NCBI GenBank assembly: GCA_003162635.1
Contig: PMNE01000065.1
Coordinates: forward strand, 1-50,397
Source of the DNA: Ignavibacteriota bacterium
Lineage (GTDB): Bacteria > Bacteroidota > Ignavibacteria > UBA10030 > UBA6906
Length of the DNA: 50,397 nucleotides
Direction: 5' to 3'
In this document: piece by piece, positions 1-50,397 of the stretch
Layout: the number at the start of each line of letters is the position of its first letter
How positions within the stretch are numbered: position 1 is the stretch's first letter
Notes under the pieces: generated by a model
Database searches by the model: none
The model's input: the letters and a program-made list of their open reading frames with translations, nothing else
What the model was told of the DNA's origin: nothing
Made by a program: the position numbers and the translations under genes

Positions 1-41
1 GTCCCGAACCAAGCGCGCTAGCCGGACTGCGCTACGCCCCG
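1..41 (-). tRNA. tRNA-Pro (anticodon CGG), 5' part only
   Basis: Read on the minus strand from position 41 towards 1, the sequence has a 7-base acceptor strand CGGGGCG, T8-A9, a D arm with GCGC/GCGC stem, an anticodon stem CTTGG and the 7-base loop TTCGGGA, then stops at the window edge. The loop gives anticodon CGG, proline, and the C1 start fits tRNA-Pro. The 3' anticodon strand, T arm and acceptor 3' strand lie outside the window, so pairing there cannot be checked. A promoter sits about 45 bases upstream. Confidence 0.85.
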
Positions 42-86
42 AGAAACTCAACATCCCTCAGACCTTCGGTTGCACTGCAAAAACGT

Positions 87-115
87 AAGATACGGAAAAC
101 TGAAGAGTCCCGCAA
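87..115 (-). promoter_or_regulatory. promoter of tRNA-Pro
   Basis: On the minus strand TTGCGG (115-110) and TATCTT (92-87) are separated by exactly 17 bases. Predicted start near 80, giving a 5' extension of about 40 bases before the tRNA. The same hexamer pair and spacing occur upstream of bshA. Confidence 0.6.
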
Positions 116-142
116 CAACAACGAGTGCAAAAAAAGAGCAAC

Positions 143-1489
143 TCAGATCACCGTGTGCACAAGCCACGATTGAAGCGAGAGAAGCGGCGTGGTGGGCATC
201 AACAAGGCATGATCGTTCAGCAGACGGTAGTCATACTTGTAACCTTTCATGAATCCCCCGGTGGAGGAGCCGATCGGGAGACTCCCGTACCCCACACCCC
301 TTCGGACTTCCTGTGTGATGCTCCCGAAAATGTCGAGAATCTGGCGGTTCCGGCTCGAATTATCCGCAGCGGCAAGTCCCCCGGTGAGCGCGACGATAGA
401 GGCATCGATCATGAACCGGTTCGACCCGCTGTTCGTCGCATTGTCATTCCCCGTGTTGCCGATGATGACGTTGTTCTGCGCAAGCAAACCGATGAAATCC
501 GGCGACGAACCTGCCCGGGGATCGGTCTGACAGAGAACGTCGTTCGTCACGATGAGATTCCCCCCCTTCCCCGACCCATCCGGTATCGTCAGCACCGAAA
601 CCTTATCCTTGATCGTCCCTTCCACATACACATCCACACCGGGCTCGTATACGATGCCGTCCGACGGAACGGCGGCAACGGTGTCGGTCGTCCGGAAATC
701 CCCGTACCCGTTGTTGGTCATCCTTTTCCCGTCACGAAAATACCGGACCATCTGATTCCCCGATCCATCGACGAAGAACTGCATATGGACTTCCTTCGCC
801 GTGTTGAGATTGATGAGCCCGTTGCCGGCCGTGATCGTCGAATTGAAGTTGGTGGTCCCGACGAGGAAGGGAGGGTCGGCCACGGAATCGAATGCCGTGG
901 GGAACTGGACGGAGACACCCGACTCGGGGGGATAGGTGAAAACCGGCTTTGTGCCCGCGGTAATGATCAACGGTTTTGTCGTCGTGACGCGGTCGTTAAA
1001 GACCGGCATGATGAGCGAGCCGCCGTAATGGTCCATTTTCAGCGTGTTATTGCTGTGTACGGCACCATAGGCGGTATCGTACGTCGTCCAGGGAACAGTC
1101 CCGTCGTCGTTGTCGGTCAGGACAACAAAATTGTCGAAATACCCGGGGCCAAGGTAGAAGATCACCTGCTGCGTTTGCTTGTTCGGGCCCGAAGGAGGAT
1201 AGGTTCCCGTCGAGACGACCTGGATCTTGGCTCCGACATTCTGGATGACGATGTCGATCGTCCCGCCGCTGAGCGTTTCATTATTCTTGATATGGCCGCG
1301 GAGCGATTTATTGAAATACATCATCGTCGAAGCTTCATTGGCCCCGCTCACCGCGATGTCATAGGCGTTCGACCGATGGACGTATGACACAAAATTGTCC
1401 GTCGCATCCGAGGTGTTCATCATGGCGTTGACGATCAACATCGCCACAATCATCCCCGCCACCAGTAAAAGCGCAAGCCGTCCCGTCAT
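143..1489 (-). CDS. PilX/DUF4900-like pilus-assembly-type membrane protein
   Basis: A 448-residue protein with one hydrophobic segment at residues 4-22 and a large extracytoplasmic region. The C-terminal third has a run of DASIVAL, then DIFGSITQ, then RRGVGYG and a GYKYDYRLL-like ending. This resembles the C-terminal pattern of PilX-N-terminal/DUF4900 proteins as I remember it. The ATG at 1489 follows a GGAGAG-type ribosome site. It is the last gene of a three-gene operon, 12 bases after the preceding gene, and is followed directly by a T7 run. No G-(F/M)-xxx-E prepilin cleavage motif is visible at the N-terminus. Function in pilus or secretion-filament assembly is inferred; no pilus motor or secretin gene is in view. 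Confidence 0.6.
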   Translation of the reverse strand: MTGRLALLLVAGMIVAMLIVNAMMNTSDATDNFVSYVHRSNAYDIAVSGANEASTMMYFNKSLRGHIKNNETLSGGTIDIVIQNVGAKIQVVSTGTYPPSGPNKQTQQVIFYLGPGYFDNFVVLTDNDDGTVPWTTYDTAYGAVHSNNTLKMDHYGGSLIMPVFNDRVTTTKPLIITAGTKPVFTYPPESGVSVQFPTAFDSVADPPFLVGTTNFNSTITAGNGLINLNTAKEVHMQFFVDGSGNQMVRYFRDGKRMTNNGYGDFRTTDTVAAVPSDGIVYEPGVDVYVEGTIKDKVSVLTIPDGSGKGGNLIVTNDVLCQTDPRAGSSPDFIGLLAQNNVIIGNTGNDNATNSGSNRFMIDASIVALTGGLAAADNSSRNRQILDIFGSITQEVRRGVGYGSLPIGSSTGGFMKGYKYDYRLLNDHALLMPTTPLLSLQSWLVHTVI

Positions 1490-1501
1490 AGCTCTCTCCC
1501 G

Positions 1502-2128
1502 CTAATTCTTGATCTGGAACGTAAGCTGCTTCCAATTCACCAGCACGGTGGCGAGAGAATCCGGACCGCTCACCGAAGAATATGGATTGATGTTCTCCAC
1601 GCTGATTGTGACCTCCACAGCGTTGATTTCATTGAGCCGGGCAGCGGGAACAGGCGAGGGAATCGAGTCCCCGGTGGATGTCAGATACGTCAGATGAAAG
1701 ACCGTCACTCCCATGCTGCTCCCGCCGTAGGGACCGGTGTTTTCCCTGCGGAGCAGCATCCGGTCGTTCGGGTTGGCAGTCGCAAGGACCGGAGCCCCGA
1801 AGGCATAGGAGATGGAATCGACGACGCCGTCCCCCTCTCCGCTCGCCTTCGTTGGATCGGGGAGATCGGTTTTGAACCGGACCGATTCCGCCGCCGCCAT
1901 CGTGACGATGGGATTCGACATGTTGCTCCTCACGGTGCAATACCCCATCCGCCGAAAATCCTCCTCCATCACGGTCACCACGTTGACGAGGTTCTCCTGC
2001 GCGACAATCTCATCGCGGTACGTCTGCTTCGTCTCCATGGTCTGCGCCGTGAAATTCAGGAGCGTCAGGAAGAGCAGACCGCCGATGATGCTTGACCCTA
2101 TGATATCAAGGATGACCTGATATCCCAC
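1502..2128 (-). CDS. pilin-like single-pass membrane protein (PilW-like position)
   Basis: A 208-residue protein starting at GTG (2128), with GGGAGGG at a suitable distance upstream. Residues 5-29 form a hydrophobic helix. An amphipathic stretch rich in E, T and Q follows (to about residue 60), then a beta-rich domain containing EEDFRRMGYC. Architecture, size and position between two other N-terminally anchored proteins resemble minor pilins of the PilW type. A canonical prepilin-peptidase site is absent: the helix begins at residue 5 with no preceding basic leader and no glutamate at helix position 5. It lies 11 bases after the upstream gene. Family assignment rests on architecture alone. 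Confidence 0.5.
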   Translation of the reverse strand: MGYQVILDIIGSSIIGGLLFLTLLNFTAQTMETKQTYRDEIVAQENLVNVVTVMEEDFRRMGYCTVRSNMSNPIVTMAAAESVRFKTDLPDPTKASGEGDGVVDSISYAFGAPVLATANPNDRMLLRRENTGPYGGSSMGVTVFHLTYLTSTGDSIPSPVPAARLNEINAVEVTISVENINPYSSVSGPDSLATVLVNWKQLTFQIKN

Positions 2129-2139
2129 GTCAACCCTCC

Positions 2140-2700
2140 CTACCGAAGGAACTTGTAGTAGCTCACGACAAACTGCTCCCTGATCTCGGCCCGCTGGTCG
2201 TTGAACTGAAAGAAATGAGTGGCCGGGGAATTCGGCACCGTGTCCGCCACCGCCACTTCAACGAGCTTGTACCACTGGCGGGTGGAGACCTTCGCACTTG
2301 CGATGGGATCCCAATAGCTTACATAGCACATCACATGAAAGCTCCCGACGTTGTCGATCGTCACCATCGTGTCCAGATTGTTCCAATCGTCCACATCGTT
2401 GAACTGGCTTTGGGATGTTTCCCCGGCATCCCTTCCAAGGTACAAGGAGAGCATGGAAAGCTTCGATACCATATCCGCCGCATTCGGCTGGACCGCGTTG
2501 GCAACGAGACTGTCATCGAAGGCAAGCGCGGGATTGGAGATCCGCTGGATGTACGAATTCGCAATCGAGACGGCGTTGATCCCCAGCTGACTGACAACAA
2601 GCGTCTCCGAGGTCGACATGTTCGTCTCTTTCTCATTCAGGATGAGCGTTCCAAGAAAAATGCCGGCAAGGATCACAAAAATCATTTCAAACCGAATCAT
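2140..2700 (-). CDS. pilin-like single-pass membrane protein, first gene of operon
   Basis: A 186-residue protein with a hydrophobic helix at residues 5-21 and a soluble domain with alternating polar/hydrophobic strands. ATG at 2700 follows AAGGAGAAGAGG. It resembles type IV pilin-like or pseudopilin proteins in layout only. I cannot name a family from sequence. A glutamate lies at residue 5, but before the hydrophobic helix rather than inside it, so it does not form the usual class III signal. First gene after the promoter at 2788-2816, and probably translated with the two downstream genes as one anchored complex. Confidence 0.5.
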   Translation of the reverse strand: MIRFEMIFVILAGIFLGTLILNEKETNMSTSETLVVSQLGINAVSIANSYIQRISNPALAFDDSLVANAVQPNAADMVSKLSMLSLYLGRDAGETSQSQFNDVDDWNNLDTMVTIDNVGSFHVMCYVSYWDPIASAKVSTRQWYKLVEVAVADTVPNSPATHFFQFNDQRAEIREQFVVSYYKFLR

Positions 2701-2787
2701 CCTCTTCTCCTTCCCAACTCCGGTTGTGATTTCTTGTGGCGGATATCAGCAGAGGGAAAACGGGAATAGACGTCAGAATTTGCGAGT

Positions 2788-2816
2788 ATAGTACAAGGAA
2801 GCGAATGTAATTGCAA
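2788..2816 (-). promoter_or_regulatory. promoter of pilin-like operon
   Basis: Minus strand TTGCAA (2816-2811), 17-base spacer, TACTAT (2793-2788). Predicted start near 2781, leaving an 80-base leader before the ATG at 2700. The surroundings are markedly AT-rich against a GC-rich background. Confidence 0.6.
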
Positions 2817-2835
2817 GAAAATTTCGCTCTCTTGC

Positions 2836-2866
2836 CCGTGCTGAGGACAGAAAGGTGACAGCACGG
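2836..2866 (-). terminator. hairpin after the lipocalin gene
   Basis: CCGTGCTG (2836-2843) and CAGCACGG (2859-2866) form a perfect 8-bp stem with a 15-base loop, about 70 bases past the lipocalin stop. No long T run follows on the minus strand, so this may be a weak or Rho-assisted end of the folP-lipocalin operon. Confidence 0.35.
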
Positions 2867-2936
2867 CTCCTCCGCCCCCTCACCCCGCCTGTTTCAGCAG
2901 ATGCCTGACCGGTCCTCCCCATTTTCACGTCGGAGG

Positions 2937-3491
2937 TCATCCTTGCTCTTGTTGCGGCGTCATGACGAGCGCCCGTGGATCGTACCCCTGTATGCGGATT
3001 CGTTCCAGAATCCCCGCGAGTGTCGCTTCGTCCAGTGTTTTGGTCCGTGAAAGCACCCAGAGATACTTCCGGTCCGGATCTCCAACCACCGCATAGCGGT
3101 AATCGGCGGCAACGTCGATGATCCAGTAGTCTCCCCACACAAAAGGAAGGAACGAGAGGAACGCGGGAGCGAACCGGACCTTCAACTTTGTGTTTGGTCC
3201 GTTCTGAACCGCCTTTCGCGCCCGTCCTTCCGCCTCGACAAACTCATTATTCTCCTTGCGGCATCGGTTCACGACGATGAATTCGTCTCCATCGACCGTG
3301 TATGTCGCTGTGACATCTCCAATGCAATCGTCTTCGAATCGGTTAGGCAGCCGGGCTATTTCATACCAGGTACCGGCATACTTCAAGGGATCGATCGAGG
3401 GGACAACGAGGACCTCGCGCGGAGCGGGATCCTGTGCGACGCCGCGACCGGCCGTCGTGAGGAGGAAGAATAAAACGATGGCGATCTTCAT
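2937..3491 (-). CDS. lipocalin family protein (Blc-like), exported
   Basis: A 184-residue protein with a signal peptide (residues 1-19, hydrophobic core IAIVLFFLLTTAG) and probable cleavage after GVA. The mature part opens with the lipocalin signature YAGTWYEIARLPN. Further strands follow, including the conserved GDYWIIDVAADYRYAVVG and the R in LWVLSRT. Bacterial lipocalins bind lipids or other hydrophobic ligands at the envelope. Unlike E. coli Blc there is no lipobox cysteine after the signal, so it is predicted soluble in the periplasm. Its ATG overlaps the miaA stop as ATGA, so it is translationally coupled at the end of the folP operon. Confidence 0.85.
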   Translation of the reverse strand: MKIAIVLFFLLTTAGRGVAQDPAPREVLVVPSIDPLKYAGTWYEIARLPNRFEDDCIGDVTATYTVDGDEFIVVNRCRKENNEFVEAEGRARKAVQNGPNTKLKVRFAPAFLSFLPFVWGDYWIIDVAADYRYAVVGDPDRKYLWVLSRTKTLDEATLAGILERIRIQGYDPRALVMTPQQEQG

Positions 3492-4468
3492 GAGGGGTCT
3501 CCGGAAGGAATCGGTCCTCTTTCGTCAATTGCACATGCGGTGAAGTCATGTGCGATCAGATCGGCAGCCGCCTCCGGCGTTGTCAAGCCATCCATGGGTA
3601 TCCACGTAATGCGGGCGTCACGCCGGAACCATGTCATCTGTCGTTTCGCGTAGCGCCGGCTGTTTCGCCGGAAGAGCCGTATCATCTCTTCGCGGTCGAT
3701 CTCTCCATGCAGGAAAGCAAATGCCTCACGGTAACCGACCGTGTTCAGTGCATTGAACAACGGGGAAAGTCCCATTCGTTCCAGGCGATCCGCTTCCTCC
3801 ACCAATCCGTCCCCGATCATCCTCTCGCAGCGCCGATCGATGCGTTCGTACAGCAATTTCCTGTCCCACAGCAAGCCGAAGAGCACAGGGGTGAACATGA
3901 TCGAAATCCTCCCCTCCTTCTGCCGCCACGAAAGAGGTTGACCTGTCGTCAGAAAGACCTCCAGCGCGCGAACAACGCGACGGGGTTTTGTCGGGTCGAT
4001 GACAGCGGCGGTCGCAGGATCGACGCGGTGCAATTCATTCATCAGCGACGCAACGCCGTCCTGTGCGAGACGTGCCCGCAGGGATTCACGGATGTCCGGA
4101 TCGGCTCCCGGTCCGTCGAAGAAACCGTCGATGAGCGACTGCACGTAGAGGCCTGAGCCGCCGACAACGATCGGCACCGATCCACGCCGTGTCACCTCGT
4201 CGATCACACGGCGTCCCTCTTCGCCGAATCTTCCGGCGTTAAAGTCTTCGCCGGGTTGGAGGAGGTCAATGAAGTGATGGGGAATCCTGCGGCGTTCCCC
4301 GGCAGCCGGCTTCGCTGTCCCGATATCCAGAAATTTGTAGACCTGCCGGGAATCGGCGGATATGATCTCGCCGCCGAGCAGAGCGGCGAGATGAAGGGCA
4401 ACCTCCGTCTTTCCCGACGCCGTCGGGCCCACGAGGACAAGCACCCGCGTTTTCCCGGGTGACGTCAT
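3488..4468 (-). CDS. miaA: tRNA dimethylallyltransferase MiaA
   Basis: 326 residues from the ATG at 4468. It transfers a dimethylallyl group to N6 of A37 in tRNAs that read UNN codons. Seen: P-loop GPTASGKT at residues 14-21, the SADSRQVY motif just after residue 37, VVGGSGLYVQSL, and the C-terminal AKRQMTWFRRD motif typical of the family. An in-frame ATG at 4477 also exists. I chose 4468 because it overlaps the pcm stop (TAATG), which suggests coupling. Length is close to the usual 300-320. The stop overlaps the lipocalin start. A longer reading frame to 4696 is only overlap with pcm. Confidence 0.95.
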   Translation of the reverse strand: MTSPGKTRVLVLVGPTASGKTEVALHLAALLGGEIISADSRQVYKFLDIGTAKPAAGERRRIPHHFIDLLQPGEDFNAGRFGEEGRRVIDEVTRRGSVPIVVGGSGLYVQSLIDGFFDGPGADPDIRESLRARLAQDGVASLMNELHRVDPATAAVIDPTKPRRVVRALEVFLTTGQPLSWRQKEGRISIMFTPVLFGLLWDRKLLYERIDRRCERMIGDGLVEEADRLERMGLSPLFNALNTVGYREAFAFLHGEIDREEMIRLFRRNSRRYAKRQMTWFRRDARITWIPMDGLTTPEAAADLIAHDFTACAIDERGPIPSGDPS

Positions 4469-5103
4469 TACTGCCATCCCATCTTCCCGATGAGGGGGAC
4501 GAACTTGAATCCCTCCACTTCCCGCCGGTCGAAATGCTCCCCGGAGCGGGTCACCACGATGAGCGACTGCCGGGAGAGTGTTCCCACCGGTACGACGAGT
4601 TTCCCGCCGTCCTTCAGTTGCCGGAGGAGCGGGCCGGGAACATCGGGCGCTCCGGCAGTGACGATGATCCCATCGAACGGTGCGAATTCGCTCCATCCGA
4701 CGGTGCCATCCCCTCCCCTGGTCGCAACGCGATAGTGGAGCCGGTCCAGGACTTTGCGCGCCGCGGCAAGGAGCTCGAGATTTCTCTCGATGGAAAAGAC
4801 CCGTGCGCCCAATTCCGCCAGGACTGCGGCCTGGTAACCGGACCCTGTGCCGACTTCGAGGATCTTCTCGCCGCTGCCGGCGCCGAGAGCTGCCGTCATG
4901 AACGCCACCGTGTACGGCTGCGAGATGGTCTGTCCTTTTCCTATCGGGAGAGCGGAGTCTTCGTAGGCACGGGAGGTGAAGGGCTCGGGAACAAAGCGAT
5001 GCCGGTCCACGCGCGACATTGCCCCGATGACCCGCTCATCGGCGATTCCCTTTTCCCGCAGAAGGGCGATCATGTCCAGCCGGTCCTCGTCGAAGCGTCC
5101 CAC
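4468..5103 (-). CDS. pcm: protein-L-isoaspartate O-methyltransferase
   Basis: Repairs L-isoaspartyl residues in aged proteins using S-adenosylmethionine. The protein shows PIGKGQTISQPYTVAFMT near the start, the SAM-binding loop ILEVGTGSGYQAAVLAEL, and a VTAGAP motif, in the order normal for Pcm. I placed the start at the GTG of 5103 because AAGGAG lies five bases ahead. A GTG at 5109 is in frame but overlaps that ribosome site. About 211 residues, normal for the family. It follows cdaA by 9 bases and overlaps miaA by one base. Confidence 0.92.
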   Translation of the reverse strand: MGRFDEDRLDMIALLREKGIADERVIGAMSRVDRHRFVPEPFTSRAYEDSALPIGKGQTISQPYTVAFMTAALGAGSGEKILEVGTGSGYQAAVLAELGARVFSIERNLELLAAARKVLDRLHYRVATRGGDGTVGWSEFAPFDGIIVTAGAPDVPGPLLRQLKDGGKLVVPVGTLSRQSLIVVTRSGEHFDRREVEGFKFVPLIGKMGWQ

Positions 5104-5112
5104 GATCACTCC

Positions 5113-5928
5113 TTAAGAATTCGCCTTGACGAGCCGCCATATCGCCGCCGGCGAGCGATCCGCCGGGATGGTAAACCGTGCTTTGAGTTCCTTCCGGAGC
5201 ACTGCGGGGGTCAGACCGCGATGGAGGGTTCCGTTCTCCGCGATGGAGACCATGCCGGTCTCCTCCGAGACGATCACCACGATCACGTCGGCCTGTTCCG
5301 AGATGCCGAGTCCGGCCCTGTGGCGCGTTCCGAGAAGCTGCCCTTCCCATGCGCTGAGGTTCGAGAGGGGAAGCGTGCACCGGGCGGCCTCGACAACCTT
5401 GTCCTTCACCACCACGGCGCCGTCGTGGAGCGGTGATCGCGGATTGAAAATGGAAACGAGAAGCGACCGGCTGAGCTGGGCATCGAGTTTTGTGCCGGTC
5501 TCGACGGCCATTCTGATCCCCGAGGCCCGGACAAGAACGATGAGGGCCCCTATCTTCTTCTTGGAGAGTTCGGTGACGGCCGCGACGATCTCGTCAATCG
5601 ATTCGTCAGCGTTCACTTTCACGAAAAGCCGGACGACGGGGTTTCTGCTGACGAGGACGAGGAGGCGGCGGAGCTCCGGCTGGAAGAGGATGATGAAGGC
5701 GATCACCCAGATGTCCGTCAAAGTCCGGAGGAACCAACTCATCGCCTTCAGGTTGAGCGCCTGGGCGACGAAGGAGAAGATGAGGATCAGGAGGAGGCCT
5801 GCAAAGATCTGGATCGCGATCGTCCCCCGCATCGCCTGGTACAGGCGATAGAAGATGAAGGAGACCAGCACAATGTCGATAATGTCGGCGAGGCCGACGG
5901 AGAGAAAACCGATCTTGAAGAGTTCCAT
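5113..5928 (-). CDS. cdaA: diadenylate cyclase CdaA
   Basis: Membrane-bound c-di-AMP synthase of 271 residues. Three hydrophobic segments (about 12-30, 36-58 and 70-90) precede a DisA_N cyclase domain. The two catalytic signatures are intact: LHDGA at residues 167-171 and GTRHRA at 200-205. ATG at 5928 has GAGGAGAG upstream. folP lies immediately upstream, 23 bases away, an adjacency known from Bacteroidota and relatives. No CdaR-like partner gene is present, unlike in Firmicutes. No c-di-AMP riboswitch is seen in the window. Confidence 0.95.
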   Translation of the reverse strand: MELFKIGFLSVGLADIIDIVLVSFIFYRLYQAMRGTIAIQIFAGLLLILIFSFVAQALNLKAMSWFLRTLTDIWVIAFIILFQPELRRLLVLVSRNPVVRLFVKVNADESIDEIVAAVTELSKKKIGALIVLVRASGIRMAVETGTKLDAQLSRSLLVSIFNPRSPLHDGAVVVKDKVVEAARCTLPLSNLSAWEGQLLGTRHRAGLGISEQADVIVVIVSEETGMVSIAENGTLHRGLTPAVLRKELKARFTIPADRSPAAIWRLVKANS

Positions 5929-5951
5929 AGTCGCTCTCCTCGTCTCACCGG

Positions 5952-6854
5952 TCAGGAGGCAGCGCGGAGAACCGCGTCTGCGATGGTTGTGGCCCGCACC
6001 GTTTCGCGGACGTCGTGCACTCGAACGATCTGCGCGCCGTGCAGGACTGCAACAGCGGCTGCTGCCAGCGTTCCCTCCAGGCGCTCCTGCGGGGGAAGCC
6101 GCGATGCTCCTGCCAGGAATGATTTCCGGGAGGGGCCGACAAGAAGAGGGCGGCCGAGCACCGCAAAGCGGCGCAGTCCGGCGAGCAGCCGGAAATTATC
6201 GGCTCCGGTCTTTCCGAAGCCGATGCCGGGATCCACGATCATCTGCTTCACTCCCTGTGAAGTCCCCTTGCGGACGGCCTCCTGCAGCCGGGAGATGATC
6301 TCCGCAAAGAGATCGTCGTACACGGGGTCGGCTTGCATCGTTTTCGGCGTTCCCCTGATGTGCATGACCACGGCGGAAGCGCCGCCGGCCGCGACGACTT
6401 CCGGCATCGCCGGATCGAAGGTGAAGCCGCTGATGTCGTTGACGATAACTGCCCCTGCGGCGAGGGAAGCGCGCGCAACGGAGGACTTGGTGGTGTCGAT
6501 CGAAACCGGCACTTCCGTCCGCTTCACGATTTCCTCGATCACCGGAAGAACACGGTCAAGTTCCTCCTGCGCCCCCACCGGATCCGACCCCTCGCCGTAG
6601 GCAGATCCCTTCGGGCGGGTCGATTCCCCTCCCACATCGATGAAATCCGCTCCCTCTTCCGCCATGGCCAGCGCATGCTCCACAGCGCGGGAGACGGTCA
6701 GATACCGCCCGCCATCGGAAAAGGAATCCGGCGTGACGTTGAGGATTCCCATGATATGTGTCCGCGCGGAGAGGTCGTATTCACGGCTCCCGAACCGGTA
6801 CACAAGATTCAGGGGAACAGCGGGGATCAACACGGATGGAATCGCCATGGTCAT
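5952..6854 (-). CDS. folP: dihydropteroate synthase
   Basis: Condenses p-aminobenzoate with hydroxymethyl-dihydropterin diphosphate in folate synthesis. 300 residues with ILNVTPDSFSDGG (about 37-49), DVGGESTRPKG, the strand SIDTTKSSVA, VNDISG, VDPGIGFGKT, GPSRKSFL and the C-terminal RVHDV, all in family order. The start ATG at 6854 has no clear ribosome site. A second in-frame ATG lies two codons later. A strong hairpin ends 13 bases upstream of the start (6868-6891). The N-terminal 30 residues before the barrel are slightly longer than average. Confidence 0.96.
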   Translation of the reverse strand: MTMAIPSVLIPAVPLNLVYRFGSREYDLSARTHIMGILNVTPDSFSDGGRYLTVSRAVEHALAMAEEGADFIDVGGESTRPKGSAYGEGSDPVGAQEELDRVLPVIEEIVKRTEVPVSIDTTKSSVARASLAAGAVIVNDISGFTFDPAMPEVVAAGGASAVVMHIRGTPKTMQADPVYDDLFAEIISRLQEAVRKGTSQGVKQMIVDPGIGFGKTGADNFRLLAGLRRFAVLGRPLLVGPSRKSFLAGASRLPPQERLEGTLAAAAVAVLHGAQIVRVHDVRETVRATTIADAVLRAAS

Positions 6855-6867
6855 ACACGAGAGACAA

Positions 6868-6891
6868 CGAGGCGGCCACGGGGTCGCCTCG
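6868..6891 (-). repeat. intergenic hairpin upstream of folP
   Basis: CGAGGCGGCC (6868-6877) and GGTCGCCTCG (6882-6891) form a 10-bp stem (one G-U in RNA) with a 4-base loop. It fills most of the gap between the small basic gene and folP. No T run follows, so it is more likely an mRNA processing or translation-tuning element than a terminator. Confidence 0.45.
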
Positions 6892-6899
6892 CACGTCGG

Positions 6900-6998
6900 T
6901 CACGTCTTCTTCTTCGCCAGCGAGGCCCGTTGTTTCGCCTTCGTCCGCTCGACCGCTTTCTTGTGTTTCTTCCGCACCTTCATCGTCTTCTTATTCAT
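6900..6998 (-). CDS. small basic protein, 32 residues
   Basis: A 32-residue protein beginning MNKKTMKVRKKHKKAVERTK, with about half its residues lysine or arginine. ATG at 6998 is preceded by a near-perfect GGAGGA five bases away, and a promoter lies at 7072-7100. A longer frame to 7202 exists but overlaps the promoter and the hairpin, so I reject it. Composition suggests binding to RNA or the ribosome, as in tiny ribosome-associated proteins. I do not recognise a family. It is the first gene of the folP-cdaA-pcm-miaA operon. Confidence 0.6.
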   Translation of the reverse strand: MNKKTMKVRKKHKKAVERTKAKQRASLAKKKT

Positions 6999-7071
6999 TC
7001 TTCCTCCTGCATCGTGAATCGCCGGGGATTTTCCATGCGTCACGCCCGTCTGCAACTCCCCGCGCTCTCCC

Positions 7072-7100
7072 ATGATATTCATTTCCGCCCACAACTTCAA
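7072..7100 (-). promoter_or_regulatory. promoter of small-gene/folP operon
   Basis: Minus strand TTGAAG (7100-7095), 17-base spacer, TATCAT (7077-7072). Predicted start near 7065, 67 bases before the small gene. It lies just downstream of the GC-rich hairpin that follows the SOD gene, which separates the two transcription units. Confidence 0.6.
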
Positions 7101-7114
7101 GGCAGACAACAGAC

Positions 7115-7142
7115 CGCCCCCGGGAGGAAACACCCGGGGGCG
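7115..7142 (-). terminator. strong hairpin after the suf-sod operon
   Basis: CGCCCCCGGG (7115-7124) and CCCGGGGGCG (7133-7142) form a perfect 10-bp GC stem with an 8-base loop, 56 bases past the SOD stop. The following minus-strand sequence GTCTGTTGTCTG is only moderately T-rich. Placement between an operon end and the next promoter supports terminator function. Confidence 0.55.
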
Positions 7143-7198
7143 ACCGGTGAAGCGAAGGAACAACCGTTGCGAGCAAGGCACCGCGAGGTCCCTGCCGA

Positions 7199-7945
7199 TC
7201 ACCGCGCATACTTCTTGTAGCGCTCGTTGATCCGTCCCCAGTGCAGGTTCGCAATGAAGTTGTCCACGTACGCGGCCCTTTTCGGACCGTCCTTGTGGTA
7301 GTACGCGTGCTCGAAGACGTCGACAGGGATCACGGGGATGCCGCCCCAGATCGCGCCGTAGTGGTGTTCATCGACGAGGATGTTCAGCAGCCGCTGTGAA
7401 TAGAGCTGGTCGTACACCAGCACGCCCCAGCCGCTCAGTTTCGCCGAGACCGCAGAGGCCTTGAAGTCGGCCTTCCACGCGTCGATCGATCCAAACTCCT
7501 TCTCGATGGCGGCCTTGACGTCGGGTCCCTTCGACACATCGCCATCCCCGCCCATCACCTCCCAGTAAATGTCGTGGAGGAGCGTCCCGGCATGGTTCCA
7601 TGTCTGGCGGCGTTTCAGCTCGCCGACAACGCTGTAGTTGCCATTCGCCCCGGCACGGTCGGCCGTCTCCAACGCCTTCTCGATATTGTTGAGGGCGGTG
7701 ACATATCCCTTGTGGTGGGTATTGTAATGCCAATCCGTTGTTTCGGCATCCACGACCGGTGCGAGGAGCTTTTTTGCTTCCTCATCGGAATACGGACGCG
7801 GCTTGAACTTCCACTCGTACGCCATATGTTGTTTCTCCTGTTGTTGTAGTAGTGTGAACAAATCGTTCGGCTTTGCTGCCGCAGACGGCAGAAGACTTCC
7901 CATCGTGACCGCTGCCGCGGTCTTCACAAAGGACCTGCGCTTCAC
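7199..7945 (-). CDS. Fe/Mn superoxide dismutase with Tat-type signal
   Basis: Converts superoxide to peroxide and oxygen. I start it at GTG 7945, because GGAGG lies five bases ahead; a frame to 8050 overlaps the A-type carrier gene. Residues 3-9 read RRSFVKT, a twin-arginine motif, followed by a short hydrophobic stretch ending SAAA. This suggests export in folded form. Metal ligands appear in the usual order: His in DWHYNTHHKGYV, His in WNHAG, and DVFEHAYYH supplying Asp and His. 248 residues including the leader. It is last in the suf operon, 43 bases after the carrier gene. Metal choice cannot be decided by eye. Confidence 0.9.
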   Translation of the reverse strand: MKRRSFVKTAAAVTMGSLLPSAAAKPNDLFTLLQQQEKQHMAYEWKFKPRPYSDEEAKKLLAPVVDAETTDWHYNTHHKGYVTALNNIEKALETADRAGANGNYSVVGELKRRQTWNHAGTLLHDIYWEVMGGDGDVSKGPDVKAAIEKEFGSIDAWKADFKASAVSAKLSGWGVLVYDQLYSQRLLNILVDEHHYGAIWGGIPVIPVDVFEHAYYHKDGPKRAAYVDNFIANLHWGRINERYKKYAR

Positions 7946-7988
7946 CGCTTCCTCCACTTTTTGTGGGACATCGCCTGGCGGACCGCTC

Positions 7989-8360
7989 TTACACCCCGAA
8001 GGAATTCCCGCACCCGCAGGTTTTGGCCGCCTGAGGATTATTGAAGACAAACCCCTTGCCGTTCAACCCGTCGCTGAAATCGAGAACCGTGCCGCCGATG
8101 TAGAAGAGGGATTTCGGATCAACGAACACCGTCACCCCCTGAAGCACGAACACCTTGTCGTTTTCCTTCGGGTGCTCGTCGAATCCAAGCACATACGACA
8201 GCCCCGAGCACCCTCCCCCCTTGACGCCAAGCCGGAGGCCGTGCGTTTGCGGAATGTTATTCTCCACCTTCAGCTTCAGCACCTGCGCCGCGGCCTTTTC
8301 GGTCAACGTGACCCCTTCGCCGGGCGCCGAAGCGCTTTCCGTCTGTGTTTCGGCCATCAT
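7989..8360 (-). CDS. A-type iron-sulfur carrier (IscA/SufA/ErpA family)
   Basis: 123 residues of the HesB/IscA family, which carries Fe-S clusters from the SUF scaffold to apoproteins. The three conserved cysteines are present: C51 in GGGCSG and C115/C117 in the CGCG tail. GFDEHP and DFSDGLNGKGFVFNNP also fit. Two ATGs stand in tandem (8360, 8357) directly after GGGGGGAGG, and either could start translation. An extra N-terminal stretch of about 15 polar residues precedes the domain. Position after sufT and before sod fits a SUF delivery role. SufA versus ErpA cannot be separated from sequence alone. Confidence 0.93.
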   Translation of the reverse strand: MMAETQTESASAPGEGVTLTEKAAAQVLKLKVENNIPQTHGLRLGVKGGGCSGLSYVLGFDEHPKENDKVFVLQGVTVFVDPKSLFYIGGTVLDFSDGLNGKGFVFNNPQAAKTCGCGNSFGV

Positions 8361-8438
8361 CCTCCCCCCTCTTCATGAATGTCAATGATACACCCAATGC
8401 GTCCCCGCCGCCCGCCGCGGCGCATGACCGCACTCTTC

Positions 8439-8783
8439 TCACATCCCCAATTCCAGCCGGGCCGCCTCCGTCATCATCGACGGAGTCCATGGCGGGTCCC
8501 ACACGATCGCGACCTTCGCAGCGCTGACACCGGGCACGCTCTTCACCTTCGTTTCGATCTCACGCGGCAGCGACTGGGCCGCGGGGCAGTACGGCGTCGT
8601 CAATGTCATCGTGATCATGACGCCGCCATCCATCGCCACCGCAACGCCATAGATCAATCCCAGTTCGTAGATGTTCACCGGAATTTCCGGGTCGTAGCAG
8701 GTCTTGATCATCTCAATCACCTGTCCCTCGATCAGCTTCTGTTCGATGGTGCTGATCTGTTCCGGTCCGTCGGTTTCTGCCAT
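8439..8783 (-). CDS. sufT: SufT-type MIP18/DUF59 protein
   Basis: 114 residues of the MIP18/DUF59 (PaaD-like) family, implicated in Fe-S cluster maturation. Visible: IKTCYDPEIPVNIYELGLIY with the conserved DPE and C, then TLTTPYCPAAQSLPREIE with the second cysteine, and VWDPPWTPSMMTEAAR near the C-terminus. The ATG at 8783 begins five bases after the sufU stop. A frame extending to 9128 is only overlap with sufU. Confidence 0.92.
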   Translation of the reverse strand: MAETDGPEQISTIEQKLIEGQVIEMIKTCYDPEIPVNIYELGLIYGVAVAMDGGVMITMTLTTPYCPAAQSLPREIETKVKSVPGVSAAKVAIVWDPPWTPSMMTEAARLELGM

Positions 8784-8788
8784 CGCAT

Positions 8789-9241
8789 TCACTCTGTCGA
8801 TACGGATGCTCCGGTCCCTTGCAGGGCCGCGTGGAGGGTGTGCCAGGCGAGACTGGCGCATTTGACGCGCGCCGGGAATTCGCTCACCCCTGAGAATGCG
8901 GCGAGTTTTCCGAGCCGGTCGAGATTCTTGTCGGCGTCGATCGACCCCGTGACCAGGGCATGGAAATCGTTGAATATTCTCTCCACCTCTTCCCTGGTCT
9001 TTCCCTTGACCATCGCGCTCATGACCGATGCGGAGGCCTTTGAGATCGCGCACCCCGTGCCGGTAAAGCTCACGTCGTCTATCCTGTCGCCATCCATCTT
9101 CACGTAGATCTTGTAATGATCCCCGCACAGGGGATTGTAGCCATCGACGGTCCTGGTCGGATCGACGAGCGGATGATAGTTCCTGGGACTCTTGTTGTGA
9201 TCGAGGATCACCTGTTGGTACAACTCACGAAGAGCGGACAT
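8789..9241 (-). CDS. sufU: SufU iron-sulfur assembly protein
   Basis: 150 residues of the IscU/SufU fold. It accepts sulfur from SufS and, in SUF systems of this kind, is a zinc-dependent sulfurtransferase. Cysteines C39 (NPLCGD, with conserved D41), C64 (GTGCAIS) and C128 (VKCASLAW) are at the normal positions. The insertion between the second and third cysteines, about 19 residues longer than in IscU, supports SufU rather than IscU. Its ATG at 9241 overlaps the sufS stop by one base (TGATG). Confidence 0.95.
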   Translation of the reverse strand: MSALRELYQQVILDHNKSPRNYHPLVDPTRTVDGYNPLCGDHYKIYVKMDGDRIDDVSFTGTGCAISKASASVMSAMVKGKTREEVERIFNDFHALVTGSIDADKNLDRLGKLAAFSGVSEFPARVKCASLAWHTLHAALQGTGASVSTE

Positions 9242-10503
9242 CAGCCAAGTACCTCGATGACTTTGCGGAGGGCGCCGATGAACACATCGATCTCCTCCTT
9301 GGTGTTGTAGAATGCGAACGAAGCGCGGGCTGTCGCAGGAACGCCGAACCGCTGCATGACGGGCTGAGCGCAATGGTGTCCCGTCCTGATTGCGATCCCC
9401 TCATCGTCAAGGATGGTCCCGATATCGTGCGGGTGGATCCCTTCGATGACAAAGGAAAGCACGCCCGCCTTTTCCCTTGCCGTACCGATGATCCGAAGCC
9501 CCGGGATCTCCCCGACCAGCCGTGTCGCATAGGACAGCAGTTCCTGTTCGAACGCCGCGACCCCGGCCATGTCGAGTTCGTTCATGTAGTCGATCGCTGC
9601 TCCCAGTCCGATCCCCCCGGCAATGCTGGGCGTCCCCGCCTCGAACTTGTACGGCAAGTCGTTGTAGATGGTCTTCTCGAACGTGACCGATTTGATCATG
9701 TCGCCTCCGCCCTGGTAGGGGGGCATGGCATCAAGGAGCTTGGTCTTTCCGTAGAGAATCCCGACGCCGGTCGGACCGAACATCTTGTGAGCAGAGAACG
9801 TATAGAAATCCGCATCGAGTTCCCGCACATCGACTTTCATGTGAGGGACCGCCTGCGCTCCGTCGATCAGGACCGGTATCCCCTGCGCGTGCGCAAGGTC
9901 GATCATCTTCCTCACGGGGTTGATCGTCCCCAGGGCATTCGAAACATGCGTCAACGCGACGATCTTCGTCCTCGGGGTAAGAAGCTTCTCATATTCCCCG
10001 AGGATGATCTCGCCGGCATCGTTGATGGGAATAACCCGCAGCACTCCGCCGGTTTTCTCACACAGGATCTGCCAGGGGACGATATTGGAATGATGCTCCA
10101 TTGTCGAGATCAGGATCTCGTCTCCCGGCCCGACCTTCATGGGACCGTAGGTGGAAGAGACCAGGTTGATCCCCTCGGTCGTCCCGCGCACGAAGATGAT
10201 CTCCCGGTGATGCGCGGCGTTCAGAAAGTGTTGGACCTTGACGCGCGCCGCTTCATACGCCTGCGTCGCCCGCTCGCTCAGGTAGTGAACGCCGCGGTGG
10301 ATGTTTGAGTTCTCCTCCTCGTAATACCGCATCAGGGTGTCGATCACGACCTGCGGCTTCTGGCTCGTCGCAGCATTATCGAAGTACACCAGCGGCTTGC
10401 CGTTCACTCTCTGGCGGAGAAGCGGAAAATGGTGCCGGCATCCCCGGATGGCGAGGAATCGGTCTTTGAGGTCCTGATCGGATTGTGAGGTTACGGTATG
10501 CAT
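9241..10503 (-). CDS. sufS: SufS cysteine desulfurase (group II)
   Basis: 420 residues, PLP-dependent; releases sulfur from cysteine for Fe-S assembly. PLP lysine is K240 in FSAHKMFGPTG. The catalytic cysteine is C378 in RTGHHCAQPVMQR, the short-loop arrangement of group II enzymes. STMEHHSNIVPW and IDGAQAVPH are also typical. Start ATG at 10503 overlaps the last 13 bases of sufD. It is paired with SufU, the usual sulfur acceptor of this class. A second desulfurase of group I lies at the head of the same operon. Confidence 0.97.
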   Translation of the reverse strand: MHTVTSQSDQDLKDRFLAIRGCRHHFPLLRQRVNGKPLVYFDNAATSQKPQVVIDTLMRYYEEENSNIHRGVHYLSERATQAYEAARVKVQHFLNAAHHREIIFVRGTTEGINLVSSTYGPMKVGPGDEILISTMEHHSNIVPWQILCEKTGGVLRVIPINDAGEIILGEYEKLLTPRTKIVALTHVSNALGTINPVRKMIDLAHAQGIPVLIDGAQAVPHMKVDVRELDADFYTFSAHKMFGPTGVGILYGKTKLLDAMPPYQGGGDMIKSVTFEKTIYNDLPYKFEAGTPSIAGGIGLGAAIDYMNELDMAGVAAFEQELLSYATRLVGEIPGLRIIGTAREKAGVLSFVIEGIHPHDIGTILDDEGIAIRTGHHCAQPVMQRFGVPATARASFAFYNTKEEIDVFIGALRKVIEVLG

Positions 10504-11849
10504 AGGTCCTCGCTTGCCACCCGTCCCTGCTGGAGGCGGGTACGGAAGAACGTGGTCAATCTGTCGCGGAGCGGGGCCACATGGATCCTCCTGATGATGT
10601 CCCCCGCGAACGCGAACGTGAGTAGATCGCGCGCTGCAGCTTCGTCGAGCCCCCGCGAACGGAGGTAGAACACCTGCTCGTCATTCAGTCGCCCCACTGC
10701 CGCCCCGTGAGTGCATTTCACGTCGTCGGCAAATATCTCCAGTTGCGGTTTCGTGTCGATGGTCGCCTCGTCGGAAAGGAGAAGCGTTCTGTTCGTCTGC
10801 TTCGCGTCGGTCTTCTGGGCGTCCTGCCGGACGAAGATTTTCCCGTTAAAGACGCCCCGGGCCTTTCCATCGAGAATCGATTTGTACAGCTCATGGCTCG
10901 TGCACTTCGGCTTCGCATGGTCGATGATCGTGTGGTTGTCGACAAGCTGCGCCCCGGACGCCACCGCGAGACCGTTCAAGGTGCATTCGCCGTCTTCCCC
11001 TTCGAAGACCGCGCTCACCGTGTTCCGGACAAGCAATCCCCCCAGGACGATCGCGTTGGAGGCGACGACGCTCCCCTTGCCCAGCTGAAAATGGGTTGCC
11101 CCCGTATGGAACGCCGAAGGGCTCTCGATCTGCAGCGTATCGTGCTCCACAACGGCTCCCGCCCCGGCAAACACGTCCGTCACTGCGTTCGTCCAGTAGA
11201 CGTTGTTCGCAAGAGAGACATAACTTTCGACGATGGTGACCCGCGCTTCCTTCCCCGCGACGATCACGATGCGGGGCGCGGTCATGAAGGGAACCGGGCG
11301 GGCGGACGCGACGAAGAGAAGATGGATCGGCCGATCGAGCGCCGTGCCGTCCTCCAACAGGACAAATGCCCCGTCGTGCAGAAAGGCCGTGTTGAGCGCT
11401 GCGGGAAGCGTCCCGTCGCTGATGACGTGCCGAGAGAGGTATGCCATCACCTCGTCCGGTTTCTGCCTGAGCGCCTGGGCGAGACTGACGACCCGGATGC
11501 CGGGAGGCAACGACGGCAGCGCGGAGAGATTCGGAGACCACTGCCCATCGACAAAGACGACTTCCGCCGCGGCTCCTTCTCCAAGAAGTGATCCCTCAAG
11601 ATCGGCATGCGTCACGCCGGCGTCGTCACCCGCAAGCGCCGGAATGAATTCCGTCCGCGCCAGAGGGGCAAGGTTTGTGAAGCGCCACTCCTCATGGGAC
11701 GTCGTGGGAAAACCCGTCGCCGCGAACTTCGCCATCGATGCACGCCGAAGTCCATGGAGAGCCGTCGATGTTCCGCCGTTCAACCCCTTCTCGAACTGTG
11801 CGAATTTCGCCGCGTACCATTCCTGCGTCTGTGCTCTTCCGTCATTCAT
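10491..11849 (-). CDS. sufD: SufD, Fe-S scaffold component
   Basis: 452 residues, partner of SufB in the SufBC2D complex. N-terminal helical part ends with GFPTTSHEEWRFTN, a SufD hallmark. The middle is a long beta-helix, and the C-terminal part carries HGAAVGRLNDEQVFYLRSRG followed by a helical tail. Its ATG overlaps the sufC stop as ATGA. Gene order B-C-D-S-U matches the compact SUF operons of many bacteria. Confidence 0.95.
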   Translation of the reverse strand: MNDGRAQTQEWYAAKFAQFEKGLNGGTSTALHGLRRASMAKFAATGFPTTSHEEWRFTNLAPLARTEFIPALAGDDAGVTHADLEGSLLGEGAAAEVVFVDGQWSPNLSALPSLPPGIRVVSLAQALRQKPDEVMAYLSRHVISDGTLPAALNTAFLHDGAFVLLEDGTALDRPIHLLFVASARPVPFMTAPRIVIVAGKEARVTIVESYVSLANNVYWTNAVTDVFAGAGAVVEHDTLQIESPSAFHTGATHFQLGKGSVVASNAIVLGGLLVRNTVSAVFEGEDGECTLNGLAVASGAQLVDNHTIIDHAKPKCTSHELYKSILDGKARGVFNGKIFVRQDAQKTDAKQTNRTLLLSDEATIDTKPQLEIFADDVKCTHGAAVGRLNDEQVFYLRSRGLDEAAARDLLTFAFAGDIIRRIHVAPLRDRLTTFFRTRLQQGRVASEDLCIP

Positions 11850-12631
11850 GAGCGTGCCGGCTCCTGCGCCTGCGCGACACCCGCTTCATCCCTCAGCCAA
11901 TCGTATCCCTTTTCTTCCAGCTTCAGGGCAAGTTCCCTTCCGCCTGATTTGACGATTCTCCCATCCATCAGGACGTGCACCACGTCGGGGACGATGTAAT
12001 TGAGCAGGCGCTGATAGTGCGTGACGACGACAACCGCCTTGTCCTTCGCGTGCAGCTTATTGACCCCTTCGGCAACGATCCTGAGGGCGTCGATATCGAG
12101 GCCGGAATCAGTTTCATCCAGGATCGCCAGCCGCGGTTCGAGCACCGCCATCTGAAAGATCTCGTTCCGCTTCTTCTCCCCTCCCGAGAAGCCCTCGTTG
12201 ACCGGCCGCTGCAGGAGGCTCTCGTCGATGTCGACGAACGCCATGCGTTTCTTCACGAGGGCAATAAACTCGATCGCGTCCAGTTCGTCCTCGCCGCGAT
12301 GCTTGCGGATGGCGTTCAAGGCCGCCTTCAGGAAATACATGTTCGATACCCCGGGGATCTCCACGGGATACTGGAAAGCCAGAAACAACCCTTCACGGGC
12401 CCGTTCCTCCGGCGCCATCGCCAGCAGATCCTTCCCCTGGTACCGGACTTCCCCCCGGGTCACCACGTAGCTCTCACGGCCGGCCAACACGCCTGCGAGG
12501 GTACTCTTCCCCGAGCCGTTCGGCCCCATGATTGCGTGGACCTCGCCCGCCTCGACCGACAGGCTGATGCCGGTGAGGATTTCATTCCCATTGACTCCCG
12601 CGTGCAGATCTTTCACTTCCAACAGACTCAT
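11846..12631 (-). CDS. sufC: SufC ATPase
   Basis: Soluble ABC-type ATPase that drives conformational change of SufB-SufD. Walker A is GPNGSGKST, signature FSGGEKKRNEIFQMA, Walker B LAILDETDSGLDIDAL, with the SufC-specific YPVEIPGVSN region. I begin at ATG 12631 (MSLLEVKDLHAG), because GGGAG lies nine bases ahead. An in-frame ATG at 12640 abuts that ribosome site. About 261 residues. No transmembrane partner is encoded nearby, consistent with SUF rather than transport. Confidence 0.96.
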   Translation of the reverse strand: MSLLEVKDLHAGVNGNEILTGISLSVEAGEVHAIMGPNGSGKSTLAGVLAGRESYVVTRGEVRYQGKDLLAMAPEERAREGLFLAFQYPVEIPGVSNMYFLKAALNAIRKHRGEDELDAIEFIALVKKRMAFVDIDESLLQRPVNEGFSGGEKKRNEIFQMAVLEPRLAILDETDSGLDIDALRIVAEGVNKLHAKDKAVVVVTHYQRLLNYIVPDVVHVLMDGRIVKSGGRELALKLEEKGYDWLRDEAGVAQAQEPARS

Positions 12632-12692
12632 TGCATTCATCTCCCATGATCATTGAGAGGCCGCTCTCACCGGGGCCGCCGCCGGTGGTGTG

Positions 12693-14144
12693 TCACCCCA
12701 CGCTTCCCTCGAGACTGACGCCGAGGAGCTTCTGGGCTTCGACGGCAAACTCCATCGGCAACTCGCGGAATACTTCCTTACAGAAGCCGTTGACGATCAT
12801 ATTCACTGCATCCTCCGTTGAGAGCCCCCGCTGTCGACAGTAGAAAATCTGGTCCTCGCCGATCTTCGAGGTCGATGCTTCGTGTTCCACGATCGCGCTG
12901 GTGTTTTTCACCTCGATGTACGGGAAGGTATGTGCCCCGCAGGTGTCGCCGAGCAGCAACGAGTCGCACTGGGAGAAGTTGCGTGCGTTGACCGCATTTC
13001 TCTTCACCTCCACCAGTCCGCGGTACGAGTTCTGACCGTGACCGGCCGAGATCCCCTTGGACACGATCGTGCTCTTCGTGTTGCGGCCGATATGAATCAT
13101 CTTCGTTCCCGTATCGGCCTGCTGGCGGTTGTTGGTGACGGCGACGGAATAGAACTCGCCGACGGAGTTGTCGCCGATCAGAAGAACGCTTGGATACTTC
13201 CAGGTGATGGCCGATCCGGTCTCCACCTGCGTCCAGGAAATGCGCGAATTCGCCCCTGCGCACTTCCCCCGTTTCGTCACGAAGTTGTAGATTCCGCCCT
13301 TCCCCTCCTTGTCGCCCGGGTACCAGTTCTGTACCGTCGAATACTTGATCCGTGCGTTCTCGAGGGCCACGAGCTCCACGACTGCGGCATGAAGCTGGTT
13401 CGTATCGCGCATTGGCGCGGTGCACCCCTCCAGGTAGCTCACGGATGCGCCTTCCTCCGCGACAATCAGGGTCCTTTCAAACTGTCCCGTCTCCGCCGCG
13501 TTAATTCTGAAGTAGGTCGAGAGCTCCATCGGGCAGCGTACTCCCTTCGGGATGAAGCAAAAGGAGCCGTCGCTGAACACAGCGGCATTCAACGCCGCAA
13601 AGAAATTATCTCCCGGCGGCACCACCGATCCGAGGTATTTCCTGACCAGGTCGGGATGTTCCCGCACCGCCTCGGAGAACGAGCAGAAAACGATGCCGAG
13701 TTCGCTCAGTTTCTCCTTGAAGGTCGTCGCCACGGAGACGCTGTCGAACACGGCGTCCACCGCGACACCCGAGAGCCGCTCCTGCTCGCCGAGGGATATG
13801 CCCAGCTTCGTGTACGTCTTCAGGAGTTCAGGATCGACGTCGCTGAGGCTTTGCGTCTTCGGCGCGCGTTTCGGCGCGGAGTAATAAATCATGTTCTGGT
13901 AATCGATAGGTTCGTGCGTGATATTCGGCCACATCGGCTCCGCCATCGTCTTCCAATGGCCGTATGCCTTCAGCCGCCATTCGAGGAGCCACGCAGGTTC
14001 CGCCTTCTTCGTGGAGATAAACCTGATAATCTCTTCACTCAGCCCGCGCGGCGCCGCATCCGCTTCGATGTCGGTGACAAAGCCGTACTTGTATTCACGG
14101 TTCGCGAACTCTTCTATCGTATTGGTATTGGTCTCAGTGCTCAT
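12693..14144 (-). CDS. sufB: SufB, Fe-S scaffold
   Basis: 483 residues, main scaffold for cluster assembly in SufBC2D. Diagnostic stretches: [60 protein letters not shown] and the C-terminal [21 protein letters not shown]. Cysteine in [13 protein letters not shown] lies in the region that holds catalytic cysteines in SufB. ATG at 14144 follows AGAGGT. A 52-base gap separates it from sufC, the second-largest gap inside this part of the operon, with no visible terminator. Confidence 0.97.
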
Positions 14145-14225
14145 GACCTCTGCCTGTTGTTGTCATCGCCGTGCTCGTTCCCTTCTTACCGTCAATGCCC
14201 GATCATGGATTCGCTCGGAACGGCA

Positions 14226-14597
14226 CTACCCTTTGGCCGGCTCCGGCGCGGGCACGGCCGGCGGCGGCATTGCAGCAACCGCTTTGGGGGGGGCCGGCCT
14301 GGCAGGTGCTGCGGGGGCCTTGATCTGGGGCTTCCTGTATTCGGGATTGTTCACCACCCATGTCTGCTTGTCGACCGGCATGAAGATCTTCTTCTCCTCC
14401 ATTGATCGGATGAATTCCCGCGCGACGGCTTCCCCATCCGTATAGCCGATCCTCATCCCCTTTCGTTCCAGCAGGGACTGTATGCCGTATTGGATGTCGC
14501 GAAAGAACACGTTGGATTCATGATAGATGGGAAAATGCGATTTCAGGAAATCAAGCACTTCCTTCTCATTCTGGAGAATGTACGAGAGCTGCTTCAT
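14226..14597 (-). CDS. unknown protein inside the suf operon
   Basis: 123 residues with no family I recognise. Residues 1-90 look like a small alpha-rich globular domain, with helices around EKEVLDFLKSHF and EAVAREFIRSMEEKK and a short strand at QTWVV. From about residue 93 the tail is almost only Pro, Ala and Lys (for example APAAPARPAPPK), probably disordered. There are no cysteines, so it is unlikely to bind a cluster by itself. It sits 19 bases after the nifS-type gene and 81 bases before sufB, in the operon order, which suggests a role linked to sulfur or Fe-S handling. Confidence 0.7.
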   Translation of the reverse strand: MKQLSYILQNEKEVLDFLKSHFPIYHESNVFFRDIQYGIQSLLERKGMRIGYTDGEAVAREFIRSMEEKKIFMPVDKQTWVVNNPEYRKPQIKAPAAPARPAPPKAVAAMPPPAVPAPEPAKG

Positions 14598-14616
14598 GTC
14601 GTTGTTGCCGCCTTCC

Positions 14617-15792
14617 TCAATGGATGTGCACGGGGTGATGGGCTTTCTCCCGCAGCGACCGCACCTCTTCGGTCACGCGCCTGATCGTGTACTCAATTTC
14701 TTCCTGCTCCGTAAAGCGTCCGAGGCCGAACCTGATCGTCGCAGCGGCCTCTTCCCCTGAGAGGCCGATTGCCCGGAGAACGTGGGACGGCTCCGGCTGC
14801 GCAGAACTGCAGGCGGAACCGGCGGAAACGGCGATGTCCCGCATTGCCATGATGAGCGAATCTGCCGGGGCGCGTTCGAAAGTGATGCTTGCGTTGTGGG
14901 GCAGCTTCCTGTCCGGATTGCCGTTCACGCGGAGATCGTCGAGCGAGGCAAGGAATCCGTCGACGAGCTGGTCGCGAAGTCGGGAGGTGCGCAAGGCATC
15001 ATCCCCCATCTCGTCCCGGGCGATCTCTGCCGCTTTGCCGAATCCCGCTATCCCGGGGACATTCAACGTGCCGGAACGCATCCCCCTTTCGTGCCCCCCG
15101 CCATCCATCTGCGGAACCAACCTGACGCGGGGTTCACCGCCGCGGATGAAGAGAGCGCCCACGCCCTTCGGGCCGTACATCTTGTGCGCGCAGAACGACA
15201 TCATGTCGATATGCATCTCCCGCACATCGATCGGGATCTTCCCCACCGCCTGACTCGCATCCGTGTGGAAGAGTATCCCCCGCTCCCGGCAAAGTGCTCC
15301 GATCTCCCCGAGCGGCGCGATCGTCCCGATCTCATTATTGGCCGCCATGACGCTGACCAGGACCGTCTCCGGGCGCAGCGCCCGGGCGACATCCTCCGGA
15401 TTGACCGACCCGCAGCCATCGACGCCAAGCGTTGTCACATCCCAACCCCAGCCGCGAAGGCGGGCACAGGTATCGAGAACCGCCCTGTGTTCCGTCGCGA
15501 CGGTGACGATGTGTTTCTCCCCCGCGCGCTTCGATCCGTCCAAACCCTTGAGGGCGAGGTTGACCGATTCGGTTGCCCCGCTCGTAAAAACGATCTCCTC
15601 CGGTTTTGCGCCGATCAACCGTGCAACACGCTCCCGCGCCATATCAACCGCCGCCTCCGCCCTCCAGCCAAATTCGTGCTGACGGCTCGCAGCATTCCCG
15701 TATTCCCCGTTCAGGAGCGGGAGGATCACCGCGACAACCCGCGGGTCAACCCTCGTTGTGGCGTGGTTATCAAGATAGATGGGAAGTTTCAT
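14617..15792 (-). CDS. NifS/IscS-type cysteine desulfurase (group I)
   Basis: 391 residues. PLP lysine K204 in SFCAHKMYGPKG, His102 in TEHRAVLDT stacking on PLP, and catalytic C328 in the long flexible loop SAGSACSSAQPEPSHVL. The extended loop marks group I, distinct from SufS at 9241. Start ATG 15792 lies only 4 bases after the rrf2 stop. In the order rrf2-desulfurase the pair resembles iscR-iscS, yet no iscU follows; instead SUF genes do. The extra desulfurase may serve tRNA thiolation (mnmA is at 23584) or cluster assembly; sequence cannot decide. Confidence 0.93.
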   Translation of the reverse strand: MKLPIYLDNHATTRVDPRVVAVILPLLNGEYGNAASRQHEFGWRAEAAVDMARERVARLIGAKPEEIVFTSGATESVNLALKGLDGSKRAGEKHIVTVATEHRAVLDTCARLRGWGWDVTTLGVDGCGSVNPEDVARALRPETVLVSVMAANNEIGTIAPLGEIGALCRERGILFHTDASQAVGKIPIDVREMHIDMMSFCAHKMYGPKGVGALFIRGGEPRVRLVPQMDGGGHERGMRSGTLNVPGIAGFGKAAEIARDEMGDDALRTSRLRDQLVDGFLASLDDLRVNGNPDRKLPHNASITFERAPADSLIMAMRDIAVSAGSACSSAQPEPSHVLRAIGLSGEEAAATIRFGLGRFTEQEEIEYTIRRVTEEVRSLREKAHHPVHIH

Positions 15793-15796
15793 GGCC

Positions 15797-16201
15797 TCAC
15801 ACGATCTCCGACAACATCATGGTGCTGAACGCCCGTTCGATGTTCGCCTGCACTTTGATGAGCGGCGACTTGATCGTGCAGACCGTGAACACCGTGCAAC
15901 TTTCAGGGCCGTCCGACATGCACTGAGCGATCACGGGCTGCATTCCTTCTATCGCGTTGATGATCATCGAGACGGGTATGTCACCCGGATTCCGCGTTAA
16001 TGCATATCCCCCGCGGACCCCCTGATGGGAGACGATGAGCCCCGACTTCGTCAACTTCTGGAGCACCTTGGCGACAAGTTCGTACGGAATCTTGTAGGCA
16101 TCGGCGATCTCTTTCGCGGTGACAATTTCGCCGGTGGGTTTTGTCGCAATGTGCCCGATCGCGATCAGTCCGTATTCGACTTTCTTTGAGAGTCTTACCA
16201 T
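15797..16201 (-). CDS. Rrf2-family regulator, IscR/SufR-like
   Basis: 134 residues. A winged helix-turn-helix occupies residues 1-80 (SKKVEYGLIAIGHIA, then recognition-helix region YELVAKVLQKLTKSGL and the wing GVRGGYAL). Three cysteines C94, C102 and C108 follow with spacing C-x7-C-x5-C, the region where IscR holds its [2Fe-2S] cluster. The likely role is to sense Fe-S status and control the operon it heads. ATG 16201 is preceded by GAGGTGAT. A near-palindrome at 16264-16284 is a candidate binding site. Confidence 0.92.
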   Translation of the reverse strand: MVRLSKKVEYGLIAIGHIATKPTGEIVTAKEIADAYKIPYELVAKVLQKLTKSGLIVSHQGVRGGYALTRNPGDIPVSMIINAIEGMQPVIAQCMSDGPESCTVFTVCTIKSPLIKVQANIERAFSTMMLSEIV

Positions 16202-16263
16202 GCTATCACCTCACATGCCGATGTCGGGCAGGGAGCAACACTTATGGAGGAATTCCATTCCAT

Positions 16264-16284
16264 ATACGACTGAACAGGTCCTAT
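16264..16284. promoter_or_regulatory. candidate Rrf2 operator
   Basis: ATACGAC, 7 bases, GTCCTAT: a 21-bp near-palindrome with six of seven arm positions matching, 62 bases upstream of the rrf2 start. Size and symmetry suit a dimeric Rrf2 protein. It lies downstream of the predicted start site, so binding would act as a roadblock or on a further promoter. Confidence 0.5.
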
Positions 16285-16292
16285 TTTGGCGC

Positions 16293-16326
16293 AAAAAAAA
16301 TGTTCTTCTTTCACGATTGAAGAACA
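16293..16326 (-). terminator. intrinsic terminator in the suf leader
   Basis: On the minus strand TGTTCTTC and GAAGAACA form an 8-bp stem with a 10-base loop (16326-16301), followed at once by eight T (16300-16293). No gene lies upstream on this strand: the only source of transcription is the promoter at 16363-16391. It therefore sits in the 5' leader of rrf2-suf and may act as an attenuator. Confidence 0.65.
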
Positions 16327-16362
16327 CCTGCAGGCGATGCCGGGTTCCTTAGGCGCACAAAC

Positions 16363-16391
16363 AAGTTACAAAAAACGAACGAAAGTGTCAA
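16363..16391 (-). promoter_or_regulatory. promoter of rrf2-suf operon
   Basis: Minus strand TTGACA (16391-16386), 17-base spacer, TAACTT (16368-16363). Predicted start near 16356, leaving a 155-base leader that contains the terminator hairpin and the near-palindrome. It is back to back with the plus-strand promoter at 16407-16435. Confidence 0.65.
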
Positions 16392-16406
16392 CTTTGGAAG
16401 ATGATT

Positions 16407-16435
16407 TTGCATCCGGCCATAGTTTTCCGTAATTT
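16407..16435 (+). promoter_or_regulatory. promoter of ABC exporter operon
   Basis: TTGCAT (16407-16412), 17-base spacer, TAATTT (16430-16435). Predicted start near 16442, 19 bases before the ATG at 16461. The leader CCTCCCAACCCTCC holds no ribosome site. Confidence 0.6.
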
Positions 16436-16460
16436 TGTCCAATAAACCTCCCAACCCTCC

Positions 16461-17396
16461 ATGCCAGTCATTGAAGCCGATTCCCTCTCCAAGACCTATC
16501 AAGCGGGCCTGATCCGGCGCACGAAGGTTGACGCCCTGGCGTCTTTCTCCATCGCGGTCGAAGCCGGAGAAATATTCAGTCTCCTTGGACCCAACGGGGC
16601 GGGGAAGACGACATTTGTCAAGATCATCCTCTCTCTGACGCTTCCGACGAGCGGTGGGGCCACGATCCTGGGGCAGAAGCTGCCCAACGACGAGGTAAAA
16701 GGCCGCATCGGGTACCTTCCGGAGAGCCACCGATATCCCGGCTATTTCACCGGCGAACAGATCCTGCGCCTCTTTGGGCAGTTGAGCGGAGTGGACGGGT
16801 CGACGCTCGACGCGCGCATCCCCGTTCTGCTCGATCTCGTCGGCATGGGCCAGTGGCGGAAGACGAAGGTGAAGAAGTATTCCAAGGGGATGATGCAGCG
16901 TCTCGGCCTGGCACAAGCTCTTGTCAACGATCCGGACATCCTGTTCCTCGACGAGCCGACCGACGGGGTCGATCCTGTCGGACGGAAGGACATCCGGGAA
17001 TTGCTCCGCGACCTGAAGCTGAAGGGGAAAACGATCTTCCTGAACTCACACCTCTTGTCGGAGGTCGAACTGATATCCGACCGTGTTGCGATCCTCGACA
17101 AAGGAAAGCTCCTGAAGGTCGGAACGGTCGACGAGTTGACACGCAGCGGGTCGCGCTACGTGATCGGAATCAACGGCACCATCCCGCAGGCATGGGAAAC
17201 AGAGGCGCGTGCTCTCGTCATGGATGTGCAGGTCGCCGAAGAGAGCGTGAGCATCGGCTGCAACTCGCCCGCGGAATTAAACGCCGCGATTGATCTCCTG
17301 CGAAAGCACGGGGTGCAAATCGTCTCCGTCGGGCAGCAGCGGAACACGCTCGAAGAGTCGTTCCTCTCCCTCATCAAACGGGAGAGCGCATCATGA
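16461..17396 (+). CDS. ABC transporter ATP-binding protein (ABC-2 export type)
   Basis: 311 residues. Walker A GPNGAGKTT near residues 39-47, Q-loop region GYLPESHRYPGYFTG, signature YSKGMMQRLGLAQAL, Walker B ILFLDEPTDGVDPVG, and the switch histidine in FLNSHLLSE. The C-terminal 80 residues form the extra domain common in CcmA/NatA-like exporters. It overlaps the permease gene by four bases (ATGA), so the two make one exporter. Substrate is unknown. Gene layout resembles NosF-NosY, but no nos gene is present. Confidence 0.93.
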   Translation: MPVIEADSLSKTYQAGLIRRTKVDALASFSIAVEAGEIFSLLGPNGAGKTTFVKIILSLTLPTSGGATILGQKLPNDEVKGRIGYLPESHRYPGYFTGEQILRLFGQLSGVDGSTLDARIPVLLDLVGMGQWRKTKVKKYSKGMMQRLGLAQALVNDPDILFLDEPTDGVDPVGRKDIRELLRDLKLKGKTIFLNSHLLSEVELISDRVAILDKGKLLKVGTVDELTRSGSRYVIGINGTIPQAWETEARALVMDVQVAEESVSIGCNSPAELNAAIDLLRKHGVQIVSVGQQRNTLEESFLSLIKRESAS

Positions 17397-18223
17397 AATT
17401 CCTCGCATTGGTGCTTGGCACCGTCCGCGAAATGGCGGCAAAGGCGACCCTCTATTTCCTCCTGGGGGTCTCAACGGCGATTCTCCTCGGTGTTCTGCTG
17501 ACCGTCTCCTCCTCCGTCTCCACCGAAGGAAGAACGCTGGTCGTCTTCGGCAAAGAAGCGTCCCCTCCCCTCGCGGAAGATATGTTCAGCGATCTCGTCA
17601 TGAAGATGGAGGCGGGCCTCACGGGCGGACTGTTCCTCGGCGTGGTCCTCTTCGGGGTGTTCGCCACCGCGGGCCTCATCCCCGATGCTCTGGAGAAAGG
17701 GACTGTCGATCTCTATCTCTCCAAACCGATCCACCGTTGGGAGCTCCTCCTCGGCAAGTACACGGGGGGGGTTGTGGGAATCTTCGCCGTCATCCTCTAT
17801 TTTCTCGCGAGTCTCTGGTTGATTCTCGGGATCAAGCTCGGGGCATGGAACGTCAATATCCTTTTGTCGTCCCTGCTCCTGACATACATCTTCGCGTCTT
17901 TGTATGCCGTGATCTCCTATTTCGGCGTGCTCTCGCGCAACAGTGCCATCGCCATCCTTGCGGGGCTTCTCTATTTGTTTGTCGCCGCCGAACTCCTCGA
18001 GAACCGCGCACACGGCTTGTATCTCCTGAGCGACAACACGATATATCACGCGGTCATCGACACCTGCTACTGGATCGCCCCCCAGATCCCGGCGATGCAG
18101 GCGACACTGCTCAAGTCGATCGCAGGAGGGACGCTCGATTGGCGACCCTTCGGCCAGTCACTCCTCTCTTCGACCGCCCTCTTCGGGCTCGCGGCGTGGA
18201 CACTCAAGAACAAGGACTTCTGA
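17393..18223 (+). CDS. ABC-2 type permease
   Basis: 276 residues with about six hydrophobic segments. The first (residues 15-38, ATLYFLLGVSTAILLGVLLT) is followed by a 45-residue extracytoplasmic loop, then helices near 77-97, 120-141, 153-175, 180-200 and 240-265. The motif LEKGTVDLYLSKPIHRWELLLGKY after the second helix is characteristic of NosY/ABC-2 permeases. The start overlaps the ATPase stop. The protein would form a homodimeric pore with the ATPase. Confidence 0.9.
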   Translation: MKFLALVLGTVREMAAKATLYFLLGVSTAILLGVLLTVSSSVSTEGRTLVVFGKEASPPLAEDMFSDLVMKMEAGLTGGLFLGVVLFGVFATAGLIPDALEKGTVDLYLSKPIHRWELLLGKYTGGVVGIFAVILYFLASLWLILGIKLGAWNVNILLSSLLLTYIFASLYAVISYFGVLSRNSAIAILAGLLYLFVAAELLENRAHGLYLLSDNTIYHAVIDTCYWIAPQIPAMQATLLKSIAGGTLDWRPFGQSLLSSTALFGLAAWTLKNKDF

Positions 18224-18224
18224 C

Positions 18225-18788
18225 ATGCCGGGGATGAAGGTGCCCGCCCGCATGGTCGTTTGCCTCCTTCTCATCTCTGCCGCAGCGCCGGCCGCCGGAA
18301 GTTCCTCCTCCGCCCGCGCGCAGGTCGGCAGTGCCGATACCTCCGGTGCCTCGTTTCGCCGGCAGCGCGCGGCATTTTCAACGCCGAAGCTCGATCAGCG
18401 GAATGCGGCCCGGCTCTTCCTTCAGCGACGCGGATACGTCAGCGTTCTGGAAGGAGTGCTGCGGGACGATCCCATCGATGCCATCCTCTGCTACATCCGC
18501 ATGCGGCTCCATCTGGAATTCTCCCTCCCCCACGATGTGCTGGTCGAGTATGAGCCGATCGTCCGGCCCCCGAAGAGAAACGACGGGGTCCCTGTTTGTG
18601 TTTTGATTCGCTCATGGAATTTATGTACATTGTGGTACGTGGTGGTGCTTGCCACGGGTATCCAAGTTCTCTGCGGCTTCAGACTTCACATCGCCGCTCT
18701 CATCGCAGCAGGCGCATGGGTCTTCACCATCCTCTTCACTCTCGGGATCATCACCCTTCTCGCGAATGCGTTGCACCTGCGGGTGTGA
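18225..18788 (+). CDS. unknown membrane protein after the ABC exporter
   Basis: 187 residues starting one base after the permease stop. A signal-like hydrophobic stretch (residues 9-25, ARMVVCLLLISAAAPAA), a polar middle domain without a recognised family, then two strongly hydrophobic helices (about 135-153 and 155-180, including AALIAAGAWVFTILFTLG) at the C-terminus. An AT-rich promoter-like sequence (18603-18631) lies inside the frame. The last third could therefore be non-coding leader for the next gene, or a shorter membrane protein starting after that promoter. The unbroken frame and hydrophobic pattern favour coding, but the exact extent is uncertain. Confidence 0.5.
   Translation: MPGMKVPARMVVCLLLISAAAPAAGSSSSARAQVGSADTSGASFRRQRAAFSTPKLDQRNAARLFLQRRGYVSVLEGVLRDDPIDAILCYIRMRLHLEFSLPHDVLVEYEPIVRPPKRNDGVPVCVLIRSWNLCTLWYVVVLATGIQVLCGFRLHIAALIAAGAWVFTILFTLGIITLLANALHLRV
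18603..18631 (+). promoter_or_regulatory. promoter of hbd-ackA, inside the upstream frame
   Basis: TTGATT (18603-18608), 17-base spacer, TACATT (18626-18631), in a local AT-rich island. Predicted start near 18638, giving a leader of about 208 bases before the dehydrogenase ATG. Confidence 0.5.
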
Positions 18789-18845
18789 GATGCCTCCCGT
18801 ACCCATCTGCTCTGCAATCGGCATGACGAACATAAGGACATTTCC

Positions 18846-19778
18846 ATGGTGGAAAAGCTGAAATTCGAGGATTTGCAGTCCCCCGTCCTTTCGAAGCGCA
18901 AGGGGGAGGAGGCATTTCAAACGGTCGGTGTCATCGGCCTCGGCGTCATGGGACAGGGCATTGCCGAGACCGTGGCCGGCGCCGGCATCGAAGTCATCGG
19001 CGTGGAAAAGGCGGCGGCCCCCCTGAAAGCGGGATTGGACGGCATCAGCCGCGCCATGGACCACGAGATCAAGAGGTGGGGTAAGACCCCTTCGGAGAAG
19101 AAGGCGGTCCTGAGCAGGGTGCGGGGAACGACCGACCTCGCAGTCCTGAAGGAATGCGACATCATCATCGAGGCCGTTGACGAGAATTTCGATTTGAAAC
19201 GGCGGATCATCGAGGCCTTTTATGCCATCGGGAAACAGGATACCGTTTTCATCTCCAATACCGCGACGCTGAGTCTGACGAAGCTCGCCCAGGCAAGCCA
19301 GCGGCCGGACAGGATCATCGGAATGCATTTCCTTAATCCCGTCCCTCAGATTCCCCTGGTGGAAATCGTCCGCGGAATGCAGACTTCCGACGAAACATTC
19401 CAGCTCGTCAAGGCATTCGCAAAGAGGATCGGAAAAACCCCGGTGGAGGTATTTGAATACCCCGGGTTCATCACCACCCGGACGATCCTGCCGATGCTCA
19501 ACGAAGCGATGCATGTTCTCATGGAGGGAATCGCACATGCGGACGACATCGACACGGCAATGAGCCTCGGCTATGGGATGCAGACGGGCCCGCTGGAGAT
19601 GGCCGACGCGATGGGGCTGGACGAAGTCTTGATGTGGATGGAGGCCCTGTACCACGAACTCGGCGAGCCGCGGTATCGTCCGTGTCCGTTGTTGCGGCGG
19701 ATGGTCCGCGAAGGGAAGATCGGGAAGAAAGTGGGGGAGGGATTCTTCAAGTATAATGACGACGGCAAACGGCTATGA
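18846..19778 (+). CDS. 3-hydroxyacyl-CoA (3-hydroxybutyryl-CoA) dehydrogenase
   Basis: 310 residues. An N-terminal extension of 25 residues precedes the NAD-binding Rossmann motif VGVIGLGVMGQGIAE. The catalytic His lies in GMHFLNPVPQIPLVE, with the partner Glu upstream in IIIEAVDENFDLK. C-terminal helical domain contains GYGMQTGPLEMADAMGLD and the ending KIGKKVGEGFFKYN. The usual NTSS motif reads NTAT. It oxidises or forms 3-hydroxybutyryl-CoA. Joined to ackA by an ATGA overlap, which suggests acyl-CoA or acetate metabolism. ATG 18846 is preceded by AAGGA. Confidence 0.9.
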   Translation: MVEKLKFEDLQSPVLSKRKGEEAFQTVGVIGLGVMGQGIAETVAGAGIEVIGVEKAAAPLKAGLDGISRAMDHEIKRWGKTPSEKKAVLSRVRGTTDLAVLKECDIIIEAVDENFDLKRRIIEAFYAIGKQDTVFISNTATLSLTKLAQASQRPDRIIGMHFLNPVPQIPLVEIVRGMQTSDETFQLVKAFAKRIGKTPVEVFEYPGFITTRTILPMLNEAMHVLMEGIAHADDIDTAMSLGYGMQTGPLEMADAMGLDEVLMWMEALYHELGEPRYRPCPLLRRMVREGKIGKKVGEGFFKYNDDGKRL

Positions 19779-20974
19779 ATATTCTGGTCCTCAATTGTGG
19801 AAGCTCTTCGGTCAAATATCAGCTTATAGAAGCGGACAACAGGAAGACTCTCACGCGCGGAAGCGTGGAGCGGATCGGGATGACCGGGGCCACGCTCAGC
19901 AACAAACGCCACGACGGCGACGAGATCCGGATCGCCGGCGACATTCTCGACCACACCATCGCCATCGAATACATCCTTGCCGTTCTCCTGAGCAGGAACC
20001 ACGGCGTCATCAACGACAAGTCGGACATTCACGCGATCGGCCACCGGGTTGTTCACGGCGGCGAATCGTTCACCGATTCCGTCCTCATCACCGAGAACGT
20101 CATCAAGACACTGCGCGATAACATCGAGCTGGCGCCTCTGCACAACCCGCACAATCTAAGGGGGATCGCGGCCTGCGATGTCAGTCTTCCGGGTGTCCCG
20201 CAGGTGGCCGTGTTTGACACGGCGTTTCACCAGAAGATGCCAAAAAAGGCATACCTGTACGGCCTTCCCTATTCCCTTTACACACAATACAAGATCCGCC
20301 GGTACGGTTTCCATGGAACATCTCACCGGTATGTTTCCGATCGGGCGGCAACCATTATCGGGAAACCGATGGCTGAGCTGAAGATCATCACATGTCACCT
20401 CGGCAACGGCTGCAGCATGGCGGCGGTGGATCGCGGCACTTCGGTTGACACCAGTATGGGGTTCACGCCCCTCGAAGGGTTGCTGATGGGAACGCGCTCC
20501 GGGGACATCGACCCGTCGGTCATTCTGTTCGTCATGGGAAAGGAAGGTCTGTCGCTGGGGGAGGCGAACACGCTGCTGAACAAACACAGCGGTCTGCAAG
20601 GGATCTCAGGGGTCAGCAGCGACATGCGGGAGATCATCGCCGAGGTGAAGAACGGCGACAAGAAGGCGACGTATGCGTTTGACGTGTTCGCCTACCGCGT
20701 GAAGAAGTACATCGGCGCGTATGCGGCGGCGATGGGGGGGATCGACGTGTTGGCCTTCACCGGCGGGATTGGCGAAAACAGTCCGGAGGTCCGGGCTGCC
20801 TCCTGCGAGGGGCTTGGATTCCTCGGCATCGGGATCGACGAAGTGCGGAACTCGTCTCAGGAAAAGGAAAAGCGCATCTCTGCAGAGGGTACGCGAACAG
20901 CGGTCCTGGTCGTGCCGACGAACGAAGAACTGGTCATCGCCATGGATACGATGCAGATCGTCAAAGGAACGTAG
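19775..20974 (+). CDS. ackA: acetate kinase
   Basis: 399 residues; interconverts acetate plus ATP with acetyl phosphate. The family motifs are all present: LNCGSSSVKYQL at the start, GHRVVHGGE, the loop RYGFHGTSHRYVS, HLGNGCSM, TRSGDIDPS and TGGIGENSPEVR. Catalytic Asp lies in VFDTAFHQ. The start overlaps the upstream dehydrogenase stop by four bases. No phosphotransacetylase gene is in view. The gene converges with the YigZ gene 32 bases downstream without an obvious terminator. Confidence 0.97.
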   Translation: MNILVLNCGSSSVKYQLIEADNRKTLTRGSVERIGMTGATLSNKRHDGDEIRIAGDILDHTIAIEYILAVLLSRNHGVINDKSDIHAIGHRVVHGGESFTDSVLITENVIKTLRDNIELAPLHNPHNLRGIAACDVSLPGVPQVAVFDTAFHQKMPKKAYLYGLPYSLYTQYKIRRYGFHGTSHRYVSDRAATIIGKPMAELKIITCHLGNGCSMAAVDRGTSVDTSMGFTPLEGLLMGTRSGDIDPSVILFVMGKEGLSLGEANTLLNKHSGLQGISGVSSDMREIIAEVKNGDKKATYAFDVFAYRVKKYIGAYAAAMGGIDVLAFTGGIGENSPEVRAASCEGLGFLGIGIDEVRNSSQEKEKRISAEGTRTAVLVVPTNEELVIAMDTMQIVKGT

Positions 20975-21006
20975 CAACAGCAGGCGAACCAACCGGTCCT
21001 TTCATA

Positions 21007-21624
21007 TCATTCAGGCACGTCGATCCCCGCTTTTCCCCCCGTCCTCTCGCGCAGAATCCCGCAAAACTCGTCCACCCGTGACGTCCTGATCTCCACGCGA
21101 AGATGCACGAGATCATCGTACCGGGTGTCGCAGACGGCCCCTCCCGACGTCTCGATGGCGTGCATAACGACGCCGACGAGGGGATGAGGAAAAGTGATGT
21201 CGACGCTGCGCGTGATGTACTTTGTGATGATCGCAGCAGCAGCGAGAGCCGCATCCGCTGCACCTCCGTATGCCCGCAGAAGGCCGCCGACGCCGAGCTT
21301 CGTCCCTCCGAAGTACCGCGTCACGACAACCAGCACATCGGTCAGCGCCGCCTTTTCGATCGCCGCGAGAATCGGTCTCCCGGCGGTGCCGGCGGGTTCG
21401 CCGTCGTCGCTCGTCCGGAACCTCTTCCCGTCGATACCCAGGCGGTATGCGTGACAATGGTGGGTTGCATCGTGATATTCCTCGCGGAGGGACCGGAGCC
21501 GGCTCTCCGCCGCCTCTTCATCGGCAATCGGGTAGGCGCCTGCGATGAACCGGGAGCCCAGGACCTTCGTTTCCGCCCCGGAAGGCCCGCGGATCGTGCG
21601 AAACTCATCGGTCTCAGCAGACAT
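21007..21624 (-). CDS. YigZ/IMPACT family protein (UPF0029)
   Basis: 205 residues. N-terminal UPF0029 domain with GSRFIAGAYPI, ATHHCHAYRLG, the conserved SDDGEPAGTAGRPIL, VVVTRYFGGTKLGVGGLLRAYGGAA, then the C-terminal ferredoxin-like DUF1949 part. It is related to eukaryotic IMPACT; the bacterial role, perhaps in translation regulation or proteolysis, is not settled. The ATG at 21624 has no clear ribosome site. It is divergent from bshA. Confidence 0.92.
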   Translation of the reverse strand: MSAETDEFRTIRGPSGAETKVLGSRFIAGAYPIADEEAAESRLRSLREEYHDATHHCHAYRLGIDGKRFRTSDDGEPAGTAGRPILAAIEKAALTDVLVVVTRYFGGTKLGVGGLLRAYGGAADAALAAAAIITKYITRSVDITFPHPLVGVVMHAIETSGGAVCDTRYDDLVHLRVEIRTSRVDEFCGILRERTGGKAGIDVPE

Positions 21625-21665
21625 GGGAGGATGCCACGCGGGATGGGGTTTTTTCTTGGCAACCC

Positions 21666-21694
21666 TTGCGGGTCACTTCCTGCTTCTGTATCTT
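21666..21694 (+). promoter_or_regulatory. promoter of bshA
   Basis: TTGCGG (21666-21671), 17-base spacer, TATCTT (21689-21694), identical hexamers to the tRNA-Pro promoter. Predicted start near 21701, 18 bases before ATG 21719; so the longer frame beginning at 21545 would not be fully transcribed. Confidence 0.55.
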
Positions 21695-21718
21695 CATCGC
21701 TACATCGCGGACAGAATC

Positions 21719-22867
21719 ATGAAAATCGGCATTGTGTGCTATCCAACGTACGGCGGCAGCGGCGTTGTCGCGACCGAATTGGGGAAGGCCCTTGCAGAGC
21801 GGGGGCACCAGATCCATTTCATCAGCTACGCCATGCCGACGCGGCTTGAGGGATACATCGGCAATGTCTTCTACCACGAAGTGGAGATGTCGACCTATCC
21901 GGTCTTCGAATTCCCTCTCTACACGCTCGCGCTCGCAAGCAAGATCGTCGAGGTTTCGCGGTTCGAAAAACTCGACCTTATCCACGCCCACTATGCCATC
22001 CCCCATGCCATCAGTGCGTATCTCGCACGGGAGATCCTCGGCGGCAGGTCGCGCATCATCACGACGCTGCATGGAACGGATATCACGCTCGTGGGTCTTG
22101 AGCCCGGTTACCTCCCTGTGATGAAGTTCAGCATCGAACGGAGCGACGGGGTGACGGCAGTCTCCCGCTTCCTTCGCGAGAAGACGACCACCAACTACGG
22201 CATCGACAAGGACATCCGCGTCATCCCCAACTTCGTCGACACGCGGAAGTACCGGCGGCTCCCGGCAAGCAGCATTTGCGAGAGGTTCGCTCCTCAGGGG
22301 GAGCGCGTTCTCGTCCACGTATCGAACTTCCGCGCCGTCAAGCGCGTCCCCGACGTGATCCGCATTTTCAGCGAAGTGAGGAAGAAAGTCCCCTCCCGCC
22401 TTCTGCTCGTCGGCGACGGCCCGGAGCGGTCCGCATGCGAGATTCTTGCGCGCGAGCTCGGACTGCAGCACGATGTGATCTTCCTGGGGAAGCAGCAGGA
22501 AATCGTCCCGATCCTCTCGGCATCCGATCTGATGCTGATGCCCAGCCAGTCCGAGAGCTTCGGACTCTCCGCCCTCGAAGCAATGGCTTGCGAGGTTCCG
22601 GTGGTCTCCTCCAGCGTCGGTGGACTCCCTGAGCTCCAGGTGCACGGGGAAACGGGCTACATTGCGGAGATCGGCGACGTCGACCGGATGGCGCGCTATG
22701 CGGTGGACCTCCTGACGAATGACGCCAAGCGGCACATGTTCGGCGAGGCGTGCAGGCGGAGGGCCGTCGACCATTTCGATGTCCATCCCATTGTGGATCT
22801 CTATGAGTCGTATTACGCGGAATGTCTTGCGGCCGACCCTATACCAGTCCGCGTCCCGCAAAGCTGA
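21719..22867 (+). CDS. bshA: BshA, N-acetylglucosaminyl L-malate synthase
   Basis: 382 residues of glycosyltransferase family 4; first step of bacillithiol synthesis, joining UDP-GlcNAc to L-malate. The start IGIVCYPTYGGSGVVATELG is diagnostic for BshA. Other supports are HFISYAMP, the HAHYAIPHAISAYLA stretch, TTLHGTDITLVG, VIPNFVDTRKYRR and the E-rich donor site SQSESFGLSALEAMACEVPV. The ATG at 21719 was chosen because it begins the conserved region and fits the promoter. BshB and BshC are not in this window. Confidence 0.95.
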   Translation: MKIGIVCYPTYGGSGVVATELGKALAERGHQIHFISYAMPTRLEGYIGNVFYHEVEMSTYPVFEFPLYTLALASKIVEVSRFEKLDLIHAHYAIPHAISAYLAREILGGRSRIITTLHGTDITLVGLEPGYLPVMKFSIERSDGVTAVSRFLREKTTTNYGIDKDIRVIPNFVDTRKYRRLPASSICERFAPQGERVLVHVSNFRAVKRVPDVIRIFSEVRKKVPSRLLLVGDGPERSACEILARELGLQHDVIFLGKQQEIVPILSASDLMLMPSQSESFGLSALEAMACEVPVVSSSVGGLPELQVHGETGYIAEIGDVDRMARYAVDLLTNDAKRHMFGEACRRRAVDHFDVHPIVDLYESYYAECLAADPIPVRVPQS

Positions 22868-22914
22868 AGACCCTGCAAAACATTCTGCAGGAAACAGAGG
22901 AGGAGAAGAGAGCC

Positions 22915-23220
22915 GTGTTACTGGACCTTGTGCCGTGGAAGAAATCCAAGAAGCCCGAACTGCAGGAACTCCAGGCGATGCTGAAGCGGGAAGGGCTGGA
23001 GTCGGAACTCTACGCAGACAATCCGGGGACCAAGTACGGCCGGCATAAGCACGACTTCGACGACTTTGTCTTGATCGTTTCGGGGAAGATGAAGATCGAG
23101 ACCGATGAACACGAATGGATCCTCAAACCGGGGGACCGGCTCAACCTGCCGGCAAACACGTTCCACCGGGCCGAGGTGCTGGGAAGAGATGAAGTGCGCT
23201 ACCTCTCCGCCGCCAAGTAG
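22915..23220 (+). CDS. single-domain cupin protein
   Basis: About 101 residues from a GTG at 22915, with AGGAGG eleven bases ahead. An ATG at 22822 is in frame but overlaps bshA by 46 bases and would add 31 residues of poor quality. The cupin box 1 is seen as GRHKHDFDDFVLIVSGKMK, with the metal-type histidines H-K-H. Box 2 is PGDRLNLPANTFHRAEV with the second histidine. Residues 1-40 are charged and helical. It is probably cotranscribed with bshA. Small cupins may be enzymes or ligand sensors; no function can be given. Confidence 0.8.
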   Translation: MLLDLVPWKKSKKPELQELQAMLKREGLESELYADNPGTKYGRHKHDFDDFVLIVSGKMKIETDEHEWILKPGDRLNLPANTFHRAEVLGRDEVRYLSAAK

Positions 23221-23278
23221 GGCCTCAGGGCCGTCCCTCCCGATACGAATCCCCGGCTTTCAAGGGCCTGCAATGCCG

Positions 23279-23509
23279 CTATTTCTCCTCCGTGAACGGG
23301 GTATCCTCTTTCTCCTTTTCCACATTCCGCGCCTGTCGGTGGTACAGCAAGCGAAGAATCAGCCTCACGGCAAACAAGACGACAGCGATCAGGAGAAATA
23401 CCCCGTACATGCTTCGCGGCACTACCTTCGCCAGCATGAGCAACAGCATCACCAGCATGATCCCCACGCTGATGAAACCGTAGAGGTTGATTGATCTTTG
23501 ATTCAGCAT
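23279..23509 (-). CDS. small two-helix membrane protein
   Basis: 76 residues from ATG 23509, chosen because AGGAG lies just upstream; a start at 23560 would add 17 residues without a good ribosome site. Two hydrophobic helices (residues 10-28 and 34-52, FISVGIMLVMLLLMLAKVV and VFLLIAVVLFAVRLILRLL) are followed by a highly charged tail EKEKEDTPFTEEK. No family recognised. It follows mnmA by 74 bases on the same strand. Confidence 0.65.
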   Translation of the reverse strand: MLNQRSINLYGFISVGIMLVMLLLMLAKVVPRSMYGVFLLIAVVLFAVRLILRLLYHRQARNVEKEKEDTPFTEEK

Positions 23510-23583
23510 GGTCTCCTCTTGCTCTCCACATCGATAAAACGCGTGCCGGGTGAAGACCACCGTTCCCTGCCGGGCGGCAGGAG

Positions 23584-24681
23584 TCAGTCCGTCACCCCGT
23601 CAATGATTCCGCCCCCGATGACATCATCGTCTTCATAGAACACGACCGACTGTCCCGGAGTGATGGCCCGCCGCGGCGATTCGAACTCCACCCACGCCTT
23701 TCCACCGCCCAGCGTCTGCACCGTTGCGCCTCCCCCTTCATCCTTGTAGCGGATCTTCGCCTTCACGCGGCGGGGCATCGTGCAATCCGCATACTTGATC
23801 ATGTTCACTTCCCGTGCCGTCAGCACCCTGTGGTAGAGCGCCTCCTCCATGCCGACGGTGACGCGATTGTTGACGTGATCGATCCCGGTGACGTACACAG
23901 GTTGTCCCGTCGCGATCCCCAGTCCCTTGCGTTGGCCGACAGTGTAAAAGGGAAACCCGTGATGATGTCCGATGACCTTCCCATCGAACACGACCTCGCC
24001 CCCCTCAACCCTGTTTGCGAGTCCCGGGACGCGATCCTTCAGGAATCGCTCATAGTCATCGTCAGGAATGAAGCAGATCTCGAAGCTCTCCCCCTTCCCG
24101 GCAACCGGCAGTCCCAGCCGGCCGGCGCACTCGCGGGTCTCCGTCTTCGTCAGTTCCGCGAGAGGAAAGAGCGTCCGGGCCAGCGATTTCTGCGTCAATC
24201 CCCAGAGCGCATACGATTGATCCTTCGCTGCGTCCCGACCGCGGGACACGACGTAGCGATCAGACTGTTTGTCGAGCCGGACGCGGGCGTAATGCCCGGT
24301 TGCAATGGCTTCCGCCCCCAGCGACTCCGCCTTTTTCAGGAGTTCTTCCCATTTGATCTTTCGATTGCAGATCACGCACGGATTCGGGGTCCTGCCAGCC
24401 AGGTATTCGGCGACAAAATTGTCAATCACCTCTTTGCCGAACGGCTCACCAAAGTCCAGAACGTAGTGCGGGAACCCAAGGGTCGCCGCAATGCGACGGG
24501 CGTCGTTGATTCCATCCAGGGAGCAGCAACTGCTCTCGTTCCCCGTGTTGCCGCCGACGTCTTCATACCGGTGCGTCTTCATCGTCACACCGATCACGTC
24601 GTACCCCTGTTCCACCAGCAATCCGGCCGCCACCGAGGAATCCACTCCCCCGCTCATCGCCACGACGACTCTCTTCCCCAC
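23584..24681 (-). CDS. mnmA: tRNA 2-thiouridylase MnmA
   Basis: 365 residues from GTG 24681; thiolates U34 of Lys, Glu and Gln tRNAs. The PP-loop is SGGVDSS (residues 10-16). Catalytic cysteines are seen in GRTPNPCVICNRKIKW and ESFEICFIPDDDY. GHYAR and TVGQRKGLGIATGQPVYV are also typical. The GTG fits the known N-terminus (MGKRVVVAMSGG), and the promoter at 24728-24756 excludes starts near 24798. Sulfur would come from a cysteine desulfurase such as that at 14617. The N-terminal 80 residues contain a CC pair (SSCCS), seen in several MnmA proteins. Confidence 0.95.
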   Translation of the reverse strand: MGKRVVVAMSGGVDSSVAAGLLVEQGYDVIGVTMKTHRYEDVGGNTGNESSCCSLDGINDARRIAATLGFPHYVLDFGEPFGKEVIDNFVAEYLAGRTPNPCVICNRKIKWEELLKKAESLGAEAIATGHYARVRLDKQSDRYVVSRGRDAAKDQSYALWGLTQKSLARTLFPLAELTKTETRECAGRLGLPVAGKGESFEICFIPDDDYERFLKDRVPGLANRVEGGEVVFDGKVIGHHHGFPFYTVGQRKGLGIATGQPVYVTGIDHVNNRVTVGMEEALYHRVLTAREVNMIKYADCTMPRRVKAKIRYKDEGGGATVQTLGGGKAWVEFESPRRAITPGQSVVFYEDDDVIGGGIIDGVTD

Positions 24682-24727
24682 GCGCCCGCCACCAGGAAAA
24701 TGAATGATCCGTTCAGAGATCCCATGG

Positions 24728-24756
24728 AATGTACGGAAAAAAACCAAGCCCAACAA
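24728..24756 (-). promoter_or_regulatory. promoter of mnmA
   Basis: Minus strand TTGTTG (24756-24751), 17-base spacer with a T7 run, TACATT (24733-24728). Predicted start near 24721, 40 bases before the GTG at 24681. Confidence 0.5.
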
Positions 24757-24778
24757 ACGGCGGATGACACGGGAGGAG

Positions 24779-26740
24779 TTACGGCGGGGTGACGTCAATC
24801 TGAACGCCGACGTGGTCGATGCGGGTCCTGGGAAGGTCGCGAGGGCGGGCGCCGGCAGAGATTCCCGCCTCTTTTTCTGTCACCGCATATTTCACGCTGA
24901 CGGAGCACCAGACAACGGGCGCGATGCGGGCGACCAGATACCAGCGATCGCCTTCTCCCGCCAACGGGTGTGGTGCGAACAGACCGGAGAGGTCGTTTTC
25001 GACATCGTACACCCGCGAAGCATACGATCCCGTCCCAAAGACGGTCATTCGTCCCTCAAGCGAAAAGATCCGCCCCGCATCGACGCGGATGGTTTGGCGA
25101 AGGAGGAATCCCCATTCATCGACTGAAGGGGGGTTGGTCACATGATCATACTCAATCTGTGGAGAGAGGAAAACGTGCCTACCGATCCGGAACCCCGCTC
25201 CGCCCTTCCACCGGCATCGTTCGCTCCTTGCTTCCCGTCTGATCTCTCTTCCCCACGCATCCTCTCCCTTGATGCACGTGCCGTTCCTGGCCACGGAGAA
25301 TCGTCCGTCGAGCGAAATGCCCGTTGCGGGTTCATGATGGAAATCAATGACCGCTTCATCCCCCGCTACCGGGATGGGTGTGTTCTCCGATGGGGCGGGA
25401 TGCCGGTACTGGTCGAAATACGCCGAAACGCGGAGCGACGATGTTGCATCCCACACCCCTCCGAAATACATTCCCCGTTCATTGCGCGTCTCTGCGTTGT
25501 CGCCGAATCCTGCCCCCCTCGGGTTGTCGAATCCCGGGGAGTAATTGCGGAACACCGCGGCAAACGTGCATGCGGGACCGGTGTGAATGAGCGTCCCGGT
25601 CACCACCGCCTGAAATCCCCCCGTCATGACTGCCCCTTCCGCAAACACGACGAATATTCCCGAAGCGCATCGCATGTCCATGCTGGCGATGACGTAACGG
25701 GAACCGGCAAAGCGGAGCGGATCATTTCGGCGGATCGGGTGATCATAGCACCCGCGTACCGCCGTGACCCCGAGTGTCATCTCCTCGGCATGCGTGTAAA
25801 CCACGCGCGCGCCGATGAGCTCTTCCTCCAGCGCGTTCCGCCGGGCGATCGAAGCACTATCTGTCGATGAACCGTCCTGCGCCAGGGCACTGACGCTGCC
25901 ATCGCCCTGCACCGTCGCCGGCAGCGAACGGCGGGAATAGAAGAGAAGCGCACACCAGCGCTCCCTGCCTCTCACGCCCGCAACGCTGATCCCTCCGCCA
26001 CGGAGGGAATTCAGTTCTCCCGCTGAACGGTGGGGCTTCAGACCGGATGTTTGCTTGGCCGGACTGCGGACGCTCATCTGTGCCTTGGTGATCGTCTTCC
26101 CCGACCAAAGAAGAAGTCCCTCTCCTGCTTCCAGCGAAAAATCTCCCGCGATGACATCCACATCCGGAACAACATTTCTCGCCAGCACGTAACCGCTTGC
26201 GTATGCCGCACGGGTCGGCTCGCCCGCATCTTTTTCGAAGAGAGCTCCCACTTCGCACTCGCTCTTCGGGGAGAAGGAAATCCTGCTGTAAGAATGAAGG
26301 GGGGAGCCAACAAAGGAATCATCGGAGGGATTGTCCCTTTCGACCCGTGCGCGGAAGGAGAGCAGTCCGTTCTTGCGTCCGTTCCCCACGACGACATACG
26401 GGGCGATCGCCTCCATCAAGCGGCGACACCCCCCGTCGATCGCTGCAACCTGGCTCACCGTCCTGAATCGTCCGTGCTCTTTTCTGAACGCCATGATGGC
26501 ATGCGCATCCGCTTCCGTGACGCCCGGAAGGGAGAGAAGTTCGCCAAAGGTGATTTGATTCAGATCATACGGGTTTTCCTGAAGCCAGAGGAGCTGATCC
26601 ATATACGCGCTCCCCCCCTCTTCCATCCCGAGTTGATCGGCAACGGCAACCGGAGTGAGAAATTCATCCTCCGATATCCATGTCGAGTCGTGGTGAGGGA
26701 AGAAACAAAGAGCGGCCACATGGAGCAGAAGGAGCTTCAC
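24779..26740 (-). CDS. helix-hairpin-helix outer-membrane barrel-type protein
   Basis: 653 residues starting at GTG 26740, with GGGAGG upstream. A short signal-like start (LLLLHVAALCFF) is followed by a ComEA-type helix-hairpin-helix at about residues 55-105 (NPYDLNQITFGELLSLPGV, then IMAFRKEHGRFRTVSQVAAI). The remaining 530 residues are alternating beta strands rich in aromatic and glycine residues, ending in a strand, as expected for an outer-membrane barrel. HhH domains usually bind DNA. Combining one with a barrel suggests a role at the envelope, perhaps DNA handling, but this is inference. It follows the PorV-like gene by 34 bases. Confidence 0.7.
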   Translation of the reverse strand: MKLLLLHVAALCFFPHHDSTWISEDEFLTPVAVADQLGMEEGGSAYMDQLLWLQENPYDLNQITFGELLSLPGVTEADAHAIMAFRKEHGRFRTVSQVAAIDGGCRRLMEAIAPYVVVGNGRKNGLLSFRARVERDNPSDDSFVGSPLHSYSRISFSPKSECEVGALFEKDAGEPTRAAYASGYVLARNVVPDVDVIAGDFSLEAGEGLLLWSGKTITKAQMSVRSPAKQTSGLKPHRSAGELNSLRGGGISVAGVRGRERWCALLFYSRRSLPATVQGDGSVSALAQDGSSTDSASIARRNALEEELIGARVVYTHAEEMTLGVTAVRGCYDHPIRRNDPLRFAGSRYVIASMDMRCASGIFVVFAEGAVMTGGFQAVVTGTLIHTGPACTFAAVFRNYSPGFDNPRGAGFGDNAETRNERGMYFGGVWDATSSLRVSAYFDQYRHPAPSENTPIPVAGDEAVIDFHHEPATGISLDGRFSVARNGTCIKGEDAWGREIRREARSERCRWKGGAGFRIGRHVFLSPQIEYDHVTNPPSVDEWGFLLRQTIRVDAGRIFSLEGRMTVFGTGSYASRVYDVENDLSGLFAPHPLAGEGDRWYLVARIAPVVWCSVSVKYAVTEKEAGISAGARPRDLPRTRIDHVGVQIDVTPP

Positions 26741-26774
26741 AGGTCATCCACCTCCCGGGAGTCCCGCCCGGCCG

Positions 26775-27635
26775 TCACCACGCGCCGAGGGACAATGTCA
26801 CGCCGAAGTAATGGGAAGCGCCGAGTTGGTCGTTGGAGGCAAACGCGTAGTCCAGGGAGAAATCCCCGAGCAGGACGCCGAACCCGGCCGTGTACGTGGA
26901 TGGTTCCCGGATCGTGCCGGCGCGCAGGATGAGACCCTGAAGGGGACGGCAACGGATGCCGCAGCGCAGCTCCGCCGGATAGCGTGTGTCTTTCACGACA
27001 TCCACTGCGAGGGCAACATCCGGTGAAAGATCGAATTCCAGTCCCGAGCTCATGGATTGTGGAAGTCGTTCGCGCGAAGCGCCGATCGACGGCCCGTTCA
27101 GGTTGGTGACGACGGCCCCGCAGCGGAGTGTTTCCGTCGGCATCCATTGCAGACCGAGGTCGATTCCGGCTGCGGATGCATGGCCATACCCCGCGATACT
27201 CAGTCGATACCAGGAGAACGTGCAGCCCGCGAGGAGGCCGTCTGTCACCGTGCCGCCGTACGTAGCGCCGAGGGTCAGTTCACGGTAGAGGTCGTACCCG
27301 AAGGTCGACGCGCACAGTGCGCACCCCCCGGCAGGAAGAGGGGAAACAACGAGGAGCGCGTTCCTGCGCAACTCCGGCAGTCCGAATTCTCCCGGCGTCC
27401 ACGTGCACGCGATGGACCTCCGGAGGATAGCTCCCGCGACAGCCGGGTTTATTTGAATCCCCCCGGGGTCGGCCAGGCATCCCGCGCCCGTCCAGGCAAG
27501 TCCCGGTACGCCGCCGACCACCGGCTGCCGCTCGAAGGCGGCAAGGCCGACGGCATGGCAACCCAGGACCGCAAGCGTCATGGCAATATCCCGCAGAGGC
27601 ACCTTCGACCTCCACACCTGTTCTTTTCCATTCAT
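26775..27635 (-). CDS. PorV/UPF0164-like outer-membrane beta-barrel protein
   Basis: 286 residues from ATG 27635, with GGAGGAG ideally spaced. Signal-like segment at residues 15-33 (RDIAMTLAVLGCHAVGLAAF). The motif GCLADPGGIQINPAVAGAI matches the conserved early loop of PorV/PorQ-type barrels (normally ADDPxAxxxNPAG). The rest has alternating strands and ends SLGAW. Such proteins serve secretion or surface-attachment functions in Bacteroidota. Next gene is the HhH barrel protein, and together they could form one envelope unit. A much longer frame to 28607 overlaps the opposite gene and is rejected. Confidence 0.7.
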   Translation of the reverse strand: MNGKEQVWRSKVPLRDIAMTLAVLGCHAVGLAAFERQPVVGGVPGLAWTGAGCLADPGGIQINPAVAGAILRRSIACTWTPGEFGLPELRRNALLVVSPLPAGGCALCASTFGYDLYRELTLGATYGGTVTDGLLAGCTFSWYRLSIAGYGHASAAGIDLGLQWMPTETLRCGAVVTNLNGPSIGASRERLPQSMSSGLEFDLSPDVALAVDVVKDTRYPAELRCGIRCRPLQGLILRAGTIREPSTYTAGFGVLLGDFSLDYAFASNDQLGASHYFGVTLSLGAW

Positions 27636-27681
27636 ACTCCTCCGGCGCGCAATTTCCATTGCGGGACGCCCATTTCTTTCC

Positions 27682-27710
27682 TTGACCTGCGCTGACAAAT
27701 GCCGTATATT
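27682..27710 (+). promoter_or_regulatory. promoter of DUF4835 gene
   Basis: TTGACC (27682-27687), 17-base spacer, TATATT (27705-27710). Predicted start near 27717, so the ATG at 27699 cannot begin translation and 27741 is preferred. Confidence 0.65.
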
Positions 27711-27740
27711 GGCGGAACCATCAGTCACACGGGGACGCGA

Positions 27741-28640
27741 ATGAACACCATAATGAAAGTGTTCGGCACATTTGCCGTCATGGCGGCGCTTATCGGAAGC
27801 GCCCGGGGACAGCAGGTGGACTGTAACGTTCAGGTAAACTACGAGGCGGTCTCGACGGCATACAAAGATCTCCTCAGGGACTTTGCCAACGACGTCAGCT
27901 CCTACGTCAACAATTACAACTGGGCGCAGGCGAGCTCCGACGTGAAGGTCAAGTGCACGCTCAACATCTTCATCCAGAGCGTCACAAGCGAAAACCATTA
28001 CACAGCGCAGGTTTTCATCGGGAGCCAGCGCCCGATCTACAAGTCGGATCAGAACACCGTCGTCGTCCGCCTCTTTGATGAGATGTGGGAGTTCACCTAT
28101 GTGCGGACGAAACCGTTGAATCACAATCCGCGCACATTCGATGATCTGGCGAGTTTCCTCGATTTCTATATGTATCTTATCATCGGTTATGACAATGACA
28201 CATATGAGAGGGGATCGGGAACCCCCCTCTTCCAGTCGGCATCGGATGTCGCAAGTCTGGGACGAGCGAGCGGACAGAAGGGATGGCAGCCAAACGCCAC
28301 GTCCTTTGCGCGAATCCAGTTGATCGACGAGATTCAGAATCCGGCATACGAGACGTTGCGGACGGCACTGTACACCTACCACTACTGCGGGCTGGACTCG
28401 CTGGCGTTCAACAGGCGGGGGGCGCTGGACAATATCCGGCGGGCGGTCACCTCTGTGGGGATTCTGCGGAACAATGTTGATCCGCGAAACCAGTTCATCA
28501 GGACTTTCTTCGAGGCGAAAGCGAAGGAGTTGGCCGACCTCTTTCTTGACTATCCCGACCCCAACGTGTACAATATCTTCATTGCGGCCGACCCCTCGCA
28601 CAGGCAAGCCTACGACGAGGCGTTCCAGAAGCGGAAATGA
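27741..28640 (+). CDS. DUF4835 family exported protein
   Basis: 299 residues from ATG 27741 (GGGGA upstream). A signal peptide covers residues 1-24 (TFAVMAALIGSARG, cleavage near RGQQ). The mature region shows DCNVQVNYEAV, then ALYTYHYCGLDSLAFNR-like and NPYxxxxFF-like features, consistent with DUF4835, a family of Bacteroidota and relatives. Function unknown. In Bacteroidetes this family is often beside coaBC or recN; neither is present here. It converges with the glycosyltransferase gene, stops 10 bases apart. Confidence 0.8.
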   Translation: MNTIMKVFGTFAVMAALIGSARGQQVDCNVQVNYEAVSTAYKDLLRDFANDVSSYVNNYNWAQASSDVKVKCTLNIFIQSVTSENHYTAQVFIGSQRPIYKSDQNTVVVRLFDEMWEFTYVRTKPLNHNPRTFDDLASFLDFYMYLIIGYDNDTYERGSGTPLFQSASDVASLGRASGQKGWQPNATSFARIQLIDEIQNPAYETLRTALYTYHYCGLDSLAFNRRGALDNIRRAVTSVGILRNNVDPRNQFIRTFFEAKAKELADLFLDYPDPNVYNIFIAADPSHRQAYDEAFQKRK

Positions 28641-28650
28641 TTTCGCGGCA

Positions 28651-29805
28651 TCAGAGGAGGAGGAGATCGAGCCGCCGGATCACCTGATCCGGGGTGACTG
28701 CGTGCAGGCAAGAGGAGCCGAACTCGGCGCCGTCGGGAATGACGTTGCGGCACTCATCGCTGCCGCAGGCGGGACAGGCATCGGGACTCTGCACCGCCGC
28801 ATGACGGCTTTCATCATTGTAGATTTTCCACGCGCGATCGCCGAACCGCGGCATCACGGCGAGGGTCGGCGTACCCACCGCAGCGGCAAGATGCCGGGGA
28901 CCCGAGTCGTTGCAGAGGAGCAGTGAAGATTTCGAGAACAGGGCTGCGAGGTACGACACTCCGCCTGCGGTGATAATGGCGGGGATGTCGGAAGAGGAAC
29001 ACCGGCGGACCGCCTCGATCGCACCCCGGTCGAAATCGCTCCCGCAGAGAAACACCGGGCGCCCTCTGAGCCGGAGGCGTGCGATCACTTCGCAGAAGTG
29101 CTCCGGCGGCCAGATGCGATATGGGCCGCTGGCCCCGGGGTGAACCGCCACCGGATGTTGAGCCGCAGAAATCCCCCGACGGGCAAGCTCTTCCTCCGCC
29201 CACTTTTCGGTTCCCGGGCTCAAAACGAAGTGTGTCTCTTTGCATCCTTCCGTCTTCGCTCCGACCGCCTCCGCAAGGGCGCAATAGTACCGCAAGACTC
29301 CCTTGTCGCCCTTCGTTTGCCGGATCCTCCGGTTCAGAAGAAACGATAGATTCCTTCCTTCCTCGCCTGCCCTGATTCTCGCGCCGGACAGAAAAGCCCA
29401 CTGGAAGAATCTCTCCTGGGGAAACGTGCACACAACCGTGTCGAATCGTTCACGACGCAGCCACGCGACGATCGCAAACTCCGCCTTGAGCCTCGGAATC
29501 CCTTTGAGACGACGGAGGGCCGAACGGTCTATTTCCATCACTTCGTCGACATGCGGATCGTTCAGGAGGACAACTGATGTGCCGCCGGCGGGCGCGGTCA
29601 GCACCCCCGGGGCTTCCTGCGGGGCGATCTCCGCATCATACCTGCGGCGCTGCAGCACCAGCACGGCGGTCCTGGAGCCCGGGAACGATTCCTTAACGGA
29701 CCGGAGGGCCGGCGTGAGGAGAAGAAGATCGCCCAACTGCCCTTCGGCGATGAAAAGGACATGGCGCAACGGCCGGTGGGAAAGGGGGGAACCGAAGAAG
29801 TCCAT
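28651..29805 (-). CDS. glycosyltransferase family 9 (heptosyltransferase-like)
   Basis: 384 residues with two Rossmann-like halves. N-terminal FIAEGQLGDLLLLTPALRSV is the GT9 signature (G-D-x-L-x-T-P). C-terminal half carries HPGASGPYRIWPPEHFCEVI and LLLCNDSGPRHLAAAVGTPTLAVM, the donor-binding region. Such enzymes usually add heptose or similar sugars to lipopolysaccharide core. The last 50 residues contain a CPACGSDEC cysteine cluster that may bind zinc. The start lies 6 bases after the TatD-rSAM stop in the same operon. Confidence 0.88.
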   Translation of the reverse strand: MDFFGSPLSHRPLRHVLFIAEGQLGDLLLLTPALRSVKESFPGSRTAVLVLQRRRYDAEIAPQEAPGVLTAPAGGTSVVLLNDPHVDEVMEIDRSALRRLKGIPRLKAEFAIVAWLRRERFDTVVCTFPQERFFQWAFLSGARIRAGEEGRNLSFLLNRRIRQTKGDKGVLRYYCALAEAVGAKTEGCKETHFVLSPGTEKWAEEELARRGISAAQHPVAVHPGASGPYRIWPPEHFCEVIARLRLRGRPVFLCGSDFDRGAIEAVRRCSSSDIPAIITAGGVSYLAALFSKSSLLLCNDSGPRHLAAAVGTPTLAVMPRFGDRAWKIYNDESRHAAVQSPDACPACGSDECRNVIPDGAEFGSSCLHAVTPDQVIRRLDLLLL

Positions 29806-29811
29806 GCACGA

Positions 29812-31221
29812 TCAGAAGTAGGGTCTGGTGATAAATGTGGCGCCGATCTCGTTCTCCACCAAGGATCTTGCTTTTTCCTTGTCCACCTCATCCAGATCGA
29901 CGACGGTCATAACGACGTGGGGGATCACCTTCACCGCTTCCTTTGCGAATTCGATCATGGCCGCGAAATACTTTGCGCCGTCCAAACGCATGAGCGCACC
30001 GTATTGCACCGGGTCAGTCGAATTCAGGCTGATCGACACGGCATCGATGAGTCCCGCGAGCTCAGGGACGATGTTCCGCTTATGGATGACATTTCCATGG
30101 CCGTCCGTGTTGATGCGGGTCTTCCCTCCGCGTGCTTTGACCCACGCCGCGACTTCCTTCAACGCGTCGAGCCGGATCGTCGGCTCGCCGTAGCCGCAGA
30201 AGACGATCTCCCGGTATCGGGTCGGGTCTCCGATGCTCTCGATGACCTCGCGGGGAGTCGGCTCCCTGTCGATCCTCAGATTGTGTCCCTTGATGACCGC
30301 CTCCCCCTTCCGGTCGCAGAAAACGCAATCGGCGTTGCAGCGGATCGTCATGTTGATATAGAGTGAATCTTTCAGCCGGTAGACGATCTCCGGCTTCCCC
30401 GGAGCGCCGATGCCGAACATCCGGAAGGCGCCATACGATGTTGCACGCGCGATGTCATCCACCGCAAGATTCTGCAGCGAGGCGATTTTCTCCGCGATGA
30501 GCGGGATGTGCATCGGCTCATTCCGCTTCCCACGGAAAGGGACGGGCGCAAGATAGGGGCTGTCGGTTTCCAGGAGAAGATGTTCGGCAGAGATGCTGGA
30601 GGCGACTTCCGCAGCGAGGCCGGCGTTTTTGAACGTCACCACGCCGGGAAGAGAGATCGCGAACCCGAGATTGATGACCCTCCAGGCAAGGGCTTCATCA
30701 CCGGAGAAGCAGTGGAAGACGCCTTTCGGGACGGAAGAGCGGCTGCCGGGGATGACCGTGCGGCTGCGCCACGACGGATTCTCACGGATGGCCTGTTCTA
30801 TGATGTCCATCGTATCGCCGTTCGCGTCTCTCGCATGGATGACGACGGGGAGATCCCGGCGGCGGGCGATATCGAGCTGGGCACGAAGCGCATCCTGCTG
30901 GACCCTGCGAGGGACTCCGGCGGGATCGTGATAATCCAGGCCGATTTCACCGATCCCGACGACCTTCGGGTGGAGGCTCAGTTCTTCCATCGCACGGAGC
31001 GAACGTTCGTCGGCCTTCCCCGCCTCATGAGGGTGGAAGCCGACACACGCAAAGACTCCTTCATACTTCTCGGCAATTTCCACGGCACGTCTGCTGTCCT
31101 CCAAATCCGTTCCCGGAGAGACAATGAACGAGACACCGGCTTCGGCGGCCCGGCGTAGAACGTCATCCCTGTCGGCATCGAATTCCTTCGACGTGAGATG
31201 TGCATGTGAATCAACGAACAT
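29812..31221 (-). CDS. TatD-family nuclease fused to a radical SAM domain
   Basis: 469 residues from ATG 31221 (MFVDSHAHLTS). Residues 1-275 are a TatD metal-dependent hydrolase: H6/H8, GEIGLDYH with E92, H129 in VVIHARD, H170 in VFHCFSG and D220 in LLLETDSPYLAP. Residues 280-469 are a short radical SAM domain with C295-x3-C299-x2-C302 (CNADCVFC), the GYGEPT motif and INTDGHG. Both active sites look complete. A TatD-associated radical SAM family is known, here joined in one chain with no stop between. The enzymatic product is unknown. The unit sits between metG and the glycosyltransferase. Confidence 0.93.
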   Translation of the reverse strand: MFVDSHAHLTSKEFDADRDDVLRRAAEAGVSFIVSPGTDLEDSRRAVEIAEKYEGVFACVGFHPHEAGKADERSLRAMEELSLHPKVVGIGEIGLDYHDPAGVPRRVQQDALRAQLDIARRRDLPVVIHARDANGDTMDIIEQAIRENPSWRSRTVIPGSRSSVPKGVFHCFSGDEALAWRVINLGFAISLPGVVTFKNAGLAAEVASSISAEHLLLETDSPYLAPVPFRGKRNEPMHIPLIAEKIASLQNLAVDDIARATSYGAFRMFGIGAPGKPEIVYRLKDSLYINMTIRCNADCVFCDRKGEAVIKGHNLRIDREPTPREVIESIGDPTRYREIVFCGYGEPTIRLDALKEVAAWVKARGGKTRINTDGHGNVIHKRNIVPELAGLIDAVSISLNSTDPVQYGALMRLDGAKYFAAMIEFAKEAVKVIPHVVMTVVDLDEVDKEKARSLVENEIGATFITRPYF

Positions 31222-31305
31222 GGAGTTCCCCGATTGTTTCGCACCACGAGACAGAACGGCCCGGTCGTTTCGGCCGGGCCGCCACTTCTCCTGTCGCACC
31301 CGTCC

Positions 31306-33375
31306 CTACCGCACGATTGCCCCGCTTGCAATATCCTCCGCCGGCACGACAATCGCAAGTTTGCCGGATCCATCCGATGCGGCAAGGAGCATGCCTTGCG
31401 AATCCTCCCCCATCAGCTTTGCCGGCCGAAGGTTGTACACCACGACGACGTTCTTGCCGACGAGATCTTCCGGCGCATAATGTTTCGCAATTCCCGCGAT
31501 GATCTGCCGTGTTTCCGGCCCCACCGCCACCTGGAGTTTGAGGAGCTTTTCCGATTTGGGCAATCGCTCGGCCTTGAGGATTTTCCCCACGCGGAGGTCG
31601 ATCTTCTTGAAATCATCGATCATCACCGGGCCGGGGCCGGCCGCCACCGGAGCAGCAGGAGGCGCCGCGGGAACATTGCCCAGCGCGCTGATTTCTCCTG
31701 CAATCGTCTCGTCCTCGATCTTGGCAAAGAGAATCTCCGTCGTTCCCAGCACGTGCGCATCGGGAATCGGGAGCGCGCCCGCGTCATCCCATGATTGCGT
31801 CGCGGCCTTCCCGGGGAGCCGGAGCATCTGCCAGAGTTTTTCCGCACTGGAGGGGACAATGGGGCTCATGAGGATCGCAAGGGAACGGGTCAGCTGCACG
31901 CTGATATTGATGGCCGTCGCGCATCGCGCCGGATCGGTCCGTGCGGTTTTCCACGGCTCGCTGTCATTGAAGTACTTGTTCGCCGCGCGCGCAAGGTTCA
32001 TCACTTCCGTCAGCCCGTCGCGGAAACGGTACTGTTCAAACAGTTCTCCGGCCTTCTGCGGCGTCCGTGCAAGCACCGCAAGCGCCTCATTGTCGGTGTC
32101 GTTCAGCGGGCCCCGTTCAGGCACGATTCCATTGAACATTCTGTGGGCAAAGGCAAGCGTCCGGTTCACAAAATTGCCGAAGATGTCCGCCAGCTCGTTG
32201 TTGTTCTTCGCCTGAAAATCCCTCCAGGTGAAGTCGGAATCCCGGTATTCCGGCAGTGCTCCGGCCAGATAGTAGCGGAGCGGATCGGCCGGGAATTTAT
32301 CCAGGAAGTCCTGCACGTCGATCCCCCAGCCCCTGCTCTTGGAGAATTTCTGTCCTTCGAAGTTGAGAAACTCGTTCGCCGGAACATTCTCCGGAAGAAC
32401 GAACTGCTCTTTCCCGCCGTCGTTCCAGGCCATGAGCATCGCGGGGAAAACGATGGTATGGAAAACGACATTGTCCTTCCCGATAAACGCAACGTACTTT
32501 GTGGCCGGGTCGAGCCAGTACTCCTTCCAGGCGTCGGGCCTCCCCTCGCGGAGGGCCCATTCCTTGGCTGAGGAGATGTATCCAAGAACGGCGTCGAACC
32601 AGACGTAGACAACCTTGTTTTCGTATCCCGGAAGAGGGATGTGCACCCCCCAGGAGAGATCCCGGGTGACGGCCCTGTCCTGCAGCCCTTCCTTAAACCA
32701 CCCGCGGCAATACTGGAGGACGTTCTCCTTCCACCCGTCCCGTGCGTCCCGTTCTTTCACATAGCGTTCAATGCGATCCTGGAACTCTCCCAGCGGGAAG
32801 TAGAGGTGCGTCGTCTCACGAACGACCGGCGGATCCCCCGAGATGGCGCTTCGCGGTTCCTTCAGTTGCATCGGGTCGAGATATGTTCCGCACGTCTCGC
32901 ACTGGTCGCCCCGCGCATCCGGGTTGCCGCACACAGGGCAGGTGCCCCGGACATAGCGGTCGGGGAGGAACATCCCGGCTTTCTCGTCGAAGAACTGTTT
33001 CTCCTTTTTCTCCTTGAGGATCCCCCGCTTGCGGAAAGCCAGGAGGAAATCCCGTGTTGTATCGTGGTGGAGCGGGAGCGATGTCCGCGAGTAATTGTCG
33101 AAGCTCATGCCGAACCTGGCGAACGCCGCAGCATTCATTTCATGGTACCTGTCCACGACGGCCTGGGGCGTGATTTTTTCCTTCTCCGCCGTAATCGTGA
33201 TGGCAACCCCGTGTTCATCGGAGCCGCAAAGAAACAGAACATCCCTTCCTTTCAGCCGTTGGTAGCGGGCGTAGATATCCGCGGGAAGATAGGCCCCCGC
33301 CAGATGGCCCAGATGGATCGGTCCGTTGGCATAGGGAAGAGCTGCGGTAATAAGAATGCGTTGGGAGGTCGTCAT
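31306..33375 (-). CDS. metG: methionyl-tRNA synthetase with C-terminal tRNA-binding domain
   Basis: 689 residues, class I. HIGH-type motif is HLGH in YANGPIHLGHLAGAYLPADI. A zinc knuckle is seen as CPVCGNPDARGDQCETC. The KMSKS-type loop is KFSKSRG. The catalytic core is followed by an anticodon-binding helical domain, then a Pro/Ala linker and a C-terminal EMAP/Trbp111 domain (DDFKKIDLRVGKILKAERL to PAEDIASGAIVR). The start overlaps the holB stop (ATGA). Confidence 0.97.
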   Translation of the reverse strand: MTTSQRILITAALPYANGPIHLGHLAGAYLPADIYARYQRLKGRDVLFLCGSDEHGVAITITAEKEKITPQAVVDRYHEMNAAAFARFGMSFDNYSRTSLPLHHDTTRDFLLAFRKRGILKEKKEKQFFDEKAGMFLPDRYVRGTCPVCGNPDARGDQCETCGTYLDPMQLKEPRSAISGDPPVVRETTHLYFPLGEFQDRIERYVKERDARDGWKENVLQYCRGWFKEGLQDRAVTRDLSWGVHIPLPGYENKVVYVWFDAVLGYISSAKEWALREGRPDAWKEYWLDPATKYVAFIGKDNVVFHTIVFPAMLMAWNDGGKEQFVLPENVPANEFLNFEGQKFSKSRGWGIDVQDFLDKFPADPLRYYLAGALPEYRDSDFTWRDFQAKNNNELADIFGNFVNRTLAFAHRMFNGIVPERGPLNDTDNEALAVLARTPQKAGELFEQYRFRDGLTEVMNLARAANKYFNDSEPWKTARTDPARCATAINISVQLTRSLAILMSPIVPSSAEKLWQMLRLPGKAATQSWDDAGALPIPDAHVLGTTEILFAKIEDETIAGEISALGNVPAAPPAAPVAAGPGPVMIDDFKKIDLRVGKILKAERLPKSEKLLKLQVAVGPETRQIIAGIAKHYAPEDLVGKNVVVVYNLRPAKLMGEDSQGMLLAASDGSGKLAIVVPAEDIASGAIVR

Positions 33376-34532
33376 ACGGTCTTTCGGGACACTGGAACTG
33401 GCGTCGCGTGCGCCGCGGCCCCCGGCACGATGGCGCCGCGCAAGCGCACCACAAGCCGGAAGAATACCAATCGAATATAGGCATAACGCCCGACAAGTGA
33501 TATTGCTTTCTCCACATCGGCCATGACGCCGAGGAGATCCGCCCGGGGGAAGTTCGTCACAAACCGCTGCAGATCCGACTGCTGATCTTCGTTGATGACC
33601 GCTCCGCCATGGGAGAGGACGAGAGCGTCGCGGAACCAGAGGAGCATGAGGTTCAAGAACCGCACGGCCACATCCCGGTCCCGCGTCCCGGCGATCTTTT
33701 CCACCGATTCAACGATGTCGACCACATTCCGCGACAATGCCTTCCGGACAAAATCGACGACGTCCTTCCGCAATTCCATAATATCGTCGTCGAGCAGCTC
33801 CACCGCTTTCGTATAGTTTCCGCTTGCGAGGCGGGCGATCGTCGCGGCCTGCCCGGCCGGGACATTGTTTCGTTCGACGAGCGCGCCCGCAATCTCTTGT
33901 TCTGTCAAGGGGTCGAACCGGATGCTCTGGCAGCGGGAGAGGATCGTCGGCAGAAGGGCTTCACGGTGCGCCGTGGTAAGGATCAGCATCGTGTCGCCGG
34001 GCGGCTCCTCGAGCGTTTTCAGGAGCGTATTCGCAGCAGGCGCCTCCATGGCTTCCGCCTGCGAAATGATGAAAATCCTCCTTTTTCCCCCTTCTGTGCT
34101 GAAAGAGGATTCACGGCGCACTTCGCGCACGCTGCTGATCTTGATGACGTTGGCACGCGGGAGGCGTATCGTATGATACGGGTTTTGGGCTTTCAGCCTG
34201 AGCTGCTCCTGGAGCACGTGCACGTCCGCATCAGGGAGCTTCGCCAGCGGATCATCTTCAGACGTCTCACCTTTCCCCGTCGGAAGCGGAGTGAGAAACC
34301 GGACGGCAGGGTGCTGGAGAGAAGCCATCTGCGCACACGAAGGACATTCGCCGCAGGCCTCTTCCCCGTGCCGATCGCAGTTGACAACCCGTGCCAGCTC
34401 CAACGCCATTGCGTCCTTCCCCACTCCTTCGCCTCCATAAAAGAGATAGGCATGGGGAAGGCGGGAGGTCCGTATCGCAGCAAGGAGCATCTCCTTCACG
34501 CGCCGTTGCCCGATGACACGAGGCCAGATCAT
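33372..34532 (-). CDS. holB: DNA polymerase III clamp-loader delta' subunit
   Basis: 386 residues. AAA+ fold with P-loop-like FYGGEGVGKDAMALELAR, a four-cysteine zinc module (CDRHGEEACGECPSC), ANTLLKTLEEPPGDTMLIL and the SRC motif in LPTILSRCQSIRF, which is the arginine-finger motif shared with DnaX. The acidic Walker B is not evident, so delta' is more likely than gamma/tau. ATG 34532 has GGAGG eight bases ahead. It lies 45 bases after the Omp85 gene. Confidence 0.9.
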   Translation of the reverse strand: MIWPRVIGQRRVKEMLLAAIRTSRLPHAYLFYGGEGVGKDAMALELARVVNCDRHGEEACGECPSCAQMASLQHPAVRFLTPLPTGKGETSEDDPLAKLPDADVHVLQEQLRLKAQNPYHTIRLPRANVIKISSVREVRRESSFSTEGGKRRIFIISQAEAMEAPAANTLLKTLEEPPGDTMLILTTAHREALLPTILSRCQSIRFDPLTEQEIAGALVERNNVPAGQAATIARLASGNYTKAVELLDDDIMELRKDVVDFVRKALSRNVVDIVESVEKIAGTRDRDVAVRFLNLMLLWFRDALVLSHGGAVINEDQQSDLQRFVTNFPRADLLGVMADVEKAISLVGRYAYIRLVFFRLVVRLRGAIVPGAAAHATPVPVSRKTV

Positions 34533-34577
34533 CGGACTTGCCTCCGGCTTTCATGATGCAGCGGGGAGAGCACGCGA

Positions 34578-36731
34578 TCAGAATGCATTGCCGATACCAA
34601 AGTGGAAGATGGCTTCTTTAAACGTCTGTCCGAAAAGCTGCCGTTGCGAAATCCACTGCCGTCCCGTGGGTTCTGCCGGGTTATACACTCTGAAGCCCCA
34701 GTCGATGCGAAACGGGCCGAAGAATGTATCATAGTGAATGCCGACGCCTGCCGCAATGGCAATTTGTCTCACGCGAAAGTCCTTCGCCTCCTGCCAGACG
34801 TTCCCCGCATCGACAAATTCCACAATCCAGAACTTGTCGAATAACCCGTCCTGCAACGCCTGGAGAATGTTCGTGCGAAGTTCCAGGCTCGCCTCGAACG
34901 AGACGTTGCCCCCCAGTTGCGGATCGCCTGACGCGATCAGGTCCCGGGAATTCCAGCCACGAACGCTGTTGCTTCCCCCGGCATAGAATCGATGTGTCAG
35001 AGGAATGCCCCGATTCGGATCAGAACGCGATTCACCATACTTGTCTTCAAAGCCGCCCCGGAGCTTAAATGCAAGGATGGAAAAACGGTGACTGCTCAGG
35101 TCGTCATACCACCTTCCCTGCAGCGTGATCCGATAGAACTGGGTAAAAGGAATATTCGTAAACACGCTCTTCAACGCGAGCGGGAAGAGCCCTGACTCGT
35201 CAATGCTCCCCGAATGAACGAACCCTTCGGAGGGAGAGAAGACGTCGTTCGTCATGTCGCGCTGGATCGCAAACGAGAGGATTGAGTTGAACTGTGCCTG
35301 CTGGAGAAGCTGGATCTGGTGCCGGATTTCGGGATCAGTAGTATCACCGCGGAAACTGTTGTTCTTCAGTGAACCGATTCCTTCGAGCGTCCAGTCAAGA
35401 AACCCGGTCGTATGCTCCGCGAGTCGCGTGGAGAACCCAAATTTGTTCCGCGCAATGTTCTGGAGATAGGGCTGTTCCTTGTCCACGATCAAGGAAAAGG
35501 CCCACGTTCCTTTCACCTTGGGGCTGAACACATACGGTTGGACAACCTCGTAGGTCATATCCAGATTGGAGACTGCGTCGGTATTCCTGCCGAAATAGTT
35601 CGGGAACGCATTGATCGTTTGCGTCCTGAACCGAAGGCGCGCCGTAAAGATTCTGGCGCCGCCGAAAAAGTTATTCTGGGTATAGCCGAGTCCGGTACCG
35701 ATATTGAATGACCCGTTGTCATCGCTCATGAGTAGTTCAGGGGCGAGTTCGTGTTTATCCTTGGGTCTGATGATGATCCGTGTCGGAACCGTGACCGACG
35801 TATCGCTCCTCGGCGGCACGGTCATGTCCATCCTCCTGAGGTCGAATATTCCCAGGCGCCGAAGGTTGTTTGCACTGGAGAGGCTGTCGTCAAAGCTGTA
35901 ATGTTTCCCCGGCGCAAACGTCAGTTGATCCACGATAAGGTCGTCCGTGATATCCTGGCGGGGAAGCGGCGACCGGAGAGTATCGATTTCCTGCCGGATC
36001 GTAATGGGGCCGAAATAGTACATCTTCCCGGGGTTGAAGGTCAGGAAAACTTTATAGTTGCGCGTACTCGCGAACCGCGTGGCGCGGGAGCTGTCGGGAT
36101 CGCGGACAAAGACAGCGTTGGGATAGCCGGCATTCGCCAGGATCTTCAGAATGCGGTTGACTTCATCGACGAGAAGCTGGCTGTTGTACGGATCTCCCGC
36201 GACGATTTTTTGATTCGAAAGAACATCTCCCCAAATCCATCCAGGCGGCTGGCCAATCCCCCTGTAGCTGAGACTGTCGATCGTGGATCTATACCCTTCC
36301 GTGATGGCGATGGTGATATCGACGTTCTTCCCCTCCGCATCGTAGCCGAGGAGCGTGTCGAGGGCGGCATCAGAGAATCCCCGGTTGACATAGTACGATT
36401 TCAGCCGTTTGAGGTCGGCCCCGAGTGTCCCCCTGTCGAGGTACTCGTTCTTCCTGCCGAGCTTTTCGCTGATGGTGTTGTAGAGGAACTTGTTGAAGAA
36501 CCCGGGAGTCTCCTTTGTCGTCATCTGCGTCAGGAGTTCGTTCTTCCCAAGCGTGGCGTTTCCCTTGAAAGAGATGGAGGAGATTTCGCACCCGGCGGTT
36601 TCGGGCGTGCTTTGGGCGGGAGCGAGACCCGCTGCCAGAAGCACGAGGGCGAGAATGGCCCCCCATGCTCCACGGAAGTGTGAGCATGGACGAAGGGTTA
36701 CTGAGAGGAAGGAGGGTTTGGAATGAGGCAC
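34578..36731 (-). CDS. Omp85 family outer-membrane protein (BamA/TamA-like)
   Basis: 717 residues from GTG 36731. A signal segment is at residues 21-40 (FRGAWGAILALVLLAAGLAPA). POTRA-like repeats follow: SSISFKGNATLGKNELLTQM, then GKNVDITIAITEGYRSTI and NPGKMYYFGPITI. The C-terminal 400 residues form the surface-antigen barrel, with RFYAGGSNSVRGWNSRDL and a final F (FHFGIGNAF). Only two to three POTRA units can be counted, so it may be TamA-like rather than the essential BamA. It leads an operon with holB and metG. Its promoter is at 36798-36826. Confidence 0.88.
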   Translation of the reverse strand: MPHSKPSFLSVTLRPCSHFRGAWGAILALVLLAAGLAPAQSTPETAGCEISSISFKGNATLGKNELLTQMTTKETPGFFNKFLYNTISEKLGRKNEYLDRGTLGADLKRLKSYYVNRGFSDAALDTLLGYDAEGKNVDITIAITEGYRSTIDSLSYRGIGQPPGWIWGDVLSNQKIVAGDPYNSQLLVDEVNRILKILANAGYPNAVFVRDPDSSRATRFASTRNYKVFLTFNPGKMYYFGPITIRQEIDTLRSPLPRQDITDDLIVDQLTFAPGKHYSFDDSLSSANNLRRLGIFDLRRMDMTVPPRSDTSVTVPTRIIIRPKDKHELAPELLMSDDNGSFNIGTGLGYTQNNFFGGARIFTARLRFRTQTINAFPNYFGRNTDAVSNLDMTYEVVQPYVFSPKVKGTWAFSLIVDKEQPYLQNIARNKFGFSTRLAEHTTGFLDWTLEGIGSLKNNSFRGDTTDPEIRHQIQLLQQAQFNSILSFAIQRDMTNDVFSPSEGFVHSGSIDESGLFPLALKSVFTNIPFTQFYRITLQGRWYDDLSSHRFSILAFKLRGGFEDKYGESRSDPNRGIPLTHRFYAGGSNSVRGWNSRDLIASGDPQLGGNVSFEASLELRTNILQALQDGLFDKFWIVEFVDAGNVWQEAKDFRVRQIAIAAGVGIHYDTFFGPFRIDWGFRVYNPAEPTGRQWISQRQLFGQTFKEAIFHFGIGNAF

Positions 36732-36772
36732 GCGTTGTACAAACGATCAAATTGCCTGATCTCGGACAAAAA

Positions 36773-36794
36773 AACCCAGCCAAACGGCCGGGTT
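36773..36794. terminator. bidirectional intrinsic terminator between DUF2795 and Omp85 genes
   Basis: AACCCAGCC (36773-36781) and GGCCGGGTT (36786-36794) pair over nine positions with one mismatch around the loop AAAC. A T run follows on both strands (36793-36797 plus; 36774-36768 minus). On the minus strand it ends the transcript from the DUF2795 gene. Confidence 0.75.
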
Positions 36795-36797
36795 TTT

Positions 36798-36826
36798 ATA
36801 GTAGTGAATTCTCCGGTGAATATCAA
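36798..36826 (-). promoter_or_regulatory. promoter of Omp85-holB-metG operon
   Basis: Minus strand TTGATA (36826-36821), 17-base spacer, TACTAT (36803-36798). Predicted start near 36791 falls inside the 5' arm of the terminator hairpin at 36773-36794. Confidence 0.6.
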
Positions 36827-36895
36827 CGAACAGGGGCTTCCGCACGCGAAGGCCGCCGAATATTTCCGGTGCCGCCGCCTGCCTGCAGCCGCCTT

Positions 36896-37120
36896 TCAGT
36901 ACTCCCCTTCGTCTTCGAAGAAGAAATCCTCCCCGGTCGGATAGTCGGGCCAGATCTCCTCCATACTCTCGTAGGGTTCCTCGCTGTCCTCCAATTCCTG
37001 GAGGTTTTCCACGACCTCAACGGGTGCGCCTGTTCGGATGGCATAATCTACCAGCTCCTCCTTCGTCGCAGGCCACGGCGCATCATCCAGGTAGGAGGCC
37101 AGTTCCATCGTCCAAATCAA
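36896..37120 (-). CDS. DUF2795-like small acidic protein
   Basis: 74 residues starting at TTG 37120, with AGGTGAG four bases ahead; an ATG at 37108 is too far from this site. The N-terminal half (ELASYLDDAPWPATKEELVDYAIRTGAP) matches the DUF2795 helical pattern. The C-terminal half is very acidic (EEIWPDYPTGEDFFFEDEGE). DUF2795 proteins are small and of unknown role. It follows the M23 peptidase gene by 103 bases and ends before a strong terminator. Confidence 0.75.
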   Translation of the reverse strand: MIWTMELASYLDDAPWPATKEELVDYAIRTGAPVEVVENLQELEDSEEPYESMEEIWPDYPTGEDFFFEDEGEY

Positions 37121-37223
37121 ATCTCACCTCACGGATTCTTGACACTTGTCCATCGTACACAGCAACTGGGGCACGGATGCTCATTGTCGCTTGTGCGGCA
37201 CGGTACCCTGCTGCAATTTCCCT

Positions 37224-38189
37224 TCATCTCGTTGGCGGGGCACTTGCAAGCTGCGCACGGTATCGCGCCGCCTCTACATCATCAAAGAAATAGTCGACAG
37301 GATTCTGTCTCCTTCCCTGGTACCGCACCTCGTAGTGCAGGTGGGGACCGCTCACCAGGCCCGAACGCCCGCTTTTCGCAATCAGTTCCCCCCTCTTGAC
37401 GGTTGCCCCTTCCCGCACCGCGACTCTGGACAGGTGAGCATAAAGCGAGGAATATCCGTACCCGTGGGAGATCTCGATCACCATCCCATAGCCGCCTGCC
37501 GTCCGTCCGGCGAAGTGGACAACGCCGTCTCCTGCAGCGTACACGTTGGTTCCGACGTCGCTGATGATGTCGATGCCTTCGTGCATCCGATAGATATGGA
37601 GAACGGGGTGAAGGCGCATGCCAAAGCTGTTGATGGAATACGCGCCTTCCATCGGCTTGATGGCGGGCATATGGGCAAACAATCCCTTGTTGTACTCCAT
37701 CCGCCTGTTGATCTCTTCGTAGCTCGCCTGCTGGAGCTTGACTTCCCGCTCGAGTTTTTCCAGCATCGTCGCCGACCCGCCAAGCACCTCCCGCGCTTCG
37801 CCCGAGAGGAAGCCGCTCACGGAGGGAGGCACCGAACCCCCTGTTCCCGCCGCGCGCGTATCACTGTCGATCTTGTTCAGATCGACCGCCAGCCGCAGTT
37901 CGTTTCCGCGGTCCGACAGGTGATCGAGTGCCCGCTGCACGTTCGTCATCTGTTCGCCCAGCATGTGGATCTGCTCGCGCAGGATCCTGTTCTCCGCCGC
38001 AAGCATGGACATCCGGTCAAAACCGAGGCCCAGGACATCGCCACCGAGGTGATTCAGGAGAAGCACGGCACCAAGAATCACACCACCGATGAGTGCACTG
38101 GAACCGAACAGCTTCGTCTTGAACAGACGAACCTCGCGCAGGTCGAGAGACGAGCGGGAGAACACGTAGAACTTCATATTCCTCAGCAT
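37224..38189 (-). CDS. M23 (LytM-type) peptidoglycan peptidase, membrane-anchored
   Basis: 321 residues. An N-terminal membrane helix (about residues 28-48, GSSALIGGVILGAVLLLNHL) is followed by a coiled coil at about 60-110. The M23 domain has H-x3-D in RMHEGIDI and H-x-H in GPHLHYEVRYQ, both metal ligand sets intact. Such enzymes cleave peptide crosslinks or regulate amidases. In-frame starts occur at 38189 and 38177; the upstream one is given. The promoter at 38316-38344 and a leader hairpin precede it. Confidence 0.92.
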   Translation of the reverse strand: MLRNMKFYVFSRSSLDLREVRLFKTKLFGSSALIGGVILGAVLLLNHLGGDVLGLGFDRMSMLAAENRILREQIHMLGEQMTNVQRALDHLSDRGNELRLAVDLNKIDSDTRAAGTGGSVPPSVSGFLSGEAREVLGGSATMLEKLEREVKLQQASYEEINRRMEYNKGLFAHMPAIKPMEGAYSINSFGMRLHPVLHIYRMHEGIDIISDVGTNVYAAGDGVVHFAGRTAGGYGMVIEISHGYGYSSLYAHLSRVAVREGATVKRGELIAKSGRSGLVSGPHLHYEVRYQGRRQNPVDYFFDDVEAARYRAQLASAPPTR

Positions 38190-38238
38190 GGACAGTACCC
38201 TCTGATTTCATCGGAGAGAGCGGAAGATTTAACTGAGG

Positions 38239-38290
38239 CCGGAAGGAGGCAACGAGTTGAGAATCATGGGGATACCTATCCCTCCTCCGG
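38239..38290 (-). promoter_or_regulatory. leader hairpin of the M23 peptidase mRNA
   Basis: CCGGAAGGAGG (38239-38249) pairs with CCTCCTCCGG (38281-38290) with one bulge, within the 120-base leader. On the minus strand the 5' arm contains GGAGGAGG. Between the arms lies an ATG opening a 12-codon frame (MILNSLPPSGLS). The structure could gate initiation of that short frame or of the gene itself. Confidence 0.4.
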
Positions 38291-38315
38291 ACGAGTATTC
38301 GCAAATTCCTGTGGG

Positions 38316-38344
38316 AGTATAAAGAATTACCGGCTTGATGTCAA
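38316..38344 (-). promoter_or_regulatory. promoter of M23 peptidase gene
   Basis: Minus strand TTGACA (38344-38339), 17-base spacer, TATACT (38321-38316): one of the strongest matches in the window. Predicted start near 38309. Confidence 0.75.
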
Positions 38345-38356
38345 GAAGTATCTTGC

Positions 38357-38382
38357 AAAAAATCAGTTTCGACTACTCGAAA
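38357..38382 (-). terminator. intrinsic terminator overlapping the hprK stop
   Basis: On the minus strand TTTCGA and TCGAAA (38382-38377, 38372-38367) flank GTAG, and a T6 run follows (38362-38357). The stem includes the hprK TAG stop codon. The M23 promoter lies immediately downstream, so operons are insulated. Confidence 0.55.
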
Positions 38383-39380
38383 TCGTGCTCAAAGTAATTG
38401 ATTGCCCTGTTTCCCTTCTTCTTTTGCCCGATAACCCCTTCCAAACGCTTGGCAAACTCCTTCGGGGCATCGTATCCATAGTGTTTCAGGAGATAGTTGA
38501 GTGAAACGACTTCGGCAATCACGGTGACATTCTTTCCCGGGAAGATAGGGAGCTTCACAAGGGGTATATCCACTCCCAAAATGCTCACTTGGTCGGTGTC
38601 CAGCCCCGTCCTCGTGTAATCCCGGTCCCCTTGCCACTCCTCAAGCTCGATGGCGATCTCCACCCGTTTCTGAAAGCGGATGGCCCGGATGCCAAACATG
38701 CTCCGGACATCGATCAGGCCAAGTCCCCGGATCTCCATAAAGTGCTTTACGAGGTCGGTCCCCGCGCCGATGAGTATGCCCTCCCCCTTCCGCGTCACAT
38801 TCACGACATCGTCCGCCACCAGGCGGTGCCCCCTTTCAATGAGGTCGAGCGCGATCTCGCTCTTGCCGATCCCCGAGCGTCCGGCAAGAAGCACGCCGAC
38901 GCCGTAGATGTCGACAAGAGAGCCATGAACGACCACCTGGGGAGAGAACTGGTCGTCAAGAAAATCGGCCAGGAAGTAGGAAATCTTCGTTGTCTCGAAC
39001 TCGGTCCCGAAGATAGGGATGTGCCGGGCAGCAGCCGCCTGAAGGAGTTCTTCGGCAATGATGTTGCCGTTGGTCAGGATGATGCACGGCATCTTGAATT
39101 CGAGCAGGTTGGTGCACGCCGCCATCCGCTGGGACGGCTTCAGGGAGTTCAGGTACCGGATCTCCGTATTGCCCATGATCTGGACCCTGTCATAGGTGAA
39201 CAACTCGACATACCCCGCCAGGGCCAGGCCGGGCCGGTTCAGACTCTTGTCCCGGATCAGGTTGTCAAAGCCCGCCTCGCCGTTCAACTGCTTCAATCCG
39301 AACCGATCATGCGTCTGCTGGTACAGAAAGCCGGCGGTGATGCTTTTTTTCCGTGTCTCGTGTGTGCGTTCGATTTTCAT
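38373..39380 (-). CDS. hprK: HPr kinase/phosphorylase
   Basis: 335 residues. N-terminal regulatory domain, then Walker A GRSGIGKSE at residues 167-175, followed by ALDLIERGHRLVADDVV and the HprK signature IRGLGLIDVRSMFG. The C-terminal region resembles typical HprK proteins. In Firmicutes it phosphorylates HPr at serine for carbon control. In Gram-negative bacteria without a sugar PTS its target may differ. No ptsH is in view. It follows hpf by 106 bases, with a small frame between. Confidence 0.92.
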   Translation of the reverse strand: MKIERTHETRKKSITAGFLYQQTHDRFGLKQLNGEAGFDNLIRDKSLNRPGLALAGYVELFTYDRVQIMGNTEIRYLNSLKPSQRMAACTNLLEFKMPCIILTNGNIIAEELLQAAAARHIPIFGTEFETTKISYFLADFLDDQFSPQVVVHGSLVDIYGVGVLLAGRSGIGKSEIALDLIERGHRLVADDVVNVTRKGEGILIGAGTDLVKHFMEIRGLGLIDVRSMFGIRAIRFQKRVEIAIELEEWQGDRDYTRTGLDTDQVSILGVDIPLVKLPIFPGKNVTVIAEVVSLNYLLKHYGYDAPKEFAKRLEGVIGQKKKGNRAINYFEHDFE

Positions 39381-39478
39381 GGTTCAGCCCCAGCTTCGCC
39401 AGGCCGCACCCGCCGCCGTCCTGTTTCCCGTTCGGCGATGCGTTCCGGTGGCAATGAATGATCAACGTTGTGCCGCAT
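39377..39478 (-). CDS. possible 33-residue protein coupled to hprK
   Basis: A frame beginning MRHNVDHSLPPERIAERETG that ends in TGA overlapping the hprK start (ATGA). GAGGGG precedes the ATG at 39478 by four bases. It is rich in Arg and Glu with no recognised family. It may be a real small protein or an upstream frame that couples translation of hprK. Length alone makes chance occurrence likely. Confidence 0.3.
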   Translation of the reverse strand: MRHNVDHSLPPERIAERETGRRRVRPGEAGAEP

Positions 39479-39486
39479 GCGTCCCC

Positions 39487-39822
39487 TCACGAGGTCTTCT
39501 CCCTGATCGCGCGGACTTTCTCCTTGTCTTTCGAGCGAATTCTGGTCTTGTATTTCGCCAGCTGCATCTCCAGTTTCTCCGTCGTGGCGTCGAGCGACTT
39601 GATGAAGTCCTCGGACTTTTCCTTCGCGTTCAGAACGGCCCCGTGCACCCGGAGGTTGATCTCCGAAGTCTTGACGCTCTTGCTGACACGTTCGTAGCTC
39701 AGGATGATCTCGGCGGAGACGATTCCGTCATAGAAACGGTCGAGCTTTTTCACCGCCTCGAGGGCGTGCTCCTTGATATCCGGATGAGCATGGAAGCGGC
39801 GTGCAGTAAATTTGACGTTCAT
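39487..39822 (-). CDS. hpf: short ribosome hibernation promoting factor
   Basis: 111 residues from ATG 39822 (GGAGGAG ahead). HPF/YfiA fold: MNVKFTARRFHAHPDIKEHA, LDRFYDGIVSAEIILSYE and INLRVHGAVLNAKEKSEDF, then an Arg/Lys-rich C-terminal helix. Lacks the C-terminal dimerisation domain of long HPF. It binds the decoding site of resting ribosomes. Located 34 bases after xerC, upstream of hprK. A start at 39846 would add eight residues. Confidence 0.9.
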   Translation of the reverse strand: MNVKFTARRFHAHPDIKEHALEAVKKLDRFYDGIVSAEIILSYERVSKSVKTSEINLRVHGAVLNAKEKSEDFIKSLDATTEKLEMQLAKYKTRIRSKDKEKVRAIREKTS

Positions 39823-39855
39823 GGCCAGACTCCTCCATCGAAACATAAGAACGGT

Positions 39856-40755
39856 TCATGATGCCTTGGGGTGCGCCTGATCGTAGACCTTCCGAAGGCG
39901 CTCGATGCTCACGTGCGTATAGATCTGTGTCGTCGAGAGGCTTTCATGGCCCAGAAGCTCCTTGACAGCCCTGAGGTCAGCCCCATGGTCCAGCATATGC
40001 GTGGCAAACGTATGACGGAGAACATGGGGACTCTTCTTTTCGATCTCCGCAACACGTCCGATATACTCATTGACAAGGAGATTCACCCCCTTGGGGTTCA
40101 TCGGTTTTCCCCTGACGGTAAGAAAGACATTCGGAGGAACGGGACGCGCGACGGCAAGGGATGGCCGCACGGCCAGGTACTGCCGCAGGGCGCTCTTCGC
40201 CTTCCGGCCGAAGGGGATGATCCGTTGTTTGCTCCCCTTCCCCATCACGATGATCGTTTCGTTGCCGAAATCAACATCGCTGAGGGTAAGCCCCAGAAGT
40301 TCCGCGAGCCGGATACCGGTGCTGTACAACAGTTCCAGGATCCCCGCATCGCGGGCCCCCAACGGCGTTGACCGGTCGGGCTGATCCATCAATCGTGTGA
40401 CGCTCTCTTCATCGAGGAAGTGCGGGAGACGCTTTTCCAGCCGGGGAGCCGCGATGTTTACCGCTGGACTCGCGGCGATGGTTCCCGTTCGTCGCAGGAA
40501 GTGGAAGAAGGATTTCAGACAGGCCAGCTTCCTGGCAAGACTCGATCGGGTGTATCCCTGTTCGTGCAGCGATGCAAGGAACCGCCGGATGGCCCCCTGA
40601 TCGATTTCTCCCGGTTCCGGGACGACGCCTGCAGAGGCATGGGCGAGGAATGCCGTAAACTGCCTGAGATCCTCTTTGTATGCCGCGACCGTATGGGGAG
40701 AGTAGTTCCGCCCCGACGCCAGAAACTGCAGAAAGAGGTCGATGTGTTTCTGCAT
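39856..40755 (-). CDS. tyrosine recombinase XerC/XerD
   Basis: 299 residues. N-terminal SAM-like DNA-binding domain (residues 1-90). The catalytic residues are R149 (STGIRLAE), H244 and R247 (PHVLRHTF), H270 (LLGHESLSTTQ) and nucleophile Y279 (IYTHVS). Size and position downstream of topA fit the chromosome dimer-resolution recombinase rather than a phage integrase; XerC versus XerD cannot be told from one copy. It lies 42 bases after topA. Confidence 0.92.
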   Translation of the reverse strand: MQKHIDLFLQFLASGRNYSPHTVAAYKEDLRQFTAFLAHASAGVVPEPGEIDQGAIRRFLASLHEQGYTRSSLARKLACLKSFFHFLRRTGTIAASPAVNIAAPRLEKRLPHFLDEESVTRLMDQPDRSTPLGARDAGILELLYSTGIRLAELLGLTLSDVDFGNETIIVMGKGSKQRIIPFGRKAKSALRQYLAVRPSLAVARPVPPNVFLTVRGKPMNPKGVNLLVNEYIGRVAEIEKKSPHVLRHTFATHMLDHGADLRAVKELLGHESLSTTQIYTHVSIERLRKVYDQAHPKAS

Positions 40756-40797
40756 GCGATCCCGTTTCCGATGAGGACGGAAGGTGGCCGGGCTCCG

Positions 40798-43170
40798 TCA
40801 GCCCGCCGCCGACTGTACCTCTTGCTTGACGATCTCCGCCTTGCAGGACGGACACTGGAGGTACTCGCCGCGGCTCTGGTTATACTTCAGGACCATATAG
40901 GGGTTACCGCACGTATCGCATGACTGTGCGACGGGCTTGTCCCACGACGCAAAGTCACAGTCGGGATACCGCGAGCACCCGTAAAACACCCGCTTCCGTT
41001 TCGTCTTCCGCTCGATAACATCCCCCTGCGTGCACTTCGGACATTTCACGCCGATGGAGATCGGCTTGGTGTTTCTGCACGCGGGGTAGTTGGAACAGCC
41101 GAGGAAGGCGCCGAACCTTCCCCCCTTGACGACCATATCGCCGCCGCAGAGATCACACTTGCCGCCGACCACGTGCTTGGTGAGTTCCTGCTCCGACGGG
41201 AGGGGTTTGGTATTCTTGCATGAGGGATAGCCGCTGCACGCCATGAAGCGGCCGTTACGCCCCCATTTGATGATCATCGGCTTTCCGCACAGCTCGCACT
41301 TTTCGTCGGTTGCTTCCTGAAGCGACATTTTGATTGCCGCGCTGTTCTTGCTGACCCCTTCGAGCCCCTTGATGAAGGGCCGGTAGAAATCCCCCATCAC
41401 ATTCTGATAGGAGTTCTTTCCCGAGGCGATCGTGTCGAGCTCCTCCTCCATCTTCGCCGTAAACTCCACATTGAAAAGATCCGGGAAGTTCTGCACGAGA
41501 AGTCGGTAGACGGCAATCCCGAGCTCCGTTGGAAAGAGCCGCCGCTCGCGCGCTTCGACATACTTCCGTGTCTGGATGGTATCTACAATAAGCGCGTACG
41601 TGCTTGGTCGTCCGATGCCAAGGGCCTCCAGCTCACGGACGAGGCTGCTCTCGGTAAAACGGGCGGGCGGCTTCGTAAAGTGCTGGTTCGGGAGAAGATT
41701 CTCCAGTGTCGCGGGATCGTGCGCTCTGAGATTGGCCGGGAGCCGCGATGCGGGATCCTCATCGTCATCCTGTTTCTCCGCTTCATCCGCGATATCGTCG
41801 TACACCTGCAGAAAGCCGCGGAACTGAGGAACCGAATCGGTGGCGCGGAAGAGATAGTCCCCGCCCCGGAGATCGACCGTTGTTTGCTCGAACACCGCGG
41901 CGCTCATCTGGCAGGCAAGGAACCTGTTCCAGATCAGCTCATACAGCGCGAACATCTCGTCATCCAGATACTTCTTGACTGCTTTCGGCGCGAACCGCAT
42001 CGACGTCGGGCGGATTGCTTCGTGCGCATCCTGCGACGACTTTCCCTTCTTGAAGGTCCGTGCCTCGGCGGGAAGGTACTCTTTCCCGTAATTGTCGTAG
42101 ATGTACTGGCGCGCTTCCTTCACCGCGTCGTTGCTCAGCCGCGTGGAATCCGTCCGCATATAGGTGATGAGACCAACGCGGCCGTCATCGCCGAGGTCGA
42201 TTCCTTCATACAGTTTCTGCGCCAGCATCATTGTCCGCTTGGCGTGAAACCGGAGGCGCCGTGCCGCTTCCTGCTGGAGGGTGCTGGTAATGAACGGCGC
42301 GCCGGGATTCCGCCGGACCGGCTTCCGCTGGATATCGTCCAGCACAAAGGACTGGCGGCGGATGTCGTTGACATATCCCTCCGCCGTCGTGCGGTCATGG
42401 ATGTTCGGATCTTCCCCCGCCACCTTGAAGAGCTTCGCAAAGAACGGTTCGTTCCCGTGGGCGCGGAATGACCCCACCATCGACCAGTATTCTTCCGGGA
42501 CGAACGCACCGATCGCCTCTTCCCGCTCACAGATCAGCCGGAGCGCGACCGTCTGCACGCGTCCCGCCGACAGGCCGTAGTACACCGTCTTCCACACGAA
42601 GGGGGAGATCTTGTACCCGACGAGGCGGTCCATGACGCGGCGCGCCTGCTGGGAATTCACAAGGTTCTGGTCGACCTTCATCGGATGCTGCATCGCTTCG
42701 GTGATCCCGCGTTCCGTGATCTCATGGAACATGACGCGAAAGATCTTCGGATTCTCCTGTTCCACTTCCTGGGCCAGGTGCCAGGCGATCGCTTCTCCTT
42801 CGCGGTCGGGGTCGGTCGCCAGATAGACTGCATTCGCTCTGCGCGCATGCGCGTGGAGACGCGCAATCACCTCGGCTTTCCCCGCAATAGTCTCATATTC
42901 GGGGACGAACCCGCCCTCCACGTCAACGCCTAACTTGCTCTTCGGGAGGTTTTTGATGTGGCCGACCGATGCCTCGACAACGTAATCGTTCCCGAGGTAT
43001 TTGTTGATGGTTTTCGCTTTGGCCGGTGATTCGACGATGATGAGCGACTTGCCGCTTGGATCGACGACGGCAACTCTTCGTTTGCGCGTTTTCCTGGTCG
43101 GTGCCTTCGCCTCTGCGGCTGCCTCGTTCGCCCGCTCTTCCTTTCGTGCCGCTTTCTTTCGTGGTGCCAT
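40798..43170 (-). CDS. topA: DNA topoisomerase I
   Basis: 790 residues. A basic N-terminal tail of 40 residues rich in Lys, Arg and Ala precedes TOPRIM (KSLIIVESPAKAKTINKYLG, DPDREGEAIAWHLA). The active tyrosine lies in GLITYMRTDSTRLS. Three C4 zinc ribbons (CELCGKPM, CDLCGGDM, CPKCTQGD) and a fourth cysteine cluster (CDTCGNPY) follow at the C-terminus. The start shares one base with the smg stop. Relaxes negative supercoils. The basic N-terminal tail is unusual and may bind DNA. Confidence 0.97.
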   Translation of the reverse strand: MAPRKKAARKEERANEAAAEAKAPTRKTRKRRVAVVDPSGKSLIIVESPAKAKTINKYLGNDYVVEASVGHIKNLPKSKLGVDVEGGFVPEYETIAGKAEVIARLHAHARRANAVYLATDPDREGEAIAWHLAQEVEQENPKIFRVMFHEITERGITEAMQHPMKVDQNLVNSQQARRVMDRLVGYKISPFVWKTVYYGLSAGRVQTVALRLICEREEAIGAFVPEEYWSMVGSFRAHGNEPFFAKLFKVAGEDPNIHDRTTAEGYVNDIRRQSFVLDDIQRKPVRRNPGAPFITSTLQQEAARRLRFHAKRTMMLAQKLYEGIDLGDDGRVGLITYMRTDSTRLSNDAVKEARQYIYDNYGKEYLPAEARTFKKGKSSQDAHEAIRPTSMRFAPKAVKKYLDDEMFALYELIWNRFLACQMSAAVFEQTTVDLRGGDYLFRATDSVPQFRGFLQVYDDIADEAEKQDDDEDPASRLPANLRAHDPATLENLLPNQHFTKPPARFTESSLVRELEALGIGRPSTYALIVDTIQTRKYVEARERRLFPTELGIAVYRLLVQNFPDLFNVEFTAKMEEELDTIASGKNSYQNVMGDFYRPFIKGLEGVSKNSAAIKMSLQEATDEKCELCGKPMIIKWGRNGRFMACSGYPSCKNTKPLPSEQELTKHVVGGKCDLCGGDMVVKGGRFGAFLGCSNYPACRNTKPISIGVKCPKCTQGDVIERKTKRKRVFYGCSRYPDCDFASWDKPVAQSCDTCGNPYMVLKYNQSRGEYLQCPSCKAEIVKQEVQSAAG

Positions 43171-43628
43171 CAGTGTATCGTGTCTCCGCTGTTCAGCATG
43201 GAACGTCCTCCGAAGCCGTCATCACCTCTTCGTGCGAAGAGGACGGAAGCGACGATGTCCCGGAGGTCCGTCACGGCCAATTTCTCGTAGCCGGCCATCA
43301 TGACACGATCGATGACCGTTTCACAATCCTTGTCGTTGATCACACCAAGCTCCAGGAGCTGGAGAAGAAATCCCTGGCTCTCCGTCGACAGTGCTGCCCG
43401 TTCGGCCTCGTGGAGGATGCGGTGGGAGCCCGCAGCAGGCGAGCTGACTCCCGTCTCCCGTTGCTGGTTCGACTCCACGATCTCATGGAACCAGCTGAAG
43501 GCGGCACTGATCTCCGACTGCGTATACCCCTGCGTCGCCAGCTCGGTCAAATCAATCTCGCTGATCCGCTTGTTCTCCTGCACCGCGGACATGATATACA
43601 CGAGCAATTCAACCACTTTTTCCTTCAT
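43170..43628 (-). CDS. smg: Smg/DUF494 family protein
   Basis: 152 residues from ATG 43628 (AAAGGA ahead; an upstream GTG-type extension to 43673 overlaps ybeY). Mostly helical, with KEKVVELLVYIM at the start and ELATQGYTQSEISAAFSWFHEI, as in the Smg/DUF494 family. The function is unknown, although smg often neighbours dprA or topA. Fits the gene order here. Confidence 0.82.
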   Translation of the reverse strand: MKEKVVELLVYIMSAVQENKRISEIDLTELATQGYTQSEISAAFSWFHEIVESNQQRETGVSSPAAGSHRILHEAERAALSTESQGFLLQLLELGVINDKDCETVIDRVMMAGYEKLAVTDLRDIVASVLFARRGDDGFGGRSMLNSGDTIH

Positions 43629-44071
43629 GACAATCCTTTCATCCCCTTCCCGCATCCCAGCGCCCGCAGGCAACGATCCTCACGCCGCTTCATTCCCAGC
43701 CGCAGCCGCACCGTCCCGTCATCATAGCCGAGGAGATGCAGGACACCGTGCACGACGAGCCGCAGAATCTCCTCATGCTCCGGCACGCGCTCCTTTCCGG
43801 CCTGTTCACGGGCTTTATCGAGATTGACGTACACTTCTCCTTCGACCGCATTCTTCTCGTCAAGGGGGAAGCTGATGACGTCGGTCGCCCCGCGGTGTCC
43901 CAGATAGCGTCTGTTCATCCTGGCCGAAAACCGTCCGTCGACAAATACGATGCTGATATCCCCCTTCCGGCGTCTTTCGCGGGAAAAGACAAGACGGACC
44001 GCTTCCTCAATCGGGGCACGACGGACACGTCGGCGTGGGTGTGCGTGAAAAACCCTGACAGCGACCGTCAC
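43625..44071 (-). CDS. ybeY: endoribonuclease YbeY
   Basis: 148 residues, GTG start at 44071 overlapping the previous stop (GTGA). YbeY acts in 16S rRNA maturation and ribosome quality control. SFPLDE and HGVLHLLGYDD are present; the usual H-x3-H-x5-H metal site has the first two His (HGVLH) but the third position is Asp. I recall the same substitution in Bacteroidota YbeY proteins (GYKD). An N-terminal stretch of basic residues HPRRRVRRAP is also notable. Followed by smg with a four-base overlap. Confidence 0.9.
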   Translation of the reverse strand: MTVAVRVFHAHPRRRVRRAPIEEAVRLVFSRERRRKGDISIVFVDGRFSARMNRRYLGHRGATDVISFPLDEKNAVEGEVYVNLDKAREQAGKERVPEHEEILRLVVHGVLHLLGYDDGTVRLRLGMKRREDRCLRALGCGKGMKGLS

Positions 44072-44586
44072 CTCGACCTTGCCTTCGGGCGGCGTCGGGG
44101 CGTCGCGCGCGATTTCCGGGCATGGCGCACCTTTCGTTTTACCCCCGGAAGGACCGGTTCGGTCAGCGACAGCGCCACGCCGGACATCATGACCTCCGGC
44201 GCAAGGCGCGTGAAATCGCCCGAGAGCACCGAACGGTCCACGTTTGCAAACAGAGTGCAGCCGGCAGCCTTTTCAATAATCAAACCCGATAACTTCCCCC
44301 GGTGTTCCCCTACAAATGTCGCCTCGCCGAGTTCCTTGCTGAGGACAAACCCGGAGCAACTGTGCAATTGCATATGGGCCGCATCGGTGTAGACCGAAAG
44401 GAGGTTGCCCCGTTTCTTTCCGAGCGGGAGATCGGGGTAAATCTCCAGCGCAAGCCGGCGTGTCACCTTCCCGTCCGCATCCTGCGCCGCAAGTTCAAAC
44501 CTGTAGTTCGTCCCCATCGGTTTCGCGCGAACGCCGAAGAGATCTTCGAGCTGTTCAATGTCAGACGGCGTGAAGACGGATGCCAT
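44068..44586 (-). CDS. unknown protein upstream of ybeY
   Basis: 172 residues without a recognised family. Predicted mixed alpha/beta. Central LALEIYPDLPLGKKRGNLLSVYTDAAHMQLH is highly structured. Two cysteines (HSCSGF and AAGCTLF) are far apart. The C-terminal 25 residues are strongly basic (VRHARKSRATPRRRPKARSR), which suggests nucleic acid or ribosome contact. ATG 44586 follows AAGGTGG. It is translationally coupled to ybeY by a four-base overlap and leads the ybeY-topA-hprK operon. Confidence 0.75.
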   Translation of the reverse strand: MASVFTPSDIEQLEDLFGVRAKPMGTNYRFELAAQDADGKVTRRLALEIYPDLPLGKKRGNLLSVYTDAAHMQLHSCSGFVLSKELGEATFVGEHRGKLSGLIIEKAAGCTLFANVDRSVLSGDFTRLAPEVMMSGVALSLTEPVLPGVKRKVRHARKSRATPRRRPKARSR

Positions 44587-44618
44587 GCGTCCACCTTACC
44601 AGGATCGTTCAACCGTGG

Positions 44619-44679
44619 AAAAACATATAAAAGCCCCGGCCGCTTGTCCACTTCGCACGGACGCCCATCGACCGGGGCT
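44619..44679 (-). terminator. intrinsic terminator in the ybeY-topA operon leader
   Basis: Minus-strand arms 44679-44669 and 44642-44632 pair over 11 positions with one G-U, followed by an interrupted T run (44631-44619). It would also stop readthrough from the MBL hydrolase gene. Confidence 0.65.
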
Positions 44680-44726
44680 GAGCATTGTGTCCAACCAAGA
44701 GTTCAAGATTCGACAGGAGCTCCTTT
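44619..44726 (-). ncRNA. candidate leader RNA or small RNA before the ybeY-topA operon
   Basis: From a predicted start near 44726 to a terminator at 44679-44619, about 108 bases. It has a GGAGCTCC palindrome, an 11-bp stem (AGCCCCGGTCG with CGGCCGGGGCT) enclosing a GTCCGT/GTGGAC hairpin with loop GCGAA, then TTTTATATGTTTTT. No gene occupies it. It may be a standalone RNA or an attenuated leader of the 44586 gene. Confidence 0.45.
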
Positions 44727-44732
44727 GCTGCC

Positions 44733-44761
44733 AATATAGCCACACCTCGCCAGATTGTCAA
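44733..44761 (-). promoter_or_regulatory. promoter of ybeY-topA operon or small RNA
   Basis: Minus strand TTGACA (44761-44756), 17-base spacer, TATATT (44738-44733). Close to consensus. Predicted start near 44726, 45 bases ahead of the terminator hairpin. Confidence 0.75.
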
Positions 44762-44780
44762 GCGAACGCAGCATCGCGCA

Positions 44781-45677
44781 TCACCAGTCGAGTTCCATTC
44801 CTTCCGTGGCCGCGATGCATTCAAACTTGTAGTTCCTCGTTCTGATCTCCCGCAGGCACGTGTTCAGAATCTCATCCACCTTCTCGTCGCTATGCGTCTG
44901 TTCGTGGTGGAACAGCACCAGCCGCTTCACCGCCGCCTCGTCGGCGATCTTCAATGAGAAGAGGTAGTGGGAGTGTCCCCAGCCGACGTGGTTCACATAC
45001 TCTTCCGGCGTGTACGTCGTGTCATGGATAAGGATGTCGGCGCCCCGGCAGAAGTCGAATATCCGTTGATTCGGGTCCCCCTTGACCTTCATGTACGCCG
45101 CCACGATCTTCTTGTCGACGTTCTTGATCGACCTGGCCACCTCGCGATCGAACGGTTCGTTGTCGCTGATGTACACGAGGGAATGTCCACCCACGTTGAT
45201 GCGGTACCCGAGTGCAAACGCGGGATGATTCACGAAGATCGACACGAGCGTCGCATCAAAGATCGGGATGCTCTCTTCCTTGACAGGATGGAACCTGATT
45301 TTCGCCTTCAGTTCGTTCAGCTGAATAGGGAAGTAGGTCTTATCCATCTGGTCGGAGATCATCTGCCGCAGGTGCAGCTTCGGCGATTGCGCACCGATGA
45401 TGGTAAACTCATTTCCCGAGATATACAGGGGTTTGAAGAAGGGAAAACCGTGGATGTGATCCCAATGCGGATGGCTGATCGCTATATAGGCCTTGACCGA
45501 TTCGCCGGTCGCCATCAAGGCATCGCCGAGCCCTCTGATGCCCGTCCCGGCATCGAGGATGACGAGGTTCCCTTTGTGGAGCCGCACTTCAAGACACGGC
45601 GTGTTGCCGCCGTAACGGACGGTGTCCTTCCCGGGAGTGGGGACGGAACCGCGCGTCCCCCAGAATTTGACTTTCAT
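44781..45677 (-). CDS. MBL-fold metallo-hydrolase
   Basis: 298 residues of the metallo-beta-lactamase fold. KFWGTRGSVPTPG and YGGNTPCLEV at the start are typical of the PhnP-like branch. The metal site is SHPHWDH (H-x-H-x-D-H), and further ligands appear in VYISDNEP (D) and near HDTTYTPEEY. The C-terminal HHEQTHSDEKVDEI supplies a final His. It may act on phosphodiester or cyclic nucleotide substrates, but the substrate cannot be read. Last gene of the ctpA operon, 21 bases after the preceding stop. Confidence 0.88.
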   Translation of the reverse strand: MKVKFWGTRGSVPTPGKDTVRYGGNTPCLEVRLHKGNLVILDAGTGIRGLGDALMATGESVKAYIAISHPHWDHIHGFPFFKPLYISGNEFTIIGAQSPKLHLRQMISDQMDKTYFPIQLNELKAKIRFHPVKEESIPIFDATLVSIFVNHPAFALGYRINVGGHSLVYISDNEPFDREVARSIKNVDKKIVAAYMKVKGDPNQRIFDFCRGADILIHDTTYTPEEYVNHVGWGHSHYLFSLKIADEAAVKRLVLFHHEQTHSDEKVDEILNTCLREIRTRNYKFECIAATEGMELDW

Positions 45678-45698
45678 GCCGAATTCCCCGATTTCTGT

Positions 45699-46205
45699 TC
45701 AGGATCGGTAACTTGCCGCATAGGCAATGTAGTTGACGGCCGATTGCGCGATGGCATGCCGCTCTTCCTCCGTCAACTCCCTCACGACTCTTGCGGGGAC
45801 GCCTGCAACCAGCGTTCCGTCCGGCACGACGCTATGCTCCTTCACAACCGACCCGGCGGCAACAAGAGCACACGTTCCCACAACCGCATGATCCAACACG
45901 ACAGCGTTCATTCCGATCAACGTGCATCGGCCGATGCGGCAACCATGGAGCATGGCCATATGACCGACCGTGACGTCTTCGCCAATCTCCACCGCGTATT
46001 CTCCCGTGACGTGCAGGATGCATCCATCCTGGATATTGGATCGGCTGCCGATACGAATGGCGTTGATGTCGCCCCGCAGAACGGCATTGAACCACACGCT
46101 CGCCTGCTCCCCCACTTCCACGTCCCCGATCACCCACGCCCCGCCGGCAATCCATGCCGTCGAATGCACCCGGGGAGACACGCCATGATGCGAAAGGACT
46201 CCCAT
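45699..46205 (-). CDS. gamma-carbonic anhydrase-like hexapeptide-repeat protein
   Basis: 168 residues with a left-handed beta-helix: repeated [LIV]-G-x4 units from about residue 20 to 140. His ligands appear in CILHVTGE and VGHMAMLHGC, arranged as in gamma-carbonic anhydrase trimers. Members of the YrdA/PaaY branch often have uncertain activity. It lies 7 bases after the DUF3108 stop in the ctpA operon. Confidence 0.88.
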   Translation of the reverse strand: MGVLSHHGVSPRVHSTAWIAGGAWVIGDVEVGEQASVWFNAVLRGDINAIRIGSRSNIQDGCILHVTGEYAVEIGEDVTVGHMAMLHGCRIGRCTLIGMNAVVLDHAVVGTCALVAAGSVVKEHSVVPDGTLVAGVPARVVRELTEEERHAIAQSAVNYIAYAASYRS

Positions 46206-46212
46206 CGCGGGG

Positions 46213-47061
46213 CTACCCCTGTCCGCGCGGCGGAGTCCACCCCTGCCGGTTCCATTTCATCAACTCGACGGTGACGCTGCCGATCAACACCTTCATCTTC
46301 GCCATGATCGGGACACGGGCTTCATCGTTTGAGAACCATCCTTCAAACCCTCCCGTCAGTCCAAAAATGCCGACAAAATCCAGATGGCCGTCAAAATGGA
46401 CGACGTCGACGGGGTAGTCGATGGCATCCACCTCCACGGAGGTTCGTTCGTTCCGGAAGTCGAGGAAGGAATTTGCTTTCTGCTCCTTGATCAGCGTGGG
46501 AACATTGAATTGCTGACCCGAGAGGAGCTTGTCGCGGGCGAAGAAGAAGAGGGAGAGACCGTCGTTCTCCTTCGCGTCAACCTGCAGGGTCTCGCTCTTC
46601 GCAATAATGGAGTCCGCCGAGCCCACGTCGATGATGACACGATGCCGCTGGTAGTCGAATTCATACCGGGCAAATCCCCATGCCTCCTTTTCCTTCATCC
46701 GGGCTTCGAAATGATGCGAATACATACCCGCATCAATGACGTTCTCAAAGACCGCATGGAGATCAACGAACGGGACCTTGCTGTAGGAATTAATCAGCGC
46801 CTTTCCGCGATACGTCCGCGTTGCCCCCGTGACCTCACCGTTCGACGTTGTGATCCGGATCTGTCCCAGATCGATGAAGCCGTATCGCACATTATAAATG
46901 AGATCCTCGCCGTCCACAAGAACGCGGGAGGAAGGATCCCCGTCCCCTGCACGGAGAACAGGAGGAGACGTGAAGAACAGCGCCGGGAAAGCGAGAAGCA
47001 CCAGCGCGCGTGCGAGAGTCCGGCTCCTGCCGGATGCGGAAGCCGCAGGGCCGTTTGTCAT
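46213..47061 (-). CDS. DUF3108 family exported protein
   Basis: 282 residues. Signal-like segment (residues 15-35, LARALVLLAFPALFFTSPPV). Beta-rich mature part with VDGEDLIYNVRYGFIDLGQI, a start typical of DUF3108, followed by strands to the C-terminal AKMKVLIGSVTVELM. Function unknown; these proteins are predicted to lie in the periplasm. The start overlaps the ctpA stop (ATGA), so they are coupled. Confidence 0.82.
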   Translation of the reverse strand: MTNGPAASASGRSRTLARALVLLAFPALFFTSPPVLRAGDGDPSSRVLVDGEDLIYNVRYGFIDLGQIRITTSNGEVTGATRTYRGKALINSYSKVPFVDLHAVFENVIDAGMYSHHFEARMKEKEAWGFARYEFDYQRHRVIIDVGSADSIIAKSETLQVDAKENDGLSLFFFARDKLLSGQQFNVPTLIKEQKANSFLDFRNERTSVEVDAIDYPVDVVHFDGHLDFVGIFGLTGGFEGWFSNDEARVPIMAKMKVLIGSVTVELMKWNRQGWTPPRGQG

Positions 47062-48674
47062 TTCAAGCTTGAGAGATTGCTGAGAATTTTCTCCGACTCG
47101 GGAAAGAGTTCCATCGCCTTCTTGAACTGATTATCTTCGCCCAACATGACCCGCGCCGAACCTTCGTTTCCCCAAAGACTGCGTGCCAGAAAAGCGCGCG
47201 TAAACATCTTGACGAATCGGACGTCCTTTTCGTACTGATCCTTGTCGAAGGTGATCCCCTTCGTCTTCGCGATCGCCTGGATTTCCTCCAGCATGGCAGG
47301 TGTCACCTGGAACTCTGCGGCGAATCGTCCTGGATCCTTGCCAAACCTGTTCTTGAGCGCGGTTCCTTCCCGGCTCAGGTAGTCCTCCGCATATTGGAGG
47401 AACACATTCCGGCTTCGGAGCTGGACGGTATACTCGGTGAGCCGGTCGGATTTCACAATGTAATCCGGCGTGATCCCTCCCCCGCCATAGACCACGCGTC
47501 CCCCCATCGTTTTGTACGTGGGATGGGTTGAGTCCTTTTCCGCTTCGTGGGTGACGTTGTCTCCCTCGTTCTCGGAACGCTCGAAGGGCTCGCGCGCATA
47601 TTTCACTTTGTCCTGGTCGTACGCCCGCTGGATGAGCCGTCCGCTGGGCGTGTAATACCGCGCGGTAGTCAAACGAAGGGCGGAGCCGTCCCGCAGGTCG
47701 AATTGCCGCTGGACCAGTCCCTTGCCGAACGTCGTTTCGCCGACGATAAGCCCGCGGTCCCAATCCTGCACCGCCCCGGCAACAATCTCGCTCGCGGAGG
47801 CGGATCCATTATTGACAAGGATCATCAACGACAGGTCCTTGTAGCGTCCCGCGCCCGTGGAGATGTATTCCTCGTCGAATTCCGGGCGGCGCCCCTTTGT
47901 ATAGACGATCTTCCGTCCTTTGGGCATGAGTTCGTCCATCATCTTGTATGCCTGCTCGAGATAGCCACCGGGGTTCGAGCGAAGATCGACAATGAGGCGT
48001 TTCATCCCCTGCGAGGAGAGCCGTTCCAGCGCGCTCATGAATTCGTCATGCGTCTTCGCTGCAAAGCGGTTGACGTTGACATACCCGGTCTGTTCATCGA
48101 CCATGAATGACGCATCGATGGTATACAGCGGGATCTTGTCCCGAACGATCTCGAAATCAAGCACTCCCTTGATCCCAACACGCACGATCGCCACACGCAC
48201 TTTGGTCCCTTTCGGGCCGCGCAGCTTCTTTTGCACCCCCTCCTGGCTGATCCCCACAGAGGAGCTGTCGTTGATCCTGATGATCTTGTCGCCCGACTGA
48301 ATGCCGAGCGCCTCGCTCGGCCCGCCGACGATGGGCGCCACGACAAGGAGCGTGTCGTTGAGGACCTGGTATTCTATGCCGATTCCTTCAAAACTCCCCT
48401 GAAACTCCTCGGTCACGCGGGTAAGTTCCTTGGCCGGGATGTAGACCGAGTGGGGATCCAGCTGTCCCAGGACGCCATTGATGGCCGCTTCGGTCAGCTT
48501 CTGCGTGTCCACATCGTCCACGTAGTACTTCTCCGTCAAGCTGAGGACCTCTTTGTATTTGTTGAACTGTTCGTAGATGCTGTCCCCGGAGATCAGGGGG
48601 TTGACCAGCGTCCCGGCGAACACGCTCAGGGCGATCAGGAGGATCACCGTAACGAGAGAAAATCTCTTCCTCAT
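47058..48674 (-). CDS. C-terminal processing protease (S41)
   Basis: 538 residues from ATG 48674 (GGAG seven bases ahead; a GTG at 48680 is in frame). N-terminal signal anchor RFSLVTVILLIALSVFAG. PDZ domain at about 85-170 (SFEGIGIEYQVL, SGDKIIRINDSS). The catalytic Ser and Lys are S293 (NNGSASASEIVAG) and K318 (GETTFGKGLVQ). C-terminal 190 residues lie beyond the protease core. It removes tails or misfolded proteins in the periplasm. Promoter at 48710-48738. Confidence 0.95.
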   Translation of the reverse strand: MRKRFSLVTVILLIALSVFAGTLVNPLISGDSIYEQFNKYKEVLSLTEKYYVDDVDTQKLTEAAINGVLGQLDPHSVYIPAKELTRVTEEFQGSFEGIGIEYQVLNDTLLVVAPIVGGPSEALGIQSGDKIIRINDSSSVGISQEGVQKKLRGPKGTKVRVAIVRVGIKGVLDFEIVRDKIPLYTIDASFMVDEQTGYVNVNRFAAKTHDEFMSALERLSSQGMKRLIVDLRSNPGGYLEQAYKMMDELMPKGRKIVYTKGRRPEFDEEYISTGAGRYKDLSLMILVNNGSASASEIVAGAVQDWDRGLIVGETTFGKGLVQRQFDLRDGSALRLTTARYYTPSGRLIQRAYDQDKVKYAREPFERSENEGDNVTHEAEKDSTHPTYKTMGGRVVYGGGGITPDYIVKSDRLTEYTVQLRSRNVFLQYAEDYLSREGTALKNRFGKDPGRFAAEFQVTPAMLEEIQAIAKTKGITFDKDQYEKDVRFVKMFTRAFLARSLWGNEGSARVMLGEDNQFKKAMELFPESEKILSNLSSLK

Positions 48675-48709
48675 GCACACACTCCGTTCTTCATGCGAAA
48701 ATGCGAGGT

Positions 48710-48738
48710 ATGGTATCGAAAAACGCTCTGAAAGTCAA
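48710..48738 (-). promoter_or_regulatory. promoter of ctpA operon
   Basis: Minus strand TTGACT (48738-48733), 17-base spacer, TACCAT (48715-48710). Predicted start near 48703, 29 bases before ATG 48674. It lies between the glycosyltransferase 2 stop and ctpA. Confidence 0.65.
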
Positions 48739-48787
48739 ACACCGTTCCCGGCCGGCGAGTTGCACCAGGCAGGGAGATTCTGCGGCC

Positions 48788-49510
48788 TCAACGGACGGGT
48801 TTCCACTCGCTCAGAATCGACCGTCGGAGGAAAAAGACCGACAGGAAGTTCATGAACCACGATGCCGTGACCCAAGCATAGCCATAACGGCGATAGCGGC
48901 GCGGTGATTCATAGACAATGACATCCTGGAGAAATTTCACAAACCCGACATTGCCGAGCCGTCGGAAGAGGTCGTAGTCCTCGCCTGCCGCAATAGTATC
49001 GGCGTATCCCCCCACCTGCTCGAAGATTGTCCGTCTCATGATATGGCACTCGCCACGTCCCATCCCCATCCCCACCTTGTTCATCGTGGCAAAGAACCAG
49101 TTGTAGAATCCATGGTACCACTCATCAATCTTTCGCCGCTCCTGCGGGTAGACCTCCACCCGGCAGGTGAGCGCGGCGTATTCGGGCCTTGCGACCTCGC
49201 GTGCAATTGTCGTGAAGAACAGGTGGATGTCCTTGATCAGCGTGTCGGCATTCAGGAACACAAAGACCTCCCCCTTCGCGCTGCGAGCCCCCAGATTACG
49301 CCCCCGCGAGATTGTCTGCTTGACTCCTGCTATGTTCTCCACCACCCTGACCGCCAATGAGCGGGCGATGGCCAGCGTGCGGTCGACGCTTCCCCCGTCG
49401 CTGACCAGGACTTCGAGGTCGTAGCGCTTTACGATCTCCGGCGTGAACTGTCCCAACATCTTTTCCAGAAGCTTCTCTTCGTTCAAAGCGGGAATAATGA
49501 CGCTGATCAT
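48788..49510 (-). CDS. glycosyltransferase family 2
   Basis: 240 residues from ATG 49510 (MISVIIPALNEE); a GTG at 49516 would add two residues. GT-A fold: SVIIPALNEEKLLEK, VSDGGSVDRT (D for nucleotide), FLNADT (DxD-like), and GRGECHIMRRTIFEQVGGYADTIAAGEDYDL carrying the acceptor region. C-terminal hydrophobic segment WVTASWFMNFLSVFF may bind the membrane. Substrate unknown. Confidence 0.88.
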   Translation of the reverse strand: MISVIIPALNEEKLLEKMLGQFTPEIVKRYDLEVLVSDGGSVDRTLAIARSLAVRVVENIAGVKQTISRGRNLGARSAKGEVFVFLNADTLIKDIHLFFTTIAREVARPEYAALTCRVEVYPQERRKIDEWYHGFYNWFFATMNKVGMGMGRGECHIMRRTIFEQVGGYADTIAAGEDYDLFRRLGNVGFVKFLQDVIVYESPRRYRRYGYAWVTASWFMNFLSVFFLRRSILSEWKPVR

Positions 49511-49635
49511 AGGCACGGGATCGGGACTTTCATCGATGGGCGACAGCGTGCGGACCGGATCGCCGGAGGCGGGCAGGAGATGACATGGTCAGGCGCCGTG
49601 ACGTTTGTTGGCAACAATGGTGTGCACGGGAGGGT

Positions 49636-50397
49636 TCACCGTTCGGATTTCATCTGCGGGAAGAAAATGACGTCGCGGATCGAATCCTGCCCTGTCAGGA
49701 GCATCGTCAGACGGTCGACACCGATACCGAGCCCGGCTGTCGGGGGCATCCCGTATTCCAAGGCCCGGAGGAAATCCTCATCGAGCGGCTGCACTTCATC
49801 CTCTCCCCTCGACTTTGCCCGCATCTGCTCTTCGAACCGCGCTCTCTGATCCAGCGGGTCGTTCAATTCGCTGAAGGCGTTGCAGATCTCCTGGCCGTTG
49901 CAGATCGCCTCGAACCTCTCCACGAGTCCCTCCTCGCTCCGGTGGCGTTTCGCCAGGGGCGACATTTCCACCGGATAATCGGTGATGAACGTCGGCTGGA
50001 GAAGTCGACCCTCCACTTTTTCGCTGAAGATCTCGTCGATGATCCGCCCGGGTCCGTCGTTCGGCTGGACCGCCACGCCGAGTTCTCCCGCCGCCGAACG
50101 CATGCCGGCTGCATCCCTCCCCCGGAGGGAAACTCCGGTGTATTCGCGGATGGCATCAAACATTGTTATGCGTTTCCACGGCGGCGCAAAATCAATTGCC
50201 GTCGTCCCTCTCGTCACCACCGTGGAGCCGTTCACCGCGATCGCCACCTCACTGATCATTTCCTCCACGAGGGTCATCATCCAGATGTAGTCCTTGTAAG
50301 GGACGTACACCTCCAGCATGGTGAACTCCGGATTGTGGGAGCGGTCCATCCCTTCGTTGCGAAAGTCCTTGGCGATCTCGTACACGCCGTCAAATCC
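49636..50397 (-). CDS. lysS: lysyl-tRNA synthetase, C-terminal 253 residues
   Basis: Partial gene running off the right edge. Class II motif 2 ([18 protein letters not shown]) and motif 3 ([26 protein letters not shown]) identify LysRS. The region [27 protein letters not shown] is also typical. In-frame residues [11 protein letters not shown] extend to the last base. N-terminal OB-fold anticodon domain and motif 1 are outside the window. Confidence 0.96.

Follow-up and report, generated by a model that had tools for sequence, protein, structure and literature searches.

A constrained promoter and terminator-like hairpin ahead of a ybeY-topA-hprK operon in an Ignavibacteriota genome, possibly the remnant of a csp cistron

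Analysis of a 50,397-nt stretch of DNA from an Ignavibacteriota bacterium (hereafter the window) revealed a promoter and a hairpin that are real elements under constraint, arranged ahead of an operon containing ybeY, topA and hprK, and separated by an RNA body in which no constraint was detected. We consider it somewhat probable that this unit is what is left of a lost cold-shock (csp) cistron, whose promoter and terminator would have been retained as a constitutive attenuator that does not switch. The csp ancestry in the lineage of the window would follow from the position of the unit, from tree and parsimony arguments, and from two csp relics found in other genomes; partial termination is likewise presumed, with expression tuning as the property that selection would keep. 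The initial annotation had described a structured RNA with its own promoter and terminator; this anatomy was confirmed, while the riboswitch-like reading was not supported; the relatives suggest that no conserved RNA family is involved, and the csp-bearing ones among them point to a more ordinary origin.

The unit reads on the minus strand, a point on which the initial annotation was silent, and all positions are given in window coordinates. The features of the region are as follows:

44781-45677, minus strand: MBL-fold hydrolase of the RNase Z/phosphodiesterase kind, upstream neighbour and synteny anchor
44733-44761, minus strand: sigma-70-type promoter TTGACA-17-TATATT (promoter scan; same site in nearly all syntenic relatives)
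44680-44726, minus strand: RNA body from the estimated start to the hairpin, ~47 nt, non-coding (constraint undetected against the sister genus)
44632-44679, minus strand: predicted terminator hairpin, 11-bp outer stem around a second hairpin (fold energy and sister-genus identity)
44662-44646, minus strand: inner hairpin with GCGAA loop (fold)
44619-44631, minus strand: T-rich tract TTTATATGTTTTT, where the short RNA would end (sequence)
44068-44586, minus strand: 172-aa conserved protein, first gene of the operon (ORF, homologue searches)
38373-44071, minus strand: operon apart from its first gene
43625-44071, minus strand: ybeY (Pfam/ORF)
43170-43673, minus strand: DUF494 (Pfam/ORF)
40798-43170, minus strand: topA (Pfam/ORF)
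39856-40755, minus strand: xerC/D-type recombinase (Pfam/ORF)
39487-39846, minus strand: HPF-like ORF (HPF assigned by sight of the sequence)
38373-39380, minus strand: hprK (Pfam/ORF)

The unit sits between the MBL-fold gene and the operon formed by the 172-aa protein gene, ybeY and the genes that follow. The -35 hexamer TTGACA (44761-44756) begins ~20 nt past the stop codon of the MBL-fold gene and is followed by a 17-nt spacer and the -10 hexamer TATATT (44738-44733), with transcription estimated to start at ~44726. This site scored 11/12 in the promoter scan, which retrieved 2 promoter-like sites in the 1.1 kb scanned versus 0.2 +/- 0.5 in shuffled sequences. Promoter, leader, 11-bp stem with its inner hairpin and T-rich tract are all present as initially described; the unit could yield a ~105-nt RNA, and expression of the operon from this promoter needs read-through. 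The first gene of the operon starts at 44586, only ~45 nt from the hairpin, and the promoter scan retrieved no convincing second promoter between the two. The earlier designation of a ybeY-topA-hprK operon was right but incomplete, as the genes for the 172-aa protein, DUF494, the xerC/D-type recombinase and the HPF-like ORF also belong to it. The 172-aa protein is conserved across Ignavibacteria, KSB1 and Calditrichota, displaying the motif GGCSLYANVDR...LSGDFTQLGPEVMLSG, and matched no Pfam or NCBIfam family. Its AlphaFold model consists of a helix plus a beta meander (mean pLDDT 73, with low confidence in the C-terminal third), and an assignment of function from structure was discarded, since only weak fold matches were retrieved, the best in the PDB being the immunity protein 6cp9 (E 0.15, TMt 0.62).

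The outer stem of the hairpin, AGCCCCGGUCG/CGGCCGGGGCU, comprises 11 bp and encloses GUCCG(U)/(G)UGGAC, with the GCGAA loop obtained if the closing U-G pair is counted. The 52-nt hairpin is stable and G+C-rich, as in intrinsic terminators, folding at -27.6 kcal/mol (z = -2.7; 1 of 200 shuffles was equally good); the whole 113-nt RNA reached z = -2.2. Because the RNA body without the hairpin displayed a z of only -0.75, the terminator hairpin is the sole unusual structure of the unit. The tail UUUAUAUGUUUUU is a mediocre U-tract: right after the stem, the window genome has CUUUUAUAUGUUUUU and the sister genus only CUUUCGUGU, and termination in the latter may be weak given this poor tract. Many other relatives have good U-tracts at the corresponding terminator, and two csp terminators of the window genome have T6-T8 tracts, stronger than the tract of the unit. 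A strict terminator scan did not call the hairpin, presumably because that scan admits only loops of 3-8 nt. We read the hairpin as a predicted Rho-independent-type terminator.

Constraint was assessed against the fourfold-degenerate sites of the neighbouring MBL gene as neutral yardstick, where the window genome and its sister genus share 38-52% identity (~47%). The promoter displayed 69-72% identity to the sister genus (p 0.003-0.04 against fourfold sites), and the hairpin 73-78% (~75%; p 0.002 to 3e-5); the RNA body showed 41-55%, above neutral in only one of the four comparisons (p = 0.03), and the window genome lacks ~46 nt of body relative to the sister genus. One branch is common to all four comparisons, which are not independent of each other. 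Members of the sister genus share 92-98% identity in the hairpin, versus 53-67% at fourfold sites. The hairpin is thus conserved in the sister genus above neutral expectation, and the outcome that the initial annotation had named as refuting, a stem not conserved in relatives, did not occur; nevertheless, this sister-genus identity exceeds the needs of a plain terminator and, occurring despite the poor U-tract, constitutes the one observation that a plain-terminator reading does not explain well. Covariation of the stem within the family, a check named in the initial annotation, was no higher than in shuffles, apart from one G-C/A-U swap. Two lineage-specific traits of the body were also observed. 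The sister genus (L051, L052, L053, L135; alignment A4, columns 57-83) carries an extra body hairpin of the GTCCGGC...GCCGGAC type that is absent from the window genome; some of the genomes that have it keep the pairing intact, and others show it partly disrupted. Furthermore, the clade formed by L080, L086, L085, L079 and L096 has in common a body stretch around AGAAGCTGAGTTGAASA, located ~25-50 nt before the hairpin; in that clade, unlike in the lineage of the window, it may represent a clade-specific functional RNA.

Of 60 related genomes, 52 contained the gene for the 172-aa protein, and searches located it at 80 named loci, most of them in Ignavibacteria, KSB1 and Calditrichota MAGs. Three arrangements were recognized upstream of it: promoter, csp, terminator and gene; promoter, non-coding RNA, terminator and gene, as in the window; and promoter directly followed by the gene. 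A total of 86 loci, classified with manual correction of six calls, corresponded to 31 with a non-coding RNA and terminator, 25 with csp, 17 direct, 2 with csp relics, 2 with degenerate terminators and 9 unclear. A CCCCG...CGGGG hairpin occupies the corresponding place in many genera, and csp lies between promoter and CCCCG/CGGGG terminator in Ignavibacteria, KSB1, Calditrichota and Kryptoniota MAGs. The promoter is homologous across csp-bearing, csp-less and terminator-less members of the family, with 66% identity between the first two versus 27% in shuffled sequences; the RNA body displayed no homology to the csp leaders of the family past ~10 nt after the promoter. The csp cistrons that precede the same gene at L056, L057, L058, L060 and L066 share with the window the promoter site, the neighbours and the position of the CCCCG/CGGGG hairpin, ~25-45 nt before the gene, and differ from it in the csp frame, which is absent in the window genome. 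Promoter and terminator of the window are therefore positioned as in the intact csp cistrons of its family. Decayed csp frames were recognized in the slot at L055 (E 4e-12) and L097 (E 2e-6), with no match in shuffled controls, and the L097 leader begins like the csp leader of L111, its sister. Conversely, the csp-frame search retrieved no remnant in the window genome or in the csp-less members of its family, which would be consistent with a clean deletion, not proof of it. At KSB1/Calditrichota-type loci (L070, L083, L088, L101, L104, L110, L111 and L117), csp adjoins the 172-aa gene and neither the MBL gene nor ybeY was detected beside the pair. The pair thus looks older than the operon context, and a functional link between csp and the 172-aa gene is possible.

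In a quick family tree with many weak forks, a 3-row csp clade has as its sister group a csp-less clade of 15 rows (support 93) that keeps promoter and terminator, except for a nested clade of 5 rows (support 98) which lost both the RNA body and the terminator; G010, csp-less and of the same family by group code, came out on a long branch in another part of the tree. The number of changes does not by itself distinguish a gain from a loss, and csp is taken as ancestral because it is present in KSB1, Calditrichota and Kryptoniota. The simplest history would then be that csp was lost while promoter and terminator stayed in place, the terminator later disappearing in one branch. An association of terminator loss with an altered -10 was considered and rejected: the five terminator-less family genomes with TATCAT or TATAAT instead of TATATT make up one clade, and other terminator-less lineages (L087, L099, L102, L108 and L116) have a full-score promoter. 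Where relatives carry csp, its stop codon mostly precedes the hairpin by ~22-36 nt. This is near the limit reported in an E. coli test system, where a translating ribosome >27 nt away no longer disturbs a terminator (PMC4824070); the loss of csp would not necessarily have changed termination much.

According to the csp-remnant explanation, a small csp gene would once have stood before the operon, between a constitutive promoter and a terminator of the Rho-independent type, and the csp frame would have been lost in an ancestor of the lineage while promoter and hairpin stayed. RNA polymerase would start at ~44726, make ~47 nt of meaningless leader and meet the hairpin, where a share of the transcripts would end as an untranslated RNA of ~105 nt; the remaining transcripts would read through into the operon, with the hairpin attenuating operon expression to a fixed degree and without switching. 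Among partial intrinsic terminators inside operons is the rplL-rpoB attenuator of E. coli. Partial internal terminators that set operon levels have also been documented in an archaeon (PMC10450193). The unit would resemble such internal terminators in having a terminator between promoter and downstream genes and a fixed read-through share, with no need for a ligand or a switch; in contrast to them, no gene is left upstream of the terminator, and thus the predicted terminated product is a short untranslated RNA.

The main rival explanation, which we hold to be unlikely, proposes a lineage-specific, trans-acting sRNA gene of ~105 nt, perhaps derived from the remains of the csp cistron, with the operon as a bystander. 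In its favour, sRNA genes usually consist of a promoter and a terminator that enclose no conserved open frame, the unit occurs repeatedly across many genera (31 of the 86 loci), and one clade has the common stretch around GCTGAKTTGAA before the hairpin. However, between the window genome and the sister genus the body is unconstrained and carries the ~46-nt gap, several relatives do without the RNA, and the hairpin lies close to the operon start with no convincing promoter in between. Moreover, a covariance model built from the window genome and four sister-genus genomes found no convincing relative in the other 16 genomes of the family or in the other loci searched, the best hits beyond the five founders being one off-locus (G001:C323, E = 0.013) and one in L113 (E = 0.06); hence no homologue was found past the sister genus.

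A regulated attenuator, in which passage through the hairpin depends on a ligand, on a protein (e.g., a cold-shock protein encoded elsewhere) or on a leader peptide, appears quite improbable. Like riboswitch and attenuation leaders, the unit is ordered as promoter, leader, terminator and operon; unlike them, it showed no conserved aptamer, alternative antiterminator or conserved leader peptide. Pairing of the 5' arm of the hairpin with the leader was 0.01 in the window genome versus 0.41 in shuffled leaders, and 0.43 versus 0.52 across 29 loci, which makes an antiterminator switch unlikely. Leaders range from ~33 to 190 nt, and their length and sequence differ between genera; together with the lack of an antiterminator, this favours a fixed, partial terminator. 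An 8-codon frame noticed by eye in the sister genus was discarded as a leader peptide, as it has no start codon in one of the four genomes. Rfam searches of the unit at gathering and permissive thresholds, as the initial annotation had envisaged, returned only a chance microRNA match, in line with its remark that no known family was recognized. With a body that is unstructured and evolves at neutral rate, the riboswitch reading is not supported. Identity with SRP RNA or 6S RNA was rejected, since both matched at other places in the genome, in agreement with the earlier exclusion of SRP RNA (found at G000:C62:202306-202404). The 6S RNA model matched at full length at G000:C109:41168-41378 on the minus strand (locus L142; 31.1 bits against a cut-off of 46.4, E 2e-4), which is probably a divergent 6S RNA. 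On the other side, the sister-genus hairpin is conserved beyond need, the window genome has 5 csp matches elsewhere, and CspD, a cold-shock protein of E. coli, makes intrinsic termination weaker (PMC9765468). As cold-shock proteins are able to weaken intrinsic terminators, a trans-regulated version is kept open at low probability. Its specific form, in which the hairpin would be a site for a cold-shock or other RNA-binding protein controlling read-through, a trans-controlled remnant of a self-controlled csp-operon circuit, is highly doubtful; if true, a protein-bound hairpin would control an operon for ribosome maturation, hibernation and DNA topology.

Finally, it is very unlikely that the hairpin is the terminator of the upstream MBL gene, with the operon expressed from an unseen promoter after it: the MBL gene ends ~100 nt before the hairpin with no other terminator-like hairpin detected between, and the promoter scan gave a weak TGGACA-17-TATGTT match across the 3' side of the hairpin, but the sister genus lacks TATGTT, a strong conserved promoter lies between the MBL stop codon and the hairpin, hairpin-less relatives have that promoter directly before the first gene, and KSB1 relatives keep csp, hairpin and gene with no detectable MBL gene upstream.

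These results advise caution: a neutral yardstick is needed before units of this kind are called riboswitches. When a small gene disappears from the head of an operon, what stays behind can look like a convincing structured RNA with its own promoter and terminator. The states that recur across related lineages, namely csp with terminator, bare terminator and no terminator, constitute a natural series, usable for asking how operons rebalance their expression after the loss of a first gene.
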